This document shows positions 1 to 64,000 of a stretch of DNA of 64,000 bases, piece by piece. The number at the start of each line of letters is the position of its first letter. The stretch's first letter is position 1. Below the pieces are notes generated by a model. The model was not told where the DNA came from and ran no database searches. It saw only the letters and a list, made by a program, of their open reading frames with translations. Made by a program: the position numbers and the translations under genes. Location: the NCBI RefSeq assembly GCF_001957135.1, contig NZ_MPHK01000003.1, positions 1 through 64,000 of the forward strand, given 5' to 3'. The DNA is from Shewanella sp. UCD-KL21. GTDB taxonomy: Bacteria > Pseudomonadota > Gammaproteobacteria > Enterobacterales > Shewanellaceae.

Positions 1-217
<217 letters not shown>

Positions 218-396
218 ACAACCCAGATGAGTTTTTATCTGAGTTGATGGTAACTAGATTTATTACTTACTGCTAAAGGTAAGGCTTAGTGAAGAATATA
301 TAGCGCTTAATGAAGTGCGAACTCAAAAAATCTCGAAAGAGTTATCAGATTTCCGAATTATTATTTACTGCATTTGCGGTAGATAAAGCAAGAATT

Positions 397-514
397 TGCT
401 TGGTGACAATAGCATTGTGGTACCACCTGATCCCATCCCGAACTCAGTAGTGAAACGCAATCGCGCCGATGATAGTGTGGGGTCTCCCCATGTGAAAGTA
501 GGTCATCGCCAAGC
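397..514 (+). rRNA. rrf: 5S ribosomal RNA
   Basis: A length of ~118 nt and the conserved internal blocks ccgaactcagtagtgaaacg and agtgtggggtctccccatg identify 5S rRNA. The ends (tgcttggtgac and gtcatcgccaagc) pair to form helix I. It follows the 23S gene in the usual rrn order and precedes tRNA-Asp, so all three are probably one transcript. End coordinates are good to about 2 nt. Confidence 0.95.
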
Positions 515-623
515 GCCTAATTTACTCGAAAGAGTAGCTTTATTACGATAAAGCGAGTCTACTAACTTTGACACGTTAGCGACTTGAAAAGAATTTAGTA
601 TACTGCGTAAGCAATTTACTAAA

Positions 624-700
624 GGAGCGGTAGTTCAGTTGGTTAGAATACCGGCCTGTCACGCCGGGGGTCGCGGGTTCGAGTCCCGTCCGCTCCGCCA
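624..700 (+). tRNA. tRNA-Asp (anticodon GTC)
   Basis: This is a 77-nt cloverleaf with encoded CCA. The acceptor stem GGAGCGG/CCGCTCC is complete, the anticodon arm is CCGGC-CTGTCAC-GCCGG with anticodon GTC at 658-660, and the T arm is GCGGG-TTCGAGT-CCCGT. It lies ~110 nt after 5S rRNA, the common place for tRNA-Asp in rrn operons of this group. The decayed copies at 795-1285 derive from this gene or a close relative. Confidence 0.98.
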
Positions 701-711
701 ACATTACGATA

Positions 712-739
712 AGCCCTGCTAGCAATAGCAGGGCTTTTT
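712..739 (+). terminator. rrn/tRNA-Asp intrinsic terminator (copy 1)
   Basis: A perfect 10-bp stem (AGCCCTGCTA, 712-721, with TAGCAGGGCT, 726-735), a GCAA tetraloop and a T-run end the rRNA-tRNA transcript. The same hairpin recurs without change at 908, 1103 and 1297. Confidence 0.93.
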
Positions 740-794
740 CGTATCTGTTATTTAAAGAATGAATAATAGTGACATGGGAAAGTGGGTTGCTAAA

Positions 795-896
795 GCAGCT
801 GTAATTAAGTTGCTTAGACTCTTGATTAGAGATAAACGGCCTGTCACGCCGGGGGGCGCGGGTTCGTCTCTTGATAAGAGTAAGTCCGGTCCGCCA
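795..896 (+). pseudogene. Decayed tRNA-Asp copy 1
   Basis: The anticodon loop CTGTCAC and the 5' T-stem GCGGGTTCG match tRNA-Asp, and the 3' end keeps ...CCGCCA. The 5' acceptor strand is changed to GCAGCTG. A palindromic insertion (CTCTTGATTAGAG) sits after the D-loop and a second one (CTCTTGATAAGAG) sits inside the T-loop. Five bases of the 3' T-stem region are missing. A normal cloverleaf cannot form, so I call it a pseudogene or a tRNA-derived element. Confidence 0.85.
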
Positions 897-907
897 ACAT
901 GACGATA

Positions 908-935
908 AGCCCTGCTAGCAATAGCAGGGCTTTTT
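908..935 (+). terminator. Repeated terminator hairpin (copy 2)
   Basis: Identical in stem, loop and T-run to the terminator at 712-739. It lies just after the first decayed tRNA copy. Confidence 0.88.
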
Positions 936-990
936 CGTATCTGTTATTTAAAGAATGAATAATAGTGACCTGCGAAAGTGGGTTGCTAAA

Positions 991-1091
991 GCATCGGTAA
1001 TTCAGTTACTTAGACTCTTGATTAGAGATAAACGGCCTGTCACGTTGGGGGCGCGGGTTCGTCTCTTGAAAAGAGTAAGTCCGCTCCGCCA
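991..1091 (+). pseudogene. Decayed tRNA-Asp copy 2
   Basis: Same architecture as the copy at 795-896. The acceptor strand is GCATCGG with 3' CCGCTCCGCCA, the anticodon loop CTGTCAC is kept, and both small palindromic insertions are present (the second reads CTCTTGAAAAGAG). The anticodon stem is weakened on its 3' side (CGTTG). Not expected to fold as a functional tRNA. Confidence 0.85.
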
Positions 1092-1102
1092 ACATTAAGA
1101 TA

Positions 1103-1130
1103 AGCCCTGCTAGCAATAGCAGGGCTTTTT
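1103..1130 (+). terminator. Repeated terminator hairpin (copy 3)
   Basis: Exact copy of the hairpin and T-run at 712-739, after the second decayed tRNA copy. Confidence 0.88.
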
Positions 1131-1185
1131 CGTATCTGTTATTTAAAGAATGAATAATAGTGATATGCGAAAGTAGTTTGCTAAA

Positions 1186-1285
1186 GCAGCGGAAATTCAG
1201 TTGCTTAGATACTTGATTAGAGATAAGCGGCCTGTCACGTCGGGGCGCGGGTTCGTCTCTTGATAAGAGTAAGTCCGCTCCGCCA
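1186..1285 (+). pseudogene. Decayed tRNA-Asp copy 3
   Basis: Acceptor 5' strand GCAGCGG, D-arm attcagttgcttaga-like, then an altered first insertion (ACTTGATTAGAG), anticodon loop CTGTCAC, a shortened variable region and the second insertion CTCTTGATAAGAG in the T-loop. The end is CCGCTCCGCCA. Same shared changes as the other copies. Confidence 0.85.
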
Positions 1286-1296
1286 ACATTACGATA

Positions 1297-1324
1297 AGCC
1301 CTGCTAGCAATAGCAGGGCTTTTT
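1297..1324 (+). terminator. Repeated terminator hairpin (copy 4)
   Basis: Fourth exact copy of the hairpin at 712-739. The linker that follows has begun to diverge (gtctctgtaatttaaaaaac). Confidence 0.88.
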
Positions 1325-1379
1325 CGTCTCTGTAATTTAAAAAACGAATAATAGTGACATGGGAAAGTGGGTTGCTAAA

Positions 1380-1400
1380 GCAGCGGTAATTCAGTTGCTT
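1380..1400 (+). pseudogene. Truncated fifth tRNA-Asp-like fragment
   Basis: Only the acceptor strand GCAGCGG and the first D-arm bases (taattcagttgctt) remain. Similarity to the other units stops at about 1400, marking one end of the amplification. Confidence 0.7.
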
Positions 1401-1609
1401 GTGATTTCAGAATATCGCTTTTAGTCGTTAAAGTCTCTTTGTCAGTTTATAAAGCCTATTTCAACCGTTTGCGTTGTTTTAAATGAAGAACAGTAGCCTA
1501 ACGTCACCTAAAACAGCTTGCCAATATCAGTATCTTATAAAATCATACAAATATTTAAGTGATTTATTGTCAGTTAAATGATCTAGCTAGCAGATCCGCG
1601 GTTTACTGA

Positions 1610-1638
1610 TTCATTAACTTTGTGTGTGGTTATATAAT
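1610..1638 (+). promoter_or_regulatory. Candidate sigma70 promoter for the EAL protein
   Basis: A perfect TATAAT lies at 1633-1638, with TTCATT 17 bp upstream (1610-1615) as a weak -35. The predicted start of transcription near 1645 would leave only ~9 nt before the GTG at 1654, which favours translation from the ATG at 1687. The rest of 1401-1686 shows nothing else. Confidence 0.45.
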
Positions 1639-1686
1639 CAAATATATATATAAGTGAAAAGTTCAATAAGTAGGTTCTTTTTAACA

Positions 1687-4146
1687 ATGCACACAATTCA
1701 AAATACCAAAGCTTATTGGCAAAAAACCTTAGATATATCGGCAAAGGCACTGAAAATCGATGTGTGTGCTTTTTTGTTAGATGAACATCAGCAAATGTGT
1801 TTTGTGGCAAGTAATCAACAAATTCTTGATAGTGATTTAATTGATTTACAGCAGATAACAACGCCAGTTATAAATGCTATTCCATTATCCAAATTAACCA
1901 CTAATCAAGTCATATCAATAACCCATAAACAAAAACAATATAGTATCCATCTGCAACCTCTTGTTGATGATTACGGTAAACAATTGGGCTGCTTTTGTGC
2001 GATTTATTCTCAATTGTTATCTAAAGATTTTAACTTAGCTTTAATTCACCTCACGGTTGATAGCCTGCAACACTCTTTATCTAAGCTCCACTCCCAACAG
2101 CAACAATACCAATCCATTAACTTACAGAATTTCATTAATGCTTTTAGTGAACATATTTGGGTAAAGGATCTTGATGGTAAGTATATTGTCTGTAATCAGA
2201 GTATAGAAAATGCTTGGAATAAAAAGACTGGTCAAATAGTCGGAAAAACAGACCATGACTTATTTGATGTTGAAACATCAAGGCTTTTTATCGAGACCGA
2301 TAACAGTGCCAAGTCGGCGAGAAAACCCATTGTTGTTTCTGAGTGTGAAGGCACAGATCCAAACAATAATCGTCATTGGTTAGAAACAGTCAAAGCGCCA
2401 TTGATTGACGAAACTGAGACTATACAAGGCATTATTGGTATAACCCGTAATATTGGCCGTCATAGGCAAAATGAGAAACAATTATTATTGGCCGAAAGTG
2501 TGGTTGAGAATACCATTAATGGCGTATTGGTTACTGACAGAGACGGCAATATAACTGAGGTTAATAGTGCATTTACTCAGATTACTGGGTTTGAACGTGA
2601 AGAGGCTATCGGTCAAAACCCACGTATTTTAAATTCAGGCAAACATGATACTGATTTTTTTGCCAAAATGTGGAATACCTTATTGGTTAAAGGTAAGTGG
2701 CATGGTGAAATTTGGAATAAAAGAAAAAACGGTGACATCTTCCCGCAATCGGCCACCATTAATGCGGTTTATGGCCAAGATGACACTATTAACTTTTTTG
2801 TTGCTGTATTTTCAGATATGTCAAAGCAGAAAATTAACGAACAAAAACTCGAGAATTTAGCTTACTACGACAATCTAACCCAATTACCGAACCGAGTGTT
2901 ATTACGATCTAATTTACAAGCTCAGGTAGAACATGCTGCAACTGCACAATCACAACTTGCAGTCATTATGTTTGATGTGGATTTTTTTAAGCATATTAAT
3001 GACAGTTTAGGTCATGATGTGGGTGATCAATTATTAGTTGAAGTTGCTCGCAGACTTGAAAATCTCAGCCATGATTATTGTCATGTTGGCCGCTTAAGCA
3101 GTGATGAATTTGTTATCGTGTTAAATGATCTTACTCAGGATGAGATGCTAGCATCACGGGTCAATCATATTAAGTCATTGATAGAGCAACCATATAGATT
3201 TGATGGTATTTCGCTTATTCGAATGACTATCAGTATGGGAGTCTCAGTTTATCCCCATGACTCTTTAAATAGTGAAAATCTATTACAAAACGCCGATACT
3301 GCGCTGCACATAGCAAAACAAAGTGGTCGCAACACAGTCACTTTTTACGATTCAGCTATGACGATGAATTCAGTGGAGCATTTGAAAATTCAAAATGCGC
3401 TACATGAAGCAATTCAAGAGCAGCATTTTCATTTAGTTTACCAACCTAAATTATCCTTGTGCAGTGGCCAACTGGTCGGGTTAGAGGCGTTGATCCGTTG
3501 GGAGCATCATGAGTATGGTTTTATTTCACCAGCTGAGTTTATTCCCGTTGCTGAAAAAACCGGTTTAATTCATGAAATTGGTTTAATGGTATTAAGAATG
3601 GCTTGTTATCAAGGCAAGCAATGGCTTGATAATGGTTATGAGTTTGGTCGGATTGCCGTAAACGTTGCCAGTTTGCAGTTTCAGCGCCGTAATTTTATCG
3701 ACAATGTCGCCAAGATTTTGCAAGAAACCGGAATGCCTGCAAGTTGTCTTGAGTTAGAGATGACTGAAAGCTGCATGATGTATGAACCTGAACAAGTGAT
3801 CAGTGATTTAAAGCGTTTAGGGGACATGGGAATTCAACTATCTGTTGATGATTTTGGAACCGGTTATTCATCGTTAAGTTATCTCAAAAAGTTACCTATC
3901 AATGTGCTTAAAATAGATCAGTCTTTTGTCTGCGATATTCCATTTGATGGCCATAATACTGCAATTGCCAAAGCAATTATTGTTTTAGGCCATGCGCTTA
4001 AGCTCGACATCATTGCCGAAGGGGTAGAAACTAAAGAACAAGCGGCATTTTTGTTGGAAAATGGCTGCGATCAAGCCCAAGGTTATTATTTTAGTCGACC
4101 ACTATTAGCATCAGTACTTACTTCTCAATTAATAAGCAGTAAGTAA
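1687..4146 (+). CDS. PAS-GGDEF-EAL protein, probable c-di-GMP phosphodiesterase
   Basis: This is an ~819-residue signalling protein. An N-terminal ~130-residue region looks GAF-like, followed by two PAS domains (~150-265 and 270-390), a GGDEF domain (~390-555) and an EAL domain (~565-815). The GGDEF signature is degenerate: it reads SSDEF (residues ~471-475), so cyclase activity is unlikely. The EAL motif (GLEALIRW, ~600), EMTES and DDFGTGYSSL are intact, which fits hydrolysis of cyclic di-GMP. There is no membrane segment. An in-frame GTG at 1654 would add 11 residues but lacks a ribosome site; the ATG at 1687 has AGTAGG about 12 nt upstream. It stands alone, with unrelated genes on both sides. 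Confidence 0.88.
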   Translation: MHTIQNTKAYWQKTLDISAKALKIDVCAFLLDEHQQMCFVASNQQILDSDLIDLQQITTPVINAIPLSKLTTNQVISITHKQKQYSIHLQPLVDDYGKQLGCFCAIYSQLLSKDFNLALIHLTVDSLQHSLSKLHSQQQQYQSINLQNFINAFSEHIWVKDLDGKYIVCNQSIENAWNKKTGQIVGKTDHDLFDVETSRLFIETDNSAKSARKPIVVSECEGTDPNNNRHWLETVKAPLIDETETIQGIIGITRNIGRHRQNEKQLLLAESVVENTINGVLVTDRDGNITEVNSAFTQITGFEREEAIGQNPRILNSGKHDTDFFAKMWNTLLVKGKWHGEIWNKRKNGDIFPQSATINAVYGQDDTINFFVAVFSDMSKQKINEQKLENLAYYDNLTQLPNRVLLRSNLQAQVEHAATAQSQLAVIMFDVDFFKHINDSLGHDVGDQLLVEVARRLENLSHDYCHVGRLSSDEFVIVLNDLTQDEMLASRVNHIKSLIEQPYRFDGISLIRMTISMGVSVYPHDSLNSENLLQNADTALHIAKQSGRNTVTFYDSAMTMNSVEHLKIQNALHEAIQEQHFHLVYQPKLSLCSGQLVGLEALIRWEHHEYGFISPAEFIPVAEKTGLIHEIGLMVLRMACYQGKQWLDNGYEFGRIAVNVASLQFQRRNFIDNVAKILQETGMPASCLELEMTESCMMYEPEQVISDLKRLGDMGIQLSVDDFGTGYSSLSYLKKLPINVLKIDQSFVCDIPFDGHNTAIAKAIIVLGHALKLDIIAEGVETKEQAAFLLENGCDQAQGYYFSRPLLASVLTSQLISSK

Positions 4147-4219
4147 AGTCCTTAAATATGGTTTCATTGAGTCATAATTAACAACTTTACTGCACCGGAA
4201 AGTCCACTTTGATACTGGC

Positions 4220-4573
4220 TTATGCGTAGATATCGATTGTGCTGCCAGTTTCGTTTTGGGTTGAAGAGTTGGTTATTTCAGTTAACGTTGTAAGAAACAC
4301 CTCTCCCATATCAGCTTTTGATAAGGTTTCTGACATTGGCTTTAACTCGTCTAACGTCAATTTTAATGATTCATGTTGCTGTGGACTTAATGCACTTAAC
4401 ATTGATGAAATGTCAGCTTGTTGTTCTTCACTTAAGCTAGATACGGCTTTTTCAAGCCCTGGTGGCGTGCTTCCCGCTGGCGGTGGCCCTTGTGGTCTAT
4501 CAGGCTTACTATTTGATTGAGTGTTTAGCTGATTTTGTTGTGATGAGATATTATTGCTCATTGATATTTGCAT
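4220..4573 (-). CDS. Small helical protein of unknown function
   Basis: I do not recognise this 117-residue protein. It begins with a Gln/Asn/Ser-rich stretch, then a proline-rich segment (PQGPPPAGSTPPG, ~27-39), then an acidic, probably helical C-terminal half with repeats of the type LSEEQQADISSML / LSPQQHESLKLTL. There is no signal peptide or membrane segment. It starts 14 nt after the end of the small exported gene at 4588-4854, so the two form an operon that runs away from the BaeS-like kinase gene. This layout suggests a function linked to that two-component system (inference). Confidence 0.7.
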   Translation of the reverse strand: MQISMSNNISSQQNQLNTQSNSKPDRPQGPPPAGSTPPGLEKAVSSLSEEQQADISSMLSALSPQQHESLKLTLDELKPMSETLSKADMGEVFLTTLTEITNSSTQNETGSTIDIYA

Positions 4574-4587
4574 ATTAAGCTTCCTAT

Positions 4588-4854
4588 TTATTGACCACGT
4601 TTTTGTTTTTGTTGTGGCGGCGTATGGTTATTAGGTACTGCAACGAGCTCTTCATCGATTAAAATGCAGGTCGCTTCAATTTCGTCGCCTTTTGGCGTGG
4701 TGAAGCTAACTTGATCTTCAGCGTTTTTATTTTCACATATGGTATAGGCCTCTTGGGGGGGTTTACGCATTTGACGTTTTTCTTGTGCTGTGACATGACC
4801 TGACATCAATGCCAGTAAAGGAATAAGGGCGAGTAAAGGGGCTATGCTTTTCAT
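4588..4854 (-). CDS. Small exported protein with a cysteine pair
   Basis: The 88-residue product starts with a clear signal peptide (MKSIAPLLALIPLLALMSGHVTAQ). The mature part has PPQEAYTICENK...DQVSFTTPKGDEIEATC, with two cysteines that may form a disulphide, and a basic Gln/Lys-rich tail. From memory, short exported proteins with a C...F(T)TPxG...ATC pattern occur beside BaeSR-like systems in several proteobacteria; I cannot confirm this here. The gene is divergent from the sensor kinase at 5021, with ~165 bp between them, and is followed by the 117-residue gene. It may be a regulated target or a ligand of the sensor. Confidence 0.75.
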   Translation of the reverse strand: MKSIAPLLALIPLLALMSGHVTAQEKRQMRKPPQEAYTICENKNAEDQVSFTTPKGDEIEATCILIDEELVAVPNNHTPPQQKQKRGQ

Positions 4855-5020
4855 TTCAAATCCATCCTAATTATTACGATATGACTTTAAGTAAAGGCTA
4901 TGTTTGATTCATCTTCAGGTTAACAATTAAATATGCAGTAATTGTGCAGATTTGATGGAGATTCAAGCCAAGTCATTGTTGTTACTAGTTTGCAGTCTTG
5001 TTGGTAGATATACTTACAAA

Positions 5021-6532
5021 ATGAACATATCGAAGAAACTATTTTTGGCCTTTGTGGGCTTAACTAGCATAGTGTTACTTGCGACGTTATCGTTAGCAAG
5101 ATGGAGTTTTGATCAAGGTTTTCTCAATTATATTAATACCCTAGAGCAAGAGCGCTTAGGGCGTTTATCAACTGCGGTGGCCGATTTATATCAACAGTCA
5201 GCGTTTAATTGGCAAAATATTACAGTTGCTCAATACCGGCAATTACTCAGGCTTCATGCTCCAGGCCCGGCACCAAGACCGTTTGTAAGAGGTGATACTT
5301 CAGCAAATAGGCAAGGCATGCCACCTCCAGATCGTAGACCGCCACATTTATCTGAGCATAAAAAACCTGCGGGCAGTGCTGTAGAGCATCGACAACCCCC
5401 TCACAAAAGGCCCGACAGCAAAAGGTGGGATAGAAGTGCGATTTCAAAGGCGCGTTTTGGGCCGCCAACCGGTATTTACGATAATGACGGTAGCTTACTT
5501 GCTGGCGATGCTATTGAAGATCGTAATAAGGCCACTTATGTCCCTGTGACTTATAAAGGTGAGCTAATAGCGAAATTATATAGCTCCCCCATTGTGAAAG
5601 TTAACAGTGAATCGGCGGCAATTTTTTCGCAACAACAGCTTTGGACCACACTCTGGATAGGTTTGGGCTGCTTGTTACTGGCAAGTATCATTTCATGGCT
5701 GTTAGCTCGGTTTTTATTAGTGCCAGTGAAAGAGGTGGTTAAAGGCATTTCATATCTTTCAAAAGGAAATTATAACGAACGTTTTTCGCAGCAACGCCAA
5801 GATGAATTAGGTCAATTGATGAATGACATTGACCACCTAGCGATGATCTTAGATAAAACTCGCACTGCGAAAAATAGGTGGTTTGCTGATATATCACATG
5901 AGCTTCGAACCCCCTTAAGTATATTGTGTGGTGAAATTGATGCTATTAAAGCGGGCATTCGACAATTTGATCAGCAGCAACTTGAGTCGCTAGAGCAAGA
6001 AGTTATCCGCATTAAACATCTAGTCGATGATTTATACCAATTGTCTTTATCCGATGTCGGTGGGCTTAAATACAATATCCAACCCATGGATCTGACCGAG
6101 TGTATTTCAGACACCATCGCCTCATTAGGAAATAAGATTTCTGCTAAAGGTTTAGCTTATCGCTTTAACCATATTGAGCCGGTACTTATTAATGCTGATA
6201 AAATGAGAATGCAGCAATTAGTTTCTAATGTCATATTAAATTCAGTCGCTTATACAGATTCTCCGGGCAATATTGATATCGATTTAATTCAGCAAAATAC
6301 CAAAGTGCTGCTATTGATCAATGATACTAAACCTTCGGTGGCCACAGCTGAGTGTGAATTACTGTTTGAGGCATTGCATCGACAAGATAGCTCTCGAGTA
6401 CGCCGTAGTAATGGCGCTGGCCTTGGGCTCACTATTTGTCGAAATATTGTCGAAGCCCACAAAGGGACAATTACCGCAAGGCCTTCTAATCTCGGCGGTT
6501 TATGTATTGAAATTGTATTGCCATTGGCCTAG
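5021..6532 (+). CDS. BaeS-like sensor histidine kinase
   Basis: This is an inner-membrane sensor kinase of ~503 residues. Domain order: TM1 (~7-28), periplasmic loop (~30-200), TM2 (~205-230), HAMP (~230-285), HisKA with ADISHELRTPLS (phospho-acceptor His293), and an HATPase_c with an N box (NVILNSVAYTD) and GAGLGLTI. The G1 box reads INDTKPSV, close to the BaeS type. The loop is oddly rich in proline, arginine and histidine (~90-140: PPPDRRPPHLSEHKKP and similar). I start at the ATG at 5021, just before TM1; a TTG/ATG pair at 4952/4955 would add ~23 residues. The response regulator follows 41 bp downstream. Confidence 0.88.
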   Translation: MNISKKLFLAFVGLTSIVLLATLSLARWSFDQGFLNYINTLEQERLGRLSTAVADLYQQSAFNWQNITVAQYRQLLRLHAPGPAPRPFVRGDTSANRQGMPPPDRRPPHLSEHKKPAGSAVEHRQPPHKRPDSKRWDRSAISKARFGPPTGIYDNDGSLLAGDAIEDRNKATYVPVTYKGELIAKLYSSPIVKVNSESAAIFSQQQLWTTLWIGLGCLLLASIISWLLARFLLVPVKEVVKGISYLSKGNYNERFSQQRQDELGQLMNDIDHLAMILDKTRTAKNRWFADISHELRTPLSILCGEIDAIKAGIRQFDQQQLESLEQEVIRIKHLVDDLYQLSLSDVGGLKYNIQPMDLTECISDTIASLGNKISAKGLAYRFNHIEPVLINADKMRMQQLVSNVILNSVAYTDSPGNIDIDLIQQNTKVLLLINDTKPSVATAECELLFEALHRQDSSRVRRSNGAGLGLTICRNIVEAHKGTITARPSNLGGLCIEIVLPLA

Positions 6533-6573
6533 GCATTTGGCTGTTGTTACATGTAACGGAGTATTCATCGATC

Positions 6574-7269
6574 ATGAATAATCATTATCAAAATAAACGC
6601 GTATTGATTGTAGAGGATGAGCCCAAAATAGCCCAAGTGCTTGTGGATTTTTTAACCCTTGAAGGTTTTGTCACTACGGTTTTACACGATGGGGTTGATG
6701 CTGTCGCAAGGATTCAACATGACGCTATTGATTTTGTCATTTTAGATTTAATGTTACCGCACAAAGATGGCCTAACTATCTGTAAAGAAGTGCGGTTATT
6801 TTCAAACGTGCCAATTTTGATGTTAACTGCGCGCGTTGAAGAGATAGATCGTTTAATTGGCTTAGAAATTGGCGCTGATGACTATGTGTGTAAACCCTTT
6901 TCAGCAAGGGAAGTGGTAGCAAGGGTTAAAACAATTCTTAGACGAATGGAGCCTAACACTCAAGTTGCTGAAGATGAAATAGCCTATAAGCATCTAGTGA
7001 TAAACCTTGAGCGCTTTAAATGCCACGCTGCTAGTGTAGAGGTTGATTTAACCCCCGTTGAGTTTAGGCTTTTACATACTATGCTTAAAAGACCGGGCGT
7101 GGTGCATTCCCGTGACAGTTTAATGCAAGTTTGCTATGTCGATGACAGGGTTGTGAGCTCTCGCACCATTGACAGTCATATCAAAAACTTACGTTCAAAA
7201 TTATTACTCAATAATAAACAAGCTGATTTACTGCACTCTATATATGGTGTGGGTTATAAAATTGAGTAG
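6574..7269 (+). CDS. BaeR-like OmpR-family response regulator
   Basis: This 231-residue protein has a receiver domain (1-~120) with the acidic pair at 14-16, the phospho-acceptor Asp58 in VILDLMLPHKDG and the conserved Lys in DDYVCKPFSAREV. A C-terminal OmpR/PhoB winged helix (~140-231) carries LTPVEFRLL and SRTIDSHIKNLRSKL. It is the partner of the kinase encoded immediately upstream, and both are probably co-transcribed. The start at 6574 has GGAG about 12 nt upstream; a TTG at 6544 is less likely. BaeSR-type systems react to envelope stress, and the divergent small-gene pair is a plausible regulon member. Confidence 0.9.
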   Translation: MNNHYQNKRVLIVEDEPKIAQVLVDFLTLEGFVTTVLHDGVDAVARIQHDAIDFVILDLMLPHKDGLTICKEVRLFSNVPILMLTARVEEIDRLIGLEIGADDYVCKPFSAREVVARVKTILRRMEPNTQVAEDEIAYKHLVINLERFKCHAASVEVDLTPVEFRLLHTMLKRPGVVHSRDSLMQVCYVDDRVVSSRTIDSHIKNLRSKLLLNNKQADLLHSIYGVGYKIE

Positions 7270-7443
7270 CTTTGCTTTTACTCTTGTTCATTGTGCTGAT
7301 GAGTTTTTTACTATATTTGCTGATGTTTCTCGCGCCTTGGTCTGCTTTTGTTTAGAATAGCCTTAATTTTAGGATCCCGTTAGCCATCGCTATTTGGGAC
7401 ACTTTTAAACTGAGACGGACTGTTTTTCTGTCTAGGAGCTTGA

Positions 7444-8313
7444 ATGCAACTGTTTGTAAAAGATTTAACCGTGATCGACTTTTCTTATTTATGTCCAATT
7501 CGCGGCATGGTGGGCGAAAGCTGGATTGTCGATGTATTGCTTGATGGCGGTTTAGATGAGCAAAATATGGTGCTCGATTTTTCTAAAGTTAAAAAGACCA
7601 TCAAAAGCACCATTGATGATGTAGCAGATCACCGGCTATTAATACCTACAGCCTGTAGCGACGTTCGTTGGCAGCAGCAGGGCGACAGAGTATGGATGGA
7701 TTTCACCAGCCAGCAAGGTGATATTCATCTGGCATGCCCATCACAAGCATTTGCGCTTATTCCTACTGAAGTTATCGATTTTGAAAGCGTTAATGCGTTT
7801 TTAATTAAAGCATTACGTGAAGCACTGCCTGATAACGTTCAAGGCATTAGCTTAACTTTACGCACTGAGGTGCTTGAAAGTCCTTATTATCACTACACCC
7901 ATGGTTTACGAAAGCATGACGGTAACTGCCAGCGTATTGCTCACGGTCACCGCAGTCCAATAACTGTGTTTGAAAATGGCATTGCTGCGCCTAAATGGGA
8001 TAAATACTGGGCCGATCGCTGGCAAGATATTTACTTAGGCAGTGAAGAAGACGTTGTCTCTGTGCACGCCTTAGCATTATCACCGCAAACCCATATCTCT
8101 GATGACAGCCATTTGGGCTTTCATTATCAAGCCCCACAAGGTGACTTTCAATTGGCAATGCCAAAAGCGAATTGTGACATCATTCCCCACGACACCACTG
8201 TTGAGTTGCTAGCACAATTTATTGCTGAAACTATGGCGGTTAAATCTCCTGATTCTGTGTTCAAAGTTATAGCTTTTGAAGGTGTGGGTAAAGGCGCCAT
8301 TGCCGTTAAGTAA
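7444..8313 (+). CDS. Double-domain PTPS/QueD-like protein
   Basis: This 289-residue protein resembles two 6-pyruvoyl-tetrahydropterin synthase/6-carboxytetrahydropterin synthase units joined together. The first half has the fold sequence (FSYLCPIRGMVGESWIVDV, ~13-31, then NMVLDFSKVKKTI) but GES where a QueD has HGH, so its zinc site is missing. The second half has HGLRKHDGNCQRIAHGH (~153-169), with Cys162, His167 and His169 in the CxxxxHGH arrangement expected for zinc and catalysis. Single-domain QueD is ~120 residues. The function is probably pterin or 7-deazaguanine chemistry, but the substrate is not shown. It stands as a single gene. Confidence 0.75.
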   Translation: MQLFVKDLTVIDFSYLCPIRGMVGESWIVDVLLDGGLDEQNMVLDFSKVKKTIKSTIDDVADHRLLIPTACSDVRWQQQGDRVWMDFTSQQGDIHLACPSQAFALIPTEVIDFESVNAFLIKALREALPDNVQGISLTLRTEVLESPYYHYTHGLRKHDGNCQRIAHGHRSPITVFENGIAAPKWDKYWADRWQDIYLGSEEDVVSVHALALSPQTHISDDSHLGFHYQAPQGDFQLAMPKANCDIIPHDTTVELLAQFIAETMAVKSPDSVFKVIAFEGVGKGAIAVK

Positions 8314-8363
8314 ACTTAGCATTTTAAGTGTTAGCTGAATTAGCAAGGATTAAGGTTGTTTAT

Positions 8364-9227
8364 ATGTTTTTGAAAGGATTAAAACTATCTTCACTGGTTA
8401 TGGTTACGCTCTTTTCTGTAGCCAGTTATGGCAGTATTAATTTACAAGGCAAGTTAGAGCAAGGCGCGTTAGTTCGCGGCACTGTTCCTGCGGGTAGCGC
8501 AGTTAAGCTTAATGGTGAAGTGGTAAAAGTGACACCTAAAGGCCAATTTGCTATTGGTTTTGATCGCGAAGCAAAAACAGAGCAGCTGCTAGAAGTGACT
8601 TATCCTGATGGGTTAACACAACTTAAACCGCTGACGATTGCTAGCCGTGAATATAAAATTGATCGCTTAACCGGTATTAGTAAAAAAATCATGCAGCCAG
8701 ATCCTGTGGCGCAAGCACGAGCAGCAAAAGACTCAAAGCAAACTCGCGCCGCACGTAATGTGTTCAGTGAGCAAGATGCCTTTATGCAAGCGTTTATCTG
8801 GCCGGTAACCGGCCGGATTTCTGGGGTTTATGGCAGTCAGCGAGTTTACAATGGTAAGCCGGGTAACCCACATTATGGTGTAGATGTTGCCCGTCCTACC
8901 GGAACAGTTGTCGTGTCTCCGGCCGATGGGGTTATTACCTTATCAGAGCCAGATATGTTCTATTCAGGCGGCACGTTAATCATTGATCATGGATATGGTA
9001 TTAACTCAACTTTTTTACATCTGAGTAAGTTATATGCCAAAGAAGGTGATGTGGTCACACAAGGCCAACCACTAGCTGAAATCGGCGCTACAGGGCGGGT
9101 GACCGGCCCGCATCTAGATTGGCGTTTGAACTGGTTCCAAAAGCGTCTGGATCCTGTGTCAATTGTGCCGTCAATGAAGAGTGTGCTTGCGGCTGAAAAC
9201 AAGGCTAAAACCGCAGAAAAGCAATAA
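8364..9227 (+). CDS. Exported M23-family peptidase-like protein
   Basis: The 287-residue product has an N-terminal signal peptide (KGLKLSSLVMVTLFSVASYG), a ~120-residue beta-rich N-domain and a C-terminal LytM/M23 domain. Zinc ligands His170 and Asp174 (HYGVD) and His219 (FLHLS) are present, but the usual GPHLHFE is GPHLDW, so His250 is kept while the second His is Asp252. From memory, the HLDW variant is common in a proteobacterial subgroup. It probably acts on peptidoglycan cross-links in the periplasm. The chosen ATG has AAGG 8 nt upstream; a TTG at 8328 would spoil the signal peptide. Confidence 0.88.
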   Translation: MFLKGLKLSSLVMVTLFSVASYGSINLQGKLEQGALVRGTVPAGSAVKLNGEVVKVTPKGQFAIGFDREAKTEQLLEVTYPDGLTQLKPLTIASREYKIDRLTGISKKIMQPDPVAQARAAKDSKQTRAARNVFSEQDAFMQAFIWPVTGRISGVYGSQRVYNGKPGNPHYGVDVARPTGTVVVSPADGVITLSEPDMFYSGGTLIIDHGYGINSTFLHLSKLYAKEGDVVTQGQPLAEIGATGRVTGPHLDWRLNWFQKRLDPVSIVPSMKSVLAAENKAKTAEKQ

Positions 9228-9274
9228 GCCAATATTACGACAAATATCCCTTCTTAAACAGGGCAGGTACTTAA

Positions 9275-9300
9275 AGCCGTTATGTTAATAACGGCTTTTT
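9275..9300 (+). terminator. Bidirectional terminator between M23 and yecM genes
   Basis: The 8-bp stem AGCCGTTA/TAACGGCT is flanked by A-run and T-run, so it can serve both convergent genes. Confidence 0.85.
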
Positions 9301-9309
9301 TATGTCCTT

Positions 9310-9870
9310 TTAATCTTGCTCGCTAGCAATAATGGTTTCGATCCCTAGTGCGTGCACTTTGACGCAAATGCCGTTGGCTTTAAAGGCAATTGTGGGGTTG
9401 GCTAAGCGTTCATTATCCCCTTTAGGCGAGCTTTGCTTAACTTTAATGGCTGTTTCACCGGCGATGATAGGGGCGAGTGTCGGCACTTTTTCAACTAACT
9501 CGGTAACTAATTGCTCGCAGGTTTGTGCAGTAGAAGGCATGACTAGCTCAACATGTTCCCAGCCTTCAACGGGATAGCTTTTATCTGCTGGGTAGGGCAG
9601 TTCAACACAGCTAACGTTTTTATCTGCCAGTGTCAGTGGCTGGGTCAGTTTAATGATCAATATCGGTCGGCCATTAATCATATTGTTCGAAATCACTTCA
9701 CCGTGCTCGCTGAATTGCTCTGTGAGTAATCTTGCTTTATCTGCGTCATTGACTCTTAAAGCGCAGTGATCACATTCAAGCGACAGTTTATCTAAACCAA
9801 GTTGGCTAATAAAGGCGTTAATACGTGCGCTAAATTCTGGCCAAGTTTCTATTAAATAAGGGTAATTCAT
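9310..9870 (-). CDS. yecM: YecM-like VOC-superfamily protein
   Basis: This 186-residue protein matches the YecM family (a vicinal-oxygen-chelate fold with a putative metal site) in length and in the stretch LSLECDHCALRVNDADKA, followed by NMINGRPILIIKL and GWEHVELVMP. The histidines in DHCALR and WEHVEL and a glutamate are the likely metal ligands. The biochemical function of YecM is not established. The gene is convergent with the M23 gene across a shared terminator and has no obvious operon partner. Confidence 0.82.
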   Translation of the reverse strand: MNYPYLIETWPEFSARINAFISQLGLDKLSLECDHCALRVNDADKARLLTEQFSEHGEVISNNMINGRPILIIKLTQPLTLADKNVSCVELPYPADKSYPVEGWEHVELVMPSTAQTCEQLVTELVEKVPTLAPIIAGETAIKVKQSSPKGDNERLANPTIAFKANGICVKVHALGIETIIASEQD

Positions 9871-9954
9871 CGGTAGTATCCGTTTGTATAGGCTGGAGTA
9901 TTAGTCACACTCAACCGCGATCACGATATTGTTAATATAATTAAGCTGTGAAGG

Positions 9955-10461
9955 TTATGGCCAAATTTCGATTGGGGTGCCTTCTTCGATGACTCGCCAG
10001 AGCTCATCCATTTCTTTATTGGTCACCGCAATACAGCCGTTAGTCCAATTGTATTGCTGAGCTTGTTCAGGGGTTAATTCTGAGTTGGGGTTTTGGCCGT
10101 GGATCATAATCATGCCGCCAGGACTAACACCTAGGGCATTGGCACGTAATTTATCTTCTTCATTAGGGTAAGAAATATGAATTGATTTATAAAATGCACT
10201 GTCTGACTTTTTATAGTCTAAAACATAACGGCCTTGGGGTGTACGTTGATCGCCTTCTTTAAATTTATGGCCTTGTGGGGCATCGCCCATGGCAATTTGA
10301 TAGGTTTTTAATACCTTGCCTTGCTGGTAGATTGACATTTTAGCTTCTGACTTGTTCACCACAACTAAATCAACTTTTGCTTGAGTTAATTTATCAACAG
10401 ACGCAAGAACCGTACTAGACTGTAAAATGACGATAAAAATAAGGGATTTAACCAAGCGCAT
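9955..10461 (-). CDS. Exported L,D-transpeptidase (YkuD family)
   Basis: This 168-residue protein has a signal peptide (MRLVKSLIFIVILQSSTVLA) followed by a single YkuD catalytic domain. The catalytic motif is HGQN...YNWTNGCIAVTN, with the conserved His and the nucleophilic Cys. Such enzymes form 3-3 cross-links or attach proteins to peptidoglycan in the periplasm, and some act as hydrolases. No LysM or other wall-binding domain is present. The family is YafK/ErfK-like, and I cannot tell which reaction this member performs. Confidence 0.88.
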   Translation of the reverse strand: MRLVKSLIFIVILQSSTVLASVDKLTQAKVDLVVVNKSEAKMSIYQQGKVLKTYQIAMGDAPQGHKFKEGDQRTPQGRYVLDYKKSDSAFYKSIHISYPNEEDKLRANALGVSPGGMIMIHGQNPNSELTPEQAQQYNWTNGCIAVTNKEMDELWRVIEEGTPIEIWP

Positions 10462-10633
10462 GCAGACTCCAAAAAAGCAGGATTTTCTAATTTGTTTTAT
10501 GTTAATAATGTTAACATGAGTATCAGTTCAAAATATGCTTCGCATAAAAATGATTAGAGCTGATATCGTTAGTGATAATACCTTACTTTTTCCTTGGGGC
10601 GGTATTAAATTTAAGTGGATTGTAGAGTAACCC

Positions 10634-11494
10634 ATGACGTTAGAAGATAAACACGATAACCATTATAAAAAGCAAATCCGAACCATTATATTTGGTACCG
10701 ATACCCCTTTGGGTAAAGGCTTTGATATAACACTGATTATTTGTATTTTACTTAGTGTAACGCTGATTGTCTTAGACACGATAGATAGCGTTCATACTCA
10801 ATATGGCCAAGCGATTTATTACGCTGAATGGGGGTTTACTTGGTTATTTACCTTTGAGTATTTGCTGAGAATATACGGCTCACTTAATCGCTGGTCCTAT
10901 ATGCGTAGCTTTTATGGCATTGTGGATTTAATGTCAATTCTGCCAAGCTTTTTAGCGCTGATTATTCCAGGAGCCAATATTTCATTGGCCTTTAGAGTAT
11001 TACGCTTATTCAGAATTTTCAGAGTGTTAAAGTTATTACGCTATTTAAGTGAAGGCAATATTTTACTTAAGGCGATGATCCACGCCAGACGCAAAGTGTT
11101 TATCTTCTTCTTTTCAGTGAGCCTGATTATTATGGCGCTGAGTGTGGTGATGTATGTGGTTGAAGGCCCAAGTAACGGCTTTACTTCGATCCCTAAATCC
11201 ATGTATTGGACTATCGTTACCATAACCACGGTAGGATATGGTGATATCACCCCGCAAACCAATTTAGGTCAAGCCATTGCATCGCTGACCATGTTGATAG
11301 GTTATTCTATTATTGCGATCCCAACGGGGATATTAACTGCTGAAATTTCTCATGAAATGGGCGCAGAAAGAGAACTCAATAAAGATTTAAGAAAATGCAG
11401 TAACTGCGGCGCTCGTGGGCATCAATTACAGGCTTTATTTTGCCATCACTGTGGCAGCGAGTTAGAAAGCAGCAATCCTGAAGGGGAATCATGA
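10634..11494 (+). CDS. Voltage-gated K+ channel with C-terminal zinc ribbon
   Basis: This 286-residue channel has six membrane segments: S1-S3 (~30-115), an S4 with arginines every third position (FRVLRLFRIFRVLKLLRYL, ~123-141), S5, a pore loop with the K+ filter TTVGYGD (~197-203) and S6. After S6 a cytoplasmic tail carries two CxxC pairs (CSNCGARG...FCHHCG, ~255-275), a zinc-ribbon-like module unusual for such a short Kv channel. Its stop overlaps the start of the MATE gene by 4 nt (ATGA), which implies translational coupling. Confidence 0.9.
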   Translation: MTLEDKHDNHYKKQIRTIIFGTDTPLGKGFDITLIICILLSVTLIVLDTIDSVHTQYGQAIYYAEWGFTWLFTFEYLLRIYGSLNRWSYMRSFYGIVDLMSILPSFLALIIPGANISLAFRVLRLFRIFRVLKLLRYLSEGNILLKAMIHARRKVFIFFFSVSLIIMALSVVMYVVEGPSNGFTSIPKSMYWTIVTITTVGYGDITPQTNLGQAIASLTMLIGYSIIAIPTGILTAEISHEMGAERELNKDLRKCSNCGARGHQLQALFCHHCGSELESSNPEGES

Positions 11495-12999
11495 CCGAAG
11501 CTAAATTTGTTCAAGGGCCAATATTGCGTCATATATTGGTTATGAGCTCCACCGCTGCAGTGGGTATTTCTGCGCTGTTTGTGGTGGATTTATTAGATAT
11601 CTTTTTCCTCAGTTTACTGGGTGAGTTGGAATTAGCTGCCGCCGTGGGCTATGCCGGGGCGATTTCTTTTTTTACCACTTCAATTGGGATTGGTTTATCC
11701 ATTGCGCTTGGTGCGCTTGTTTCCCGAGCTGTTGGCGCTAAAAATATGGTGCTAGCTAAAAGAATGTTGCTTAACAGCGCGCTGATCTCTCTGCTAACCA
11801 GCATTTTTGTTGCGATTGTGGTGTTTATATTTATTCCCGATTTATTGGCTCTCATTGGCGCAACGGGGAAAACAGCGCTGCTGGCGCAAAGTTATCTGCA
11901 AATTTTGGTGCCTTCTTTACCTTTTATTTGCTTAGCGATGGCGTTAGGCGGCGCTTTGAGAGCCATTGGCGATGCGAAATTGTCCATGCTATCCACCTTG
12001 GCGGGTGGCGGTGTAAATTTGGTACTAGACCCGATCTTTATTTTTGCCTTAGGGATGGGCATTGAAGGCGCGGCAATTGCCTCGGTTATTGCCCGAATTG
12101 CGGTATTTGTGGTCTCTGCCAGAGGGATCATTGTGAAACATAACATGTTAGGCCAGTTTAACCGTCAGCATTTTATTGAAGATATTAGTATTGTATATTC
12201 CATTGCTCTGCCTGCGATGATTACCAATGTGGCGACGCCAATTGGTAACGCGGTGGTCACTAAAGCGGTTGCTGATTTTGGTGACAGTTATGTTGCAGGT
12301 TGGGCGGTGCTTGGCAGGTTAATCCCCGTAAGCTTTGGGATGATTTTTGCTTTAAGCGGCGCAGTAGGGCCTATTATCGGGCAAAACTATGGCGCGCAAG
12401 AATTTGAACGGGTAAAAGAAAGCTTAACCAAGGCGATTCAATTTTGTTTTGTTTACGTGTTAGTGGTGTCGTTATTGCTGTTTTTATCCCGAAATGTGAT
12501 TGTGTCAGCCTTTGATATGAAAGGTGACGCAGCAGATATTATTTTGTTTTTCTGTAAATACATTGCGATATTTTTCGTGTTTTCAGGGGTGTTATTTGTC
12601 GCTAATGCTGCATTTAATAATCTTGGTAAACCCAAGTATTCAACCTTTTTCAATGTAGGTAAAGCGACCTTAGGTACCATTCCTTTTGTATATTTTGGCG
12701 CACAAATGGGCGGGGTATATGGCGTCTTAATTGGTCAAGCGGTTGGGTCTATTTTATTTGGGGTTGGCGGAGTGTGGTTAGGTTATCGTTTGGTTGGTAA
12801 GCTTCAAGCGGCTTCACAAGGGCCGCAACAGCAAATTAAGCCGCAGACTATTGATGATAAGATTGAATTAGAAATGAGCCCGACGAGCTCACCTCAGTCG
12901 TCATCATATATTCAGTTAGCGCAATTAAACGAAGAGCCATTGTGTGAAGAGATTGTCCGAGATGGGGATTTAGATAATCCGCGGACGCCGAAAAGCTAG
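11491..12999 (+). CDS. MATE-family efflux transporter
   Basis: This is a 502-residue polytopic membrane protein with about 12 segments and the MATE pattern (repeat halves with GIGLSIALGALVSRAVGA and PIIGQNYGAQ). MATE proteins export drugs or metabolites using Na+ or H+ gradients. The last ~60 residues are a hydrophilic, Ser/Glu-rich tail beyond the usual ~450-residue length. It is translationally coupled to the K+ channel gene (4-nt overlap). A strong hairpin terminator follows at 13072. The substrate cannot be inferred from sequence. Confidence 0.9.
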   Translation: MTEAKFVQGPILRHILVMSSTAAVGISALFVVDLLDIFFLSLLGELELAAAVGYAGAISFFTTSIGIGLSIALGALVSRAVGAKNMVLAKRMLLNSALISLLTSIFVAIVVFIFIPDLLALIGATGKTALLAQSYLQILVPSLPFICLAMALGGALRAIGDAKLSMLSTLAGGGVNLVLDPIFIFALGMGIEGAAIASVIARIAVFVVSARGIIVKHNMLGQFNRQHFIEDISIVYSIALPAMITNVATPIGNAVVTKAVADFGDSYVAGWAVLGRLIPVSFGMIFALSGAVGPIIGQNYGAQEFERVKESLTKAIQFCFVYVLVVSLLLFLSRNVIVSAFDMKGDAADIILFFCKYIAIFFVFSGVLFVANAAFNNLGKPKYSTFFNVGKATLGTIPFVYFGAQMGGVYGVLIGQAVGSILFGVGGVWLGYRLVGKLQAASQGPQQQIKPQTIDDKIELEMSPTSSPQSSSYIQLAQLNEEPLCEEIVRDGDLDNPRTPKS

Positions 13000-13071
13000 C
13001 GCATAACAGATTGACTCAAGTCGCTGTCTGAATCCTGTCTTGTAAAGCTTTATTGAGCAACAGGATCTAAA

Positions 13072-13106
13072 AAGCCCTCAACATAATATGTTGAGGGCTT
13101 TTTTTT
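13072..13106 (+). terminator. Terminator of the channel/MATE operon
   Basis: A stem of 12 or more bp (AAGCCCTCAACAT with ATGTTGAGGGCTT) is followed by eight T. Downstream, 13108-13170 holds several short T/A-rich inverted repeats without a clear role. Confidence 0.9.
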
Positions 13107-13178
13107 AATAATCTTTTTATAAAGAATTTTTATAAAGGTCTTTTGTAAAAGTGTTTTTATAAAAACCTTTTGTGGTGA

Positions 13179-13397
13179 TTAAGCTTGGGTATTTTCCTTG
13201 GCTTCAACCACTTCAGCTACAGAGTTGTTGTCTGCAGCTAACAATTGTTGCTCTTCTTCTAAAGCAATTCGCGCGCGCTCAGCTTTTGAAATATAGCCAA
13301 CCTTTGGATTTTTTTGCGGATTATCCGGCGTAATTTTATTTTTTTTTGCTTTAGCCCGCTTGGCGGTCTTTTTTATCATTAGCTGTTTTCTGTTCAT
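13179..13397 (-). CDS. Small basic protein, DUF2986-like
   Basis: The 72-residue product is very basic in its first half (MNRKQLMIKKTAKRAKAKKNK) and has a conserved-looking YISKAERARIALEEEQ segment and an acidic tail. This pattern fits the DUF2986 family of marine gammaproteobacteria as I remember it. There is no signal peptide. The start at 13397 is chosen because the upstream residues of the longer frame (from 13436) look non-conserved. Function unknown; an RNA-binding or ribosome-related role is only a guess from the charge. Confidence 0.65.
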   Translation of the reverse strand: MNRKQLMIKKTAKRAKAKKNKITPDNPQKNPKVGYISKAERARIALEEEQQLLAADNNSVAEVVEAKENTQA

Positions 13398-13602
13398 GAT
13401 ACTTGGTAACTCTTTTAAAAAGTGCCAGCAGGGCACGATTTGGAAAATAAAATTAGCTAGTGGTGCGCTAAGCTAAATGTCTTGAATAGCGCTAAGTTTA
13501 GCGCAATCTACTATGGGTATACAGTATAACTGCGTTATTTATTGATCTTGTGCTAATTAGGTAGTTTGAATGTTAATGTAATTCACATTTAGGCACCGAA
13601 GG

Positions 13603-14058
13603 TTAATACTTACGGCTAAATTTCTGAATATCAGCTTCAGTTGCGCCATCATTGCATTCGCCTCGAATCTCACCTCTGCCTTCACTGACATTGCGATGCA
13701 GTACAATATAGCCTTCTTTACAGTAGCCATTCATATCGAGGGTTTTCTCTAGCCCTAAATCCACCTGAGCACTCCATAGCGCTAAAAAGTCGGCTCGGCG
13801 CTCCTGTTCTCTTGCATAACTGCGGGCATCTTGTTTACGGCGATTAACCCGCTGCTGATGTGGTAGTGGATCTTCTATACCGCGGTCTGTTGCATTGGCT
13901 ACCTTGGCTTTATAGGTAAACAGTTTAATGCCTTCCCCTTTTATTGATGAGCTAAAGGTATCTCTGTATTTACCAGCGAATAATTCGGGATCGGGTGCTT
14001 GGGTTGCACATGCACTGAGGAGTAATGTACTGGTAAGCGTAAATAAAAACTTGAACAC
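13603..14058 (-). CDS. Putative lipoprotein of unknown function
   Basis: The 151-residue product has a lipoprotein signal (MFKFLFTLTSTLLLSACA) with lipobox LSAC, so the mature protein starts at Cys17 and is probably outer-membrane anchored (Ala at +2). The mature region has a dibasic middle (RVNRRKQDARSYAREQERRADF) and two further cysteines near the end. I do not recognise a family. It is followed downstream by nothing co-directional within 160 bp, so it is likely monocistronic. Confidence 0.75.
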   Translation of the reverse strand: MFKFLFTLTSTLLLSACATQAPDPELFAGKYRDTFSSSIKGEGIKLFTYKAKVANATDRGIEDPLPHQQRVNRRKQDARSYAREQERRADFLALWSAQVDLGLEKTLDMNGYCKEGYIVLHRNVSEGRGEIRGECNDGATEADIQKFSRKY

Positions 14059-14211
14059 TAAATTAATCCTTCTGGATTTTTATCTGTAACAAATAGCTGT
14101 CAGATATTGGCGATGGCTGATTGCGGGCTTGAGGCTGCTTGTTATCAAGGGCGTAAAACAAATGTACTGGCTTAAATCAATTCAAGCCAGTCATTATCTC
14201 AGTAAAAGCGC

Positions 14212-14568
14212 TTAAGCGTATTGTTTCGATAAATAAGCAATAATGTCTTTAGACTCATACATCCACTGGGTTTGACCATCTTGCTGTATTTTTAAACATG
14301 GCACTTTTAAGTGACCACCTTCATTAACCAGTTGCTGTTTATGAACCTCTTGCTTGGCATCAACTGTAGCAATATTAAGGCCTTGGCGACGAATTGAACG
14401 GCGCACCTTTACGCAGAAAGGGCAAGCGGCATATTGATAAAGGGCTAACGATTTTGTTTGTTCATCAATTTTAGCTTGTTCAATGATAGGTCGCTGACGC
14501 TTTTTAGGTGGGAAAACAAAGTTAAGTAATAAGATGATACGGCCAAGGATCCAACGAATGACAAACAT
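14212..14568 (-). CDS. Membrane-anchored glutaredoxin-like protein
   Basis: This 118-residue protein has an N-terminal hydrophobic segment (MFVIRWILGRIILLLNFVFPP) followed by a glutaredoxin fold. The redox motif is CPFC (YQYAACPFCVKVRRS, ~49-63), with the cis-proline in KVPCLKI and a glutathione-binding-like ESKDIIAYL at the C-end. It is probably a thiol-disulphide oxidoreductase held at the inner membrane on the cytoplasmic side. The extra Cys after the cis-Pro is unusual but seen in some relatives. Confidence 0.85.
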   Translation of the reverse strand: MFVIRWILGRIILLLNFVFPPKKRQRPIIEQAKIDEQTKSLALYQYAACPFCVKVRRSIRRQGLNIATVDAKQEVHKQQLVNEGGHLKVPCLKIQQDGQTQWMYESKDIIAYLSKQYA

Positions 14569-14767
14569 ACTACTTCCTTAAATATTCAGTTTTAATAATT
14601 GATATTGTTATTTTATATAATGGATTACACAGCTTTAGTGATAATCCATTTTTCTAGCAATCCATTTTGCCACAGTTTACGTGATGTTTATCACAGAGAA
14701 CAGCACTGTATCTATTACAGTGCTGATCTAAATGGTTAGTGAGGCTTTGTTTTGAATCGAATTTTGT

Positions 14768-17700
14768 TTAGTTGGCATCCAGAGTCAAGGTAGCTAAGGC
14801 CGCATTTTTGTCGGTATTGACTCTGCTTTCTAAAATAAACACTCGACTTGGGTCGATTTGAGCCTGCTCGACCAGAAAGGTTTTAACCGCGTTAGCACGT
14901 TGCTGTGCTAATTCACCGAGTTGGTCTGCTGAGATATCTTGCTGATTAAGAGTAAAGTTATATAAAGCGATGTGCCAGCGGGTTTGAAGCTCAACAGTGT
15001 CAATTTGTGGGTGCTCTTCACTAATGGCTTGTTTAATTAACTGCGGATCAAGTTGTAAATCTGCTTGATATAATTCAATTAATGCGTCAGTTAATGGCCC
15101 TTGCTGAGGGTATTGGCTTGCAGATAAATCCGCCGGTAATTCCCCTGCGGGTATTTGTGCTAATTGCGCCAGCTTTTTATGTAACAGCTGTACTTGCAAG
15201 GCTTGTTGGTCGTTAACTAAATCAACGTCACCTCTAACATTAAGCTTCAGTAGCGGTCTATCGTTAAGGGCCTTTGCCAGTGATGTTAATGTGCTTTGCT
15301 GCTTATCGGTAATTTCAAATTGACCATAATCAAAGGCAATTTTATCCATTTCGTCATCATCACCGCCAACTAAACCTGCCAACAGTGAAAACGGCGCTGT
15401 GATCGCTTTGGTAATGACGTTAGTGATAGCGGTCATTACAATGCCGCCAATGCTGAAACTTGGCGAGTCTAAATCGCCATCAACATCAACCCCAAGGTCA
15501 ATCACGCCATGTCGGTCTTGCAATAGGGCAATAGCCAAGGTGATAGGCAAAGAGGTGGCAAGGGAGCTATCTGTGGGTTTACCCAGTTGTAATTGATCAA
15601 TAACCAAGTGATTGCTGCCCACTAATTGATTATTTTCAAGCTGATAATTAAGCGCTAGCGACAATTGGCCTTTGTCGATGTAATAGCCTGCGTAGGTACC
15701 AGAATAGGGGTTAACCGAAGTGAGCTCCACCTTATTAAAGGCTAAGTTTAAATCAAGGTATGGGTTAGCTAATAGCGGGTTTACATCGCCTTTTAACGTC
15801 ACAGGGGCATATTTATCGATTTTACCGGCTAAATCGACAGAGGCTCTAGTGTCTGGGTTAGTAGATAATTGGGTGATCTCACCATTAAGCTGCTCAATTC
15901 CTGAGGCAAAGTTTGGCGTTAATGAATTATCGGCAAAGAAGGCGGAGCTATCTTTAAAAGCAATTCTATTAATCGTTAAGTTAAATGGTGCTTCAGTGGT
16001 ATCTGCGGTGGCGATTTGGGCGTTGATTTGCGCTTGTGCTTCATTGTTTGCAGTTGATGCGGTCTCTGCAGTTGCTGTTTCAGCTGTTGTTTCAGCTGCA
16101 GCCTCGGTGTCGGCCGCATTATCAGCGGACGGAACTTGGCTAACGACTAAATCGGCAATGTTAGTGCTTCTATCTTCAGCAATGATCAAACGGCTAAACA
16201 GGGTATCAAACAAGATTTCATCAATGGCTAGTGACTTAGCTTGTTGATCAAATTTAAGCTCACTGACAGTCATTGCTTGCCAGTTTAGCAGTGGCTGTTT
16301 AAGCAAATTATCTTTTATCTTTAAATCAATGATTGAAGCTTGGCCTTGATAGATTAATTTATCCTTAGTATCGGCACTGATATGACCTTTGGTACTGAAA
16401 AAACCGGATTCAAGGGTGATGTTCATAAATGGCGAGATATAGGGCTGTAACTTAGCTAAGCTGGCATTTTGATAATCAAGTTCGGCTTCTAAATTGATAT
16501 TTTTAGCATCAAATTGGCCGCTAGAATCAATGCGGCTTTGATTATTGATATCAACGCCCAACTGGTAGCTTAGGGGTAATGATAGATCAGATTTAAATTG
16601 CTCTGTTGACAGTGATAAGCCACTAAACAGCCAATAATTTTCAAGCTCTGTGGCAACACTTTCAGTGACTTCAATTTTATAGTCACTTAGGTTCAGTTTA
16701 TTTAACGTGACTAGCCATTGTGGTTCATTTTCAGTATTTGAGTTTGGCTCAATGACGTCAGTGTTAGCGTTTTTAGGTGCATTAATCGTTGAATTAGCTG
16801 CAGGCTCTGAGGTGCCTAAAATGTGCTCAAGCTGTTCAAGTTTTGGTGAGAATAAATTCACGAAATTGATATTCTCTGTCGCTGCAGTAAGCCAGAAGTC
16901 AGCATTGTTTGTTTGCAGCTCATTGATATCAATGCTGCGCTTGGCCGTTGATACGGTTATCCCATTAAGAGCAAGTAAACCAATACTGGCGACGTTTCTG
17001 TTAGCATCTTTGGCGGTTAAATTTTTTAGGGCAAAATCAGTGTTTGTTAGTGTAACTTCGATTGGGGTTTCAGCGCTTTGTTGCGTAATTAAAAAGGTGC
17101 TATTGAGCTTGAGATCAGCAGAGGTAAGGCTAGCTTCAAATAAGCTATCGACCAAACGCCAATAAGGCGTTACTGACAGTGAATTGACATCCAATTGGCC
17201 ATTAACCATAAGTGGGCTAAGTTGCATTTGGCCATTGAGGGCAATTTTACCGGTTTGATTATCATCAAGTGTTAATGAAAATTGATTGGCATTAGGGCTG
17301 TTATCTAATAGCGCCGTGGTGCTAAATTGCTTTAATAATATTGATATATCGTTATAGCTTAAAACTGAGTCGGTGATCTCATCAGTTATCTTTATATTGG
17401 CATTGGCGAAAGTAAAATTATTGATGTTGAAGCTTAATGGTTCAGCATCATTTGGCTCTGGCTTGGCTTCTTCATCAGCCGAATTGTTGGCTAAGGTGGT
17501 GACAATATCAGAAAAATTATACAGGTAAGCACTATTTGATGCGTTTGCACTGTTTGATGCGTTAGTACTTGGCGCCAATCGCGATAAAGCCACATCAGTG
17601 CCATCGATAGTGAGATAATCTAGTGAAACATCCAAATTGAAAATTGACTGCCACACCATAATATCGGTGGCAATATGGTTAATGTTTACAAAGGTGTTGG

Positions 17701-17965
17701 CGGCATCAGTTTCAGCGATAGCGATGTTATCGACACTTAATTCAAAACTAAATGGGTTAACTTTAATCGCTTCAATGCTGACATCTCTACCGAGTAGGGC
17801 CGATAGGCTTTTAGGCAGTTGCTTGGTGGCAATATAAGGGATCAATAAGCCTAATGTCATGACAAAAATCAGATACAACACCGCTGCAGTGATGGCTATT
17901 TTTTGGTAACGCGGGCGTTGTTTGAATGCTAATGTTAACGCTTTTAAAGATGACTTCATAAACAT
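14768..17965 (-). CDS. Large AsmA-like DUF748 protein
   Basis: This 1065-residue protein has one N-terminal membrane anchor (YQKIAITAAVLYLIFVMTLG, ~20-39) followed by a long, beta-rich periplasmic body of the DUF748/AsmA type. The C-terminal ~100 residues resemble an OmpA-like region (QQRANAVKTFLVEQAQIDPS) without its full signature. AsmA-family proteins help move or organise lipids between membranes; this is family knowledge, not shown here. A ~50-residue Ala/Thr/Glu low-complexity insert lies near residues 620-670. An inverted repeat at 14702-14724 lies beyond the stop but lacks a T-run. Confidence 0.85.
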   Translation of the reverse strand: MFMKSSLKALTLAFKQRPRYQKIAITAAVLYLIFVMTLGLLIPYIATKQLPKSLSALLGRDVSIEAIKVNPFSFELSVDNIAIAETDAANTFVNINHIATDIMVWQSIFNLDVSLDYLTIDGTDVALSRLAPSTNASNSANASNSAYLYNFSDIVTTLANNSADEEAKPEPNDAEPLSFNINNFTFANANIKITDEITDSVLSYNDISILLKQFSTTALLDNSPNANQFSLTLDDNQTGKIALNGQMQLSPLMVNGQLDVNSLSVTPYWRLVDSLFEASLTSADLKLNSTFLITQQSAETPIEVTLTNTDFALKNLTAKDANRNVASIGLLALNGITVSTAKRSIDINELQTNNADFWLTAATENINFVNLFSPKLEQLEHILGTSEPAANSTINAPKNANTDVIEPNSNTENEPQWLVTLNKLNLSDYKIEVTESVATELENYWLFSGLSLSTEQFKSDLSLPLSYQLGVDINNQSRIDSSGQFDAKNINLEAELDYQNASLAKLQPYISPFMNITLESGFFSTKGHISADTKDKLIYQGQASIIDLKIKDNLLKQPLLNWQAMTVSELKFDQQAKSLAIDEILFDTLFSRLIIAEDRSTNIADLVVSQVPSADNAADTEAAAETTAETATAETASTANNEAQAQINAQIATADTTEAPFNLTINRIAFKDSSAFFADNSLTPNFASGIEQLNGEITQLSTNPDTRASVDLAGKIDKYAPVTLKGDVNPLLANPYLDLNLAFNKVELTSVNPYSGTYAGYYIDKGQLSLALNYQLENNQLVGSNHLVIDQLQLGKPTDSSLATSLPITLAIALLQDRHGVIDLGVDVDGDLDSPSFSIGGIVMTAITNVITKAITAPFSLLAGLVGGDDDEMDKIAFDYGQFEITDKQQSTLTSLAKALNDRPLLKLNVRGDVDLVNDQQALQVQLLHKKLAQLAQIPAGELPADLSASQYPQQGPLTDALIELYQADLQLDPQLIKQAISEEHPQIDTVELQTRWHIALYNFTLNQQDISADQLGELAQQRANAVKTFLVEQAQIDPSRVFILESRVNTDKNAALATLTLDAN

Positions 17966-18291
17966 CGAGCCTATTGCTTAATAATGGCTATAGTGGAGTT
18001 TAGACATTTTAACCAAATTAAGGTTCAGTTACTCGTCTGTTTTAAGAATATTTTACAAATTATCTTCATTTGCTTTTTAAATAGACAATTGCAAGGTTAC
18101 AAATTAAGCTTATGTATTAATGAATAATTTCATCATTTAGATTTTTGGGCTGCTGTGGTATCAAATTACCTGTCTTGGTTAGCTATATAGATTAATCAAT
18201 GCTTTATCTCGTGGTGTAATAGCTAAGGGTAATTTCTTACTCAGATATAGCTATTGTATGGTTTGATTCTCTTATTAAAAAGGATGCAAGG
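17966..18291. other. Divergent intergenic region (no gene seen)
   Basis: An AT-rich spacer between the divergent DUF748 and GNAT genes. I see no RNA gene, repeat or convincing promoter. The GNAT ribosome site is the AGG at 18281-18283. Confidence 0.6.
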
Positions 18292-18723
18292 ATGCAAATT
18301 CGACTCGCTTCTGAACTCGACCTCGATGTTTTGGTCACACTATTTGATGATTACAGGCAAAGCTTAGGCTTTGATGCTGAGCCGCAAAAGTGTCGTCACT
18401 TTGTTGCCACGCGCTTAGCTGAAAACGACTCGATGATATTCGTCGCCTTAGAAGATGATCGCCCGTTAGGTTTTGTGCAATTATATCCATCCTACTCATC
18501 TTTATTATTAAAACCGGTCTGGTATTTTGATGATGTGTTCGTTGCTGACGAGTTTCGCGGTAAAGGCATAGCCACAGCACTGATTAACAAAGCAAAAAGC
18601 TTAGCTCAAGGCACAGAGGTTCTTTTTGTTAAGCGCACCCAAGTGGTTAACGATGAATTGGTACCTTCGCTAACAAACATCACTGACACTGAAGGCTTGT
18701 ACCTTTATCATTGTGAGCCCTGA
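18292..18723 (+). CDS. GNAT-family N-acetyltransferase
   Basis: This 143-residue single-domain protein has the GNAT fold: N-terminal MQIRLASELDLDVLVTLF, a core strand PVWYFDDVFVADEFRGKGIATALINKAK (beta4, acetyl-CoA loop and alpha3) with the pyrophosphate-binding RGKGIA (~88-93), and a GLYLYHCEP end. It transfers an acetyl group from acetyl-CoA to an amine; the substrate is unknown. An upstream ATG at 18284 is out of frame. It is monocistronic. Confidence 0.85.
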   Translation: MQIRLASELDLDVLVTLFDDYRQSLGFDAEPQKCRHFVATRLAENDSMIFVALEDDRPLGFVQLYPSYSSLLLKPVWYFDDVFVADEFRGKGIATALINKAKSLAQGTEVLFVKRTQVVNDELVPSLTNITDTEGLYLYHCEP

Positions 18724-18846
18724 TTATTACTAACTTTAGTCGTTACAAACATTAGTCATACAATTTTTAGTTAAAAATGTACTATTGATTCAGGCAAGCC
18801 CTAGTATCTAACCTTTGGAAATTGATAAAATGCCAAAGGTTTTTTT

Positions 18847-19566
18847 ATGTCCGAGGATTTTAGATTGAACAAGAGTTTAATAGTCAATGTCATCGCCGCT
18901 GCATTAGTTGTTGCGGGGCATTTTTTAGCTTTATCAGTGGTTTTTACTATTGGTTTATTTGCCTTGTCAGGCGCAGTGACAAACTGGCTGGCAGTGCATA
19001 TGTTATTTGAAAAAGTACCAGGCTTATATGGCTCTGGTGTGATCCCATCACGCTTTGAAGAGTTTAAAGGCGGCATTAAGCATTTAATGATGGAGCAATT
19101 TTTCACTCAAGAAAATATTGATCGATTACTGACTGAAAATAATGCTTCAGCAATCGACTTAACACCGGTAATTGAGAAGGTGGATTTAGAGCCATCTTTT
19201 GATGCGTTAATCACTACAGTAGAGCAATCATCATTTGGTGGCATGCTAGCAATGTTTGGCGGTACAGAAGCATTAATACCGCTAAAAGAGCCTTTTATTG
19301 AAAAAATGAAGCTCTCGCTGACAGAGCTTGCCCAAAGTGAAGAATTTAATCAAATCCTCATTAACGAGTTAGAACAGCCCAACGTGATGGCGGATTTACA
19401 AGCAAAAGTTGCTAATATTGTTGAGCAACGTTTAAATGAATTAACCCCTGAAATGGTTAAAGATATCATTCAAGAAATGATCCGTAAGCACTTAGGTTGG
19501 CTGGTCGTTTGGGGTGGGGTATTTGGCGGTATTATTGGCGCCATTGCTGCATTAGTACAAGCTTAA
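18847..19566 (+). CDS. DUF445-family membrane protein
   Basis: The 239-residue product has two N-terminal membrane segments (~10-50, with GALTNWLAVHMLF-like sequence: SGAVTNWLAVHMLFEKVPGL) typical of DUF445, a helical middle, and a C-terminal hydrophobic segment (LVVWGGVFGGIIGAIAALV). DUF445 proteins are inner-membrane proteins of unknown function. AAAGG precedes the ATG by 7 nt. No operon partner is evident. Confidence 0.85.
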   Translation: MSEDFRLNKSLIVNVIAAALVVAGHFLALSVVFTIGLFALSGAVTNWLAVHMLFEKVPGLYGSGVIPSRFEEFKGGIKHLMMEQFFTQENIDRLLTENNASAIDLTPVIEKVDLEPSFDALITTVEQSSFGGMLAMFGGTEALIPLKEPFIEKMKLSLTELAQSEEFNQILINELEQPNVMADLQAKVANIVEQRLNELTPEMVKDIIQEMIRKHLGWLVVWGGVFGGIIGAIAALVQA

Positions 19567-19653
19567 GGGTAGTAACTTACTTAGACTAAGCATCGACAAT
19601 AGCCCTAAACTCCACTATTTTTAAGCAAGTGGGTGTCAACTGAAGGAGTGCCA

Positions 19654-20004
19654 ATGTCTCAGCATCATAAGATTAACTATATAGAGTTACCGGTTAAAGA
19701 TTTGGCTAAGACAAAGGCATTCTTTACCGAAGCATTTGGTTGGCAATTTAAAGATTATGGCCCTGAGTACAGCTGCTTTTTGGATGCGGGTATTGAAGGC
19801 GGGTTTTATGTTGCAAAGCAAAACTTTAAGGTTAGCCGTGGCTGCCCACTTATCGTGTTATACAGCCAATGTTTAGAAACCAGCCAGCGGAAAATTATTG
19901 CTGCTGGTGGCAGTATTGTTAAAGCGATATTTAGCTTTCCTGGCGGAAAACGATTTCATTTCGACGATATTAACGGCAATGAATATGCCGTTTGGTCAGA
20001 ATAA
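19654..20004 (+). CDS. VOC-family (glyoxalase-like) protein
   Basis: This 116-residue single VOC unit reads HKINYIELPVKDLAKTKAFF (first betaalphabetabetabeta module) and HFDDINGNEYAVW (second). Such proteins are small metal-dependent or metal-free lyases, isomerases or resistance proteins; the ligand here is unknown. I start at 19654 because AAGGAG lies 6 nt upstream; an earlier in-frame start at 19633 has no such site. The stop overlaps the DUF1289 start (TAATG), so the two are coupled. Confidence 0.85.
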   Translation: MSQHHKINYIELPVKDLAKTKAFFTEAFGWQFKDYGPEYSCFLDAGIEGGFYVAKQNFKVSRGCPLIVLYSQCLETSQRKIIAAGGSIVKAIFSFPGGKRFHFDDINGNEYAVWSE

Positions 20005-20198
20005 TGATCGCCTCCAGTGGCTCGAATGGCCCCCGTAATCCTTGTATGGCAAATTGCTGCTTAGATGAAGCGGATATTTGTCTTGGTTGCCATCGAAGCT
20101 ATGATGAAATTCTAGCTTGGCATACTATGAATGATGCTGAAAAACAGGCTTTAGTTGATCGTTTAAAAATTAGGGCACAGCAAAGAAAGTCCTATTAA
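20004..20198 (+). CDS. DUF1289 cysteine-rich small protein
   Basis: This ~64-residue protein carries the DUF1289 pattern NPCMANCCLDEADICLGCHRSYDEILAW: four or five cysteines likely to bind zinc or an Fe-S cluster, followed by the conserved R...EI..W. It begins at the ATG that overlaps the previous stop (TAATG), so it is translationally coupled to the VOC gene. The function of DUF1289 is unknown. Confidence 0.85.
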   Translation: MIASSGSNGPRNPCMANCCLDEADICLGCHRSYDEILAWHTMNDAEKQALVDRLKIRAQQRKSY

Positions 20199-20225
20199 TC
20201 GGGCGATTGAATATATGCTGATTAA

Positions 20226-20262
20226 AAAGCGCTGCTAAACAATATGGTTAGCAGCGCTTTTT
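20226..20262. terminator. Bidirectional terminator
   Basis: A 13-bp stem (AAAGCGCTGCTAA with TTAGCAGCGCTTT) with A- and T-runs lies between the convergent DUF1289 and GNAT genes. Confidence 0.88.
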
Positions 20263-20297
20263 GGTTAATGCGGCTTTTAAAGCATCATGGGTTAAAG

Positions 20298-20792
20298 TTA
20301 CTGTTCTATCTCAGTTTTGAACAGTTTGAAACCGCGAGCTTGATAATTGAGTAAGGCACTAGGGTGATCTAAAGAGCAGGTATGTACCCACACCCGCTGG
20401 GTGCCGGAAAGTGCCCATGCTTTCTCAATGGCTTGGCTTAGTAAATAGCCGCCCATTCCTTGGCCAATAAAACGATTGCCTAAACCAAAGTACATGATTT
20501 CAACGTTACCTTGTGGCTGTTGTTGCAGCTCAAAATAACCCGCTGGCGAGCCTTGAACATAAGCCACATAAAGATGTAAGTTTTCAGCTTCGCTGTAAGC
20601 TTGCCATTGCTCATCAGTCCAAGACAACTTGTCGGTCCATTCCCAAGCACTCCCCACAAACTGATATAAAAATTTATTAAATTCAAATTGTTGTTTTTCA
20701 GCTTTAACGATTGTTAGCTCTTTTGGATCAGTTTTAGGGTTTAGCTGTTTGAGGGATAGCATTTCAAGATGAAAAATGGAAACGGATGACAT
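20298..20792 (-). CDS. GNAT-family N-acetyltransferase
   Basis: The 164-residue product has a GNAT core: EIMYFGLGNRFIGQGMGGYLLSQAIEKAW, with the acetyl-CoA loop RFIGQGMG (~108-115), then RVWVHTCSLDHPSALLNYQARGFKLFKTE. The CSLDHPSALLNYQARGF tail is typical of acetyltransferases acting on small amines or peptides. The substrate is unknown. It is the last gene before the shared terminator at 20226. Confidence 0.85.
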   Translation of the reverse strand: MSSVSIFHLEMLSLKQLNPKTDPKELTIVKAEKQQFEFNKFLYQFVGSAWEWTDKLSWTDEQWQAYSEAENLHLYVAYVQGSPAGYFELQQQPQGNVEIMYFGLGNRFIGQGMGGYLLSQAIEKAWALSGTQRVWVHTCSLDHPSALLNYQARGFKLFKTEIEQ

Positions 20793-20842
20793 AGTGTTCC
20801 TTGGTTGATTACGAGAGTCTCGATTATCAATTAATGATGATT

Positions 20843-21070
20843 TTATATTGAGCTATTTGTGATTGAAGGTTCGCTTTTTAACGCCAGAACTGCAATAAAA
20901 ATTAGCGCTAATGGCGGCATGAATGACAGTAAAAATCCAATAGCTGAAATTGTTTTTGGATTGCTGGTTTTACTTTTACCCAATTTATAACTCATCCAAG
21001 TGATAAAAATAATAAATGGAACCCAAAGAAATGTTAGCAATTGGCCTAATAACGTAGCGTTAATACTCAT
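20843..21070 (-). CDS. Small two-TM membrane protein
   Basis: The 75-residue product has two hydrophobic segments (LLTFLWVPFIIFITWMSYKL, ~11-30; AIGFLLSFMPPLALIFIAVL, ~42-61) joined by a short basic, Ser/Thr-rich loop. I do not recognise a family. AAAGGATT lies upstream of the ATG at normal distance, and the codon use is ordinary, so I think it is real. Confidence 0.6.
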   Translation of the reverse strand: MSINATLLGQLLTFLWVPFIIFITWMSYKLGKSKTSNPKTISAIGFLLSFMPPLALIFIAVLALKSEPSITNSSI

Positions 21071-21166
21071 AATTTAATCCTTTAAATAGATGGTTTAATA
21101 GCAAAACTTATCAACAAATAAGGTTATTAACAAGTTTAATAAAGCATAAGTTTTTGTGTCTATATC

Positions 21167-21189
21167 AAAAAGCCACCCAATGGGTGGCT
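21167..21189 (-). terminator. asnB terminator
   Basis: A perfect 8-bp stem (AGCCACCC/GGGTGGCT) with a 3-nt loop, followed on the minus strand by a T-run, lies ~40 nt beyond the asnB stop. Confidence 0.9.
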
Positions 21190-21226
21190 TCTAATTATTG
21201 ATAAAGGTTCTCATTACAGTTAAAGA

Positions 21227-22891
21227 CTAATAAGCACTGTCATGTACGTTTTTAACTGCACGGCCCGATGGGTCGTTGATGCCTTGTAAACTTGCATCCC
21301 ACAGTAAGGCTTCAGGGGTTGAGCAGGCTACCGTTTTACCGCCTGGTACTGTTTCTGCTGCGGTTTCTAGCGGGAAGAACTCTTCAAAGAAACAACGGTA
21401 GTAATAAGCTTCTTTAGATTCTGGGGTGTTGTATGGGAATCTAAATTTAGCATTTGCTAGCTGCAAATCATCAACTTGCTCAGCAGCAATGTCTTTTAAA
21501 CCGTCAATCCATGAGTAACCCACACCATCACTGAATTGCTCTTTTTGACGCCATACTACTTCGTGAGGAAGAGCATGTTCAAAGGCTTCACGTAAAATGT
21601 TCTTTTCAATGCGGCCATCTTTAGACATTTTCGCTTCAGGGTTAATACGCATAGCAACATCCATAAACTCTTTATCTAAGAATGGTACGCGGGCTTCTAG
21701 TCCCCAAGCTGCCATGGCTTTGTTAGCACGCAAGCAATCAAATAAATGTAATTTATCGAGCTTTCTGACTAATTCTTCATGGAATGCCTGTGCATTTGGC
21801 GCTTTATGGAAATACAAGTAACCACCAAATAATTCATCAGCCCCTTCGCCTGAAAGCACCATTTTAATCCCCATAGCTTTAATTTTTCGGGCCATTAAAT
21901 ACATAGGTGTTGCGGCACGAATGGTGGTGACATCGTAGGTTTCTAAGTGGTAAATCACTTCTTTAATCGCATCTAAACCTTCTTGGAAGGTAAAGTGAAT
22001 TTCATGGTGAATAGTGCCAATTGAATCAGCCACTTTTTTAGCGGCAATTAAATCTGGTGCGCCTTCAAGTCCCACTGCAAATGAATGCAGTTGTGGCCAC
22101 CAAGCATCGGTTTCACCGTCGTTTTCGATACGGTGCTTAGCATAAGTTTGAGTAATCGCTGAAATTACCGATGAATCTAGGCCGCCAGACAACAAAACGC
22201 CATAAGGTACATCAGACATTAATTGACGTTTTACAGCGGCTTCTAGCGCATCACGTAATTCTTCTTTGCTGGCTGGGTTATCTTTTACTGCCTCATAATC
22301 ACGCCAGTCACGCTGATAATACTGGGTTAAATCACCACCTTTTGAGAAATGGTAATGGCCCGGTTTGAACTCTTCAACGGTTTTACATACTGGCATCAGG
22401 GCTTTCATTTCTGATGCAATATAGTAGTTACCTAAGCTATCGCGACCTGAATACAATGGGATAATCCCCATGTGATCACGTCCAATTAAGAAGGCATCTT
22501 GAGCTTTATCGTAAAGCACAAACGCAAAAATACCGTTTAATTTATCTAAAAAGTCGACACCGTATTCTTGGTATAAAGCCAAGATAACTTCACAGTCTGA
22601 GTTGGTTTTGTAGCGGTATTTGTCGCCTAACTCAGCTTTAAGTTGTTTGTGGTTATAAATTTCACCGTTAACCGCCAGTACAATGGTTTCGTCTTCACTG
22701 ATTAATGGCTGAGCGCCATGATCGACATCGACAATGGCGAGTCTTTCATGGGCGAGAATGACTTTATCATCGGCATAAACACCAGACCAGTCCGGTCCGC
22801 GGTGACGTAATAGCTTAGACATTTCTAAAGCCACTTGACGCAATTCTTTAGCGTCTGATTGAATATCTAAAATCGAAAAAATTGAACACAT
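21227..22891 (-). CDS. asnB: Asparagine synthase B (glutamine-hydrolysing)
   Basis: This 554-residue cytoplasmic enzyme makes asparagine from aspartate, ATP and glutamine. The N-terminal glutaminase starts MCSIFSILD, with Cys2 as the nucleophile after Met removal, and has the class II contacts RHRGPDWSG and NGEIYNHK. The C-terminal synthetase has the PPi loop SGGLDSSV (~233-240) and GEGADELFGGY. Length and order match E. coli AsnB. It is monocistronic, with its own terminator. Confidence 0.97.
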   Translation of the reverse strand: MCSIFSILDIQSDAKELRQVALEMSKLLRHRGPDWSGVYADDKVILAHERLAIVDVDHGAQPLISEDETIVLAVNGEIYNHKQLKAELGDKYRYKTNSDCEVILALYQEYGVDFLDKLNGIFAFVLYDKAQDAFLIGRDHMGIIPLYSGRDSLGNYYIASEMKALMPVCKTVEEFKPGHYHFSKGGDLTQYYQRDWRDYEAVKDNPASKEELRDALEAAVKRQLMSDVPYGVLLSGGLDSSVISAITQTYAKHRIENDGETDAWWPQLHSFAVGLEGAPDLIAAKKVADSIGTIHHEIHFTFQEGLDAIKEVIYHLETYDVTTIRAATPMYLMARKIKAMGIKMVLSGEGADELFGGYLYFHKAPNAQAFHEELVRKLDKLHLFDCLRANKAMAAWGLEARVPFLDKEFMDVAMRINPEAKMSKDGRIEKNILREAFEHALPHEVVWRQKEQFSDGVGYSWIDGLKDIAAEQVDDLQLANAKFRFPYNTPESKEAYYYRCFFEEFFPLETAAETVPGGKTVACSTPEALLWDASLQGINDPSGRAVKNVHDSAY

Positions 22892-23227
22892 AATGTGGCT
22901 CCAGCAAATATCAGGTTAAATCTAATTTAAAAGGTCACTTAAAAACGAATATTTAAAACATAAGAATCTGTATCTGAGATCTACTTTGACAGCATTTTTC
23001 GCAGCGCACAAACTCTTTTGTTGAATTATTCTCATAAAATCTACCTTTTTAAGTGTTCAAATGCATTTAATGTGGCTGCAATTTTGGGGATCGTTCAAAG
23101 ATAATGTGATTTTGCTGAAGTATCTATATTTCATGGCGTGAATATGGAGTTCATTTTTATGATTATGGAATCAAAATTAATAAATAAAAAGCCAATAAAA
23201 ACATTGTTATTTTGATTATTATTTATA
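22892..23227. other. asnB upstream region (no gene seen)
   Basis: An AT-rich spacer of ~340 bp between asnB and the terminator of the M28 gene. The asnB promoter must lie here, but I see no clear -35/-10 pair, leader peptide or riboswitch. Confidence 0.6.
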
Positions 23228-23264
23228 CAAAAATGCCGCTTTATGATTAACATAAAACGGCATT
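23228..23264 (-). terminator. Terminator of the M28 peptidase gene
   Basis: The stem AATGCCG...TTTATG with CATAAA...CGGCATT is followed on the minus strand by TTTTT. It lies ~70 nt beyond the stop at 23332. Confidence 0.85.
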
Positions 23265-23331
23265 CAGTATTTTTACTCGCGAGTAAAATGCAAAACACTA
23301 AGCCATAGGCCTTAAGAAATCTATTGGGTTT

Positions 23332-25014
23332 CTATTTCACTACAGGCTCAGTTTTCGCTGGTCGAAGGCGATTAAACTCAGAAGCTTCATAGTAACCAGG
23401 CCAATCTTGGCTGTTGGCTAATGTTTCTGCCGCTTGGTAGTACACGCTAATATCTTGTAGTGCGCCTGATAAATCCCATTCTTCACGGTAATGATCACAG
23501 ACGTTGTGGTAGCAGCCTTTCATTAACGTTTGCATTTGCTGTTTGTATTGGGCTGTTTGCTCATCTAACGGCACACTGCCGCCACCGGCAAAGACAGCTG
23601 GGACACCGAGTTTTGCAAAACTGAAATGATCTGAGCGGAAAAAACCACCTGATGCAGGATTGCGCTCACGGGTGACCGTTCTATTTTGCGATGTCGCGAC
23701 ATCAGTTAAATAGCGTTCAAGTTCAGATTGGCCTTTACCGACAATGGTATAGTCTTGGGTTTTACCATAAACATTGGTGCTATCTAAATTAAATACTGCC
23801 ACGGTTTTATCGATAGGGTAGATAGGGTTTGCAGCATAATAGCGTGAACCTAACAAGCCTTGTTCTTCACCTGTGGTAGCAATAAAGGTGAGTGAGCGTT
23901 GTAATGGCTTTCCAGCTTTTGCTTGTTTGGCAAACTGGCGAGCAATTTCCATAATACCCGCGGTGCCAGTGGCATTATCCAAGGCGCCATTGTAAATATT
24001 GTCACCGTCTTTAGTTGGGTCAACCCCAAGGTGATCCCAGTGGGCTGTAAATAACAGATGTTCATCTGCCACATTGCTACCAGGTAAGGTGGCGACAACA
24101 TTGTAACTGTCGGCATACTCCGCCTTGCTGCTAAAGGCGATATCTGCGCTTTGCTTAAGATCGATGTTTATGGCGCTGTTAGCGGCTCTGGCCATTAAAG
24201 TATCAAGCTCAAAGCCTGATTTTTTGAACAAGGCTGTAGCGCTGTCCATGGTGATCCAACCTTCAACCGCAATACGCTCATCTTGCACTGCTTGACTAAA
24301 TACCAAGTCTTGCTGTGGACCTGTCCAGCTATTTTCAACAACTGACCATGGGTATGCCGCAGGCGCGGTATCGTGAATGATAATCGCCCCTAATGCGCCT
24401 TGGCGGCTGGCTTCTTCGTATTTGTATGTCCAGCGACCGTAGTAGGTCATGGCTTTACCGTTAAACTTATTTGACTCTGGGTTAGCAAAGCCCGGATCAT
24501 TAACCAATATAACGGCTATTTTACCTGTCATATCAAGGCCGTCGTAATCATTCCATTGGTATTCAGGGGCGTTAACACCGTAGCCCACAAACACTAATGG
24601 AGCATTGCTGATGTTTACACCGCCTTTATCATGACGGGTACTTAGGACGATGTCTTGGCGATATTCAAGCTCTATGCCCGCTAAGCTCACTGCTTGTTGT
24701 TCGCTGGCGGTGTAACTGACCATAGGTACGGGTTGTAGATAGCTGCCTTGATAAGCCCCTTTTAAGCCCATTTCTTCAAAAGCTGCTGTTAGGTAATCTA
24801 AGGTGAGTTTTTCGCCGTGAGTTGTAGGCGCTCGGCCTTCAAACTCATCTGAGGACAAGGTTTTAATATCTTGTCTAAAACGCGCTTCATCAAAGGTGAT
24901 GGTGCTGGTTTCTACGGCTAATTGCTCACTTTGTAAGTTTTGTTTGTTATCTGCACTTTGGGGGCTGCAGGCGCTTAAAAGGGTAAGTGCGCATAAGGGG
25001 AGCATTGTCTTCAT
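23332..25014 (-). CDS. M28-family zinc aminopeptidase, lipoprotein
   Basis: This 560-residue protein has a lipoprotein signal peptide (MKTMLPLCALTLLSACS, lipobox LSAC). A PA-type insert domain (~110-290) precedes and interrupts the M28 catalytic part. Zinc and catalytic residues are visible: His in TAHWDHLGVD, Asp in GALDNATGTAG, the Glu pair in TTGEEQGLLGS, Asp in FNLDSTNVYG and His in FFRSDHFSFAKLGVP. It is probably anchored in the envelope and trims peptides. It has its own terminator. Confidence 0.92.
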   Translation of the reverse strand: MKTMLPLCALTLLSACSPQSADNKQNLQSEQLAVETSTITFDEARFRQDIKTLSSDEFEGRAPTTHGEKLTLDYLTAAFEEMGLKGAYQGSYLQPVPMVSYTASEQQAVSLAGIELEYRQDIVLSTRHDKGGVNISNAPLVFVGYGVNAPEYQWNDYDGLDMTGKIAVILVNDPGFANPESNKFNGKAMTYYGRWTYKYEEASRQGALGAIIIHDTAPAAYPWSVVENSWTGPQQDLVFSQAVQDERIAVEGWITMDSATALFKKSGFELDTLMARAANSAINIDLKQSADIAFSSKAEYADSYNVVATLPGSNVADEHLLFTAHWDHLGVDPTKDGDNIYNGALDNATGTAGIMEIARQFAKQAKAGKPLQRSLTFIATTGEEQGLLGSRYYAANPIYPIDKTVAVFNLDSTNVYGKTQDYTIVGKGQSELERYLTDVATSQNRTVTRERNPASGGFFRSDHFSFAKLGVPAVFAGGGSVPLDEQTAQYKQQMQTLMKGCYHNVCDHYREEWDLSGALQDISVYYQAAETLANSQDWPGYYEASEFNRLRPAKTEPVVK

Positions 25015-25141
25015 AGGTCTTATTCCTATTGTTTTCGTTATATTTTTATTGCAGCTTTACCGAGCATATTTGCAAGATATTTGACTGGCAAAATGACAGC
25101 GGCATAAAGGCAATAAGGATTATTGAAGCCGCATAATGAAT

Positions 25142-25174
25142 CAAGCCTATGCATCACACAAGTGCATAGGCTTG
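25142..25174 (-). terminator. Possible nagD terminator (hairpin, weak T-run)
   Basis: A perfect 12-bp inverted repeat (CAAGCCTATGCA/TGCATAGGCTTG) with a 9-nt loop lies 40 nt beyond the nagD stop. The minus-strand bases after it (attcattatg) are only moderately T-rich, so termination may be weak. Confidence 0.55.
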
Positions 25175-25214
25175 AAATTATGTTACCTAATGTTAATCAA
25201 CAAAAAATAATCAT

Positions 25215-25961
25215 TTAAACCACATCGATATCACCTGCACATTTGAACACATGGTTAGGTCTAAATGGCTCTTTATCAATATCGGTAAATTGGCTAACGC
25301 CACTGGTAACCAATATGGTTTCTAGCCCAGCTTGAAATCCAGCTAAAATGTCTGTGCGCATGTTATCGCCAATGATGACGGTATTATCTGAATGACCTTT
25401 AATGTGGTTTAGTGCAGAGCGAATAATCCACGAACTGGGTTTGCCCACATAAAATGGCATTTTTCCTGTAATGCGTTCAATGGGGGAACATAATGCGCCG
25501 CATGCAGGGCTAAAGGCCGGGCCGTGGGTATCAGGATTGGTGGCGATAAAGCGCGCGCCTGCAGCGATAAAACGTGAGGCTTTATGGATCATATCCCAGT
25601 TAAATGAGCGGGTTTCACCGACAATGACAAAATCTGGATTAATATCTGTGATGGTAAAGCCTGCATTGTAAAGTTCATGGGTGAGGGCGCCTTCACCAAT
25701 CACATAGGCTTTACTGCCTTGTTGATGCTTTAAAAAGTCAGCGGTGGCCATGGCTGAGGTATAAAAACAGGTTTCAGGAACATTAATGCCTGCAGCGCCA
25801 AGGCGATTTTGTAAGTCTTTACCGGTTTGTACTGGGTAATTGGTGAGAATAACCAGCGGGTTGCCTTGTTCAAGTACCCGATGAATAAACTTGTCACTTC
25901 CTGGAATAAGCTTGTTGTCGTGCAGTAAAACGCCATCGATGTCGCAGATAATATTTTTCAT
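25215..25961 (-). CDS. nagD: NagD-type HAD phosphatase
   Basis: This 248-residue HAD subfamily IIA protein resembles E. coli NagD (a UMP/nucleotide phosphatase) along its length. Motif I is CDIDGVLLHDN (nucleophile Asp8, Asp10), motif II ILTNYP, the cap-IIA NPDTHGP, motif III YVGKPSSWI, and motif IV IIGDNMRTDI. It is cytoplasmic. In E. coli nagD belongs to the nag operon; here it lies next to dld with its own start region, so no link with amino sugars is visible. Confidence 0.9.
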   Translation of the reverse strand: MKNIICDIDGVLLHDNKLIPGSDKFIHRVLEQGNPLVILTNYPVQTGKDLQNRLGAAGINVPETCFYTSAMATADFLKHQQGSKAYVIGEGALTHELYNAGFTITDINPDFVIVGETRSFNWDMIHKASRFIAAGARFIATNPDTHGPAFSPACGALCSPIERITGKMPFYVGKPSSWIIRSALNHIKGHSDNTVIIGDNMRTDILAGFQAGLETILVTSGVSQFTDIDKEPFRPNHVFKCAGDIDVV

Positions 25962-26083
25962 TCACTCGCCTCGAGTCTTAATCTTTAACGCTATCCATAC
26001 AAAGTTTTTTTTACCCATTCATACAAACATAATTTGAGCGAGAAATCATCTAAATCAATCGAGGTGGTCGTTTTAGTTGGCAT

Positions 26084-26122
26084 AAAAAAAAGCACTGAAT
26101 TGATCATATCAACTTCAGTGCC
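26084..26122 (-). terminator. Terminator of the lactate genes
   Basis: The stem GCACTGAA/TTCAGTGC, with additional inner pairs (GAT/ATC), is followed on the minus strand by eight T. It ends the lldP-dld transcript and separates it from nagD. Confidence 0.88.
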
Positions 26123-26148
26123 TTTTTATACTTGCTTAGCTTAAATGC

Positions 26149-28959
26149 CTAGCGAGTACATTCTTCCAGTAGGTATGCCAAATGGCGATACGAAATGCCA
26201 CTGTGCTGGGTTAAGCCCACTTCACAGGTTCTATTAGCGTAGTAACCTTCTTTGGTTTCAGCTGGGATCAGCTTTTTAATATTACGCAGGGCGCTGGCAT
26301 TAATTTCTGGCTTATAAAGGCCTTTTTCACCGGCATAACCACAACATGCAATACCATCTGGCAATACCACGGTTTCAGAACAGGCATCAGCAATAGCTTG
26401 AAGTTTTGGCTCAAGTTTCATCTTGCGGGCACTACAACCTTGGTGCAGGGTCACGCTAGCTTTCTTGGTGATACTTGGTTTAATGTTCGGCAAAATATTG
26501 TCGTGCATGAACTCAACTAAATCAGTAATCGCCACTTTAGGATTACCGGTTAGGGTGCGATAAGTACAAGACAATGCGTCAACAAGCACAGGGACTTTAC
26601 CGTTTTCGCTTAGCTCACTCAGGGTATCAATCAGTTCATCACGCTTAGCATCTGCGTTTTTGAAATCACCTTTTGACTCCCACAATTGGCCACAACAAAG
26701 CTCGCGGGTATTGTCAGGAGTGATCACGTTGTAACCTGCACGTTCTAGCAAAGTCACGACCACTTCTGGCAGCGTTACCTTGTTGGGATCTTTTGGCGTC
26801 GGGCCAAAAGTACGACCGCCACATGCAGGGAAGTACAATACCGTTTGTTGACCTGGAATATGAGCCGATGGCTTAGCGACTTTACCGCCTTTAGGGAAGT
26901 CAGGATTCCAATATGGCACTTCTTTGGTGATCATACGGCCAACATTCATAATTGAGTTGGTGACACCATCACCAGTGATTTTATGAATTACACCTAAGGC
27001 GTCAAAACCTGTGCTGATCGCTTGGTTTACTAAACCAAAGTGATTAGCTTGGAAGTCGAGTACTTTTTGCTCTGTGGTGGTAATGTGCGGCGTACGCAAT
27101 TTACGCACCAAATTACCCATGCTGTTGTCAACAGGGCAAGCAATAGTACACAGCTGACAAGCCGCACAAGTATCAATCACGTCATATTTTGAGCTGACGC
27201 GCATTTCTTCGGCGGCTTCTTTTTCACCCGATTGCTCTAAACGCTCAATTTCACGCAAGGTAGCGATACGCTGACGAGGCGAAAAGTTTAGCGCTGAGGT
27301 TGGGCAAGTTTTTTCACAAAAACCACACTCAATACAACGATCAACAAAGTCATCAACAACAGGACAAGGTTTAATATTTTTAACGTGAACTTCAGCGTCA
27401 TCGTTTAATAACACACCAGGGTTCAATAACGTGGTTGGGTCGAAAATATGCTTAATTTGTTTCATTAACGTATAAGCATCAGCACCCCATTCCATTTCGA
27501 CAAATGGCGCTACAGCGCGGCCGGTACCATGCTCAGCTTTCATTGAGCCATCGTACTTATTAATCACCATTTCAGCCACATCTTCCATAAAGGCATGGAA
27601 GCGCTTGATATCAGCGTCGCTGGCAAAAGTTGGGGTAATAATAAAGTGGAAGTTACCTGCCAATGCATGGCCGTAAATAACCCCTTCAGGGTAGCCGTGC
27701 TTATGGAATAATGCGGTTAAATCAGCCGCAGCTTGTGCAAGGTGTGGTAATTCAAATGCCACATCTTCAATAATAACTGAAGTTCCTTTAGGGCGCGCGC
27801 CGCCAATAATTGGGAATAAACCTGAGCGCATAGCCCAGTATTTACTAAATACAGCAGGGTCGGCACTGAAGGTAATTGGGCGCTCAGTTTTAATATGAGC
27901 TATTTTATCGGTTACGGTTTCAGTGTATTGCGCTAAGGTTTCAGAGTCATTGGCGCGACACTCGATAAGTAAAATCGCCGAACCTTCAGGCAAATGTGAC
28001 AACCACTCTGGCATGCCAGGTTTACCTGTCACGGCTTTAATCGAGGCCCAGTCAAGTAATTCAACTGCTGCGACGGCATCAATATTTAATGGCGGTACAG
28101 CACTAGCGGCATCTTCCATACTGAAAAATACTGCCATAGCAGAAGCTTTAAATTTCGCTTCTTCCACTGTGTGGTAGGTCACTTCATTAACGAAAGCCAG
28201 TGTGCCTTCTGAGCCCACAATCAGGTGGTTAATGATGTCAAATGGGTCGCTATAGTCAATTAACGCATTGATACTGTAACCCGTGGTATTTTTGATAGAG
28301 AACTTTTTCTTGATCCGCGCCGCAAGGGTAGGGTTATTTTGCGTCATTTCTGCTAAGTCCATTAACGACTGCAGTAACTCACCATGTGTTGCTTTAAATG
28401 CGGCTTTAGATTGTTCACAGCCGGTATCAAGTTCAGTACCATCGGCAAAAATTAACTTAGCAGACGCAATGGTCTGATAAGAGTTTTGCGCAGTACCACA
28501 GCACATTCCCGAGGCGTTATTTGCCACAATGCCACCAATTTTGGCAGAGGTTAAGGTTGCTGGATCTGGACCGATTTTCTTGTTTAATGGCTTTAAGGCT
28601 GCGTTGGCATCAGAGCCGATAACTGCAGAGCCTAAAGTGATTTTTTGGCTGTCTTCAGTGATTTCAATTTTTCTAAAGCCATCATGGCCTAAGATAAGCA
28701 AAATACCTTCACCAATGGCTTGGCCTGATAAACTGGTACCCGCCGCGCGATAAGTCACCGGGACTTGATGTTTATTGGCAATTTCTAGGGTAGCTTTTAC
28801 TTGCTCAACGTCATCGGCATGAGCAACAATTTCAGGGACAATTCTGAAATAACTGGCATCTGTTGACCAAGCGAAACGACGTACAGGGTCGTTACTAACG
28901 GCATCTTTGCCTAACTTAACCAATAACTCATCCATGACTGTTTGATAATTAATAGTCAT
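26149..28959 (-). CDS. dld: D-lactate dehydrogenase Dld-II (FAD and Fe-S)
   Basis: This is a 936-residue two-part oxidase. The N-terminal FAD half (~1-500) has the PCMH fold with PVTYRAAGTSLSGQAIG and KIGGIVANNASGMCCG. The C-terminal half has two 4Fe-4S motifs (CIECGFCEKTCP and CAACQLCTIACP) and two CCG/cysteine-rich domains (ELCCGQLWESKG; IACCGYAGEKG). This matches the Shewanella Dld-II that oxidises D-lactate and feeds the quinone pool. It is co-directional with lldP, 71 bp after it. The L-lactate genes lldEFG, found beside dld in S. oneidensis, are not here. Confidence 0.93.
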   Translation of the reverse strand: MTINYQTVMDELLVKLGKDAVSNDPVRRFAWSTDASYFRIVPEIVAHADDVEQVKATLEIANKHQVPVTYRAAGTSLSGQAIGEGILLILGHDGFRKIEITEDSQKITLGSAVIGSDANAALKPLNKKIGPDPATLTSAKIGGIVANNASGMCCGTAQNSYQTIASAKLIFADGTELDTGCEQSKAAFKATHGELLQSLMDLAEMTQNNPTLAARIKKKFSIKNTTGYSINALIDYSDPFDIINHLIVGSEGTLAFVNEVTYHTVEEAKFKASAMAVFFSMEDAASAVPPLNIDAVAAVELLDWASIKAVTGKPGMPEWLSHLPEGSAILLIECRANDSETLAQYTETVTDKIAHIKTERPITFSADPAVFSKYWAMRSGLFPIIGGARPKGTSVIIEDVAFELPHLAQAAADLTALFHKHGYPEGVIYGHALAGNFHFIITPTFASDADIKRFHAFMEDVAEMVINKYDGSMKAEHGTGRAVAPFVEMEWGADAYTLMKQIKHIFDPTTLLNPGVLLNDDAEVHVKNIKPCPVVDDFVDRCIECGFCEKTCPTSALNFSPRQRIATLREIERLEQSGEKEAAEEMRVSSKYDVIDTCAACQLCTIACPVDNSMGNLVRKLRTPHITTTEQKVLDFQANHFGLVNQAISTGFDALGVIHKITGDGVTNSIMNVGRMITKEVPYWNPDFPKGGKVAKPSAHIPGQQTVLYFPACGGRTFGPTPKDPNKVTLPEVVVTLLERAGYNVITPDNTRELCCGQLWESKGDFKNADAKRDELIDTLSELSENGKVPVLVDALSCTYRTLTGNPKVAITDLVEFMHDNILPNIKPSITKKASVTLHQGCSARKMKLEPKLQAIADACSETVVLPDGIACCGYAGEKGLYKPEINASALRNIKKLIPAETKEGYYANRTCEVGLTQHSGISYRHLAYLLEECTR

Positions 28960-29030
28960 ATTCTGTTCTCATATTTTGTTATCTATAATGATAGCAAGCA
29001 ACCTGATGATTGCTTGCTATTAATTCAATA

Positions 29031-30683
29031 TTAGAAACCGCCCCAAGCGACAGCGATAGTGCCGGCAACAAAGGCATAAACTAGTGCGATAGGCATGGTT
29101 TTACGAATGATTTCTGATTCGCGACCTGCCATGCCAACAACAGTAGCTGCAGCGACAACATTCATGACACACATCATGTTACCTGCGTTAGCGCCAATAC
29201 CTTGGAGTGCTAAAACCAGCGCATGGTTCATTCCAATGTTGTCTGCAACAGAATATTGTAGTCCAGAGAACATCATATTAGAGAAAGTTGCAGAGCCAGA
29301 TAAGAACGAACCGAAGATACCGACAACCGGTGCAGTCCATGCCCATACCGCGCCCATAGTGTTAGCCAATAAGTCAGCTAGCGCTACTGGCATTGATGCT
29401 AAGTTTGCGCTGTTTTCACCTGAGTTAAGGAAAATTTTCACCATAGGTACAGAAGCACCTAAAGAGATAATTGTAGGTAGCATTGAAGAGCAAGAAGTGG
29501 TGAATGATTGTTTGATAGATTTGCTATTCATTTTGAATAATACAAAACCAATTAAACAGACCACGATAAAGAAAATACCAGGGGCATAGAAGGTCGCAAA
29601 ACCTGCTTTTAATTCAGTGCCGAGTAAGCCAGTCCAGCTAATGTTAAAGCTGTTTAAGAAGGCTTTAAATGGTTCAACAACGCGAGACAAGACCAATAAC
29701 GCAGCCATGATGATGTAAGGAGACCATGCTGCCATTTGGCTGAATTTAGCAGGGGTTGCAGACTGCTCTGTTACCGCGGCATTATCAAAGTCAGATTCAG
29801 CAAAATCATGCCAAGGTGTTGATGGCAGTAACCAACCTTTTTTAGCAACAGGAATAACCACAGCCATACCCACTAGCGCACCAATCACTGATGGGAATTC
29901 AGGACCTGCAAAATAGTTAATTAACCAAGCGGGTACAGTGAATGCTAGGCCAGCAAAAATAGCGAACTTCCAAACTTGAAGACCTTCAAGGAAAGACTTG
30001 TTTTTACCAAAGAATCCGGTTAACACGCACACCATGACCAAAGGCAATAAGCTACCAGTAATTAAGTCAATGGTGATCATGTGCATTGCAACATGCTGCG
30101 CGTAGTCAGCAAAATTACCGCCATGTTGGGCGATTTGCGCCGCAGCCATGTTCACGCCGCCTTCAGTTAAGCCTTGCTCCATACCAAATAGCACAGGCAA
30201 ACCAATAGCACCGAATGACACCGAAGTTGAGTCAGCGATCAATGCCACAACGGCAGATGCAATCGGCGGAACACCCAGTAACACTAATAGTGGCGCACCA
30301 ATCGCTGCAGGGGTACCAAAACCAGCTGAGCCTTCGATGAATGAGCCAAACAACCAACAGATAATAATGACCTGCACACGAGCATCAGCACTAATATTGG
30401 TAAAACCAGCGCGGATAGTATCCATTGCACCAGAATATTTAAGGGTGTTAAGTAAGAATACAGCACCAAAAATGATGGTGAGAGGAGTGAGTGCGGATAA
30501 CAGTCCCTCTACCACAGAGGCGGCGATTAAAGTGGTATCCATTTGCCAAATAAATAAAGCAGCTAAGCCAGTAGCTACCATAGATATCGGCATCGCTTTC
30601 GATGCGGGCATACGTAATAAAACTAAAAACACCATGACACTGATGATTGGTGTCAGACTTGCGAGCAGTTGTAATATGGTCAT
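29031..30683 (-). CDS. lldP: L-lactate permease
   Basis: This ~551-residue, ~14-segment inner-membrane symporter imports lactate with protons. The sequence fits LldP over its length, including FGSFIEGSAGFGTPAAIGAPLL and GANAGNMMCVMNVVAAATVVG. I start at 30683 because AGAGG lies 6 nt upstream and the length then equals E. coli LldP; the frame remains open to 30803 with residues that do not look conserved. It leads a two-gene operon with dld. Confidence 0.95.
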   Translation of the reverse strand: MTILQLLASLTPIISVMVFLVLLRMPASKAMPISMVATGLAALFIWQMDTTLIAASVVEGLLSALTPLTIIFGAVFLLNTLKYSGAMDTIRAGFTNISADARVQVIIICWLFGSFIEGSAGFGTPAAIGAPLLVLLGVPPIASAVVALIADSTSVSFGAIGLPVLFGMEQGLTEGGVNMAAAQIAQHGGNFADYAQHVAMHMITIDLITGSLLPLVMVCVLTGFFGKNKSFLEGLQVWKFAIFAGLAFTVPAWLINYFAGPEFPSVIGALVGMAVVIPVAKKGWLLPSTPWHDFAESDFDNAAVTEQSATPAKFSQMAAWSPYIIMAALLVLSRVVEPFKAFLNSFNISWTGLLGTELKAGFATFYAPGIFFIVVCLIGFVLFKMNSKSIKQSFTTSCSSMLPTIISLGASVPMVKIFLNSGENSANLASMPVALADLLANTMGAVWAWTAPVVGIFGSFLSGSATFSNMMFSGLQYSVADNIGMNHALVLALQGIGANAGNMMCVMNVVAAATVVGMAGRESEIIRKTMPIALVYAFVAGTIAVAWGGF

Positions 30684-30705
30684 GCGTACCTCTATTGGAG
30701 TGCAT

Positions 30706-30751
30706 ATTATAATATTTTTGATTTTTACTAATTTAAGTGACTTTGTTAACG
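30706..30751 (-). promoter_or_regulatory. lldP promoter with a possible CRP site
   Basis: On the minus strand a TATAAT (30706-30711) lies ~22 nt upstream of the lldP start codon. A CRP-like half-palindrome (CGTTA-N6-TCACT; 30736-30751) is centred ~35 bp above the -10, about -43 from the expected start, which fits class II activation. It matches the TGTGA-N6-TCACA consensus at 7 of 10 positions, so this is only a candidate. Confidence 0.4.
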
Positions 30752-30803
30752 AAAGCGTAAACCCATTATTCGCTTTTGTTAAAGTGGCTACAATAGACTG
30801 CAT

Positions 30804-31379
30804 TTAGGGATGTTGCTTTTTGATCGAGATCATCTAGATGAACATTGTTTAATACTTTAGCGCAAAGTGTGAGCTGTAATTGTTGCTGTAGTTGCTTATG
30901 GTGATCCCGATCTCACTTTTGGCGGATTATCACCGCAATTATTCTGATTTTTTATGTTAAAAAAGTTAAATTGTCTGTTGTGCTTGTTTACTGCTCAAGT
31001 CTTTTATGGCTTGCGTTAAGCTCAAAAAGGCTCTTTTTACTAGCTAACTGACGTCAGCAATACCTAAAAACGCAATTTTTGAGTTAGCCCCAAAGAGGTA
31101 TACTTGCAAGGCAAGTATTAAGCTTTAGCTCTTTCATCTCTTCTAAATCAGCCTTACAGTCAAATCCGCAGACAACTTTATTATATCGTGCCTTCCTGCT
31201 TTACATTTCTTTAACTTGTCTTGACATAGCTTGGCTCGCTTTTCATTTATGATGTTTAAAAAACAGTGTGTTGATTAAAAAATTAATACATAAGGTGCGT
31301 AATATCACATTTTGATGGCGCCCCAAACAGCCTCGAGATATCCAATTAACAATAATAACCTCAGCAGTAGGGAACACTG
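30804..31379. other. Intergenic region of lldP and the FG-GAP gene
   Basis: About 570 bp with no ORF or RNA gene that I can defend. It holds a perfect palindrome at 31100-31118 (listed separately) and several short T/A tracts. Promoters for both divergent genes are expected here. Confidence 0.6.
31100..31118. promoter_or_regulatory. Operator-like palindrome
   Basis: A perfect 8-bp inverted repeat (ATACTTGC/GCAAGTAT) with 3-nt spacer lies ~260 bp upstream of the FG-GAP gene. The size and symmetry fit a dimeric regulator, but none is identified. Confidence 0.4.
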
Positions 31380-32984
31380 ATGCATCACAATAAATCGCGA
31401 CCAAACTTATTCACACTTTTGGTTACAATAACGCTGGCGCTGCAAGCTTGTGGCGGCTCAGATGATAGCACTGGCTTACCTATAGATGAGATAGTCAACC
31501 CACCAACCAGCACACCGCCGCAGACCACTCCCGCTGAACCTAGTTTAGGCGACTTTGTAGCATTTGGCCCAAGTGAGGTTATTCGTATTGCCGAAGGTGA
31601 GTCTGGCTTTATTGCTAATTTAGATAGTGGCGATCGTTTTGGCCGCGATCATGACAATGCTGGTGATATTAATGGTGATGGTATTGATGATTTGGTCGTC
31701 GGTGCTCGCTCGGATGATGACGGCGCAACGGATGCCGGTGCTGTGTATATTCTATTTATGCACCAAGACGGCACAGTTGCGGCAAATCAAAAAATCTCCA
31801 TGGTGCAAGGGCGGTTTTCAGATTCCCTAGATGAGGGCGATTTTTTTGGTTATGGCGTTGCTGGCATTGGTGATTACGATGGCGATACTGTTCCTGATAT
31901 TGCGGTGTCGGCGCCCGCTGCCAGTATACCGGCTGTGTACATTCTGCACCTTAATCGCGATGGCACAGTAAAATCCATGGTTAAAAATGGCGGTATTGTG
32001 GCTCAAGGTCTGAGTGCTATTGGAGATATAAATCAAGACGGTAAAATCGATTTAGTGGCCGCTCAGCCAAGTAGTGTTGATGGTGGCAGCATTCAGCTGT
32101 TATTTTTTGATGAACACGCTGAGGTTATCGATGCTGATATCGTCACCATAGGTAGCAATATGGGCGGCTTTGGTGATGGACTAAATGCCAATGACAGTTT
32201 TGGCGGTCGAGAGTCTGCGTTACTTGGTGATCTTGATAATAATGGTACTCAAGAGCTCGCAGTCGGTGCATTTGAGTCAGACAGTGGTATGGGAGCGATT
32301 TGGATTTTATCACTTGATAGCGACACTTATGAAGTTGTTGATAAACTGAAAATTGCTCCGGGTCTAGCAGGCTTTGATGAAACCATTCCCTTAGATTCAA
32401 ATCCCAATGGCACAGCTGGTGGTCACTTTGGCCACGCCTTAGTGGCTGCAGGTGATTTAAATGGTGATGGTGTAGCCGATTTAATCACTGGCGCGAATCA
32501 ATATGGCGCAGGGGTAGGCTATGTATTGTATTTAAACCCTGATAAAAGCGTTAAATCTTATAGCCGCATTAATGAAACCGAGGGCGGCTTTGATTTATCT
32601 TTAGACTCAGAAGAACGCTTTAGCCGCTCAATGTCATTGGTTGATACTAATAGAGAGCAGGGCACAATTACTGTCAACATGGGCGGCGGCGCAGGTGTGA
32701 CTGGGGCAATATACGCCTTGAGGTTTCAAGCATGTGATTTTAGCATTGAAGCTGAAAATACCTTTTGGAGTGAAGGGAATACGCTGTTTTCTAACTGGGA
32801 CCATGGCAGTCAAACCGTAACCGATGCATTAAATTTTGAGCAATGTAGCGTTAAAGCCTTTGAATATAATGGCAGCAATATAACGGCCAAAGCAGAGGAT
32901 GGTTGCTGTATTATTAAAGATGCTAGTGCAGTGTTGAGTATCAGCGATGAAGGCAGTCAAGCCTATCGCCGCCAATGCCAATAA
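31380..32984 (+). CDS. FG-GAP/integrin-alpha-like repeat lipoprotein
   Basis: This 534-residue protein starts with a lipoprotein signal (LFTLLVTITLALQACGG, lipobox LQAC) and a Pro/Thr linker (~30-55). Then follow about five FG-GAP blades, each with a calcium loop: DNAGDINGDGIDDLVVGA, GIGDYDGDTVPDIAVSA, AIGDINQDGKIDLVAAQ, LLGDLDNNGTQELAVGA and AAGDLNGDGVADLITGA. Beta-propellers of this type bind proteins or polysaccharides at the cell surface. The last ~80 residues carry five cysteines. Codon use is somewhat richer in GC than its neighbours. It stands alone. Confidence 0.88.
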   Translation: MHHNKSRPNLFTLLVTITLALQACGGSDDSTGLPIDEIVNPPTSTPPQTTPAEPSLGDFVAFGPSEVIRIAEGESGFIANLDSGDRFGRDHDNAGDINGDGIDDLVVGARSDDDGATDAGAVYILFMHQDGTVAANQKISMVQGRFSDSLDEGDFFGYGVAGIGDYDGDTVPDIAVSAPAASIPAVYILHLNRDGTVKSMVKNGGIVAQGLSAIGDINQDGKIDLVAAQPSSVDGGSIQLLFFDEHAEVIDADIVTIGSNMGGFGDGLNANDSFGGRESALLGDLDNNGTQELAVGAFESDSGMGAIWILSLDSDTYEVVDKLKIAPGLAGFDETIPLDSNPNGTAGGHFGHALVAAGDLNGDGVADLITGANQYGAGVGYVLYLNPDKSVKSYSRINETEGGFDLSLDSEERFSRSMSLVDTNREQGTITVNMGGGAGVTGAIYALRFQACDFSIEAENTFWSEGNTLFSNWDHGSQTVTDALNFEQCSVKAFEYNGSNITAKAEDGCCIIKDASAVLSISDEGSQAYRRQCQ

Positions 32985-33179
32985 ATGGTTTTAGTGGCTG
33001 TTGCTTGCTTTACTTGTACAAAAGTATCAGAGCTTGATTAATACCGCTTAGGTTTATCCTGCACTTGTTGGTTAGTCATCTTAGTCAACTCAGTCATCTT
33101 AGTCATCAAGGCTAAACCGACCGGACGAGTCATCATAGTATATGACCGACAGCGGCCATCAATCCTGAACATGTTACAG

Positions 33180-33689
33180 CTATAGCTCAGTGACATGTTC
33201 GCCAAAATACCACACCTTGCGAAAAGGTCCTTTGTTATCTTTGGCTAAGGCTTTGACATTGTTAACTAATACATCATCAGTGAGTAAGGTTCTGCCGACA
33301 TTATAAATCAGTAAATCTATGGGTTCTGATACCGAGTAGCGTTTATTGATCTTCTTTTTATAGGTTTCAGAGGTGTAATCTTTAATGTCAGTATCGCTAG
33401 GGTAATTAGTTGTACTGCTCGCTTTGGCAGTGCTTTTGTCTGTGCTTTGTTCTGTGCTTAAGTCATTGCAATTAATGCTTTTAGGATGCGAGATGGCCTT
33501 GGCTACATCTTCAGAGCATGCCTCAGTTAATTCAAAGTAAATAACCTTGCCATCGATCATGCATTTTAAATCAGGCTTGCCTTCCTCAGGGGACTGTTTT
33601 TCAACCGATTGGCAATAAAGACCTGCCGCTGCGGCAAAGCGAATAAAAATGCTTTTTTCGATCTTACCTTTTTCATATTCAGAGCCCAT
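33180..33689 (-). CDS. Protein of unknown function, nuclease-like core
   Basis: I do not recognise this 169-residue protein. Residues ~35-60 read EEGKPDLKCMIDGKVIYFELTEAC: a Pro-Asp then ~13 residues then E-L-T, similar to the layout of a PD-(D/E)XK nuclease site but with Thr for the Lys. A Ser/Thr/Asp-rich stretch (~75-105) follows, then a C-terminal region with LLIYNVGRTLL. There is no signal peptide. It has no visible partner (no methylase or toxin/antitoxin gene). Confidence 0.65.
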   Translation of the reverse strand: MGSEYEKGKIEKSIFIRFAAAAGLYCQSVEKQSPEEGKPDLKCMIDGKVIYFELTEACSEDVAKAISHPKSINCNDLSTEQSTDKSTAKASSTTNYPSDTDIKDYTSETYKKKINKRYSVSEPIDLLIYNVGRTLLTDDVLVNNVKALAKDNKGPFRKVWYFGEHVTEL

Positions 33690-33806
33690 AGGGTGTTCTC
33701 AGCTTAAATTCCAATAACCTAATAAGTATAGCTGGCTTAAAATAGCTGCAAAGTTAACCTAACTGAGAGTCATGAACCTTAGTCGTACGATGTTTGGCTG
33801 GGCAAG

Positions 33807-34700
33807 TTAAATATCTTCTTTATAAGATGGTTTTGCTTGAGCAATAAAAGCCGCAGCCGCAGCGGTTAAGGGTAAATTTTTACGCCAAATAAAGGCTAGC
33901 TCCCAAGCGACCTGCTCAGCTAAGGGAATAAAAATCAATTTTTTTGAGGTAACTCGCTTACAAATCGGTGCCGGTAAGATGGCAAAGGCCATTTTGACCT
34001 TGGCCATTGCCGCCATAAATTCCCACTGGCCAGTTTGAGACACCACATTGAGCGTAAACCCGGCATCTTGGCAACTTTGGCTGATCACTTTACCGATAGA
34101 GAATTGGTCGTTGTATTGCACAAAAGGCAGTCCGGTGAGATCTTGCCAATGAATAGAGCTGTGATTTGCCAGTTCATGATCAACATGCACGCATACAATT
34201 AGTGGGTAACTTTGTAATTGTAAGATATTAAATTCGTCGGTGTTACTGCATGGCAAAGCAGTAACGCCAATATCTAAACTGTCATTGAGGAGGGCTTTTT
34301 CGACCGCAACGCCGCCAACCTCTAATACATTGACATCAATGCCGGGATAAGTGCGAGTAAAAGATGCCAGCATATTAATAAACATCCCACCAGTCATTGG
34401 GCTTAAACCTAAGCGCAGACGACCAATCCTTAAACCGGTTAAGGCATTCATATCTTCATACATACGATTCCACTGACCAACGATTTGCTGAGCGCTTTTA
34501 GCCAGCAATAAACCCGCTTCAGTGACTTCCACTTTTTGGTTGTTACGGATCAACAATTTCTGATCAAGGGTTTGTTCCATTTTTTTAATGGTTTTACTCA
34601 AGGTTGGCTGCGTCATATAAAGTTGCTCAGCGGCGAGGGTAAAGTGACCAACCTCAATCACAGTTAAAAAGCATTGTAAGTTTTTAATTGATATGTTCAT
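33807..34700 (-). CDS. LysR-family transcriptional regulator
   Basis: This 297-residue regulator has an N-terminal winged helix (LQCFLTVIEVGHFTLAAEQL and MTQPTLSKTIKKMEQTL, ~8-47) and a C-terminal effector-binding domain of the CynR/CidR type (RIGRLRLGLSPMTGGMF...). LysR proteins usually control a divergent neighbour; here the divergent reading frame is only 33 codons (34810-34911), starting 109 bp away. The effector is unknown. Confidence 0.9.
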   Translation of the reverse strand: MNISIKNLQCFLTVIEVGHFTLAAEQLYMTQPTLSKTIKKMEQTLDQKLLIRNNQKVEVTEAGLLLAKSAQQIVGQWNRMYEDMNALTGLRIGRLRLGLSPMTGGMFINMLASFTRTYPGIDVNVLEVGGVAVEKALLNDSLDIGVTALPCSNTDEFNILQLQSYPLIVCVHVDHELANHSSIHWQDLTGLPFVQYNDQFSIGKVISQSCQDAGFTLNVVSQTGQWEFMAAMAKVKMAFAILPAPICKRVTSKKLIFIPLAEQVAWELAFIWRKNLPLTAAAAAFIAQAKPSYKEDI

Positions 34701-34809
34701 GCCAAAATGGAATCCAGTCAGTGATATTTTGTCATTTTACTTATTAATAGCCTAAGAATATAGTCCATTCCATAGAACCAGTTAACCGTTTGAATTGAAG
34801 GAATATGAC

Positions 34810-34911
34810 ATGACAGCATTCAAAAATTTATTTGCTAGTGCACTTTTTCTTGCTGCACTTCCTGAAAAAGCTGAAGCTAAAGAAAAGCCAGCTGACGCTA
34901 AAGAAGCGTAA
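34810..34911 (+). CDS. 33-residue peptide divergent from the LysR gene
   Basis: This short ORF has a good ribosome site (GAAGGA, ~7 nt before the ATG). The peptide begins with a hydrophobic, signal-like stretch (FKNLFASALFLAALP) and ends with a charged Ala/Glu/Lys tail (EKAEAKEKPADAKEA). It may be a small exported or membrane peptide, or the start of a shortened gene. It is placed as a typical LysR target. I recognise no family. Confidence 0.5.
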   Translation: MTAFKNLFASALFLAALPEKAEAKEKPADAKEA

Positions 34912-35070
34912 ACAATTTGAGTAATTAGACCCCCACTAATCGCTTACAAATTGATTGAAGATATTGGTTCATTACATTTACTGCCCGCATCAGTTGTGTA
35001 AAATCAATACCTCGCCAGATAGTGAAATACGAATGGCATTTATATTAAATACCATCACGTTTCACAAACA
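34912..35070. other. Spacer after the small peptide gene
   Basis: About 160 bp with no gene or RNA that I can support. It leads to the hairpin at 35071. Confidence 0.5.
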
Positions 35071-35105
35071 AAAAGTCCGTTGGCTAACCACCAACGGACT
35101 TTTTG
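35071..35105. terminator. Bidirectional terminator
   Basis: A 13-bp perfect stem (AAAAGTCCGTTGG/CCAACGGACTTTT) with T-run. It can end the small peptide transcript on the plus strand. Confidence 0.85.
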
Positions 35106-35244
35106 TTTTTGGATTATTTATGATGCTGTGAACGACCAATCCTTGTTAGTGCTCATGTTAGTGCTCATGTTCGGCTGTGACTTTTTTGACGGCAATAATG
35201 GTTTGAAATCCGCCGTTTTCACTTGGTTCTTGTAATAGCCACAA
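35106..35244 (-). other. Possible coding remnant (minus strand)
   Basis: A minus-strand frame ending at 35158 reads FLWLLQEPSENGGFQTII then AVKKVTAEHEH and looks like the C-terminal end of a protein, but it has no convincing start and is closed by a stop within ~40 codons. Its stop lies in a 12-bp tandem duplication (gttagtgctcat, twice). It could be a decayed gene or chance. Confidence 0.25.
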
Positions 35245-35268
35245 AAAAGAGGCTTGGCAGCCTCTTTT
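35245..35268 (-). terminator. sdaA terminator
   Basis: A perfect 10-bp stem (AAAAGAGGCT/AGCCTCTTTT), 80 nt beyond the sdaA stop, with T-run on the minus strand. Confidence 0.85.
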
Positions 35269-35348
35269 AAATCACGTCATTAATCTATGAACAGATTAAA
35301 GACCCAGCTATGCTCTTGAGTTAACCTTTAGTGATTAACATTAAGCGC

Positions 35349-36725
35349 TTAACACTCAACAATATTTACTGCTAAACCACCTTTGGCGGTTTCTTTGTAT
35401 TTGCTGCGCATATCTTTGCCGGTATCCATCATGGTTTTGATGACTTTATCTAGAGTGACTTTATGGTTGCCATCGCCGCGCAATGCCATACGTGAAGCGT
35501 TGATGGCTTTTACTGCGCCCATGGCATTACGTTCAATACAAGGCACTTGTACTAAGCCGCCAACAGGGTCGCAAGTTAAACCTAAGTTATGCTCCATACC
35601 GATTTCAGCGGCATTCTCCACATGTTCGACGGTGCCGCCCATGATTTCTGTGAGTGCACCTGCTGCCATTGAGCAAGCCACGCCCACTTCACCCTGACAG
35701 CCGACTTCAGCTCCCGAGATAGAGGCGTTTTTCTTATACAAAATACCAATAGCGGCCGCGGTTAATAAGAAGCGACAACAGACTTCCTCATCTACTTCTT
35801 GGACGAAGGTGTGGTAGTAGCATAATACCGCTGGAATAATCCCAGCTGCGCCATTAGTGGGGGCTGTGACGACCCTATCGCCAGCAGCGTTTTGCTCATT
35901 GACAGATAATGCGAATAAATCAACCCAGTCCATGGCGGTTAATGGGTCGTTGTTATTACGGCCTTCAGCTTGTAAGCGGCGATATAAAGCTGGGGCGCGG
36001 CGGCGCAGCTTTAAACCACCGGGTAACATGCCTTCTTTTTGATAACCACGTTCAATACAGGTTTTCATGGTTTGCCAAATATTCCACAAGCCTTGTTTAA
36101 CGTCTTCTTCGCTGGCAATACTTAGCTCATTTGACATCATGAGTGATGAAATACTTAAACCATTTTCGCAACACAAATCCAGTAACTGCGCGGCAGAATT
36201 AAAATCATAAGGGGCGGATTTTATTGGGGTAGCAGGCGAGGCATCACGCTGGGTAATTTCATCTTCATCTAGAATAAATCCGCCGCCGACCGAGTAATAT
36301 GTGCGCTCATAAATGCATTCACCTTTGCTAAACGCATATAGGGTCATGGCGTTGGCATGGGCTGGCAGGCTTTTACGGCGATGATAGGTAATACCGTTGT
36401 CACGGGTAAATTTAACTAGGCGGCCATCGGCAATTTTAAGGGTTTGTTCGGCTGAAACTTTGTCCAGTATGGCATCAATGGCATCGGTATCTACGGTATC
36501 AGGCGCTTCACCCATTAAGCCCAATATGACGGCTTTACCGGTTCCATGGCCTTTACCTGTTTGGCCTAATGAACCAAAAAGTTGCGATTGTAGTTCGTCA
36601 GTTTGTGCCAGCAAGCCTTGGTCGCTCAAGTGCTGCATAAACAGTTTACCCGCTTTCATCGGGCCTACAGTATGGGAGCTTGATGGCCCAATACCGATTT
36701 TGAACATATCAAATACGCTAATCAT
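35349..36725 (-). CDS. sdaA: L-serine ammonia-lyase
   Basis: This 458-residue cytoplasmic 4Fe-4S enzyme converts L-serine to pyruvate and ammonia. It begins with the signature MISVFDMFKIGIGPSSSHTVGP and has the C-terminal iron-sulphur region (APTNGAAGIIPAVLCYY, AEVGCQGEVGVACSMAAG, CDPVGGLVQVPCIERNA), with the conserved cysteines. It is the single-chain type I form (beta and alpha domains fused). It is monocistronic, with a terminator at 35245. Confidence 0.96.
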   Translation of the reverse strand: MISVFDMFKIGIGPSSSHTVGPMKAGKLFMQHLSDQGLLAQTDELQSQLFGSLGQTGKGHGTGKAVILGLMGEAPDTVDTDAIDAILDKVSAEQTLKIADGRLVKFTRDNGITYHRRKSLPAHANAMTLYAFSKGECIYERTYYSVGGGFILDEDEITQRDASPATPIKSAPYDFNSAAQLLDLCCENGLSISSLMMSNELSIASEEDVKQGLWNIWQTMKTCIERGYQKEGMLPGGLKLRRRAPALYRRLQAEGRNNNDPLTAMDWVDLFALSVNEQNAAGDRVVTAPTNGAAGIIPAVLCYYHTFVQEVDEEVCCRFLLTAAAIGILYKKNASISGAEVGCQGEVGVACSMAAGALTEIMGGTVEHVENAAEIGMEHNLGLTCDPVGGLVQVPCIERNAMGAVKAINASRMALRGDGNHKVTLDKVIKTMMDTGKDMRSKYKETAKGGLAVNIVEC

Positions 36726-37159
36726 TGTTATTAACCTTCAATCAGTTTTTATTATTTTAGTCGTTTAAATTTTTTGGCGTTTTATTCTAGTGCTCGCAGT
36801 GAGCAAAAATTGCGCTGCAATGTTAGTTATCTCCCAATAACGGGTCATTTTATTGGGAATTTCCTTAGGGAAATTAAAATTTAGCGGCATAATGGCGTTA
36901 ATTTGGCAGACTAAGTTTGCAATTAACAGCGATTATACCAAGCAATATAGCCTAAGTAGCTGGTATTTTTATCTAGAGCAATGGCGCCATTTAACTGCAG
37001 TATCCCATACTTTTTACGAGATGCTTCATTAGATTTTCTTATGCATAGTGGTTCAGATTAGGTGAGTTTATTGCAAGGTCAATTACCAAAGTGTTGTTTT
37101 TAAATTTATCAACAATGACCGTGGTAATTAACATTTAACAGGATATTTTAGGAGTAAGC
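36726..37159. other. Divergent region between sdaA and nagZ
   Basis: No gene seen. Two operator-like inverted repeats occur close together: CCCAATA/TATTGGG with an 11-nt spacer (about 36833-36857) and AATTTCC/GGAAATT with a 4-nt spacer (36858-36875). They lie ~110-150 bp upstream of sdaA. I cannot assign a regulator. Confidence 0.5.
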
Positions 37160-38182
37160 GTGAGTTATCTAATGATGGATTTGGCTGGCTTTACGGTCAG
37201 TGAACAAGAAGCCGAGCTATTAAGCCACGATAAAGTGGGCGGCATTATTTTATTTACACGCAATTTTTCTAATAAAGCACAATTACAGGCTTTGGTTAAA
37301 TCTGTTCGAGATATTCGGCCTGATTTATTGATTGCAGTTGATCATGAAGGTGGCAGGGTACAACGCTTTCGTGAAGAGTTTACTCTGCTACCGGCTATGG
37401 GTGATATTTTGCCTGCCGCTAAGGGAGATATGGCGCTGGCGAAACGTTGGAGCCAAGAGTTAGGCTTTTTAATGGCGATTGAGCTATTGGCCTGTGATAT
37501 CGACTTAAGCTTTGCGCCAGTATTAGATGTTAATGGCATCAGTGATGTCATTGGCACTCGCAGTTTTAGCGCCGAACCTGAGCAAGTGACCAGTTTAGCC
37601 CACAGCTTTATTCAAGGCATGACTCAAGCAGGTATGGCGACTGTGGGTAAACACTTTCCCGGTCACGGCAGTGTAAAAGCAGATACCCATGTGGCGATGG
37701 CGGTAGATACGCGCACGAAAGAGACTATTTTTAACCATGATATGCAGCCTTTTAAGGAGTTAATTGGCCAGCAGCAGCTAAATGGCGTTATGCCAGCCCA
37801 TGTGGTTTATTCGCAAGTTGATCCAAATCCTGCTGGCTTTTCAAACTATTGGCTGCAACAGGTGCTGCGTAAGGAGCTTAAATTTGATGGGGTGATTTTC
37901 TCAGATGATTTAGGCATGAAAGGCGCAAGTTTTGCTGGCGATTATATTGGCAGAGCCCAAGCAGCATTATCTGCAGGTTGTAATATGATTTTGGTTTGTA
38001 ATGATCCTGAAGGGGTTAAAACCTTATTAACCGAGTTTACTTGGCCTGAGCAATTGTCTGAATTTAAATCAGCACTGGCATTAAGAGCGAATGCTAAGCA
38101 GGTGATTAATGCCCTTGAACAGTCTGAGCGCTGGCAACATGCGCAGCAATTGGCAAAGCAAATATTAGCGGCAAAAAAATAA
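37160..38182 (+). CDS. nagZ: Beta-N-acetylhexosaminidase NagZ
   Basis: This 340-residue GH3 enzyme of peptidoglycan recycling removes GlcNAc from muropeptides in the cytoplasm. The family signature KHFPGHGSVKADTHVAMAVD and the nucleophile region FSDDLGMKGA are clear. The start is a GTG at 37160 with AGGAG 6 nt upstream; no ATG gives a better N-end (MSYLMMDLAGF). Substrate products of NagZ also influence AmpC control in some bacteria; no ampR or ampC is visible here. Confidence 0.96.
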   Translation: MSYLMMDLAGFTVSEQEAELLSHDKVGGIILFTRNFSNKAQLQALVKSVRDIRPDLLIAVDHEGGRVQRFREEFTLLPAMGDILPAAKGDMALAKRWSQELGFLMAIELLACDIDLSFAPVLDVNGISDVIGTRSFSAEPEQVTSLAHSFIQGMTQAGMATVGKHFPGHGSVKADTHVAMAVDTRTKETIFNHDMQPFKELIGQQQLNGVMPAHVVYSQVDPNPAGFSNYWLQQVLRKELKFDGVIFSDDLGMKGASFAGDYIGRAQAALSAGCNMILVCNDPEGVKTLLTEFTWPEQLSEFKSALALRANAKQVINALEQSERWQHAQQLAKQILAAKK

Positions 38183-38437
38183 TAGAAATTGAGCCTTAGA
38201 TGATTTTTTAGCGGTTTAGTTTGGCTCGCTGTTAACGACAGATTTTGCTTTGCTGTTGAACGATAAGCTATGGCTGGTTAATTAATGGCCAGTCACGCGT
38301 GAGGCAATAGTAAAACCGCAAGGTCTATGTTACATATTGATACAGTGAGTTTGGCATGCGACCCAAACTCACTATCATATTATTTTAAAAACTTTATTTC
38401 TAGGGCTTTTTTTAAGGTTTACTAGAGACTTGTGATA
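38183..38437 (+). other. Intergenic region with a perfect hairpin
   Basis: Apart from the terminator at 38438, it contains a perfect 11-bp hairpin (AGTGAGTTTGG/CCAAACTCACT, 38344-38373) with no T-run. A weak promoter-like TTGAAC lies at 38256. A small RNA ending at the terminator is possible. Confidence 0.35.
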
Positions 38438-38468
38438 ACAGCTAATCCTATGATTAGCTGTTTTTTTA
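38438..38468 (+). terminator. Plus-strand terminator
   Basis: A 10-bp stem (ACAGCTAATC/GATTAGCTGT) followed by seven T. It is 255 bp beyond nagZ, unusually far for that gene. Confidence 0.85.
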
Positions 38469-38506
38469 TCTAGCGGTTTATAGAGGTTTGAGTTAAAAGC
38501 TTGAGC

Positions 38507-39586
38507 CTAAAAGCTTTTCAGCGCCCCTTCTTCAGTTGCGACTGCGTTTTCAATCATGGATTCAGCGCCGCTTACTGCATCAGTATCAACGATAGCATCA
38601 AGATTGGTATCAGTAACCGCTGTATTCACCTCAGTATCATCAAGCAATAACGCCACAGGGCGAGTTTCAGTGGGCTGTTCCATTTTACGGATTTGCATCA
38701 CAATGCCGAGTCTTGGATGGTCAAAATAATGGATTTCACCACTTCTCACGCGGCGGTTTTGCACCATAGGGATTGACTGTAAAAACGGACTCATCACCTT
38801 GTCTATATCAGCTTGCTCAGTGTACTGAAAATATTCAGTAGCCGCAGTTTGCTTTTGGATCGGCTGGCGCAGTGCTAAGTTGGTTTCAATAAACAAGTAA
38901 TGACTTAAGTAAATATTAATATTACCGTCTAATTCCCACACAGGAGTGGTTTGCGGCTCTGGCGCTAAACTGCCAAAAGTTGAATTAAAATCAAAGCCTG
39001 AAAACTCATCCTCTACTTGCTCTGAAACGGCATTACCTGAATAATCAAACTCTTTAGAGTAATCTTTACCTGCAAAAATACGTATCGGTTTAGCACGATT
39101 ACGAGATTGCATATCTTGCTGCCAAGTCAGGTGAACTAAACTGCGCACGTTTGACTCGCGGCGTACCGCTTGGATGATTTCACCAAACTCGCTTTGAGAC
39201 TCAGCCAGTAATACTGGGCCATCACCTAAATAGGCTTGCTGCTCACTCGCTGCCGCAATAGAAAATGGCACTTGGCTAGGAAAGGCGGTGGTGTTGGCGC
39301 TCACTAACGGATCTTGGCAGTCAACTTCGCTGCTGGTCCAGTCAGTTGAGGTGCAGCCGTTTAAACCTAGCGCAACCCCAGTAATATCGTTACTGATCAT
39401 CGGAGTGATCAAATCGATATTCTTTCGGTTTGGCGCCGCTGCATTATCGTCTTGCCACTTTTCGACACTGTTGGTTTGTCTTTCAAACACATACACTTCA
39501 ACCTCAAACCATGTTTTAGCTTGGGCTTGCAGTGGTGTCGATAGTGCCGATATAGCGGCAATTGAAAAAGCAATGTTACGCAGCAC
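38507..39586 (-). CDS. csiV: CsiV-like peptidoglycan-binding protein
   Basis: The 359-residue product has a signal peptide (MLRNIAFSIAAISALSTPLQAQA) and the CsiV features WFEVEVYVFER, LSHYLFIETNLALRQ and GEIHYFDHPRLGIVMQIRK. In Vibrio cholerae CsiV binds peptidoglycan and supports PBP1A-dependent wall synthesis; its gene lies next to mfd, as here. The C-terminal ~50 residues are acidic and low in complexity. The start is a GTG that shares one base with the mfd stop (TAGTG), so the two are coupled. Confidence 0.88.
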   Translation of the reverse strand: MLRNIAFSIAAISALSTPLQAQAKTWFEVEVYVFERQTNSVEKWQDDNAAAPNRKNIDLITPMISNDITGVALGLNGCTSTDWTSSEVDCQDPLVSANTTAFPSQVPFSIAAASEQQAYLGDGPVLLAESQSEFGEIIQAVRRESNVRSLVHLTWQQDMQSRNRAKPIRIFAGKDYSKEFDYSGNAVSEQVEDEFSGFDFNSTFGSLAPEPQTTPVWELDGNINIYLSHYLFIETNLALRQPIQKQTAATEYFQYTEQADIDKVMSPFLQSIPMVQNRRVRSGEIHYFDHPRLGIVMQIRKMEQPTETRPVALLLDDTEVNTAVTDTNLDAIVDTDAVSGAESMIENAVATEEGALKSF

Positions 39587-42500
39587 TATTTAGTTTCTCC
39601 AGTACGGTGTTTATCAAGTTGCTCGAGCAAGGTCTTAATTAAGTCTAGTCGTTGCTTGCTGGTTTCAGCAGGCAAGGTGAACTTTAACTTATTTGGGCCT
39701 TCCATTCGATAAATTTGTGGCTGACTTTGTAATAAGCCAATGATAAACATAGGGTCAATTTTATGGTCATTACTAAATTCAATGCTGCCACCTTTGGCAT
39801 GCATTTCAATTTTAGTCGCCCCTAAAGCGGTGGCCTGATGCTTATATAAGGTTAATTCCATTAAGTTTTTAGTCGGTTCTGGCAACATGCCAAATCGGTC
39901 AATAAACTCAACTTTTAACTCATCAAGCATGCGCTCAGTTTCGCAGTTAGCAATACGTTTATAAAGCGATAAGCGCATATTAACGTCAGAAACATAATCA
40001 TCAGGTAGTAGTGCAGGAATGCGCAGCTCCACTTCGCACTGGGATTTAAGCATATAATCCAGTGAAGGCTCTTTACCTTCTTTTAATGCTTTTACTGCTG
40101 ATTCAAGCATTTCCATGTATAAGCTAAAACCAATTTTAGAAATATGACCGCTTTGTTCATCGCCAAGTAATTCACCGGCGCCGCGAATTTCTAAATCTTG
40201 AGTGGCGAGCATAAAGCCTGCACCTAAGTCTTCTAAGGCATCAATGGCGGTTAATCGCTTACGGGCATCGGCGCTCATTAATTTAGGATGCGGCGTCATT
40301 AAGTAGGCATAAGCCTGATGGTGCGAACGTCCAACGCGGCCTCGTAATTGATGTAATTGCGCTAAACCAAACTTATCGGCTCTGTCGATAATAATGGTGT
40401 TAGCACTGGGAACATCAATACCGGTTTCAATAATGGTGGTACACACCAGCACATTAAAACGTTGGTGATAAAATTCTGACATGACTTTTTCAAGTTCACG
40501 CTCGCGCATTTGGCCGTGGGCAGTAACCACTCGGGCTTCAGGCAGTAATTGGCGAATATTTTCAGCGCATTTTTCAATGGTTTCGACATTATTGTGTAAG
40601 AAATACACTTGGCCGCCACGCAAAATTTCACGCAAAATAGCCTCTCTGACCGTGGCTATATCATATTCACGTACAAAGGTTTTTACTGCTAAGCGCTTAG
40701 CGGGTGGAGTGGCAATAATGGATAAATCACGCATCCCTGACATTGCCATATTTAAGGTACGCGGAATGGGCGTGGCAGTTAGGGTTAAGATATCCACATT
40801 AGCCCGCAGCGCTTTTATCTTTTCTTTTTGACGCACCCCAAAGCGGTGTTCTTCATCAATTACCAATAAGCCTAAGTTTTCAAAGTTGGCTTCAGCCTGC
40901 AGTAACTTATGGGTACCAATGACAATATCAACTTTGCCATCTGATAATGACTGTAGCACTTGAGTTTGCTCTTTAGCTGAGCGGAAGCGCGACATCACTT
41001 CAATTACCATTGGCCAATCGGCAAAGCGATCTTTAAAGTTTTCATAGTGTTGCTGGGCAAGTAGGGTAGTTGGCACTAATACCACCACCTGTTTACCGGC
41101 ATTTACCGCCACAAATGCTGCGCGCATGGCCACTTCGGTTTTACCAAAACCAACGTCACCACACACAAGGCGGTCCATGGCCATTGGGGTTTGCATATCG
41201 CTTAGTACGGCTTCAATTGCAGTTTCTTGATCGACGGTTTCTTCAAAAGGGAAGCCTTGTGAAAATTGCGCATATTCTTCTGCATCAATTTTTACTGCAT
41301 CACCCGGGCGAGCTTGGCGTCTGGCGTAAACATCCAGTAATTCAGCGGCCACATCGCGGATTTTTTCAATGGCTTTTTTCTTGGCTTTTGACCAGGTCTC
41401 ATTACCCAGTTTATTTAATGTCGGCTTTTCATCGGCGCCAATGCTGTAACGGCTAATAAGGTGCAGCGATGACACTGGGACATACAGCTTATCGCCAGCG
41501 GTATATTCAAGTTGCAGATACTCGGCCACTAAGCCGCCCGTATCTAGGGTGACAAGCCCCTGGTAAAGCGCCACACCGTGCTCTAAATGCACAATAGGCT
41601 CGCCGACTTTAAGCTCGGCTAAATTTTTTACCAGTACATCTGAGCTAACTTGTTTTTGTTTTTCACGGCGACGACGCTGAGAAATTCGTTGGCCAAATAA
41701 CTCGGTTTCACAAATTACGCTGATATCACCTTTTGGGGTATCAAGTAACATGCAACCTTGTGATAACGGCGAGACGATTAAACCTATGGCGTCTTTAGCG
41801 TTAATAAAGGCATTTAAATGGCTAAATAACTTAGGTTTGATGTCAATTTTACCAAGCAGCTCAATTAAGGCTTCACGTCGCCCTTCAGATTCAGCGCTGA
41901 ATAATAATTGTCCTTTAGTCTGACCTTGGGCCTGAGTGTACGCTTGCAGGTTAATTAACGGCTGTTTGAGCTTATGGTTGGCATTAACATCAGGCAGGCT
42001 GGCTACATTTGCCTGCTTGGCTTTTGCAATAAGCTCAAGCTCGCCCTCGGCATCTTTGCTAGGCGTGGTAATTTGCGAGCGAGTGTATTTTTTAAAGGCT
42101 GCAAATAACTCATCGGTGAGTATGTATAGCTCTTGGGGTGCTAGTAAAGGTCTTAATGGGTCAACGCGGCGATCTTCATAGCGGGTTTTAATTTCAGTTA
42201 AGTGGTGCTCACTGGCCTGTTCAATATCCCCAAGGGTGATCAGTTGAGTATCCTGAGGAATATAGTCAAATAAAGTGGCGCATTCTTCAAAAAATAGCGG
42301 TAAATAGTTTTCAATACCCGCAGGCATTAAGTTACGACTTACTTGCTGATAGACCGATTCGGCTTCTTTTGAAATCACTTCAAAGCGGCGACGGTAACGC
42401 TGCCTAAAGCCTTCAATACCTGCCGCATCGGTAGGAAACTCTTTTGCGGGCAACATGCGTATTGAATCAATTTCTTCTTTTGAGCGCTGGGAGTCCACAT

Positions 42501-43101
42501 CAAAATAGCGGATGGTTTCTACTTCATCGTCAAATAATTCAATGCGCAATGGCTGGGAAGAGCCCGTAGGGAAAATATCTAAAATCGAGCCACGGATCGC
42601 AAACTCACCATGCTCATAAACTTGATCAACCAAGTAGTAGCCGGTGTCGGTTAGGTGCTGCCTAACCTGTTGTAAGCCGTAAATGTCACCTTTTTTAAGT
42701 AGCATGACATTGGAAGTTAGAAACGATTTTGGCGGTAACTTCACCATCAAGGTGTTAACTGGCACGATGATCACATTGTGATGTGACTGGCTCATTTTAG
42801 CCAAGGTTTCTAAGCGCTGTGAAATCAAGTCTTGATGGGGCGAAAAGCTGTCATACGGCAGGGTTTCTCTATCTGGGAATAAACACACATTGATGTTAGA
42901 TTCTGCCAGAAGGTAACCCAGTTCAACCTCAAGTTGTAATGCGCTTGGGGTGTCGTTGGTGACAACCAGACTGGTCCCCGAATGCTGGGAAATTAGGCTT
43001 GAAAGCGTAATCGCTTGTGAGACCCCCCCCAGTGTTGTTAAGGTTTGAAACTGTTGGCCTTTTTTTACACTTGGCGGTGTTAGAACGCTAAAATTCTTCA
43101 T
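39586..43101 (-). CDS. mfd: Transcription-repair coupling factor Mfd
   Basis: This 1171-residue DNA translocase removes stalled RNA polymerase and recruits UvrA. The UvrB-like N-terminal region, the RNA-polymerase-binding domain (~480-540, IVHLEHGVALYQGL) and the RecG-like motor (Walker A GDVGFGKTEV; DEEHRFG; TATPIPRTLNMA; GRVGRS) are all visible, as is the TRCF C-terminal domain. It is followed by csiV with a 1-nt overlap. Length is normal. Confidence 0.98.
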   Translation of the reverse strand: MKNFSVLTPPSVKKGQQFQTLTTLGGVSQAITLSSLISQHSGTSLVVTNDTPSALQLEVELGYLLAESNINVCLFPDRETLPYDSFSPHQDLISQRLETLAKMSQSHHNVIIVPVNTLMVKLPPKSFLTSNVMLLKKGDIYGLQQVRQHLTDTGYYLVDQVYEHGEFAIRGSILDIFPTGSSQPLRIELFDDEVETIRYFDVDSQRSKEEIDSIRMLPAKEFPTDAAGIEGFRQRYRRRFEVISKEAESVYQQVSRNLMPAGIENYLPLFFEECATLFDYIPQDTQLITLGDIEQASEHHLTEIKTRYEDRRVDPLRPLLAPQELYILTDELFAAFKKYTRSQITTPSKDAEGELELIAKAKQANVASLPDVNANHKLKQPLINLQAYTQAQGQTKGQLLFSAESEGRREALIELLGKIDIKPKLFSHLNAFINAKDAIGLIVSPLSQGCMLLDTPKGDISVICETELFGQRISQRRRREKQKQVSSDVLVKNLAELKVGEPIVHLEHGVALYQGLVTLDTGGLVAEYLQLEYTAGDKLYVPVSSLHLISRYSIGADEKPTLNKLGNETWSKAKKKAIEKIRDVAAELLDVYARRQARPGDAVKIDAEEYAQFSQGFPFEETVDQETAIEAVLSDMQTPMAMDRLVCGDVGFGKTEVAMRAAFVAVNAGKQVVVLVPTTLLAQQHYENFKDRFADWPMVIEVMSRFRSAKEQTQVLQSLSDGKVDIVIGTHKLLQAEANFENLGLLVIDEEHRFGVRQKEKIKALRANVDILTLTATPIPRTLNMAMSGMRDLSIIATPPAKRLAVKTFVREYDIATVREAILREILRGGQVYFLHNNVETIEKCAENIRQLLPEARVVTAHGQMRERELEKVMSEFYHQRFNVLVCTTIIETGIDVPSANTIIIDRADKFGLAQLHQLRGRVGRSHHQAYAYLMTPHPKLMSADARKRLTAIDALEDLGAGFMLATQDLEIRGAGELLGDEQSGHISKIGFSLYMEMLESAVKALKEGKEPSLDYMLKSQCEVELRIPALLPDDYVSDVNMRLSLYKRIANCETERMLDELKVEFIDRFGMLPEPTKNLMELTLYKHQATALGATKIEMHAKGGSIEFSNDHKIDPMFIIGLLQSQPQIYRMEGPNKLKFTLPAETSKQRLDLIKTLLEQLDKHRTGETK

Positions 43102-43265
43102 TGAATATCTAACTAACTTCTTTTATATAAGTGATAAATTTAGCCCGCTGATTGTGATCATCAAAGTAATCAGGCTTGGCTAAATTTGTATTGGTGATAG
43201 TTGATTAGCACCAGATTATGATAGCTATTATAAGCAAGCTTAAAATAATATGCAGGCAATATGTG

Positions 43266-43883
43266 TTATTTGGCTGCTTGTTGGCGAATTTGTTTGCGCT
43301 GCTGCAGCATTTTTTGCTGCACTGTTAAGCTGGCTTTAACCAGTTGCTCTACATCGGCATCTAAAATCTGACTAAAACCTAAGGTAACAGCATATTGTGG
43401 CTGATTATTTTCATCATTTTGTGCTGCATTATTATCAGGGCTGATGGCTTGGCATTGGCTCACCTGACAAAGACACAAAATGGCCACTAACTCGCTGCTG
43501 ATATAAATCGAGGTTTTAAAATATTCACCAATGCTCAGTGGCTTAGGGCTAATTAAACTGATGCCGCTACCACCAAAATGGCTGCCTTGGAATTTTTCAC
43601 CGCTTTGGACTTCTTTTTCTAGCACATGGTGCAGCACTAAATCCACTTTACGAGATTGCAGCTTAAGAAAGTCGACCACAGCTTTAGCATCGTTATCAAT
43701 ACTTCTTAATTGCAGTAAACAGCTTGCTTCTAACTCTTTGACTTCTGAGAGTAATTTAAGCCCTGCCGATTGCATTGAACGTAAGTCTTGTTCTGAGGGA
43801 ATGCCTTGAGAATCTGACCAGTTTTCAAGATAAACAGCAAAGTCATGGGGCACGGTAAAATATGCATTGGATTCAGTTAACAA
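43266..43883 (-). CDS. Possible PilZ-like protein
   Basis: This 205-residue protein resembles the PilZ-like proteins encoded next to mfd and lolC in related genomes: an N-terminal helical part, then a barrel region (HFGGSGISLISPKPLSIGEYFKTSIYI...). The classical c-di-GMP motif RxxxR...DxSxxG is only partly recognisable (GSGISL), so binding of the nucleotide is uncertain. It ends with a Gln/Lys-rich tail. It is divergent from lolC and probably has its own promoter. I rate the family call as moderate. Confidence 0.6.
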   Translation of the reverse strand: MLTESNAYFTVPHDFAVYLENWSDSQGIPSEQDLRSMQSAGLKLLSEVKELEASCLLQLRSIDNDAKAVVDFLKLQSRKVDLVLHHVLEKEVQSGEKFQGSHFGGSGISLISPKPLSIGEYFKTSIYISSELVAILCLCQVSQCQAISPDNNAAQNDENNQPQYAVTLGFSQILDADVEQLVKASLTVQQKMLQQRKQIRQQAAK

Positions 43884-44017
43884 GGTTTGTCTCTTTATTT
43901 ATCAAACTAATACCCCTATTATCATGCCCATCTTAATGATTTAGCAAGTTTTAGCCTTTGTGTTAAATTAAACTGCTGTTTTTTATTCCAATAAACACCA
44001 AGGATGCACTTTTCTTT

Positions 44018-45250
44018 ATGAACTTTCGGTTTTCATTATTCATGGGCTACCGCTATTGGCGAACACGTAAAGCCAATGCTTTTGCATCTTTCATTACTTT
44101 TTTTGCGGTATCGGGCATTTTTTTAGGGGTAGCTGCGCTGATCATTGTCAGCTCAGTGATGAACGGCCTAGAAGGTCAGCTTAAACAGCGAATTTTAGGC
44201 GCAGTGCCGCAACTAACCCTCATTAATGATGCAGGTTTTAGCGATTGGCAAACCCAAGCTAAATCGTTAACGGCATTACCGCAAGTGCAAGGGCTGGCAC
44301 CCACGGTGACCACTCAAGCCATGGTGCAATCAAGCAAGAATATTAGCGCAGTACAAGTTTACGGCGTGTTCCCTGAATATGAGCAAAACCTATCAGCCAT
44401 TGTTGCCAATACCTATTCCAGCGCCTTTGAACAACTCACCCCTGGCAGTTACAACGTGGTGCTGGGCAGCGAGCTTGCCAGAAAATTATCTATCAATGTT
44501 GGCGACAAAATCCGCATTTTAAGTGGCGATGGGGTGGTGTACTCACCATTAGGCCCAGTGCCAAGCCAGCGTAAATTTACCGTGGCGGGTTTATTTGAAA
44601 TGGGCTCGCAAGTTGATGGTGTATTAGCCTATGTGCATTATCAAGATGCAAGACGTTTAATGCGTGTAAGCCCCAGTGAAATTAATGAATTACGGGTTTA
44701 CTTAACCGATCCCTTTATCGCCCCTGAAATGGGCATCACATTGACAGATAAATTAGCTCAGCAAGGCATGGCTATTGAAACCCGTGATTGGCGCGATGAT
44801 TTCGGTCATTTATTTGCTGCGGTAAAAATGGAAAAAAACATGATGTCATTGATGCTCAGTTTAATCGTTGCCGTGGCGGCGTTTAATATTGTGTCGGCAT
44901 TAGTGATGATGGTAATAGATAAAACCACCGATGTGGCGGTGCTAAAAACCCAAGGCTTAACCACGCAATCGGTGATGAACATCTTTATTGTGCAGGGCTC
45001 ACTGAACGCCATTATTGGTTTAGCATTAGGCACCTTAGCTGGGGTCACAATTACTTTAAATTTAAATAGTATGCTGAATGTATTGGGTATTTCAGTACTT
45101 GGAGTAGGGCAAAACTTACCAGTGATCATAGCAAGTCAACAAATTATGGTCATTGTTGTTGGCACTCTTATCATGACATTACTTGCCACCATTTATCCCG
45201 CATTAACGGCTGCGCGAGTGCAACCTGCAACAGCCTTGAGATATGAATAA
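44018..45250 (+). CDS. lolC: Lipoprotein-releasing ABC permease LolC
   Basis: The 410-residue inner-membrane subunit has one N-terminal membrane segment (~22-48), a periplasmic domain (~50-265) and three C-terminal segments in the FtsX-like layout. With LolD and LolE it extracts lipoproteins destined for the outer membrane and passes them to LolA. Typical sequences are MGYRYWRTRKANAFASFI and ATIYPALTAARVQPATALRYE. Its stop overlaps the lolD start (TAATG). Confidence 0.95.
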   Translation: MNFRFSLFMGYRYWRTRKANAFASFITFFAVSGIFLGVAALIIVSSVMNGLEGQLKQRILGAVPQLTLINDAGFSDWQTQAKSLTALPQVQGLAPTVTTQAMVQSSKNISAVQVYGVFPEYEQNLSAIVANTYSSAFEQLTPGSYNVVLGSELARKLSINVGDKIRILSGDGVVYSPLGPVPSQRKFTVAGLFEMGSQVDGVLAYVHYQDARRLMRVSPSEINELRVYLTDPFIAPEMGITLTDKLAQQGMAIETRDWRDDFGHLFAAVKMEKNMMSLMLSLIVAVAAFNIVSALVMMVIDKTTDVAVLKTQGLTTQSVMNIFIVQGSLNAIIGLALGTLAGVTITLNLNSMLNVLGISVLGVGQNLPVIIASQQIMVIVVGTLIMTLLATIYPALTAARVQPATALRYE

Positions 45251-45948
45251 TGAATAAACAACCAGTAGTATTAGAAGTTAACAAGGTCACTAAACAATTT
45301 CATGACGGTGAAACCACCACCAAGGTGCTGTCGAGCGTTGATTTAACGGTTTATCAAGGCGAGCAATTGGCCATTGTCGGCACCTCTGGCTCAGGTAAAA
45401 GTACCTTATTGCATATTATGGGCACTCTAGATGTTCCAACATCTGGCACTGTGATGCTCGATGGTGAAGACCTTTATCAGCTTAGCGCCGCAAGACAAGC
45501 AGAAGTCAGAAATAAAGATTTAGGCTTTATTTATCAATTCCATCACCTACTACCTGAATTTTCGGCGCTTGAAAATGTCGCCATGCCAGCGTTTATTCAA
45601 GGTCGAGATAAAAAGCAATCGTTAGCTGAAGCCAGCGCCTTACTAGAGCGAGTTGGACTAGGGCATCGTTTAGAGCATATTCCAGCGCAGCTTTCAGGCG
45701 GCGAGCGCCAACGTGTCGCCATTGCCAGAGCGTTAATTAATAAACCTAAGTTAGTATTGGCTGATGAGCCAACCGGTAACTTAGATGCCAGCAGCGGTGA
45801 TAGTGTGTACGAACTTATTCGTGAGCTTGCTCAGCAACTGGGCACCGCCTTTGTAGTGGTAACCCATGATTATAAATTAGCAGCGAAAATGGATCGTCAA
45901 TTAACCATGAAAGACGGCGTTTTACAGCAAGTAGCGGAAGAGAAATAA
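45250..45948 (+). CDS. lolD: Lipoprotein-releasing ABC ATPase LolD
   Basis: The 232-residue ATPase has Walker A GTSGSGKST, the signature LSGGERQRVAIARAL, Walker B LVLADEPTGNLD and the switch His in VVVTHD. It energises lipoprotein release by LolCE. It overlaps lolC and lolE by one base on each side (TAATG), forming a tightly coupled operon. Length matches the family. Confidence 0.97.
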   Translation: MNKQPVVLEVNKVTKQFHDGETTTKVLSSVDLTVYQGEQLAIVGTSGSGKSTLLHIMGTLDVPTSGTVMLDGEDLYQLSAARQAEVRNKDLGFIYQFHHLLPEFSALENVAMPAFIQGRDKKQSLAEASALLERVGLGHRLEHIPAQLSGGERQRVAIARALINKPKLVLADEPTGNLDASSGDSVYELIRELAQQLGTAFVVVTHDYKLAAKMDRQLTMKDGVLQQVAEEK

Positions 45949-47195
45949 TGAAGTCATTACTGCCACTGGTTATCGGTTGGCGTTTTTATCGCGCAAGACA
46001 ATCTAACGGCTTTATTGGCTTTATTTCATTTGCCTCCACCGCAGGTATTGCGCTGGGTGTGGCAGTGTTAATTTTAGTGTTATCAGCCATGAATGGCTTT
46101 GAGCGTGAGTTAGAACAGCGCTTATTAGGCGTTGTTGCACATGGTGAACTGCTAAGCGTCAACGAGCCATTGCATGACTGGCAAGGCATAGCAGAAACCG
46201 CTAAAAGCATGCCAGAAATTGTTGCTACCGCGCCATTTATAAAAATGCAGGGCTTGGTACAAAAGCCAGGCGGCTTTCAGGGGCTAGAGCTTAATGGTAT
46301 TGAGCCAGAACTAGAAAAAAAGGTCTCAACCATTGATGAGTTTATGCCAGCAGAGGCGTGGGCCTCATTAAGTTCTCATTCCAACAACATTGTCGTTGGT
46401 CGCAGCTTATTAGACAAACTTGGTTTAAAGGTCGGTGACACCTTATCAATGTACACTCCAGATATGGGGCAAACCAATAAGCTATCGGCTGCGAAAAGTC
46501 ATCGTTTTGTGGTTGCTGGTGTGTATGACTTAGGCGGCGAAATAGAATCAACTCAAGCTTATGTGTCTTTACCGTATCTTGCTGAAGTATTAAAACTGCC
46601 AGTGGGCTCAGTGACAGGCCTGCGCATTACAGTTAACAAAGTTTTCAGTGCGCCGCGCATTACTCGCGATTTGGGTTATGCACAAAACCAGTATTTGCAT
46701 TTAAATAACTGGACTCGTTCACAAGGGCATTTATATCAAGATATTCAGCTGGTTAGAATGGTGATGTATTTGGTACTTGCACTGGTGATTGCCGTGGCTT
46801 GTTTTAATATTGTTTCTACTTTGGTGATGGCAGTGCGAGATAAAAGCGCCGAAATCGCTATTTTGATGACAATGGGATTAAAGCGTGCCCAAGTGATGGC
46901 GATATTTATTATGCAAGGTGCACTCAATGGTGCTTTAGGTTGCACTATTGGCGCTGCTATAGGCGTGACATTGGCACTTAATCTGAGTGCGTTTGCCAAT
47001 GCTGTTGAGCAATTTTTTGGGATTAAATTACTAGAATCTGATATTTACTTTATCGACTTCTTGCCGTCACAGCTACAGCAACAAGATGTGTTAGTGGTTG
47101 TTGGTATGGGCTTTGTGATGAGTTTACTGGCGACTATTTATCCGGCCTATAAAGCAACCAAAATAGCGCCAGCAACGGCATTAGCAGGGCGATGA
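45948..47195 (+). CDS. lolE: Lipoprotein-releasing ABC permease LolE
   Basis: The 415-residue permease is homologous to LolC (GWRFYRARQSNGFIGFISF at the start, ATIYPAYKATKIAPATALAGR at the end), with the same one-plus-three membrane layout. LolE is the subunit that receives the lipoprotein. It is the last gene of lolCDE, followed by a terminator at 47246. Confidence 0.95.
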   Translation: MKSLLPLVIGWRFYRARQSNGFIGFISFASTAGIALGVAVLILVLSAMNGFERELEQRLLGVVAHGELLSVNEPLHDWQGIAETAKSMPEIVATAPFIKMQGLVQKPGGFQGLELNGIEPELEKKVSTIDEFMPAEAWASLSSHSNNIVVGRSLLDKLGLKVGDTLSMYTPDMGQTNKLSAAKSHRFVVAGVYDLGGEIESTQAYVSLPYLAEVLKLPVGSVTGLRITVNKVFSAPRITRDLGYAQNQYLHLNNWTRSQGHLYQDIQLVRMVMYLVLALVIAVACFNIVSTLVMAVRDKSAEIAILMTMGLKRAQVMAIFIMQGALNGALGCTIGAAIGVTLALNLSAFANAVEQFFGIKLLESDIYFIDFLPSQLQQQDVLVVVGMGFVMSLLATIYPAYKATKIAPATALAGR

Positions 47196-47245
47196 ATTGA
47201 CTAGGTGTTAGGTGTTGAATCACTGCCTTGAAAAGCAGAGATAAA

Positions 47246-47267
47246 AACGCGCTCTAGCGCGTTTTTT
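47246..47267 (+). terminator. lolCDE terminator
   Basis: An 8-bp perfect stem (AACGCGCT/AGCGCGTT) and T-run follow lolE by 50 bp. Confidence 0.88.
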
Positions 47268-47402
47268 ATTGGTTAAAATTTATTTTCAATTGCGTAACTA
47301 GGCGCTTACAACAAGCACTGACAATTGGCTATGAGAATAGGCTATGACAATCGCTATTGATAACATCAATTAAAACAGCGTTCCAAACTCAGTCTAAACA
47401 CA

Positions 47403-47894
47403 TCAGTTAAACAAGCTTTTAAAGTAATGCCAAATCCCTAACGAGGTATCAGGAAACAAGTCGATACCTAAGGCAGACTTTAATAAATACAGAGCTAACA
47501 AACCAAATAACATGCTGAAAAGTATAAAACCGGTGACAGTGGTAATCATCATCACTAGCGATATTCGTTTTTCGCGGCGAGTATAGGCGCGTTTGTTTTT
47601 ACCTAATAATAAGACGTAATAAAAACGCCATTTAATAAAAGGAAACTTAAAGGTGCCACGGCTATCAAGAAAGTGACCACCCCAAGTCGATGGACCCAAG
47701 GCTTGCTTAATCGCATTGAGCTGCGCATCAGTGAAACTATCGGCAATATCTGACGGCGAACGCTTAAGCATTTTTGCAATGAGAGGATCTTGCCTAATAG
47801 ACTCAGGCGAAGCCGCTGTCACTTTAGGTTGAAGTTCATTGTTAATGTCAGTTTTAGCGGTTTTTTTAGCTAAATCCGTATTGCTTTGTGGCAT
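47403..47894 (-). CDS. Membrane protein of unknown function
   Basis: This 163-residue protein has a hydrophilic N-terminal region, a conserved-looking core (TWGGHFLDSRGTFKFPFIKW, ~84-103) and basic LLLGKNKRAYTRREKR, then one or two hydrophobic segments (ISLVMMITTVTGFILFSMLFGLLALYLLKSAL). I do not recognise the family with certainty. The ATG at 47894 has GGA 7-8 nt upstream and is preferred over 47930. Confidence 0.7.
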   Translation of the reverse strand: MPQSNTDLAKKTAKTDINNELQPKVTAASPESIRQDPLIAKMLKRSPSDIADSFTDAQLNAIKQALGPSTWGGHFLDSRGTFKFPFIKWRFYYVLLLGKNKRAYTRREKRISLVMMITTVTGFILFSMLFGLLALYLLKSALGIDLFPDTSLGIWHYFKSLFN

Positions 47895-48062
47895 ATATTT
47901 TCCATAATTATCAAACAAAATAGCAGTCATTGTATTTTGGTATCAGCCAGTTATTAGCGTAAGGTCGGCTTTATTATGACTAAGCTAAACCTGATTTTAA
48001 TCTAGCATAGAATAAACCCTAGAATACGCCCCAAAAATTTATTTTTACCACGAGGAGTTTGA

Positions 48063-48605
48063 ATGGATGAGGTAAAGCAGGTTATTAACTTTTGGTTTAC
48101 TGAAATTGAGCCTGCCCAATGGTTTAAAAAAGATGTTAGCTTTGATGAATTAATTCGCACACGCTTTGGTAAGTTACATACTCAAGCCATAGCGGGGGAA
48201 TTATGGTTATGGCGTCAGCATCTGCAAGGGCGCTTAGCTGAAATTATCATATTGGATCAGTTCTCCCGCAATATTTACCGTGATGATGCTCGAGCATTTA
48301 GCGCTGATCCCATGGCATTAGCCTTAGCCCAAGAGGCCATTTTACAGGGGCTTGATCAACAATTAACCGCAATCGAGCGAACTTTTTTGTATATGCCCTA
48401 TATGCACAGTGAGTCGTTAAAAGTGCATCAACAAGGGTTAGCGCTATTTAAAAGTAATGGGCTTGAATCTAATTATCAATTTGAATTAAAACACTTAAAA
48501 ATTATTGAACGTTTTGGCCGTTACCCCCATCGAAATGAGTTGCTTGGTCGAACATCAACCATAGAAGAATTAGCTTTTTTAGCACAGCCTGGTTCGTCTT
48601 TTTAG
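48063..48605 (+). CDS. DUF924-family protein
   Basis: This 180-residue protein matches DUF924: VINFWFTEIEPAQWFKKD, the conserved ILDQFSRNIYRDDARAFSAD (~62-81), FLYMPYMHSESLKVHQQGL and FGRYPHRNELLGR. The family is soluble and alpha-helical (TPR-like); its function is not established. GAGGAG-like bases (cgaggag) lie 9 nt upstream of the ATG. It is monocistronic. Confidence 0.92.
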   Translation: MDEVKQVINFWFTEIEPAQWFKKDVSFDELIRTRFGKLHTQAIAGELWLWRQHLQGRLAEIIILDQFSRNIYRDDARAFSADPMALALAQEAILQGLDQQLTAIERTFLYMPYMHSESLKVHQQGLALFKSNGLESNYQFELKHLKIIERFGRYPHRNELLGRTSTIEELAFLAQPGSSF

Positions 48606-48782
48606 TTTTATGGTGTATCGACGAGTGCGAAGGTTTGTTTAAAAGATTTTAGTCACGCAGCACAAACCATAAAATTTTTTTAATAATTCTTTAGAGGATT
48701 TTCTTTTCATTATTTGTACTACCTAATCTAAATTTTAAGTTTTTGGGAATCATATTTGCCCCTAATTAGTTGAACAAGTGTG
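48606..48782. other. Spacer before the transposase remnant
   Basis: AT-rich, no gene seen. It leads to the transposase fragment; any 5' part of that gene has been lost. Confidence 0.5.
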
Positions 48783-49025
48783 CTGGTTTAAGATACTGGG
48801 CGGATTATTCGTGATGATAAACGTGGCGCCATCAGCGCGAGTAGTCAGGATATTCTCAATCGATTGAATATACCAGCTGAAAACTGGTTAAAAATCACCA
48901 CTGAGTTTGGCGCTTTATTCAAAGGTGCGGTGGGGGCGTTGCCTGCATTAACAGATTATTGTGAGCATTTAGACCTAAAACGACGACAGGGCGCAGCTAA
49001 CTGTCAGCGCTGGTTGTGCGCTTAA
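48783..49025 (+). pseudogene. Remnant of a Y1/RAYT-like transposase (C-terminal end)
   Basis: The frame reads LV-stop-DTGRIIRDDKRG, then LNRLNIPAENWLKI, FGALFKGAVGALPAL and ends LKRRQGAANCQRWLCA. The order (L)VD(W)TGR.IR.DK.G, a W, a F..F...VG and a basic end resembles the C-terminal region of long REP-associated/Y1-type transposases as I remember them. An in-frame TAA at 48789 and the loss of everything before it show it is broken. No HUH or Tyr motif remains. Confidence 0.6.
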
Positions 49026-49113
49026 TACACCATTTCTTAATTTCAAATAAAAGCATTTCCCACTTGATAGATATCAAGCTTTTTTGCTGTGTTGAATTTA
49101 GTTTATGAGTGAA

Positions 49114-49385
49114 TTTTGGTGATTAATGATGAAATATTCAGTCCTTTGGCAGGAATAATCCCATCAGTAAATGAATGTAGGTGTTGGCAACTCAAAACGA
49201 AAAGCGATATGTTATAACTTCAAAATAATGGGTGGCTTTGTTAATTAATTTTTGGTGATTAATGATGAAGTATTTAGTCCTTTGGCTGGAATAATCACAT
49301 CAGTTAATGAATGTAGGTGTTAGCAACTCAAATCGAAAGGCGTTATGTTATAACTTCTAAATAATGGGTGGCTTTTTAATTAACA
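49114..49385 (+). repeat. Direct repeat of ~136 bp, two copies
   Basis: Copy one starts at 49114 and copy two at 49250 (ttttggtgattaatgatgaa in both). They agree along most of their length (agtcctttgg, aatgaatgtaggtgtt, gttataactt, aatgggtggcttt) with scattered differences. No ORF is present. Confidence 0.85.
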
Positions 49386-49451
49386 TTTTAATTAACAATG
49401 GGTGGCTTTTTAATTATTTTAATTAACAATGGGTGGCTTTTTAATTAATTA
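49386..49451 (+). repeat. Short tandem extension of the 136-bp repeat end
   Basis: The last ~25 bp of the unit (atgggtggctttttaatta) appears twice more in tandem, separated by aattaaca-type linkers. This fits slippage or unequal exchange at the end of the larger repeat. Confidence 0.75.
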
Positions 49452-49511
49452 GATTTTAGCAACTCACTTGCGTGTTGTTGACTGGCTTGGCTGGCGTTTA
49501 GAAATAAAGAA

Positions 49512-49536
49512 ACGGCCTTGCAGTGAACAAGGCCGT
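49512..49536 (-). terminator. gltS terminator (weak T-run)
   Basis: A perfect 9-bp stem (ACGGCCTTG/CAAGGCCGT) about 36 nt beyond the gltS stop; on the minus strand it is followed by TTTCTTTATTTC. Confidence 0.75.
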
Positions 49537-49571
49537 GAAGTTAAATCAGAGAAATGTGTGTTAGCTGATGA

Positions 49572-50828
49572 TTAGTAGTAGGCAAAAAAGTTAATCCACA
49601 AGGCATTTACGATATCGATAAAGAAACCACAGACCAGCGGTAAAATAATAAAGGCCCGATGGGCGGCGCCGTGTTGTTGGGTTACAGCCGTCATGTTCAC
49701 GATGGCTGTTGCCGTGGAGCCTAATGTCACCCCCCCAAAGCCGGCACAAATCACCGCAGCTTCGTAATCTTTACCCATGGCTCGAAACACCACAAAAATC
49801 GTGTAAAGCACCGACATCAGTACTTGTAGACCAATGATCACGAGGATGTAGAAGAAGCTGCCTTCTAGCTCCCATACCTTTAAGCCCATTAAGGCCATGG
49901 TTAAGAACATGCCTAAACAAATATCTTGAATTAATGTCAGGCCTTTTTCACCATCACGTACATTATTTAATAATTTAGTACTGTTCTTTCGTAATACGTA
50001 AATCTTTAAGCTGTTCCCAATAAGGATACCGGCTAACAAGCAGGCCACAAACATGGGTAATTTTAAACCTAGATCGGTTAAGGCTGCATTGATGAAATGC
50101 CCCCCGATAAGGGATAAATTTAAGAATAACCAAGCCCTTAAAACACCAAAGTAATCAACTTGTAGCCCTTTGTCACCGTCTTTGTGAGTGGTACCTATAT
50201 CCAGTTCGCTATCATGGTTACCGGTTAGTTTATGGCGTTTCATTAAATAAGCAGCAATGGGACCGCCAACTGAACACGCTGCAATTAAGCCTAAGGTATT
50301 GGACGCAAGTCCTAGCTCTAAGGCATTGGCAATACCCAAATCGTTAACAAAGGTTGGGCCCCACGCCATTGCGGTGCCAACTCCCCCAGTGAGAGAAATT
50401 GAGCCAGACATTAAACCCGCCTTGGGGTCAAAGCCAAATAGCGTGGCAACACTGATGCCTAACAAGTTTTGCAAAAAAATGTATAAACCGGCAAGCAGCA
50501 ATAGTACTAATAAAGGTTTCCCCCCCTTGATAAGGGTGGCAAAGTCGGCTTTTAGGCCAATCCCCGCAAAAAAGTAGAGCAATAGTATATCGGCCACGTC
50601 TAGTTCAAATTGAACTTGGATATTAAAGGCGTAATACAAAATACCGACGATACTGGCGCAGAAAAAGCCGCCAACGACTGGCTCTGGAATACTATACTTT
50701 TGCAATACAGCACTTTTGGAAATGATGAATTTCCCCATAAATAAAGCAGTGATAGCCAAAGTAAAAGCCAGAAAGGCTTGCACTGGGACCAGTTGCTTAG
50801 CTGCTTCATGAATTACATTTGGTTCCAT
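49572..50828 (-). CDS. gltS: Sodium/glutamate symporter
   Basis: This ~418-residue, ~11-segment inner-membrane protein of the GltS/ESS family imports glutamate with Na+. The twin repeat motifs SISLTGGVGTAMAWG and CAGFGGVTLGSTATAIVNM are clear. I start at 50828 (MEPNVIHEAAKQL), since the longer frame from 50870 uses a TTG. It stands alone, in the accessory patch between DUF924 and the IS element. Confidence 0.9.
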   Translation of the reverse strand: MEPNVIHEAAKQLVPVQAFLAFTLAITALFMGKFIISKSAVLQKYSIPEPVVGGFFCASIVGILYYAFNIQVQFELDVADILLLYFFAGIGLKADFATLIKGGKPLLVLLLLAGLYIFLQNLLGISVATLFGFDPKAGLMSGSISLTGGVGTAMAWGPTFVNDLGIANALELGLASNTLGLIAACSVGGPIAAYLMKRHKLTGNHDSELDIGTTHKDGDKGLQVDYFGVLRAWLFLNLSLIGGHFINAALTDLGLKLPMFVACLLAGILIGNSLKIYVLRKNSTKLLNNVRDGEKGLTLIQDICLGMFLTMALMGLKVWELEGSFFYILVIIGLQVLMSVLYTIFVVFRAMGKDYEAAVICAGFGGVTLGSTATAIVNMTAVTQQHGAAHRAFIILPLVCGFFIDIVNALWINFFAYY

Positions 50829-51058
50829 TGGAGAGTTTATCCTTGTCAAAAAAAGGTCGATTGTACTCAATTTTACTGAGTTAGCCCAATCGGGTTACTG
50901 TATTCTAGATTGTCTGGCTAAAAGGGCAAAGGAGTAACAGTGACGAGTTATGCATATTCCTCTGCATACACTGAGCTTTACACTTGTATGGCTGATAATG
51001 CATTGCGGGCTTATTTTGTGATTGTGTTAACAATAACATGGCCATATATGGACGCTCC

Positions 51059-51345
51059 CGGTGAGTCAAGACAATAGTCTGCCTACCGAAGGCTTTTGAC
51101 CTTGGTTTTCTTCTAAACTATTCACACTTGCTGTTGTTATTGATGTCACTCATGTACCGCTTAAAGTGGTTGTACTGCCATATATACGGGCTTAACAGTG
51201 TAGCTGTGCCCCTAATGAATTCCGTACCACTGCGCCGTTTAATTGTGAAACACCCATTCGGATTAAGTTCATCCTTGGCCTTTTCTGGCTTACATTGGTT
51301 GGACTGAGCCATTACTTCATCGTTTACAACAACCCTGGTGAGTTA
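51059..51345 (-). ncRNA. Candidate bridge/seek RNA region of the IS element
   Basis: This ~290-bp segment follows the transposase gene and runs to the left inverted repeat. In IS1111-type elements the guide RNA that selects the target is encoded downstream of the recombinase. I see no defined fold or promoter, so position and existence are inference from family knowledge. Confidence 0.35.
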
Positions 51346-52464
51346 TTAATGTGCTATCTCGCCACTCATATCACCCACTCGGGTTAAATACCCTTGGCCA
51401 GACCGAGCTGTGCAAGATAGCGACAACGGTTTTAACATGCAACATGATAGGCACCATACTGAGGCTGATACGGGGTTTTGTTTTTGCGGTAATATCCACA
51501 TCAACCTTGCTAAGCGATGGTCTGTAGCCACCACAGTACAACACATGGTTTTTCGAGTCCTAAGCTGGTTTATCCACATGCTTAAGTCATCTTGTTTTTT
51601 GCTTGCGTGGCTAACGACGGTTCTTGCGCCGTGTATCAGTTGCTTACGCAGATAGCCGTCACCTCGCTTGGTTATTCCTGAATGGACGCTTTTAGTACCT
51701 GAAGCAAATTGTTTTGGGGTTAACCCCAACCAGATAGCCAGTTCTTTTGGGCTATTAAAGGTTTGACCTGAGCCGATTGAAGCCGCAAAAGCGGAAGCGA
51801 TAATAGGTCCTACACCTGGAATGCTGAGTAAAATACTGCCATTAGGATCTTGCATGGCAAGTTGTTCTATCAGTGAGTTAATTTGTTTCAGACGTTTGGT
51901 CAATACTTGATACTCGTCCCAGAAATCATTCGCCATCAGCTTAATTAACGGGCGTTGATGGTCATCATTCATAATGTCCCACATTGCCAGCTCAAACGCG
52001 CTATAGCCTTGAGGGAAGCAGATGCCAAAATCAACTAATACGTCACGAATTTGACTTGTACAGGCGGTTCTTTGTCGAACTAAGCGCTCTCTGACTCGAT
52101 GAAGCATTAATACTTCCTGTTGCTCTTCTGTTTTTACAGGGACAAAACGAATATGGGGTCTCAAACTGGCTTCAAAAATAGCCATGACATCATTTTTGTC
52201 GTTTTTATTGCCACGGACAAAAGGAGTCACATGCTGTGGGGGTATGAGTTTGACGTGATGCCCCATACTGTTGAATTTTCTTCCCCAGTAATGTGCAGAA
52301 TAACAAGCTTCAAATGTCACATCACAAGGCGGTTGAAGCTGCATGAACTCGACAAGTTGAATACGGTTAAGTCGTTTATTAAAAAGCTGTTTAGCGTGTA
52401 CATCCATGCCGAGAACGTTGAAGACATTTTTTGCCAAATCGATAGCAATAGTGGTAACTTTCAT
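51346..52464 (-). CDS. IS110-family transposase (DEDD recombinase)
   Basis: The 372-residue protein has the RuvC-like N-terminal domain with the DEDD set visible as Asp9 (AIDLAKN), Glu52 (TFEACYSAHYWGRKF), Asp89 and Asp92 (NKNDKNDV). The C-terminal Tnp20 domain has SIPGVGPIIASAFAASIG and LGLTPKQFASGTKSVHSGI with the probable catalytic serine. No frameshift or stop is seen, so it may be active. The C-end is ~30 residues longer than typical. GGAG 9 nt before the ATG belongs to the internal repeat copy. Confidence 0.93.
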   Translation of the reverse strand: MKVTTIAIDLAKNVFNVLGMDVHAKQLFNKRLNRIQLVEFMQLQPPCDVTFEACYSAHYWGRKFNSMGHHVKLIPPQHVTPFVRGNKNDKNDVMAIFEASLRPHIRFVPVKTEEQQEVLMLHRVRERLVRQRTACTSQIRDVLVDFGICFPQGYSAFELAMWDIMNDDHQRPLIKLMANDFWDEYQVLTKRLKQINSLIEQLAMQDPNGSILLSIPGVGPIIASAFAASIGSGQTFNSPKELAIWLGLTPKQFASGTKSVHSGITKRGDGYLRKQLIHGARTVVSHASKKQDDLSMWINQLRTRKTMCCTVVATDHRLARLMWILPQKQNPVSASVWCLSCCMLKPLSLSCTARSGQGYLTRVGDMSGEIAH

Positions 52465-52625
52465 AGTGGACGCTCCTTATGTAACTGAATGGTTCAACAT
52501 CAGTTTGGCGCATTGACGCCGGAATAGGGAGCGTCCATCTCATCACCCATTTTAATTGGCTATTGTATTTTACGCTGAGGTAGGTGCAGTAATTCTCGGT
52601 GGAATTAGGAGAAGATGACAAAATA

Positions 52626-52661
52626 AAAAGGTATTAATGCCACTGCATTAATACCTTTTTG
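52626..52661 (-). terminator. Terminator of the oxidoreductase gene
   Basis: A perfect 16-bp stem (AAAAAGGTATTAATGC/GCATTAATACCTTTTT) with CACT loop, symmetrical and so possibly bidirectional, ~45 nt beyond the stop at 52705. Confidence 0.9.
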
Positions 52662-52704
52662 TTGCTTTAACCCTAACGCTTGTCAGCGTTGGCACTGAAG
52701 CCTA

Positions 52705-53703
52705 TTAAAGCTTAACCATCAATTTGCCTTTGTTGGCACCAGAGAAGAATAAGTTCAATCCGTCAATTGATGACTCTAAGCCATTAAGTACGTGGGCGCG
52801 GTGTTTGATTTTACCTTGCAGTACATAAGGGGTGAGCTTAGCCAATAAGCTTGGCACTTCACCAAAGTGATCTGGCATTGTGAAGCCTTGAATCGTGAGG
52901 CGTCTTTTTAAAATGTTCATCCAGCTAGGGCCAGGTGCTGGTGTTTGGCTGCTGTAGTCAGCAATTAAACCACAAACCATGACACGGCCATGTGGGTTCA
53001 TTTTATCGATAATTAGGCTTTGGATTGGGCCTGCGGTATTTTCAAAGAATAAGTCGATGCCATTTGGGGCACATTGTGCAAGTTTGGCTTCAAGATCATC
53101 GGTTTTGTAGTTAATGGCTGAATCAAAACCAAGTTCATTGACAATCCAATCTGCTTTTTCATCACTACCAACTACCCCAATAACCGTTAGGCCATCTGCT
53201 TTAGCAAGTTGACCAACAATTGAGCCAACAGACCCCGCAGCGCCGGTAACAATAATAGTTTCGCCAGCTTTGGGCTTACCGACATTAAATAGGCCTTGAG
53301 TGGCGGTTAATCCCGGTAGCGCAAATACAGACAGTATTGCTTCGTCTGGTAATGGCGCATCAACTTTGTTTAAGCCTTGACCATTACTGTGAAAATATTC
53401 TTGCCAGCCCATCATGCCCATCACGCGATCGCCAACTTTAAAATCGGGGTGATGGCTTTCAACGACTTCACCTACACCACTACTGCGCATTACTTCACCT
53501 AAGTTCACTGGCGGAATATAGCTGTCAGTATCAGGTTGCATCCAACCAAACATGGCAGGGTCTAATGACATATGATTTTGTTTTACTAAAATCTCACCTG
53601 GGTTCACGGTTGGCATTGGCTTTTGTACCACTTCAAAAATATCAGCGGTGATTGGGCCACCTTGTGGACGCTTTACTAAGTTGATGGCGGTAAATGTGCT
53701 CAT
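52705..53703 (-). CDS. NADPH-dependent MDR oxidoreductase, CurA-like
   Basis: This 332-residue medium-chain reductase lacks the catalytic zinc ligands of alcohol dehydrogenases and has the nucleotide loop VTGAAGSVGSIVGQLAK (~152-168). Residues such as NHMSLDPAMFGWM and GLTATQGLFNVGKP place it in the leukotriene B4 dehydrogenase/CurA group, which reduces alkenals and related enones with NADPH. It is divergent from a LysR gene that may control it. Confidence 0.9.
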   Translation of the reverse strand: MSTFTAINLVKRPQGGPITADIFEVVQKPMPTVNPGEILVKQNHMSLDPAMFGWMQPDTDSYIPPVNLGEVMRSSGVGEVVESHHPDFKVGDRVMGMMGWQEYFHSNGQGLNKVDAPLPDEAILSVFALPGLTATQGLFNVGKPKAGETIIVTGAAGSVGSIVGQLAKADGLTVIGVVGSDEKADWIVNELGFDSAINYKTDDLEAKLAQCAPNGIDLFFENTAGPIQSLIIDKMNPHGRVMVCGLIADYSSQTPAPGPSWMNILKRRLTIQGFTMPDHFGEVPSLLAKLTPYVLQGKIKHRAHVLNGLESSIDGLNLFFSGANKGKLMVKL

Positions 53704-53826
53704 TGTTGTTCCTTGTCTTTATTTTTATCAATTTTGCTATTGAATGCATTATTGCTTTTCTTTTTGATAAGATATAGTAGCTAAAAAGCGATACTTTATT
53801 GCTTTAAAAACAATAATGAGGCTTTG

Positions 53827-54732
53827 ATGGATCAATTACGGGCACTTAAGTATTTTGTGAAAGTGGTGGAGTTAGGCAGCTTTACCCAAGCGGCTAAGGC
53901 ATTTTCAGTTCCGGCATCATCATTATCAAGACGGGTTGCAGATCTTGAAAACTCTCTTGGGGCGACGTTATTAAAGCGTTCAACCCGCGCTGTCAGTTTG
54001 ACTGAGATTGGCCGAGAATATTATCAGCAAGTATCAAGCTTGCTAAATCAACTTGAGCAAAGCAATGAAGCGGTGCGCAGTTATCAAACTGAACCAATGG
54101 GAAAATTGCGCATTAGCGCTATGGTAGGCATTGGCCGCGAGATCCTGTTGCCGTTAATGGATGAGTTTTCAAGGTTATATCCCAAAGTGATTTTAGATAT
54201 CGAGCTCAGCGATGAACTGTCGTCTGTTGGGCGCGATGATGTGGATATTGCCATTCGTGGCGGTTATGCCCCTAATGATCGCGTAGTGGCGATAAGGTTA
54301 ATGGACAATCAGTTTGTGCCTGCAGCGACCCAGCAGTATCTAGCGGATTATGGTGTACCTTTGCACCCAAATGAGCTTAAACAACATAAAGGCTTATATT
54401 ATCGCTCGCCAAAAGGCCGTGTGCCGTGGCTAAGTAAAATTAATGGTCAGTGGCATGATGTTTCAGCCCCTGTGGAGGCCATTAGTAATGCTGGTGAGTG
54501 GTTAATTGATAAAGCGCTACAACATCAAGGTATAGTGATGATGCCGCGCTGGGTGCTGGCACCATTTTTTGAATCTAATCAGCTGACTGAATTACAGTTC
54601 CAGCCGCCATTATCAGCCAGTCAAAGTGATGATTTTGGGGTATATCTTATTTATCAAAAGCATCGCTATCATGTCCCTAAGGTAAAAGCGGCAGTAGATT
54701 TTTTAGTGGCTAGGATTAAACACGCTAACTAA
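53827..54732 (+). CDS. LysR-family transcriptional regulator
   Basis: This 301-residue regulator is of the CrgA/AaeR type: helix-turn-helix LRALKYFVKVVELGSFTQAA and SSLSRRVADLENSLGATLL, then a substrate-binding-like domain (MGKLRISAMVGIGREILLPL, DVDIAIRGGYAPNDRV). It is divergent from the MDR oxidoreductase gene (~120 bp apart), the standard layout for a LysR regulator and its target. Start at the ATG at 53827; GAGG lies ~8 nt upstream. Confidence 0.92.
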   Translation: MDQLRALKYFVKVVELGSFTQAAKAFSVPASSLSRRVADLENSLGATLLKRSTRAVSLTEIGREYYQQVSSLLNQLEQSNEAVRSYQTEPMGKLRISAMVGIGREILLPLMDEFSRLYPKVILDIELSDELSSVGRDDVDIAIRGGYAPNDRVVAIRLMDNQFVPAATQQYLADYGVPLHPNELKQHKGLYYRSPKGRVPWLSKINGQWHDVSAPVEAISNAGEWLIDKALQHQGIVMMPRWVLAPFFESNQLTELQFQPPLSASQSDDFGVYLIYQKHRYHVPKVKAAVDFLVARIKHAN

Positions 54733-54816
54733 CTTAGTTTATGTAATATTCAAAGTGGCTAGCATGTTTAAATTTTGGCGGTTATCACAGTGTCGACATC
54801 AAAGGTATCCATAGCA

Positions 54817-55362
54817 ATGATTGCAACACCCACAATAGTTACCACAAGGCTGACGATCCGCGCCTTCCAAATCGATGATTTAGCAGCATTTGCAGCTTAT
54901 CGAGCCGATCCTGTGATTGCGCAATATCAAAGCTGGGATGATTATCAACTCGAAGATGCCAAGGCGCTGTTTAACAGTATGGATTATGCTTTGTTTGGCG
55001 CTGCTGGAAACTGGTTTCAGCTAGCTATTGTCGATAAAATCCAACAACTAGTCGGCGATGTGGCAGTGCATTTTGTTGACGATATGCAAATGGAGCTGGG
55101 CTTTACCATAGCAAGGCAGTATCAGCAGCAAGGTTTTGCTACTGAAGCTGTGGCGGCAGTGATTGATTATTTGTTTGTCAGCTTAAACAAACATCGCATT
55201 ACTGCGATAACCGATGCTGAGAACCTAGCTTCAATGGCATTGTTAGAAAGGCTTGGATTTCGAAAAGAGGCTCATTACTTAAAGAATATCTTTTTTAAAG
55301 GCAAGTGGAGCGATGAGTGCGGCTTTGCACTGTTGCAACAGGAGTATTTTCAGCAGTCTTGA
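54817..55362 (+). CDS. GNAT-family N-acetyltransferase (RimJ/RimL type)
   Basis: This ~181-residue acetyltransferase has the TTRLTIRAFQIDDLAAFAAY start, QMELGFTIARQYQQQGFATEA (acetyl-CoA site, ~86-106) and the MALLERLGFRKEAHYLKNI end typical of the RimJ/RimL/SpeG-like group. It may acetylate proteins, polyamines or an antibiotic; the substrate is unknown. The frame extends to a TTG at 54775; the ATG at 54817 begins close to the domain and is preferred. Confidence 0.85.
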   Translation: MIATPTIVTTRLTIRAFQIDDLAAFAAYRADPVIAQYQSWDDYQLEDAKALFNSMDYALFGAAGNWFQLAIVDKIQQLVGDVAVHFVDDMQMELGFTIARQYQQQGFATEAVAAVIDYLFVSLNKHRITAITDAENLASMALLERLGFRKEAHYLKNIFFKGKWSDECGFALLQQEYFQQS

Positions 55363-55467
55363 TTACGGCATTGATCACAATCGTTATTGTTATCGGTAGA
55401 GTGTGGTCGTTAATCCAAACCTAAATCCAAACCTAAATCTAAGCTTAAACCGAGCTTTAAAAGCAAA

Positions 55468-55488
55468 AAGTCAGCGCAATGCTGACTT
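55468..55488 (-). terminator. Terminator of the DUF2062 gene
   Basis: A perfect 8-bp stem (AAGTCAGC/GCTGACTT), loop GCAAT, with TTTTT after it on the minus strand, ~45 nt beyond the stop at 55535. The plus strand just before it (55411-55455) has a slipped 12-bp repeat of the type aaacctaaatcc. Confidence 0.8.
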
Positions 55489-55534
55489 CTTTATTGGTCA
55501 TTCGATTTTACTCATAATGGCGAACGGTTTGTGG

Positions 55535-56038
55535 TTAGTTTCTTTTTTTCCATTTAAATAAAATTGAGTATTTCCATAAGCTCTTAATCACAAAAAAACC
55601 GATAAAGGCAAATATTGCCCCGAGTATAATGCAGCCCAGTAGAAATGGCGGCCCAACGGTACTGATAGAGCTTTCAATCCATTGCCAGCTGGCTTCAAAT
55701 TTGAAATGAGCAGTGTTATGGCCAAGGATTTTAGCCCCTAAAATATAGGCGGCATAAAACATAAACGGCATAGTAAACGGATTTGTGATCCAAACTAGTG
55801 CCACTGCCAATGGAATATTGACGTTAAAAAATATCGCCATACCTGCAGCTATCACCATTTGAAAAGGAAAGGGTAACCAAGCGACAAATAAGCCCACCGC
55901 AAAGGACCCCGGAGCCGATTTTCGGTTGAGGGTCCACAAATTGGGTTTATCCAGCAAACCACCAAAAATACGTAAATATTTATTGTTACGTAAAGTCTCA
56001 GGCTTCGGCATAAATTTTTGTAATAATTTTTTTGGCAT
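55535..56038 (-). CDS. DUF2062-family membrane protein
   Basis: This 167-residue protein has the DUF2062 pattern SAPGSFAVGLFVAWLPFPFQM, NIPLAVALVWITNPFTMPFMFYAAY (~75-100) and a C-terminal membrane segment (FLLGCIILGAIFAFIGFFVIKSL). About three membrane segments in total. The function is unknown; related proteins of this group occur beside comEC and msbA in gammaproteobacteria. It is divergent from comEC with 28 bp between the starts. Confidence 0.88.
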   Translation of the reverse strand: MPKKLLQKFMPKPETLRNNKYLRIFGGLLDKPNLWTLNRKSAPGSFAVGLFVAWLPFPFQMVIAAGMAIFFNVNIPLAVALVWITNPFTMPFMFYAAYILGAKILGHNTAHFKFEASWQWIESSISTVGPPFLLGCIILGAIFAFIGFFVIKSLWKYSILFKWKKRN

Positions 56039-56066
56039 ATATGCGATTACTGTCTTTAATTAATCA

Positions 56067-58550
56067 ATGATAAATCGATTTGTTTATGGGTTTTGCGCCA
56101 GCATTTTACTTAGTAGTTTATTGCCAAGTTTAGTTTCTATATCGCTAGCGGTTTTAATGTTTGTTTTTAGCTTATTCACGTTAAAGAGGTGGCCATTCAT
56201 CAGTGGCTGCCTTTTAGGTGTGTTTTGGGTTTCCATTTGTTTTTATTCATTATTTTCTCATCAAGAAGCTGAAATTCCTGTTAGAAAACAATTTAAGGCA
56301 CAGATAGTATCACTAGTTAGCAAAAACAGCGACTGGATAAGCTTTAATGTTGTTTTACTATCAGCGCAACATTCGCTTTACAAGCGATACTATAGACTCA
56401 ATTGGCAACAACCGCCTGAGGTGAAAGTGGGGCAGGTATGGGCATTTGACGCCAGAATGAAGCCCATTACCAGCCCGATTAACCAAGGTGGTTATAATCA
56501 ACAAAAATATTTATTAAGCCAACACATTGTCGCGAAGGGCAGTGTTAAACAGGCACAGCTGATTGATTATAAATTGTCTATAAGACAAAGGCTGATGAGT
56601 GATATAAAGCCAAAACTGCAGCACTTAAGCCATTATCCCATCATTAATGCATTGCTGTTTGGCGATAAAACTGACATTTCTACCGAGCAATGGCAGGCGC
56701 TAAGGCAAACGGGAACCGGCCATTTAGTGGCAATTTCAGGGTTGCACTTGTCTGTGGTGTTTGGTCTTAGCTGGGGTTTATTTAGGCTGTTATTGTTAAA
56801 TGTCATGGCAACATCCTCTCGGCGTAATCTCATCTTGGCAGTATTAATGGCGGCAATGGTTGCAGCAGGCTATGGCTATTTAGCTGGGATGGCGATTTCC
56901 ACTCAGCGGGCATTGATGATGCTGTTAATGATTGTGTTGTTAACTGTATTTAGGCAACACGCCTCGACTTGGCAGCGTTTGATTTGGGCGTTATTTGCCG
57001 TATTAGTGTTTGACCCCTTTGCCAGTTTAAGTGCTGGTTTTTGGCTTAGCTTTAGTGCATTGGCAATCATATTATTTACCATAGACTATCTCGGGGTTAA
57101 ATCCACAGCTGAGTTAAATCCCCAGCAATTGCACCCAGCTGGCGAGTTAACCGATATCGAAATTCAGCAAGATGATAGCTTAAGGGCTCGAGGCTTGCGC
57201 CGTTTGAGTCAGCTCAAATCAAATTTAGTGGCTTTTCTCATAAGTTTCTGGGCGATTCAGTGGCGCTTGTTTATCGGCCTTGGGCTAATGCAAGCATTGT
57301 TATTTGGTAGTTTTTCAATCCACAGTATTTGGATTAACTTTTTGATGGTGCCATGGTTTAGTGTCATTGTTATTCCGCTGTGTATGCTGGCTTTATTGCT
57401 AAATAGTGTCTTTATGCTGTTACCTGCGCCGGAGTGTATAAGTGATGCAATGGTTAGCACATTATTGTGGCTTGCTGATCATAGCCTTGCTCCATTTTAT
57501 TACCTGTTAAGCCTAAGTGGGCAGTTACCCTTGGCTCAATTTCACCTGTCAGATGCGCTGACAGTCAGTTTACTGTTACTTGCCTTAGGGCTGTTTCTAT
57601 TTAAGTGGGCTAGCAACATCCATTGGCGAGTATGCTTTGGATTAATGGCGCTGCCTTTTATGTTTCAGGTATATGGCTTTACCAAAGATAATGGTCAACC
57701 CCTATCGACTAACCTGTTGTGGCAAATGCATGTATTAGATGTGGGTCAGGGCATGGCGGTGCTATTACAACAAGGTCATAAAGGCATACTTTATGATACT
57801 GGCGCGGCTTATGGTGACAATTTTAGTTACGCCCAAAGGGTGGTGATACCCACATTAATGGCTAAAGGTGTGACTGAGCTGGATTATTTAATCATAAGCC
57901 ATGACGATAATGATCATGCTGGTGGGGTAAATGAACTACTTAAACATTTCAATAAGCTAACGATTATCAGCAATATCGATAAATACCAGCAAACTGCTAT
58001 AACCCAAACAGTGCAGTTTGATACGCAGCTAGCCGATAAAACTAAAAAGCTAGAGCAATGCGATGATAGGAGGTTAAATTGGTTCAATTTAACCATTACT
58101 TTAACCAGTAACATGGCAGCAAAAAGTGATAATAACCAGTCTTGTGTTGTACATATTGATGATGGCAATAACCGTGTTTTACTGGCCGGTGATATTGAGA
58201 AAAAAACCGAAAAGCGGCTGATACAAAGCGGCACTTCACTGGATGCCGATATCCTACTTGTACCACATCATGGCAGTCGAACTTCATCGTCTGCAGAGTT
58301 TATTGCGGCTGTTAATCCTACTGATGCAATTTTTACTGCGGGCTTTGCTAATCAGTATGGCTTTCCTAAACATGACGTTGTTGAGCGCTATAAAACCCAT
58401 GGCGTTACCACGCTTGTCAGTGGCGAAATGGGCCAGCTTAGTATAGATTTTAAACGCCAAAGTTATAAAATTCGACCATATCGTACAGTTATCGCGCCAT
58501 TTTGGTATAACAACTTGTTTAGATTTGGTGTCCAAGTTAAACCAGAGTAG
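56067..58550 (+). CDS. comEC: ComEC/Rec2 competence membrane protein
   Basis: This 827-residue protein has the three ComEC modules: an N-terminal DUF4131 part (~1-170), the polytopic competence domain (~195-510) with HLVAISGLHLSVVFGL, and a C-terminal metallo-beta-lactamase domain (~550-800) with VLDVGQGMAVLLQQG, SHDDNDHAGGV and VPHHGSRTSSS. It forms the inner-membrane channel for incoming single-stranded DNA in natural transformation. It lies upstream of msbA, separated by 39 bp. Confidence 0.95.
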   Translation: MINRFVYGFCASILLSSLLPSLVSISLAVLMFVFSLFTLKRWPFISGCLLGVFWVSICFYSLFSHQEAEIPVRKQFKAQIVSLVSKNSDWISFNVVLLSAQHSLYKRYYRLNWQQPPEVKVGQVWAFDARMKPITSPINQGGYNQQKYLLSQHIVAKGSVKQAQLIDYKLSIRQRLMSDIKPKLQHLSHYPIINALLFGDKTDISTEQWQALRQTGTGHLVAISGLHLSVVFGLSWGLFRLLLLNVMATSSRRNLILAVLMAAMVAAGYGYLAGMAISTQRALMMLLMIVLLTVFRQHASTWQRLIWALFAVLVFDPFASLSAGFWLSFSALAIILFTIDYLGVKSTAELNPQQLHPAGELTDIEIQQDDSLRARGLRRLSQLKSNLVAFLISFWAIQWRLFIGLGLMQALLFGSFSIHSIWINFLMVPWFSVIVIPLCMLALLLNSVFMLLPAPECISDAMVSTLLWLADHSLAPFYYLLSLSGQLPLAQFHLSDALTVSLLLLALGLFLFKWASNIHWRVCFGLMALPFMFQVYGFTKDNGQPLSTNLLWQMHVLDVGQGMAVLLQQGHKGILYDTGAAYGDNFSYAQRVVIPTLMAKGVTELDYLIISHDDNDHAGGVNELLKHFNKLTIISNIDKYQQTAITQTVQFDTQLADKTKKLEQCDDRRLNWFNLTITLTSNMAAKSDNNQSCVVHIDDGNNRVLLAGDIEKKTEKRLIQSGTSLDADILLVPHHGSRTSSSAEFIAAVNPTDAIFTAGFANQYGFPKHDVVERYKTHGVTTLVSGEMGQLSIDFKRQSYKIRPYRTVIAPFWYNNLFRFGVQVKPE

Positions 58551-58589
58551 AATACGCCTTTGTTAGCAATTCGAGTATTAATGTAATCA

Positions 58590-60389
58590 ATGACAACAAC
58601 TAATAACGAAATGTCGAGCGTCTTTAAGCGCCTTCTAACTTATCTTGTCCCAATGAAAGGGATGTTTCTGTTAGCTGTATTGGCATTATTGACCTACGGC
58701 TTGGTTGACGCTGCATTCATTTATTTCATCAAACCATTTATTGACGAAGGCTTTAGCCAAGCGCCGTCAGTGGTTGCAGGCGTAGAAGTGCCGAGTCACG
58801 GCGGCTTTAATTCCAATAACAATATTATGATCATGGCACCGCTAGTGGTTATTGGAATGTTTACCCTACGTGGCTTAGCCAATTTCGTGTCGACTTATTG
58901 TGTGTCTTACATGAGCTCGAGACTGATCATGGATATGCGTCAGCAAGTGTTTGAGCATTATTTGCGCTTGCCTGTAAGCTATATCGATCGCGAAAATAGC
59001 GGTAACCTCATTTCTCGAGTGACCTTTGATACCGAACAAATTGCCCGTGCATCAGGCAGTGCGTTAATCTCTATTGTACGTGACTCTATTACCGTTATTG
59101 GTATGTTAGCGATCATGTTTATCTATTCTTGGAAACTTTCCATGTGCATCCTAGTCATTGGCCCATTAATGGGTATCGTGATTAGCGTTGTGAGTAAGCG
59201 TTTCAGAAAAGTCTCTAAGCGTATTCAAGCAGCCATGGGCAATGTCACCGCAACCACTGAGCAAATGATTAAAGGCCATAAAAATGTATTAGCTTTTGGT
59301 GGCCAAAAGACTGAAGTTGAGCGTTTTTATAAAGTTAATGAGGGTAACCGCAAGCAAAATATGAAGTTGGCAGTTGCCCAAGCCGTCAGCCAACCGGTTA
59401 TTATGATCATCGGTTCATTTGCGTTAGCGTTTGTATTGTACGCCGCCACATTCCCAAGCTTGAAAGCCGATTTAACCGCCGGCACATTCGCGGCCATTTT
59501 GGGCGCGATGATGGCAATGCTTCAGCCGATTAAAAACTTAACCCGTGTGAATGCTGAATTCCAACGTGGTATTGCTGCTTGTACCACAGTTTTTGAATTA
59601 TTAGATACTGCGCCAGAGTCTGATAAAGGTGAATTTGAAACAGGTCGAGTTAAAGGTAATTTAAAATTTAATAACGTGACCTTCAGTTACCCTGAGCAAG
59701 AAAAACCAGCCTTAACCCATATCGATTTTGAAGTGAAGCAGGGTAAAACCATTGCCCTTGTTGGCCGCAGTGGTTCGGGTAAATCAACCATTGCGAGCTT
59801 GATCACCCGCTTTTATACCGGCGTGTCAGAGGGGCAAATTACCTTAGACGACGTTGATATTTATGATTACAAATTAAAGTCATTACGTAATCAGGTGGCG
59901 TTAGTATCACAGCAAGTCACTTTATTTAACGACACGATTGCTAATAACATTGCTTATGCTTATCCGGGTGAAGCCACTCGTGAGCAAATTTTACAAGCTG
60001 CAACCCTAGCTCATGCGATGGAGTTTATCGAAAATTTACCTGAGGGGTTAGATACTCAGGTGGGTGAGAATGGCGTATTGCTGTCGGGCGGCCAACGTCA
60101 ACGTATTGCTATCGCCCGCGCGATGTTGCGTGACGCACCTGTATTAATATTAGATGAAGCAACCTCAGCCCTTGATACTGAATCAGAAAAAGCGATTCAG
60201 CAAGGTCTTGATAATTTACGTAATAATCGCACCTCGATTGTAATTGCCCATCGTTTATCAACCATTGAGAGTGCTGACGAGATTTTAGTTATCGATCAAG
60301 GTCAAGTGGTTGAGCGTGGTACTCACAGTGACTTAGTGGCAAAAGAGGGCATGTACGCTAACTTATATCAAATGCAATTTGGTAGTTAA
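58590..60389 (+). CDS. msbA: Lipid A/lipopolysaccharide flippase MsbA
   Basis: This 599-residue half-transporter has six membrane segments (~15-320) and an ATPase domain (~355-599) with Walker A GRSGSGKST, signature LSGGQRQRIAIARAM and Walker B VLILDEATS. It flips the lipid A-core precursor across the inner membrane as a homodimer. The lpxK ATG follows its stop without a gap, forming the classical msbA-lpxK unit. Confidence 0.97.
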   Translation: MTTTNNEMSSVFKRLLTYLVPMKGMFLLAVLALLTYGLVDAAFIYFIKPFIDEGFSQAPSVVAGVEVPSHGGFNSNNNIMIMAPLVVIGMFTLRGLANFVSTYCVSYMSSRLIMDMRQQVFEHYLRLPVSYIDRENSGNLISRVTFDTEQIARASGSALISIVRDSITVIGMLAIMFIYSWKLSMCILVIGPLMGIVISVVSKRFRKVSKRIQAAMGNVTATTEQMIKGHKNVLAFGGQKTEVERFYKVNEGNRKQNMKLAVAQAVSQPVIMIIGSFALAFVLYAATFPSLKADLTAGTFAAILGAMMAMLQPIKNLTRVNAEFQRGIAACTTVFELLDTAPESDKGEFETGRVKGNLKFNNVTFSYPEQEKPALTHIDFEVKQGKTIALVGRSGSGKSTIASLITRFYTGVSEGQITLDDVDIYDYKLKSLRNQVALVSQQVTLFNDTIANNIAYAYPGEATREQILQAATLAHAMEFIENLPEGLDTQVGENGVLLSGGQRQRIAIARAMLRDAPVLILDEATSALDTESEKAIQQGLDNLRNNRTSIVIAHRLSTIESADEILVIDQGQVVERGTHSDLVAKEGMYANLYQMQFGS

Positions 60390-61397
60390 ATGCAGGCGTT
60401 AGTCAATAAAATTTGGTATCAAGGCCACCACGCTAAGTGGTTATTATTACCCTTGAGTGCACTGTTTTGGTTGATATCCAGTGTCCGGCGCTGGGCATTT
60501 AAACTTGGTTTTAAACAAGCGCAAGTATTGGATGTACCTGTGGTGATTGTTGGCAATATTACTGCTGGTGGCAGTGGTAAAACCCCAACGGTTATTTACT
60601 TGATTAACTTATTACGCCAGCAAGGCTTCACCCCAGGGGTGATAAGTCGTGGCTATGGTGTCAATATTGATGGAGTAAAAACCGTCAAGGCAACCGCTAA
60701 TGCCGCTGATGTGGGTGATGAACCGGCAATGATTGTGGCTCGAACTCAAGTACCTATGGTGGTCGGGGCGAAACGCATTGACGCCGCCAAGCAGTTACTG
60801 AGTGAAACCAATGTCGATGTGATTATTAGTGATGATGGCTTACAGCATTATGCGCTAGCACGTGATATTGAGATCAATATTGTTGATGGTCAGCGCCGTT
60901 ATGGTAATCAGTGTTTAATACCTGCAGGCCCGTTACGTGAAGGCTTATGGCGTTTAAATCGCATTGATTGGGTATTAAATAATGGCGGCAAGGTGCAAGG
61001 CAATGAAGTCGCGATGAGTTTAATGCCGGCAGACCTCAAGCCAGTTAAACCCAATTCAACTCAGCAATGGCAACCACAAGTTGCTATTGCAATGGCTGGT
61101 ATTGGTAACCCTCAACGTTTTTTCGACAGTTTAGCATCGCAGGGGTATAGCCTTGTGCAGACTAAAGCTTTTGAAGATCATCAAGCATTTGATGAAAATG
61201 AACTAAAACAGCTTTCACAGCAGCATCCATTGATCATGACCGAGAAAGATGCGGTTAAATGTCGCGATTTTGCACAAGATAACTGGTGGTATTTGCCAGT
61301 AAATGCGAAGCTTAATACTGAATTTGATACCGCTTTTTTGAATAGACTTAACCAAGTCATAAAAGATAAACAAGGAAACCTCCATGGCGTTCGATAA
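60390..61397 (+). CDS. lpxK: Tetraacyldisaccharide 4'-kinase LpxK
   Basis: This 335-residue enzyme phosphorylates the 4' position of the lipid A disaccharide at the inner membrane. It has an N-terminal membrane-binding helix ([20 protein letters not shown]), the P-loop [12 protein letters not shown] (~51-62) and the [15 protein letters not shown] motif. It abuts msbA and overlaps the Trm112 gene by 14 nt. Length and order are standard. Confidence 0.96.
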
Positions 61398-61557
61398 AAA
61401 ATTACTTGAGATTGTGGCTTGTCCGGTTTGTAAGGGAAAATTAGAATTCGATAAAGAAGCCGACCAGTTGATTTGTAAAGCAGATAAATTAGCTTACCCA
61501 ATCACTGAAGGTATTCCAGTGTTGCTGGAAAATAGAGCTGAGCCAATCGAGTCGTAA
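61384..61557 (+). CDS. ycaR: Trm112-family protein (YcaR-like)
   Basis: This 57-residue protein (below the length of many ORF lists) reads [20 protein letters not shown], with the CPxC pair, then [14 protein letters not shown], the Trm112/YcaR pattern. The AAGGA ribosome site lies ~9 nt before the ATG inside lpxK, and the start overlaps the lpxK end by 14 nt. Proteins of this family activate methyltransferases in eukaryotes; the bacterial role is unclear. In E. coli ycaR is likewise in the msbA-lpxK cluster. Confidence 0.93.
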
Positions 61558-61571
61558 TTTGATTGTTATCG

Positions 61572-61597
61572 AAAAAGCGCCTTAATGGCGCTTTTTT
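61572..61597. terminator. Terminator of the comEC-msbA-lpxK cluster
   Basis: A 10-bp stem (AAAAAGCGCC/GGCGCTTTTT) with six T; the symmetry allows use by the convergent metallo-hydrolase gene too. Confidence 0.88.
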
Positions 61598-61678
61598 ATG
61601 GCTGTTTATATCCTAGTTTGCATCACTATATTGCGCTGATAAATACAGTGTTAGCAGCCAATATAGGAAAGTTTTACG

Positions 61679-62542
61679 CTATTTTTTCAGTCCTTGATAA
61701 AGAGTATCAATCCATTTTTCTTCGGATATGAAATTCCAACTCCAATTTTTCCATTTCTTATGCATTCCTTTCGCTTGAATATTGGCTAACGAGTGGCCTT
61801 CTTGGATATTCTTGTTCATCCAATTAATGGAATGATCCAGCATATGCTTAAATTTCATGAGATCATCTTTATTAGCAAGTGCACCATGACCTGGGATCAC
61901 TTGGGTGTCATTATCCATTGATGCGAGTAATTTAGCGACATTGTCACGATAGCCAAGTACAGATCCGCCGCCCTTTAAATCAATATATGGAAAACGGTCT
62001 TTAAAAAACAAATCCCCCATGTGCACAATGTTGGCATTTTTCCACATCACAACACTATCCCCGTCAGTATGGCCAGGCCCGAGGTGCTTCACCACCAAAG
62101 TATCCTTGTTAAAATGAATTGATATATCAGTCGCGTAGGTGACAACAGGTAGCGCAGATTTTGGCGTATCTTTATCGGCGCTGAGCCGAGTTAGTACATT
62201 GTCATGGGCAAAAATAATCGCTTGCTCACCAAAGTGGGCATTACCCCCAGTATGATCCCCATGATAGTGGGTATTGATGACATACTTGGGGCTGCCGGGC
62301 TGGATTTTATTTAATGATTGGCTAATTTTGTTCGCCAGCGGCGCAAATTGATCATCGATTATCAATATGCCATCACTGCCGGCTGACACGCCAATATTAC
62401 CGCCAGATCCCACAAACATATAAGCAGTGTCACTGAGTTGTGTTGAGCTAATTTGTACATCTTTGAAGCGGTCATCATCAGCCACAGCGCTAGATGTTAT
62501 TAGTGATAATGCCAGTAAACTTGTTTTAATTTTATGCTTCAT
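61679..62542 (-). CDS. Exported MBL-fold metallo-hydrolase
   Basis: The 287-residue product has a signal peptide (MKHKIKTSLLALSLITSSAVA) and a metallo-beta-lactamase fold with the metal motif HYHGDHTGGNAHFG (HxHxDH, ~92-105), PGHTDGDSVV and the late His in VIPGHGAL. It is periplasmic. The HxHxDH with GHTDGDSV resembles quinoprotein-relay or B3-like relatives more than true beta-lactamases, so I do not call it a resistance gene. The RND pump gene is co-directional, 63 bp upstream. Confidence 0.9.
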   Translation of the reverse strand: MKHKIKTSLLALSLITSSAVADDDRFKDVQISSTQLSDTAYMFVGSGGNIGVSAGSDGILIIDDQFAPLANKISQSLNKIQPGSPKYVINTHYHGDHTGGNAHFGEQAIIFAHDNVLTRLSADKDTPKSALPVVTYATDISIHFNKDTLVVKHLGPGHTDGDSVVMWKNANIVHMGDLFFKDRFPYIDLKGGGSVLGYRDNVAKLLASMDNDTQVIPGHGALANKDDLMKFKHMLDHSINWMNKNIQEGHSLANIQAKGMHKKWKNWSWNFISEEKWIDTLYQGLKK

Positions 62543-62605
62543 TTGTCGTCCTTTAATGTAAAGCGCCTCATTAATCGCTTAATGTTGCGCTTGCTTGCAT
62601 CCTGA

Positions 62606-64000
62606 TTACACTGTCCAAGGTAGCAGTTTTTTGGCTCGTTTGTCAGCAGAAGCTAATTTTATCGATGACTGATAACGTATGCGATAAAGCGCCTGATAAC
62701 AAAGCGGCACCAAGTACAAACTGGTAACAGTTGAGAACGACAGTCCGCCAATAATGGCGATTGCCATTGGCGAATAAGGTGGTCCTCCGCCGCCAATTTG
62801 AGTGTCGCCCATTGCTAAAGGCACTAAGCCTAACACTGTGGTAGCAACCGTCATCAATACAGGGCGTAAACGGGTAATACAGATGGCTAAGATAGATTCA
62901 GATAAATCGGTTAATTTAGGCGTTTTTTGATTTATTTGGTCAACCAAAACAATGCCATTGTTTACTACGATACCCATTAAGATAAGGATCCCTATCATTG
63001 CCATTACCGACATAGGTGTTGCTGAAATCCACAGTGCCCAAAATACCCCAGTGATAGAGAACAAGATTGAACTGATAATGGCGGTTGGTAATAACAGTGA
63101 TTCAAATAAGGCAGCCATCACAATATAAATCATGATTAATGCCAAAATCATATTTACTGCCATGACGGATTGCTCTTCATCTTGACGCTCAAACCCGCCA
63201 CGTAGCGAGTAGTCATATCCATAAGGGAAGTTGACATTGGCCATTACCTTTTCAATCTGCTCTTGGGCTTCTTCAGTGGTAATGTCATTCACGTTTGCGC
63301 CAATCGACAGCGCAGTTTGGCGATTAAAGTGGCGTATGGTATCAAAGCGGGGCTGTATCTTAATATTGGCGAGATTATCTAAGCTATATAGGCGCTCACC
63401 TTTACGAATGATCGGTAATTGTTTTAGCTGCTCTAATGATCGCTGCCAGCTTTTATCATAGGCGAGCTCAATGCGTAATTCGCCATTAGGATCATGCCTA
63501 TAAGAACGAAGCGGTGCACCGCGTAGCGCCATGGAAATGTGAGAGGCGATTTCGTTAAGTTTTAAATCTAATCTTGCCGCCATTTCACGATCGATTGTAA
63601 TCACCACTTCTTGCTGAGCAGAACTGACTTCAGAGCGCACATCTTCAAGCCCTTCAATGGCGCTAAGCAGAGGTACGACTTGTTCACTTAAGCGAATTAA
63701 CTCTGAGGTCGAGCGACCGGTTAAGGTGACTCTTAAGCCTGAGTTTTCATTGCCCCAACCAAATTGTGGCTTGGCTGCGGCATATTTAGGGAAACCTTCA
63801 CGTATGGTTTCTTTCAATTCAGACATTGGCGTTTCAATATCTTTTTGCAGTAGTAGCGTGGTTTGAATATTGTCTGCTGAGTAATAACTGTAAACAGAAT
63901 CAATCATAAAGGCCTCTTTATTGGCATAAAGATAATCTTCCATTTGATTGATCATCGCTTCAGTGACTTTTAAATTGTGGCGACCTTCTAATTGATAATT
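62606..64000 (-). CDS. RND efflux permease, C-terminal part (truncated by window)
   Basis: Only the last ~465 residues of an RND inner-membrane pump are inside the window; the frame is open to the edge, so the 5' end lies beyond 64000. Visible are the second periplasmic (porter) domain and the last membrane bundle: MIYIVMAALFESLLLPTAI, MIGILILMGIVVNNGIVLVDQI and CITRLRPVLMTVATTVLGLVPLA. It belongs to the AcrB/HAE superfamily of export pumps; the substrate and partner protein cannot be seen here. Confidence 0.9.
   Translation of the reverse strand, partial: NYQLEGRHNLKVTEAMINQMEDYLYANKEAFMIDSVYSYYSADNIQTTLLLQKDIETPMSELKETIREGFPKYAAAKPQFGWGNENSGLRVTLTGRSTSELIRLSEQVVPLLSAIEGLEDVRSEVSSAQQEVVITIDREMAARLDLKLNEIASHISMALRGAPLRSYRHDPNGELRIELAYDKSWQRSLEQLKQLPIIRKGERLYSLDNLANIKIQPRFDTIRHFNRQTALSIGANVNDITTEEAQEQIEKVMANVNFPYGYDYSLRGGFERQDEEQSVMAVNMILALIMIYIVMAALFESLLLPTAIISSILFSITGVFWALWISATPMSVMAMIGILILMGIVVNNGIVLVDQINQKTPKLTDLSESILAICITRLRPVLMTVATTVLGLVPLAMGDTQIGGGGPPYSPMAIAIIGGLSFSTVTSLYLVPLCYQALYRIRYQSSIKLASADKRAKKLLPWTV

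Follow-up and report, generated by a model that had tools for sequence, protein, structure and literature searches.

Altered tRNA-Asp copies arrayed behind an rRNA operon of Shewanella belong to an old and persistent repeat family

Introduction

Bacterial tRNA pseudogenes are usually thought to be quickly lost. Behind an rRNA operon of Shewanella sp. UCD-KL21, an intact tRNA-Asp gene is followed by a tandem series of copies that have all been altered in the same manner, which raises the question whether these copies are the decaying duplicates of a single strain or a lasting element with a use for the cell. The window in which the array lies, i.e., the whole stretch of DNA that was analysed, comprises 64,000 nucleotides from the start of one contig. 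An initial annotation, made from the letters of the window alone, had proposed either dead duplicates or stable tRNA-like RNAs. Here, the array is described in the window and is followed through the same genome, the genus and other families.

Results

Structure of the array

The features of the locus, all on the + strand, are as follows.

1-217, +, 3' end of 23S rRNA (Rfam)
399-514, +, 5S rRNA, upstream of tRNA-Asp (Rfam)
624-700, +, intact tRNA-Asp (GUC) behind 23S and 5S (ARAGORN; Rfam tRNA, 70.5 bits)
701-896, +, unit 1, 196 bp (sequence reading, Tandem Repeats Finder array)
711-739, +, intrinsic terminator 1 (11 pairs, loop of 4, T tail)
818-837, +, D-arm insert of unit 1 (in unit 2 from 1014; a variant in unit 3 from 1209)
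838-848, +, anticodon arm retained as GGCCTGTCACG in unit 1 (1034-1044 in unit 2, 1229-1239 in unit 3)
867-884, +, T-loop insert of unit 1 (units 2 and 3: about 1062-1079 and 1256-1273)
897-1091, +, unit 2, 195 bp (sequence reading, Tandem Repeats Finder array)
907-935, +, intrinsic terminator 2
1092-1285, +, unit 3, 194 bp (sequence reading, Tandem Repeats Finder array)
1102-1130, +, intrinsic terminator 3
1286-1400, +, unit 4, truncated (115 bp), with only the 5' part of its tRNA copy (95% identical to query positions 1-115)
1296-1324, +, intrinsic terminator 4

Tandem Repeats Finder reports a single array at 688-1400 (3.7 copies, period 195, 92% matches). This and the sequence itself bear out the earlier description of an intact tRNA-Asp followed by three altered copies and a truncated one in units of 194-196 bp; the array had been taken to start at 712, but the first unit begins at 701. 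Each complete unit consists, in this order, of about 10 nt after the preceding CCA, an 11-pair terminator, a spacer, a leader similar to that of the live tRNA-Asp, and an altered tRNA-Asp with a terminal CCA. Far from the array, the window also holds two tandem copies of a 136-bp unit (49114-49383, 91% matches, Tandem Repeats Finder), followed by 2.6 copies of a 31-bp repeat (49363-49448).

Alterations of the tRNA-Asp copies

In the three complete units of the window, an insert takes the place of the 3' side of the D-arm, beginning with ACTCTTGATTAGAG in units 1 and 2 and with ATACTTGATTAGAG in unit 3. A second insert, of about 18 nt, lies in the T-loop, where the 3' T-strand has lost about 5 nt. 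The common insertions and deletion noticed in the initial annotation are thus present in all three units. The D-arm insert and the T-loop insert are alike (CTCTTGATTAGAG vs CTCTTGATAAGAG, by direct reading of the window units). The signature of the wider family described below is a stretch of about 17-21 nt, often starting with (G)ACTCTT, that replaces about 5 nt between the D-arm and the anticodon stem. That the acceptor stem had been lost was too strong a statement: its 5' strand is only partially changed, and its 3' strand is retained together with CCA (CCGCTCCGCCA in units 2 and 3, with one change in unit 1).

The window units lack a full set of D, anticodon, T and acceptor helices, their 3' D-strand and 3' T-strand being replaced. 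Because of the inserts, the window copies are not recognised as tRNA, and they have presumably lost their function in translation: ARAGORN finds the intact gene alone in the window, and Rfam finds no tRNA within 701-1500 even at E up to 1. The minimum-free-energy folds of the units are not cloverleaves, although the plain fold of the intact tRNA is likewise non-standard. One D-insert copy of a relative reaches 30.7 bits in the Rfam tRNA search. ARAGORN labels certain D-insert copies of relatives as tRNA-Phe (L030, 1292-1382 and 1482-1572; L088, 1185-1280), and therefore public annotations may contain false tRNA-Phe genes at such places. These calls prompted a reading of the copies as type II tRNAs with the D-insert as a new anticodon arm, which was rejected as inconsistent across inserts. 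At the old anticodon arm, the four units of another locus (L076, genome G128) read TGACCTGTCA and TAACCTGTTA in turn, so that neighbours in the array differ by a paired change.

Other loci in the same genome

Units of the array occur at three loci of the genome, the window (contig C13), C21 and C6, with nine complete units, all of which carry both inserts. At C21, three units, one of them with a single N, are flanked by 23S-5S-tRNA-Asp and a tRNA-Trp; the C6 locus, without a visible tRNA gene, has three complete units and two partial ones that reach the contig end. The units of this genome are confined to tRNA-Asp loci and the C6 contig end and do not show the dispersal of REP-like elements. 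Among the nine units, variation is 0.009-0.019 in the terminator, the T-insert region and the 3' acceptor strand, 0.05 in the D-insert, and highest (0.12) in the variable loop. The anticodon arm is invariant in this alignment. The anticodon loop CTGTCAC, which had been described as kept, is indeed kept in all nine complete units, but it drifts in relatives (CTGTCTC, CAGTCAC, CTATCAC, CTGTTAC), and part of the spacer is equally invariant; selection on the anticodon loop was rejected because of this invariant spacer and of a bias in the family-wide figures for that region (see below). A further, non-rrn locus (contig C1; L022, 4776-6680) contains a pair of intact tRNA-Asp genes and then two altered copies of another form, with a changed 5' half, between which lies an IS110-family transposase gene.

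The proposal that one altered copy had been amplified fits this genome, with its nine units at three loci all bearing both inserts, but the alteration itself is far older than the species, as its distribution indicates.

Spread within Shewanella

Two models were applied to 129 Shewanella genomes. With a covariance model of the altered core, on which the intact tRNA-Asp scores 47.1 bits, 43 of the 129 lie above that score, including one (G050) that is there solely through an intact-length gene. With a sequence model of the D-insert region, on which the intact gene scores about 30 bits, 55 of the 129, G050 included, score at least 32 bits. The union of the two models gives altered-copy matches in 61 of the 129 genomes, part of the matches having been read; genomes were counted by hand from matches listed down to near the intact-gene score. 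Four genomes with altered copies are single contigs (G013, G128, G087, G289).

Up to six altered copies stand behind one intact gene (L106), the period of the unit ranges from 131 bp (G093) to about 217 bp (G289), and truncated units are present among relatives as well. Additions specific to certain lineages are a variable-loop hairpin with GCCGAAGGC, the T-loop insert, and larger modules before and inside the D-loop. Some units (L080, L098, L099, L105) adjoin another Shewanella repeat with ATCCAT in its hairpin loops, which is also scattered in G093, G072, G095, G090 and G000 in the manner of REP elements; its opposite strand would present AUGGAU in hairpin loops, which we take to resemble CsrA-binding sites.

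Spread beyond the genus

When the D-insert model was run on 394 genomes of the order, Shewanella among them, copies scoring higher than the intact gene turned up in 21 genomes that belong to five other genera, as counted by hand: ten of genus g3 (family f2), seven of g12 (f11; one of them, G340, by model match alone), two of g84 (f21), one of g2 (the same family as Shewanella), and one of g38 (f6), the last being a weak case of 34.6 bits. The insert can be recognised as the same one across families: GACTCTTTATAAA is found both in Shewanella (L099, L081) and in f2 (L157, L179). When the D-insert pattern was sought in eight genomes, it lay mostly in tRNA-Asp-derived units; there were a few matches elsewhere, and the two of them that were read are not tRNA-like. 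In a class-wide sample of 274 genomes, the own genome was the only one with the D-insert at E up to 1e-6, and three others match at the intact-gene score. A phage origin was dismissed, one exact D-insert pattern being absent from viral contigs. In f2, a truncated unit (L194, genome G154 of g3) apparently carries, as judged by eye, a hairpin module at the same place in the D-loop as the larger Shewanella module, with a related, yet different, sequence.

The initial annotation had held that simple decay would follow if no transcript went beyond the first terminator and the unit were conserved in no related strain. The search of related genomes found the unit, and this ground for simple decay falls because the D-arm insert recurs across the genus and other families. 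Private decay in one genome is ruled out by the altered copies in relatives. The altered tRNA-Asp is an old, persistent repeat family and not one local accident.

Likeness to the live gene

Among the best 150 of 230 matches (alignment A5), D-insert identity is 0.84 within genomes (125 pairs) and 0.51 between genomes (5761 pairs). In the 18 listed genomes where the live gene has GCGGG as its 5' T-strand, all 26 readable units have GCGGG too, a further 12 units being unreadable, and where the live gene has GCGAG (G087, G054, G089, G277), the readable units likewise have GCGAG by eye. In 108 units compared with the live gene, the 3' acceptor strand and the 5' T-strand, both outside the search model, are about 0.92-0.93 identical. 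Identity is about 0.80 for the 5' acceptor strand as against about 0.92 for the 3' acceptor strand. Changes are frequent at the outermost acceptor pairs (first base 0.55 identical) and where the anticodon stem begins (first base 0.31); the region boundaries in this comparison are displaced by one base. Family-wide identity figures from the D-arm to the anticodon arm carry a bias, that region being part of the search model. The likeness of these strands to the live gene would fit recombination that spares the insert. Of the other alignments, A4 is a chosen set of 26, and A2 comprises 17 of 28 cores and omits own units that are nearly identical, four copies whose T-arm is uninterrupted, and copies of relatives, one each, with a similar V-loop insert or an odd D-insert (L037 among them).

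Terminators and transcription

Four terminator-like sites were observed in 500-1700 against 1.2 expected, and all four consist of a GC-rich hairpin followed by a T run in transcript orientation. A single promoter-like site was found in the same interval (2.5 expected); it sits downstream of the array and none is inside it, and therefore the window units presumably depend on read-through from the rrn operon.

With the basal three pairs ignored, the terminators behind intact genes contain 15 G.T and 0 A.C mispairs (38 distinct hairpins), and those behind altered units contain 15 G.T and 3 A.C (48 hairpins, p = 0.0075). Such an excess of G.T over A.C behind altered units is the pattern expected if the transcript is selected. 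The late terminators that are not shared with a first terminator show only 9 G.T to 3 A.C (p = 0.15), and therefore part of the signal may come from the first terminator. The terminators look as if they were selected as RNA, and the late ones probably do so too. The terminator that ends each unit is the best-supported working part of the element and its sole strand-specific mark of use.

In some relatives, an altered copy lies among intact genes. In L171 (g12 of f11), it stands between intact tRNA-Asp genes, the downstream one of which is cut by the locus end and was identified by eye and by model match, and no terminator-like site is found in 890-1652. In L083 (Shewanella, G090), the altered copy is again between two intact genes, and within 900-1500 the only promoter-like site precedes the first intact gene and the only terminator-like site follows the second. 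A similar arrangement inside an apparent tRNA-Asp transcription unit was seen by eye in L041, L168, L176 and L177. Co-transcription of the altered copy with the intact genes is likely in L171 and L083, and serial termination therefore cannot be the general reason for altered copies.

Folding and inserted hairpins

The three window units fold no better than shuffled sequences (z-scores -0.56 to -0.67). For the D-insert, neither a consensus helix nor covariation was found. The hairpin tendency is weak in D-inserts (66 inserts, 55% below the shuffled mean, pooled Z -4.2) and in T-inserts (26 inserts, 65% below, pooled Z -6.1), both Z values being exaggerated by relatedness.

The larger D-loop module of relatives covaries strongly. 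In 21 distinct sequences, its 9-pair and 4-pair helices are paired in 93.4% of cells. Of the paired cells, 36 are doubly changed, where shuffles give 10.9 and none of the 500 comes up to the observed value; the pairing collapses on sliding, and TCC in the loop is invariant. Two of the five measures are unexceptional, namely pairs changed on both sides (6 vs 4.6, reached by 57 of 500 shuffles) and the number of further pair types (16 vs 14.7; 116 of 500). The module shows no RNA-strand bias, with 12 G.T vs 11 A.C, and comparison with the 15:3 of the terminators behind altered units is borderline (Fisher p = 0.05). These ratios (15:0 and 15:3 vs 12:11) are the basis for regarding the terminators as selected RNA, and the module as something that looks maintained as a palindrome. 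A search of six genomes located the module in tRNA-Asp units, with one partial match elsewhere; it was not found in the genome of the window.

The module alignment (A3) includes 17 of 20 distinct rows and four more sequences that were read. Left out were L110 (identical to L062 over the stretch), L052 (which differs from an included row in being one base shorter) and L078, in which the first helix is partly broken (by eye, 10 of 13 pairs over both helices) and whose inclusion would slightly lower the pairing. Three A3 sequences with a shifted bulge add a few A.C and G.T cells.

Discussion

What keeps the altered copies

We give an even chance to the explanation that the array consists of duplicated blocks whose terminators still serve, the tRNA-like part being passive. 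The blocks of leader, tRNA-Asp and intrinsic terminator are evident, and they would have been duplicated in tandem behind the tRNA-Asp of the rrn operon. The copies would then have gained the insert of about 17-21 nt between the D-arm and the anticodon stem and, in this lineage, also the T-loop insert. Changes in copy number and the observed likeness of the units may both stem from unequal recombination, inside the array as well as from one rrn locus to another. The function of the array would most likely be to provide several successive terminations behind a very active rrn operon, and the tRNA-like part would be mainly passive, its likeness being kept through recombination with the live gene. 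Several points do not sit easily with this explanation: the G.T excess is lower (9 to 3) in late terminators not shared with a first one, altered copies stand between intact genes in L171 and L083, the insert appears to have persisted across families for longer than would be expected of passive bacterial DNA, and the larger D-loop hairpin of relatives covaries strongly.

A second explanation is that the units yield a stable tRNA-like RNA (a decoy, sponge or regulator) from rrn read-through or from tRNA operon transcripts, a reading that we consider possible, though a good deal less probable than serving terminators. The inserted hairpins would then be remodelled parts of that RNA. The recurrence of the D-arm insert across genera and families, the covariation of the larger D-loop module (36 vs 10.9) with its invariant TCC loop, and the copies inside an apparent tRNA-Asp transcription unit (L083 and L171; by eye L041, L168, L176 and L177) are all in its favour, as is the precedent of a pseudo-tRNA of Bacillus cereus that may act in a larger regulatory RNA (PMC3399842). 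On the other hand, the D-loop hairpin has no strand bias and its module was not found in the own genome; the D-insert has no consensus helix and a weak hairpin tendency, and the window units fold like shuffles; the anticodon loop drifts in relatives, and there is no Rfam family. A stable tRNA-like RNA thus accounts better for the persistence and for the copies in tRNA operons, without a direct sign in the window, and on balance it is rather unlikely.

Close behind a functional tRNA-like RNA stands the still somewhat less likely view that the copies are pure relics, i.e., roleless dead duplicates whose stock is constantly replenished as the live gene is duplicated anew and as older altered copies convert others. 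The patchy presence (61 of 129 genomes), the variable copy number and unit length, the truncated units, the decayed outer acceptor pairs and the array without a promoter-like site are what such relics would leave, but late terminators keep strand-specific mispairs (15 to 3) and one signature insert persists across families.

That the copies are scars of integrative elements using part of tRNA-Asp as an attachment site is very improbable. In its favour, the acceptor stem is more conserved on its 3' strand than on its 5' strand (about 0.92 vs 0.80), and the non-rrn tRNA-Asp locus of the same genome contains an IS110-family transposase gene, but the units of about 195 bp carry the leader and the 5' part of the tRNA and adjoin directly, and therefore leave no room for an element between attachment repeats. 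An assembly artefact at contig ends near rrn operons is the least credible account, because other species have such arrays in genomes assembled as a single contig and because no uniform sequence is shared by the units, even if the window contig begins inside 23S, C6 ends inside the array and a C21 unit contains one N.

Relation to known systems

In the tyrT operon of E. coli, the 178-bp repeats that encode rtT RNA each carry about 19 nt of the 3' end of tRNA-Tyr. They resemble the present units in being tandem repeats of less than 200 bp downstream of a tRNA gene with tRNA-derived sequence in each; here, by contrast, the repeat contains nearly the whole tRNA-Asp, has inserts in its loops and lies behind rrn operons. 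A search for an Rfam family of the rtT RNA kind gave no match at E up to 1. Photobacterium phosphoreum has a repetitive tRNA cluster with pseudo-tRNAs, which is likewise a series of tandem tRNA genes and defective copies in a marine gammaproteobacterium, but of tRNA-Pro and tRNA-His. REP and Rickettsia palindromic elements are palindromic repeats that are inserted into RNA genes. Short hairpins in the loops of RNA genes are common to these and the present family, and the ATCCAT-type module near some units is dispersed, whereas the D-loop module and the D-insert are mostly confined to tRNA-Asp units in the genomes searched.

A pseudo-tRNA of Bacillus cereus, tRNA-Other, flanks a genomic island, has been studied by deletion, and may act within a larger regulatory RNA (PMC3399842). 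It is comparable as a non-translating tRNA-like copy that is possibly part of a larger RNA, but the abstract describes no tandem array (PMC3399842). The birth of tRNA genes via tandem duplication has also been reported (PMC7661048). The present unit and insert are not described in the portions of PMC3399842 and PMC7661048 drawn on here. The initial statement that no element of such form has been described agrees with the absence of an Rfam family and of any such element in the open-licence literature searched.

Implications

One altered version of tRNA-Asp has endured in several genera and families, beside its live parent in most loci read, and has multiplied behind rRNA operons. Annotation programs can overlook or misname such copies. 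A bolder interpretation, which we consider doubtful, is that a tRNA-Asp-derived RNA family has been carried through several gammaproteobacterial families as a non-translating mimic, which would be made with rRNA and tRNA-Asp transcripts and whose loops would dock new hairpins. Either recombination with the live gene preserves a dead copy for a very long time, or the copy does something.
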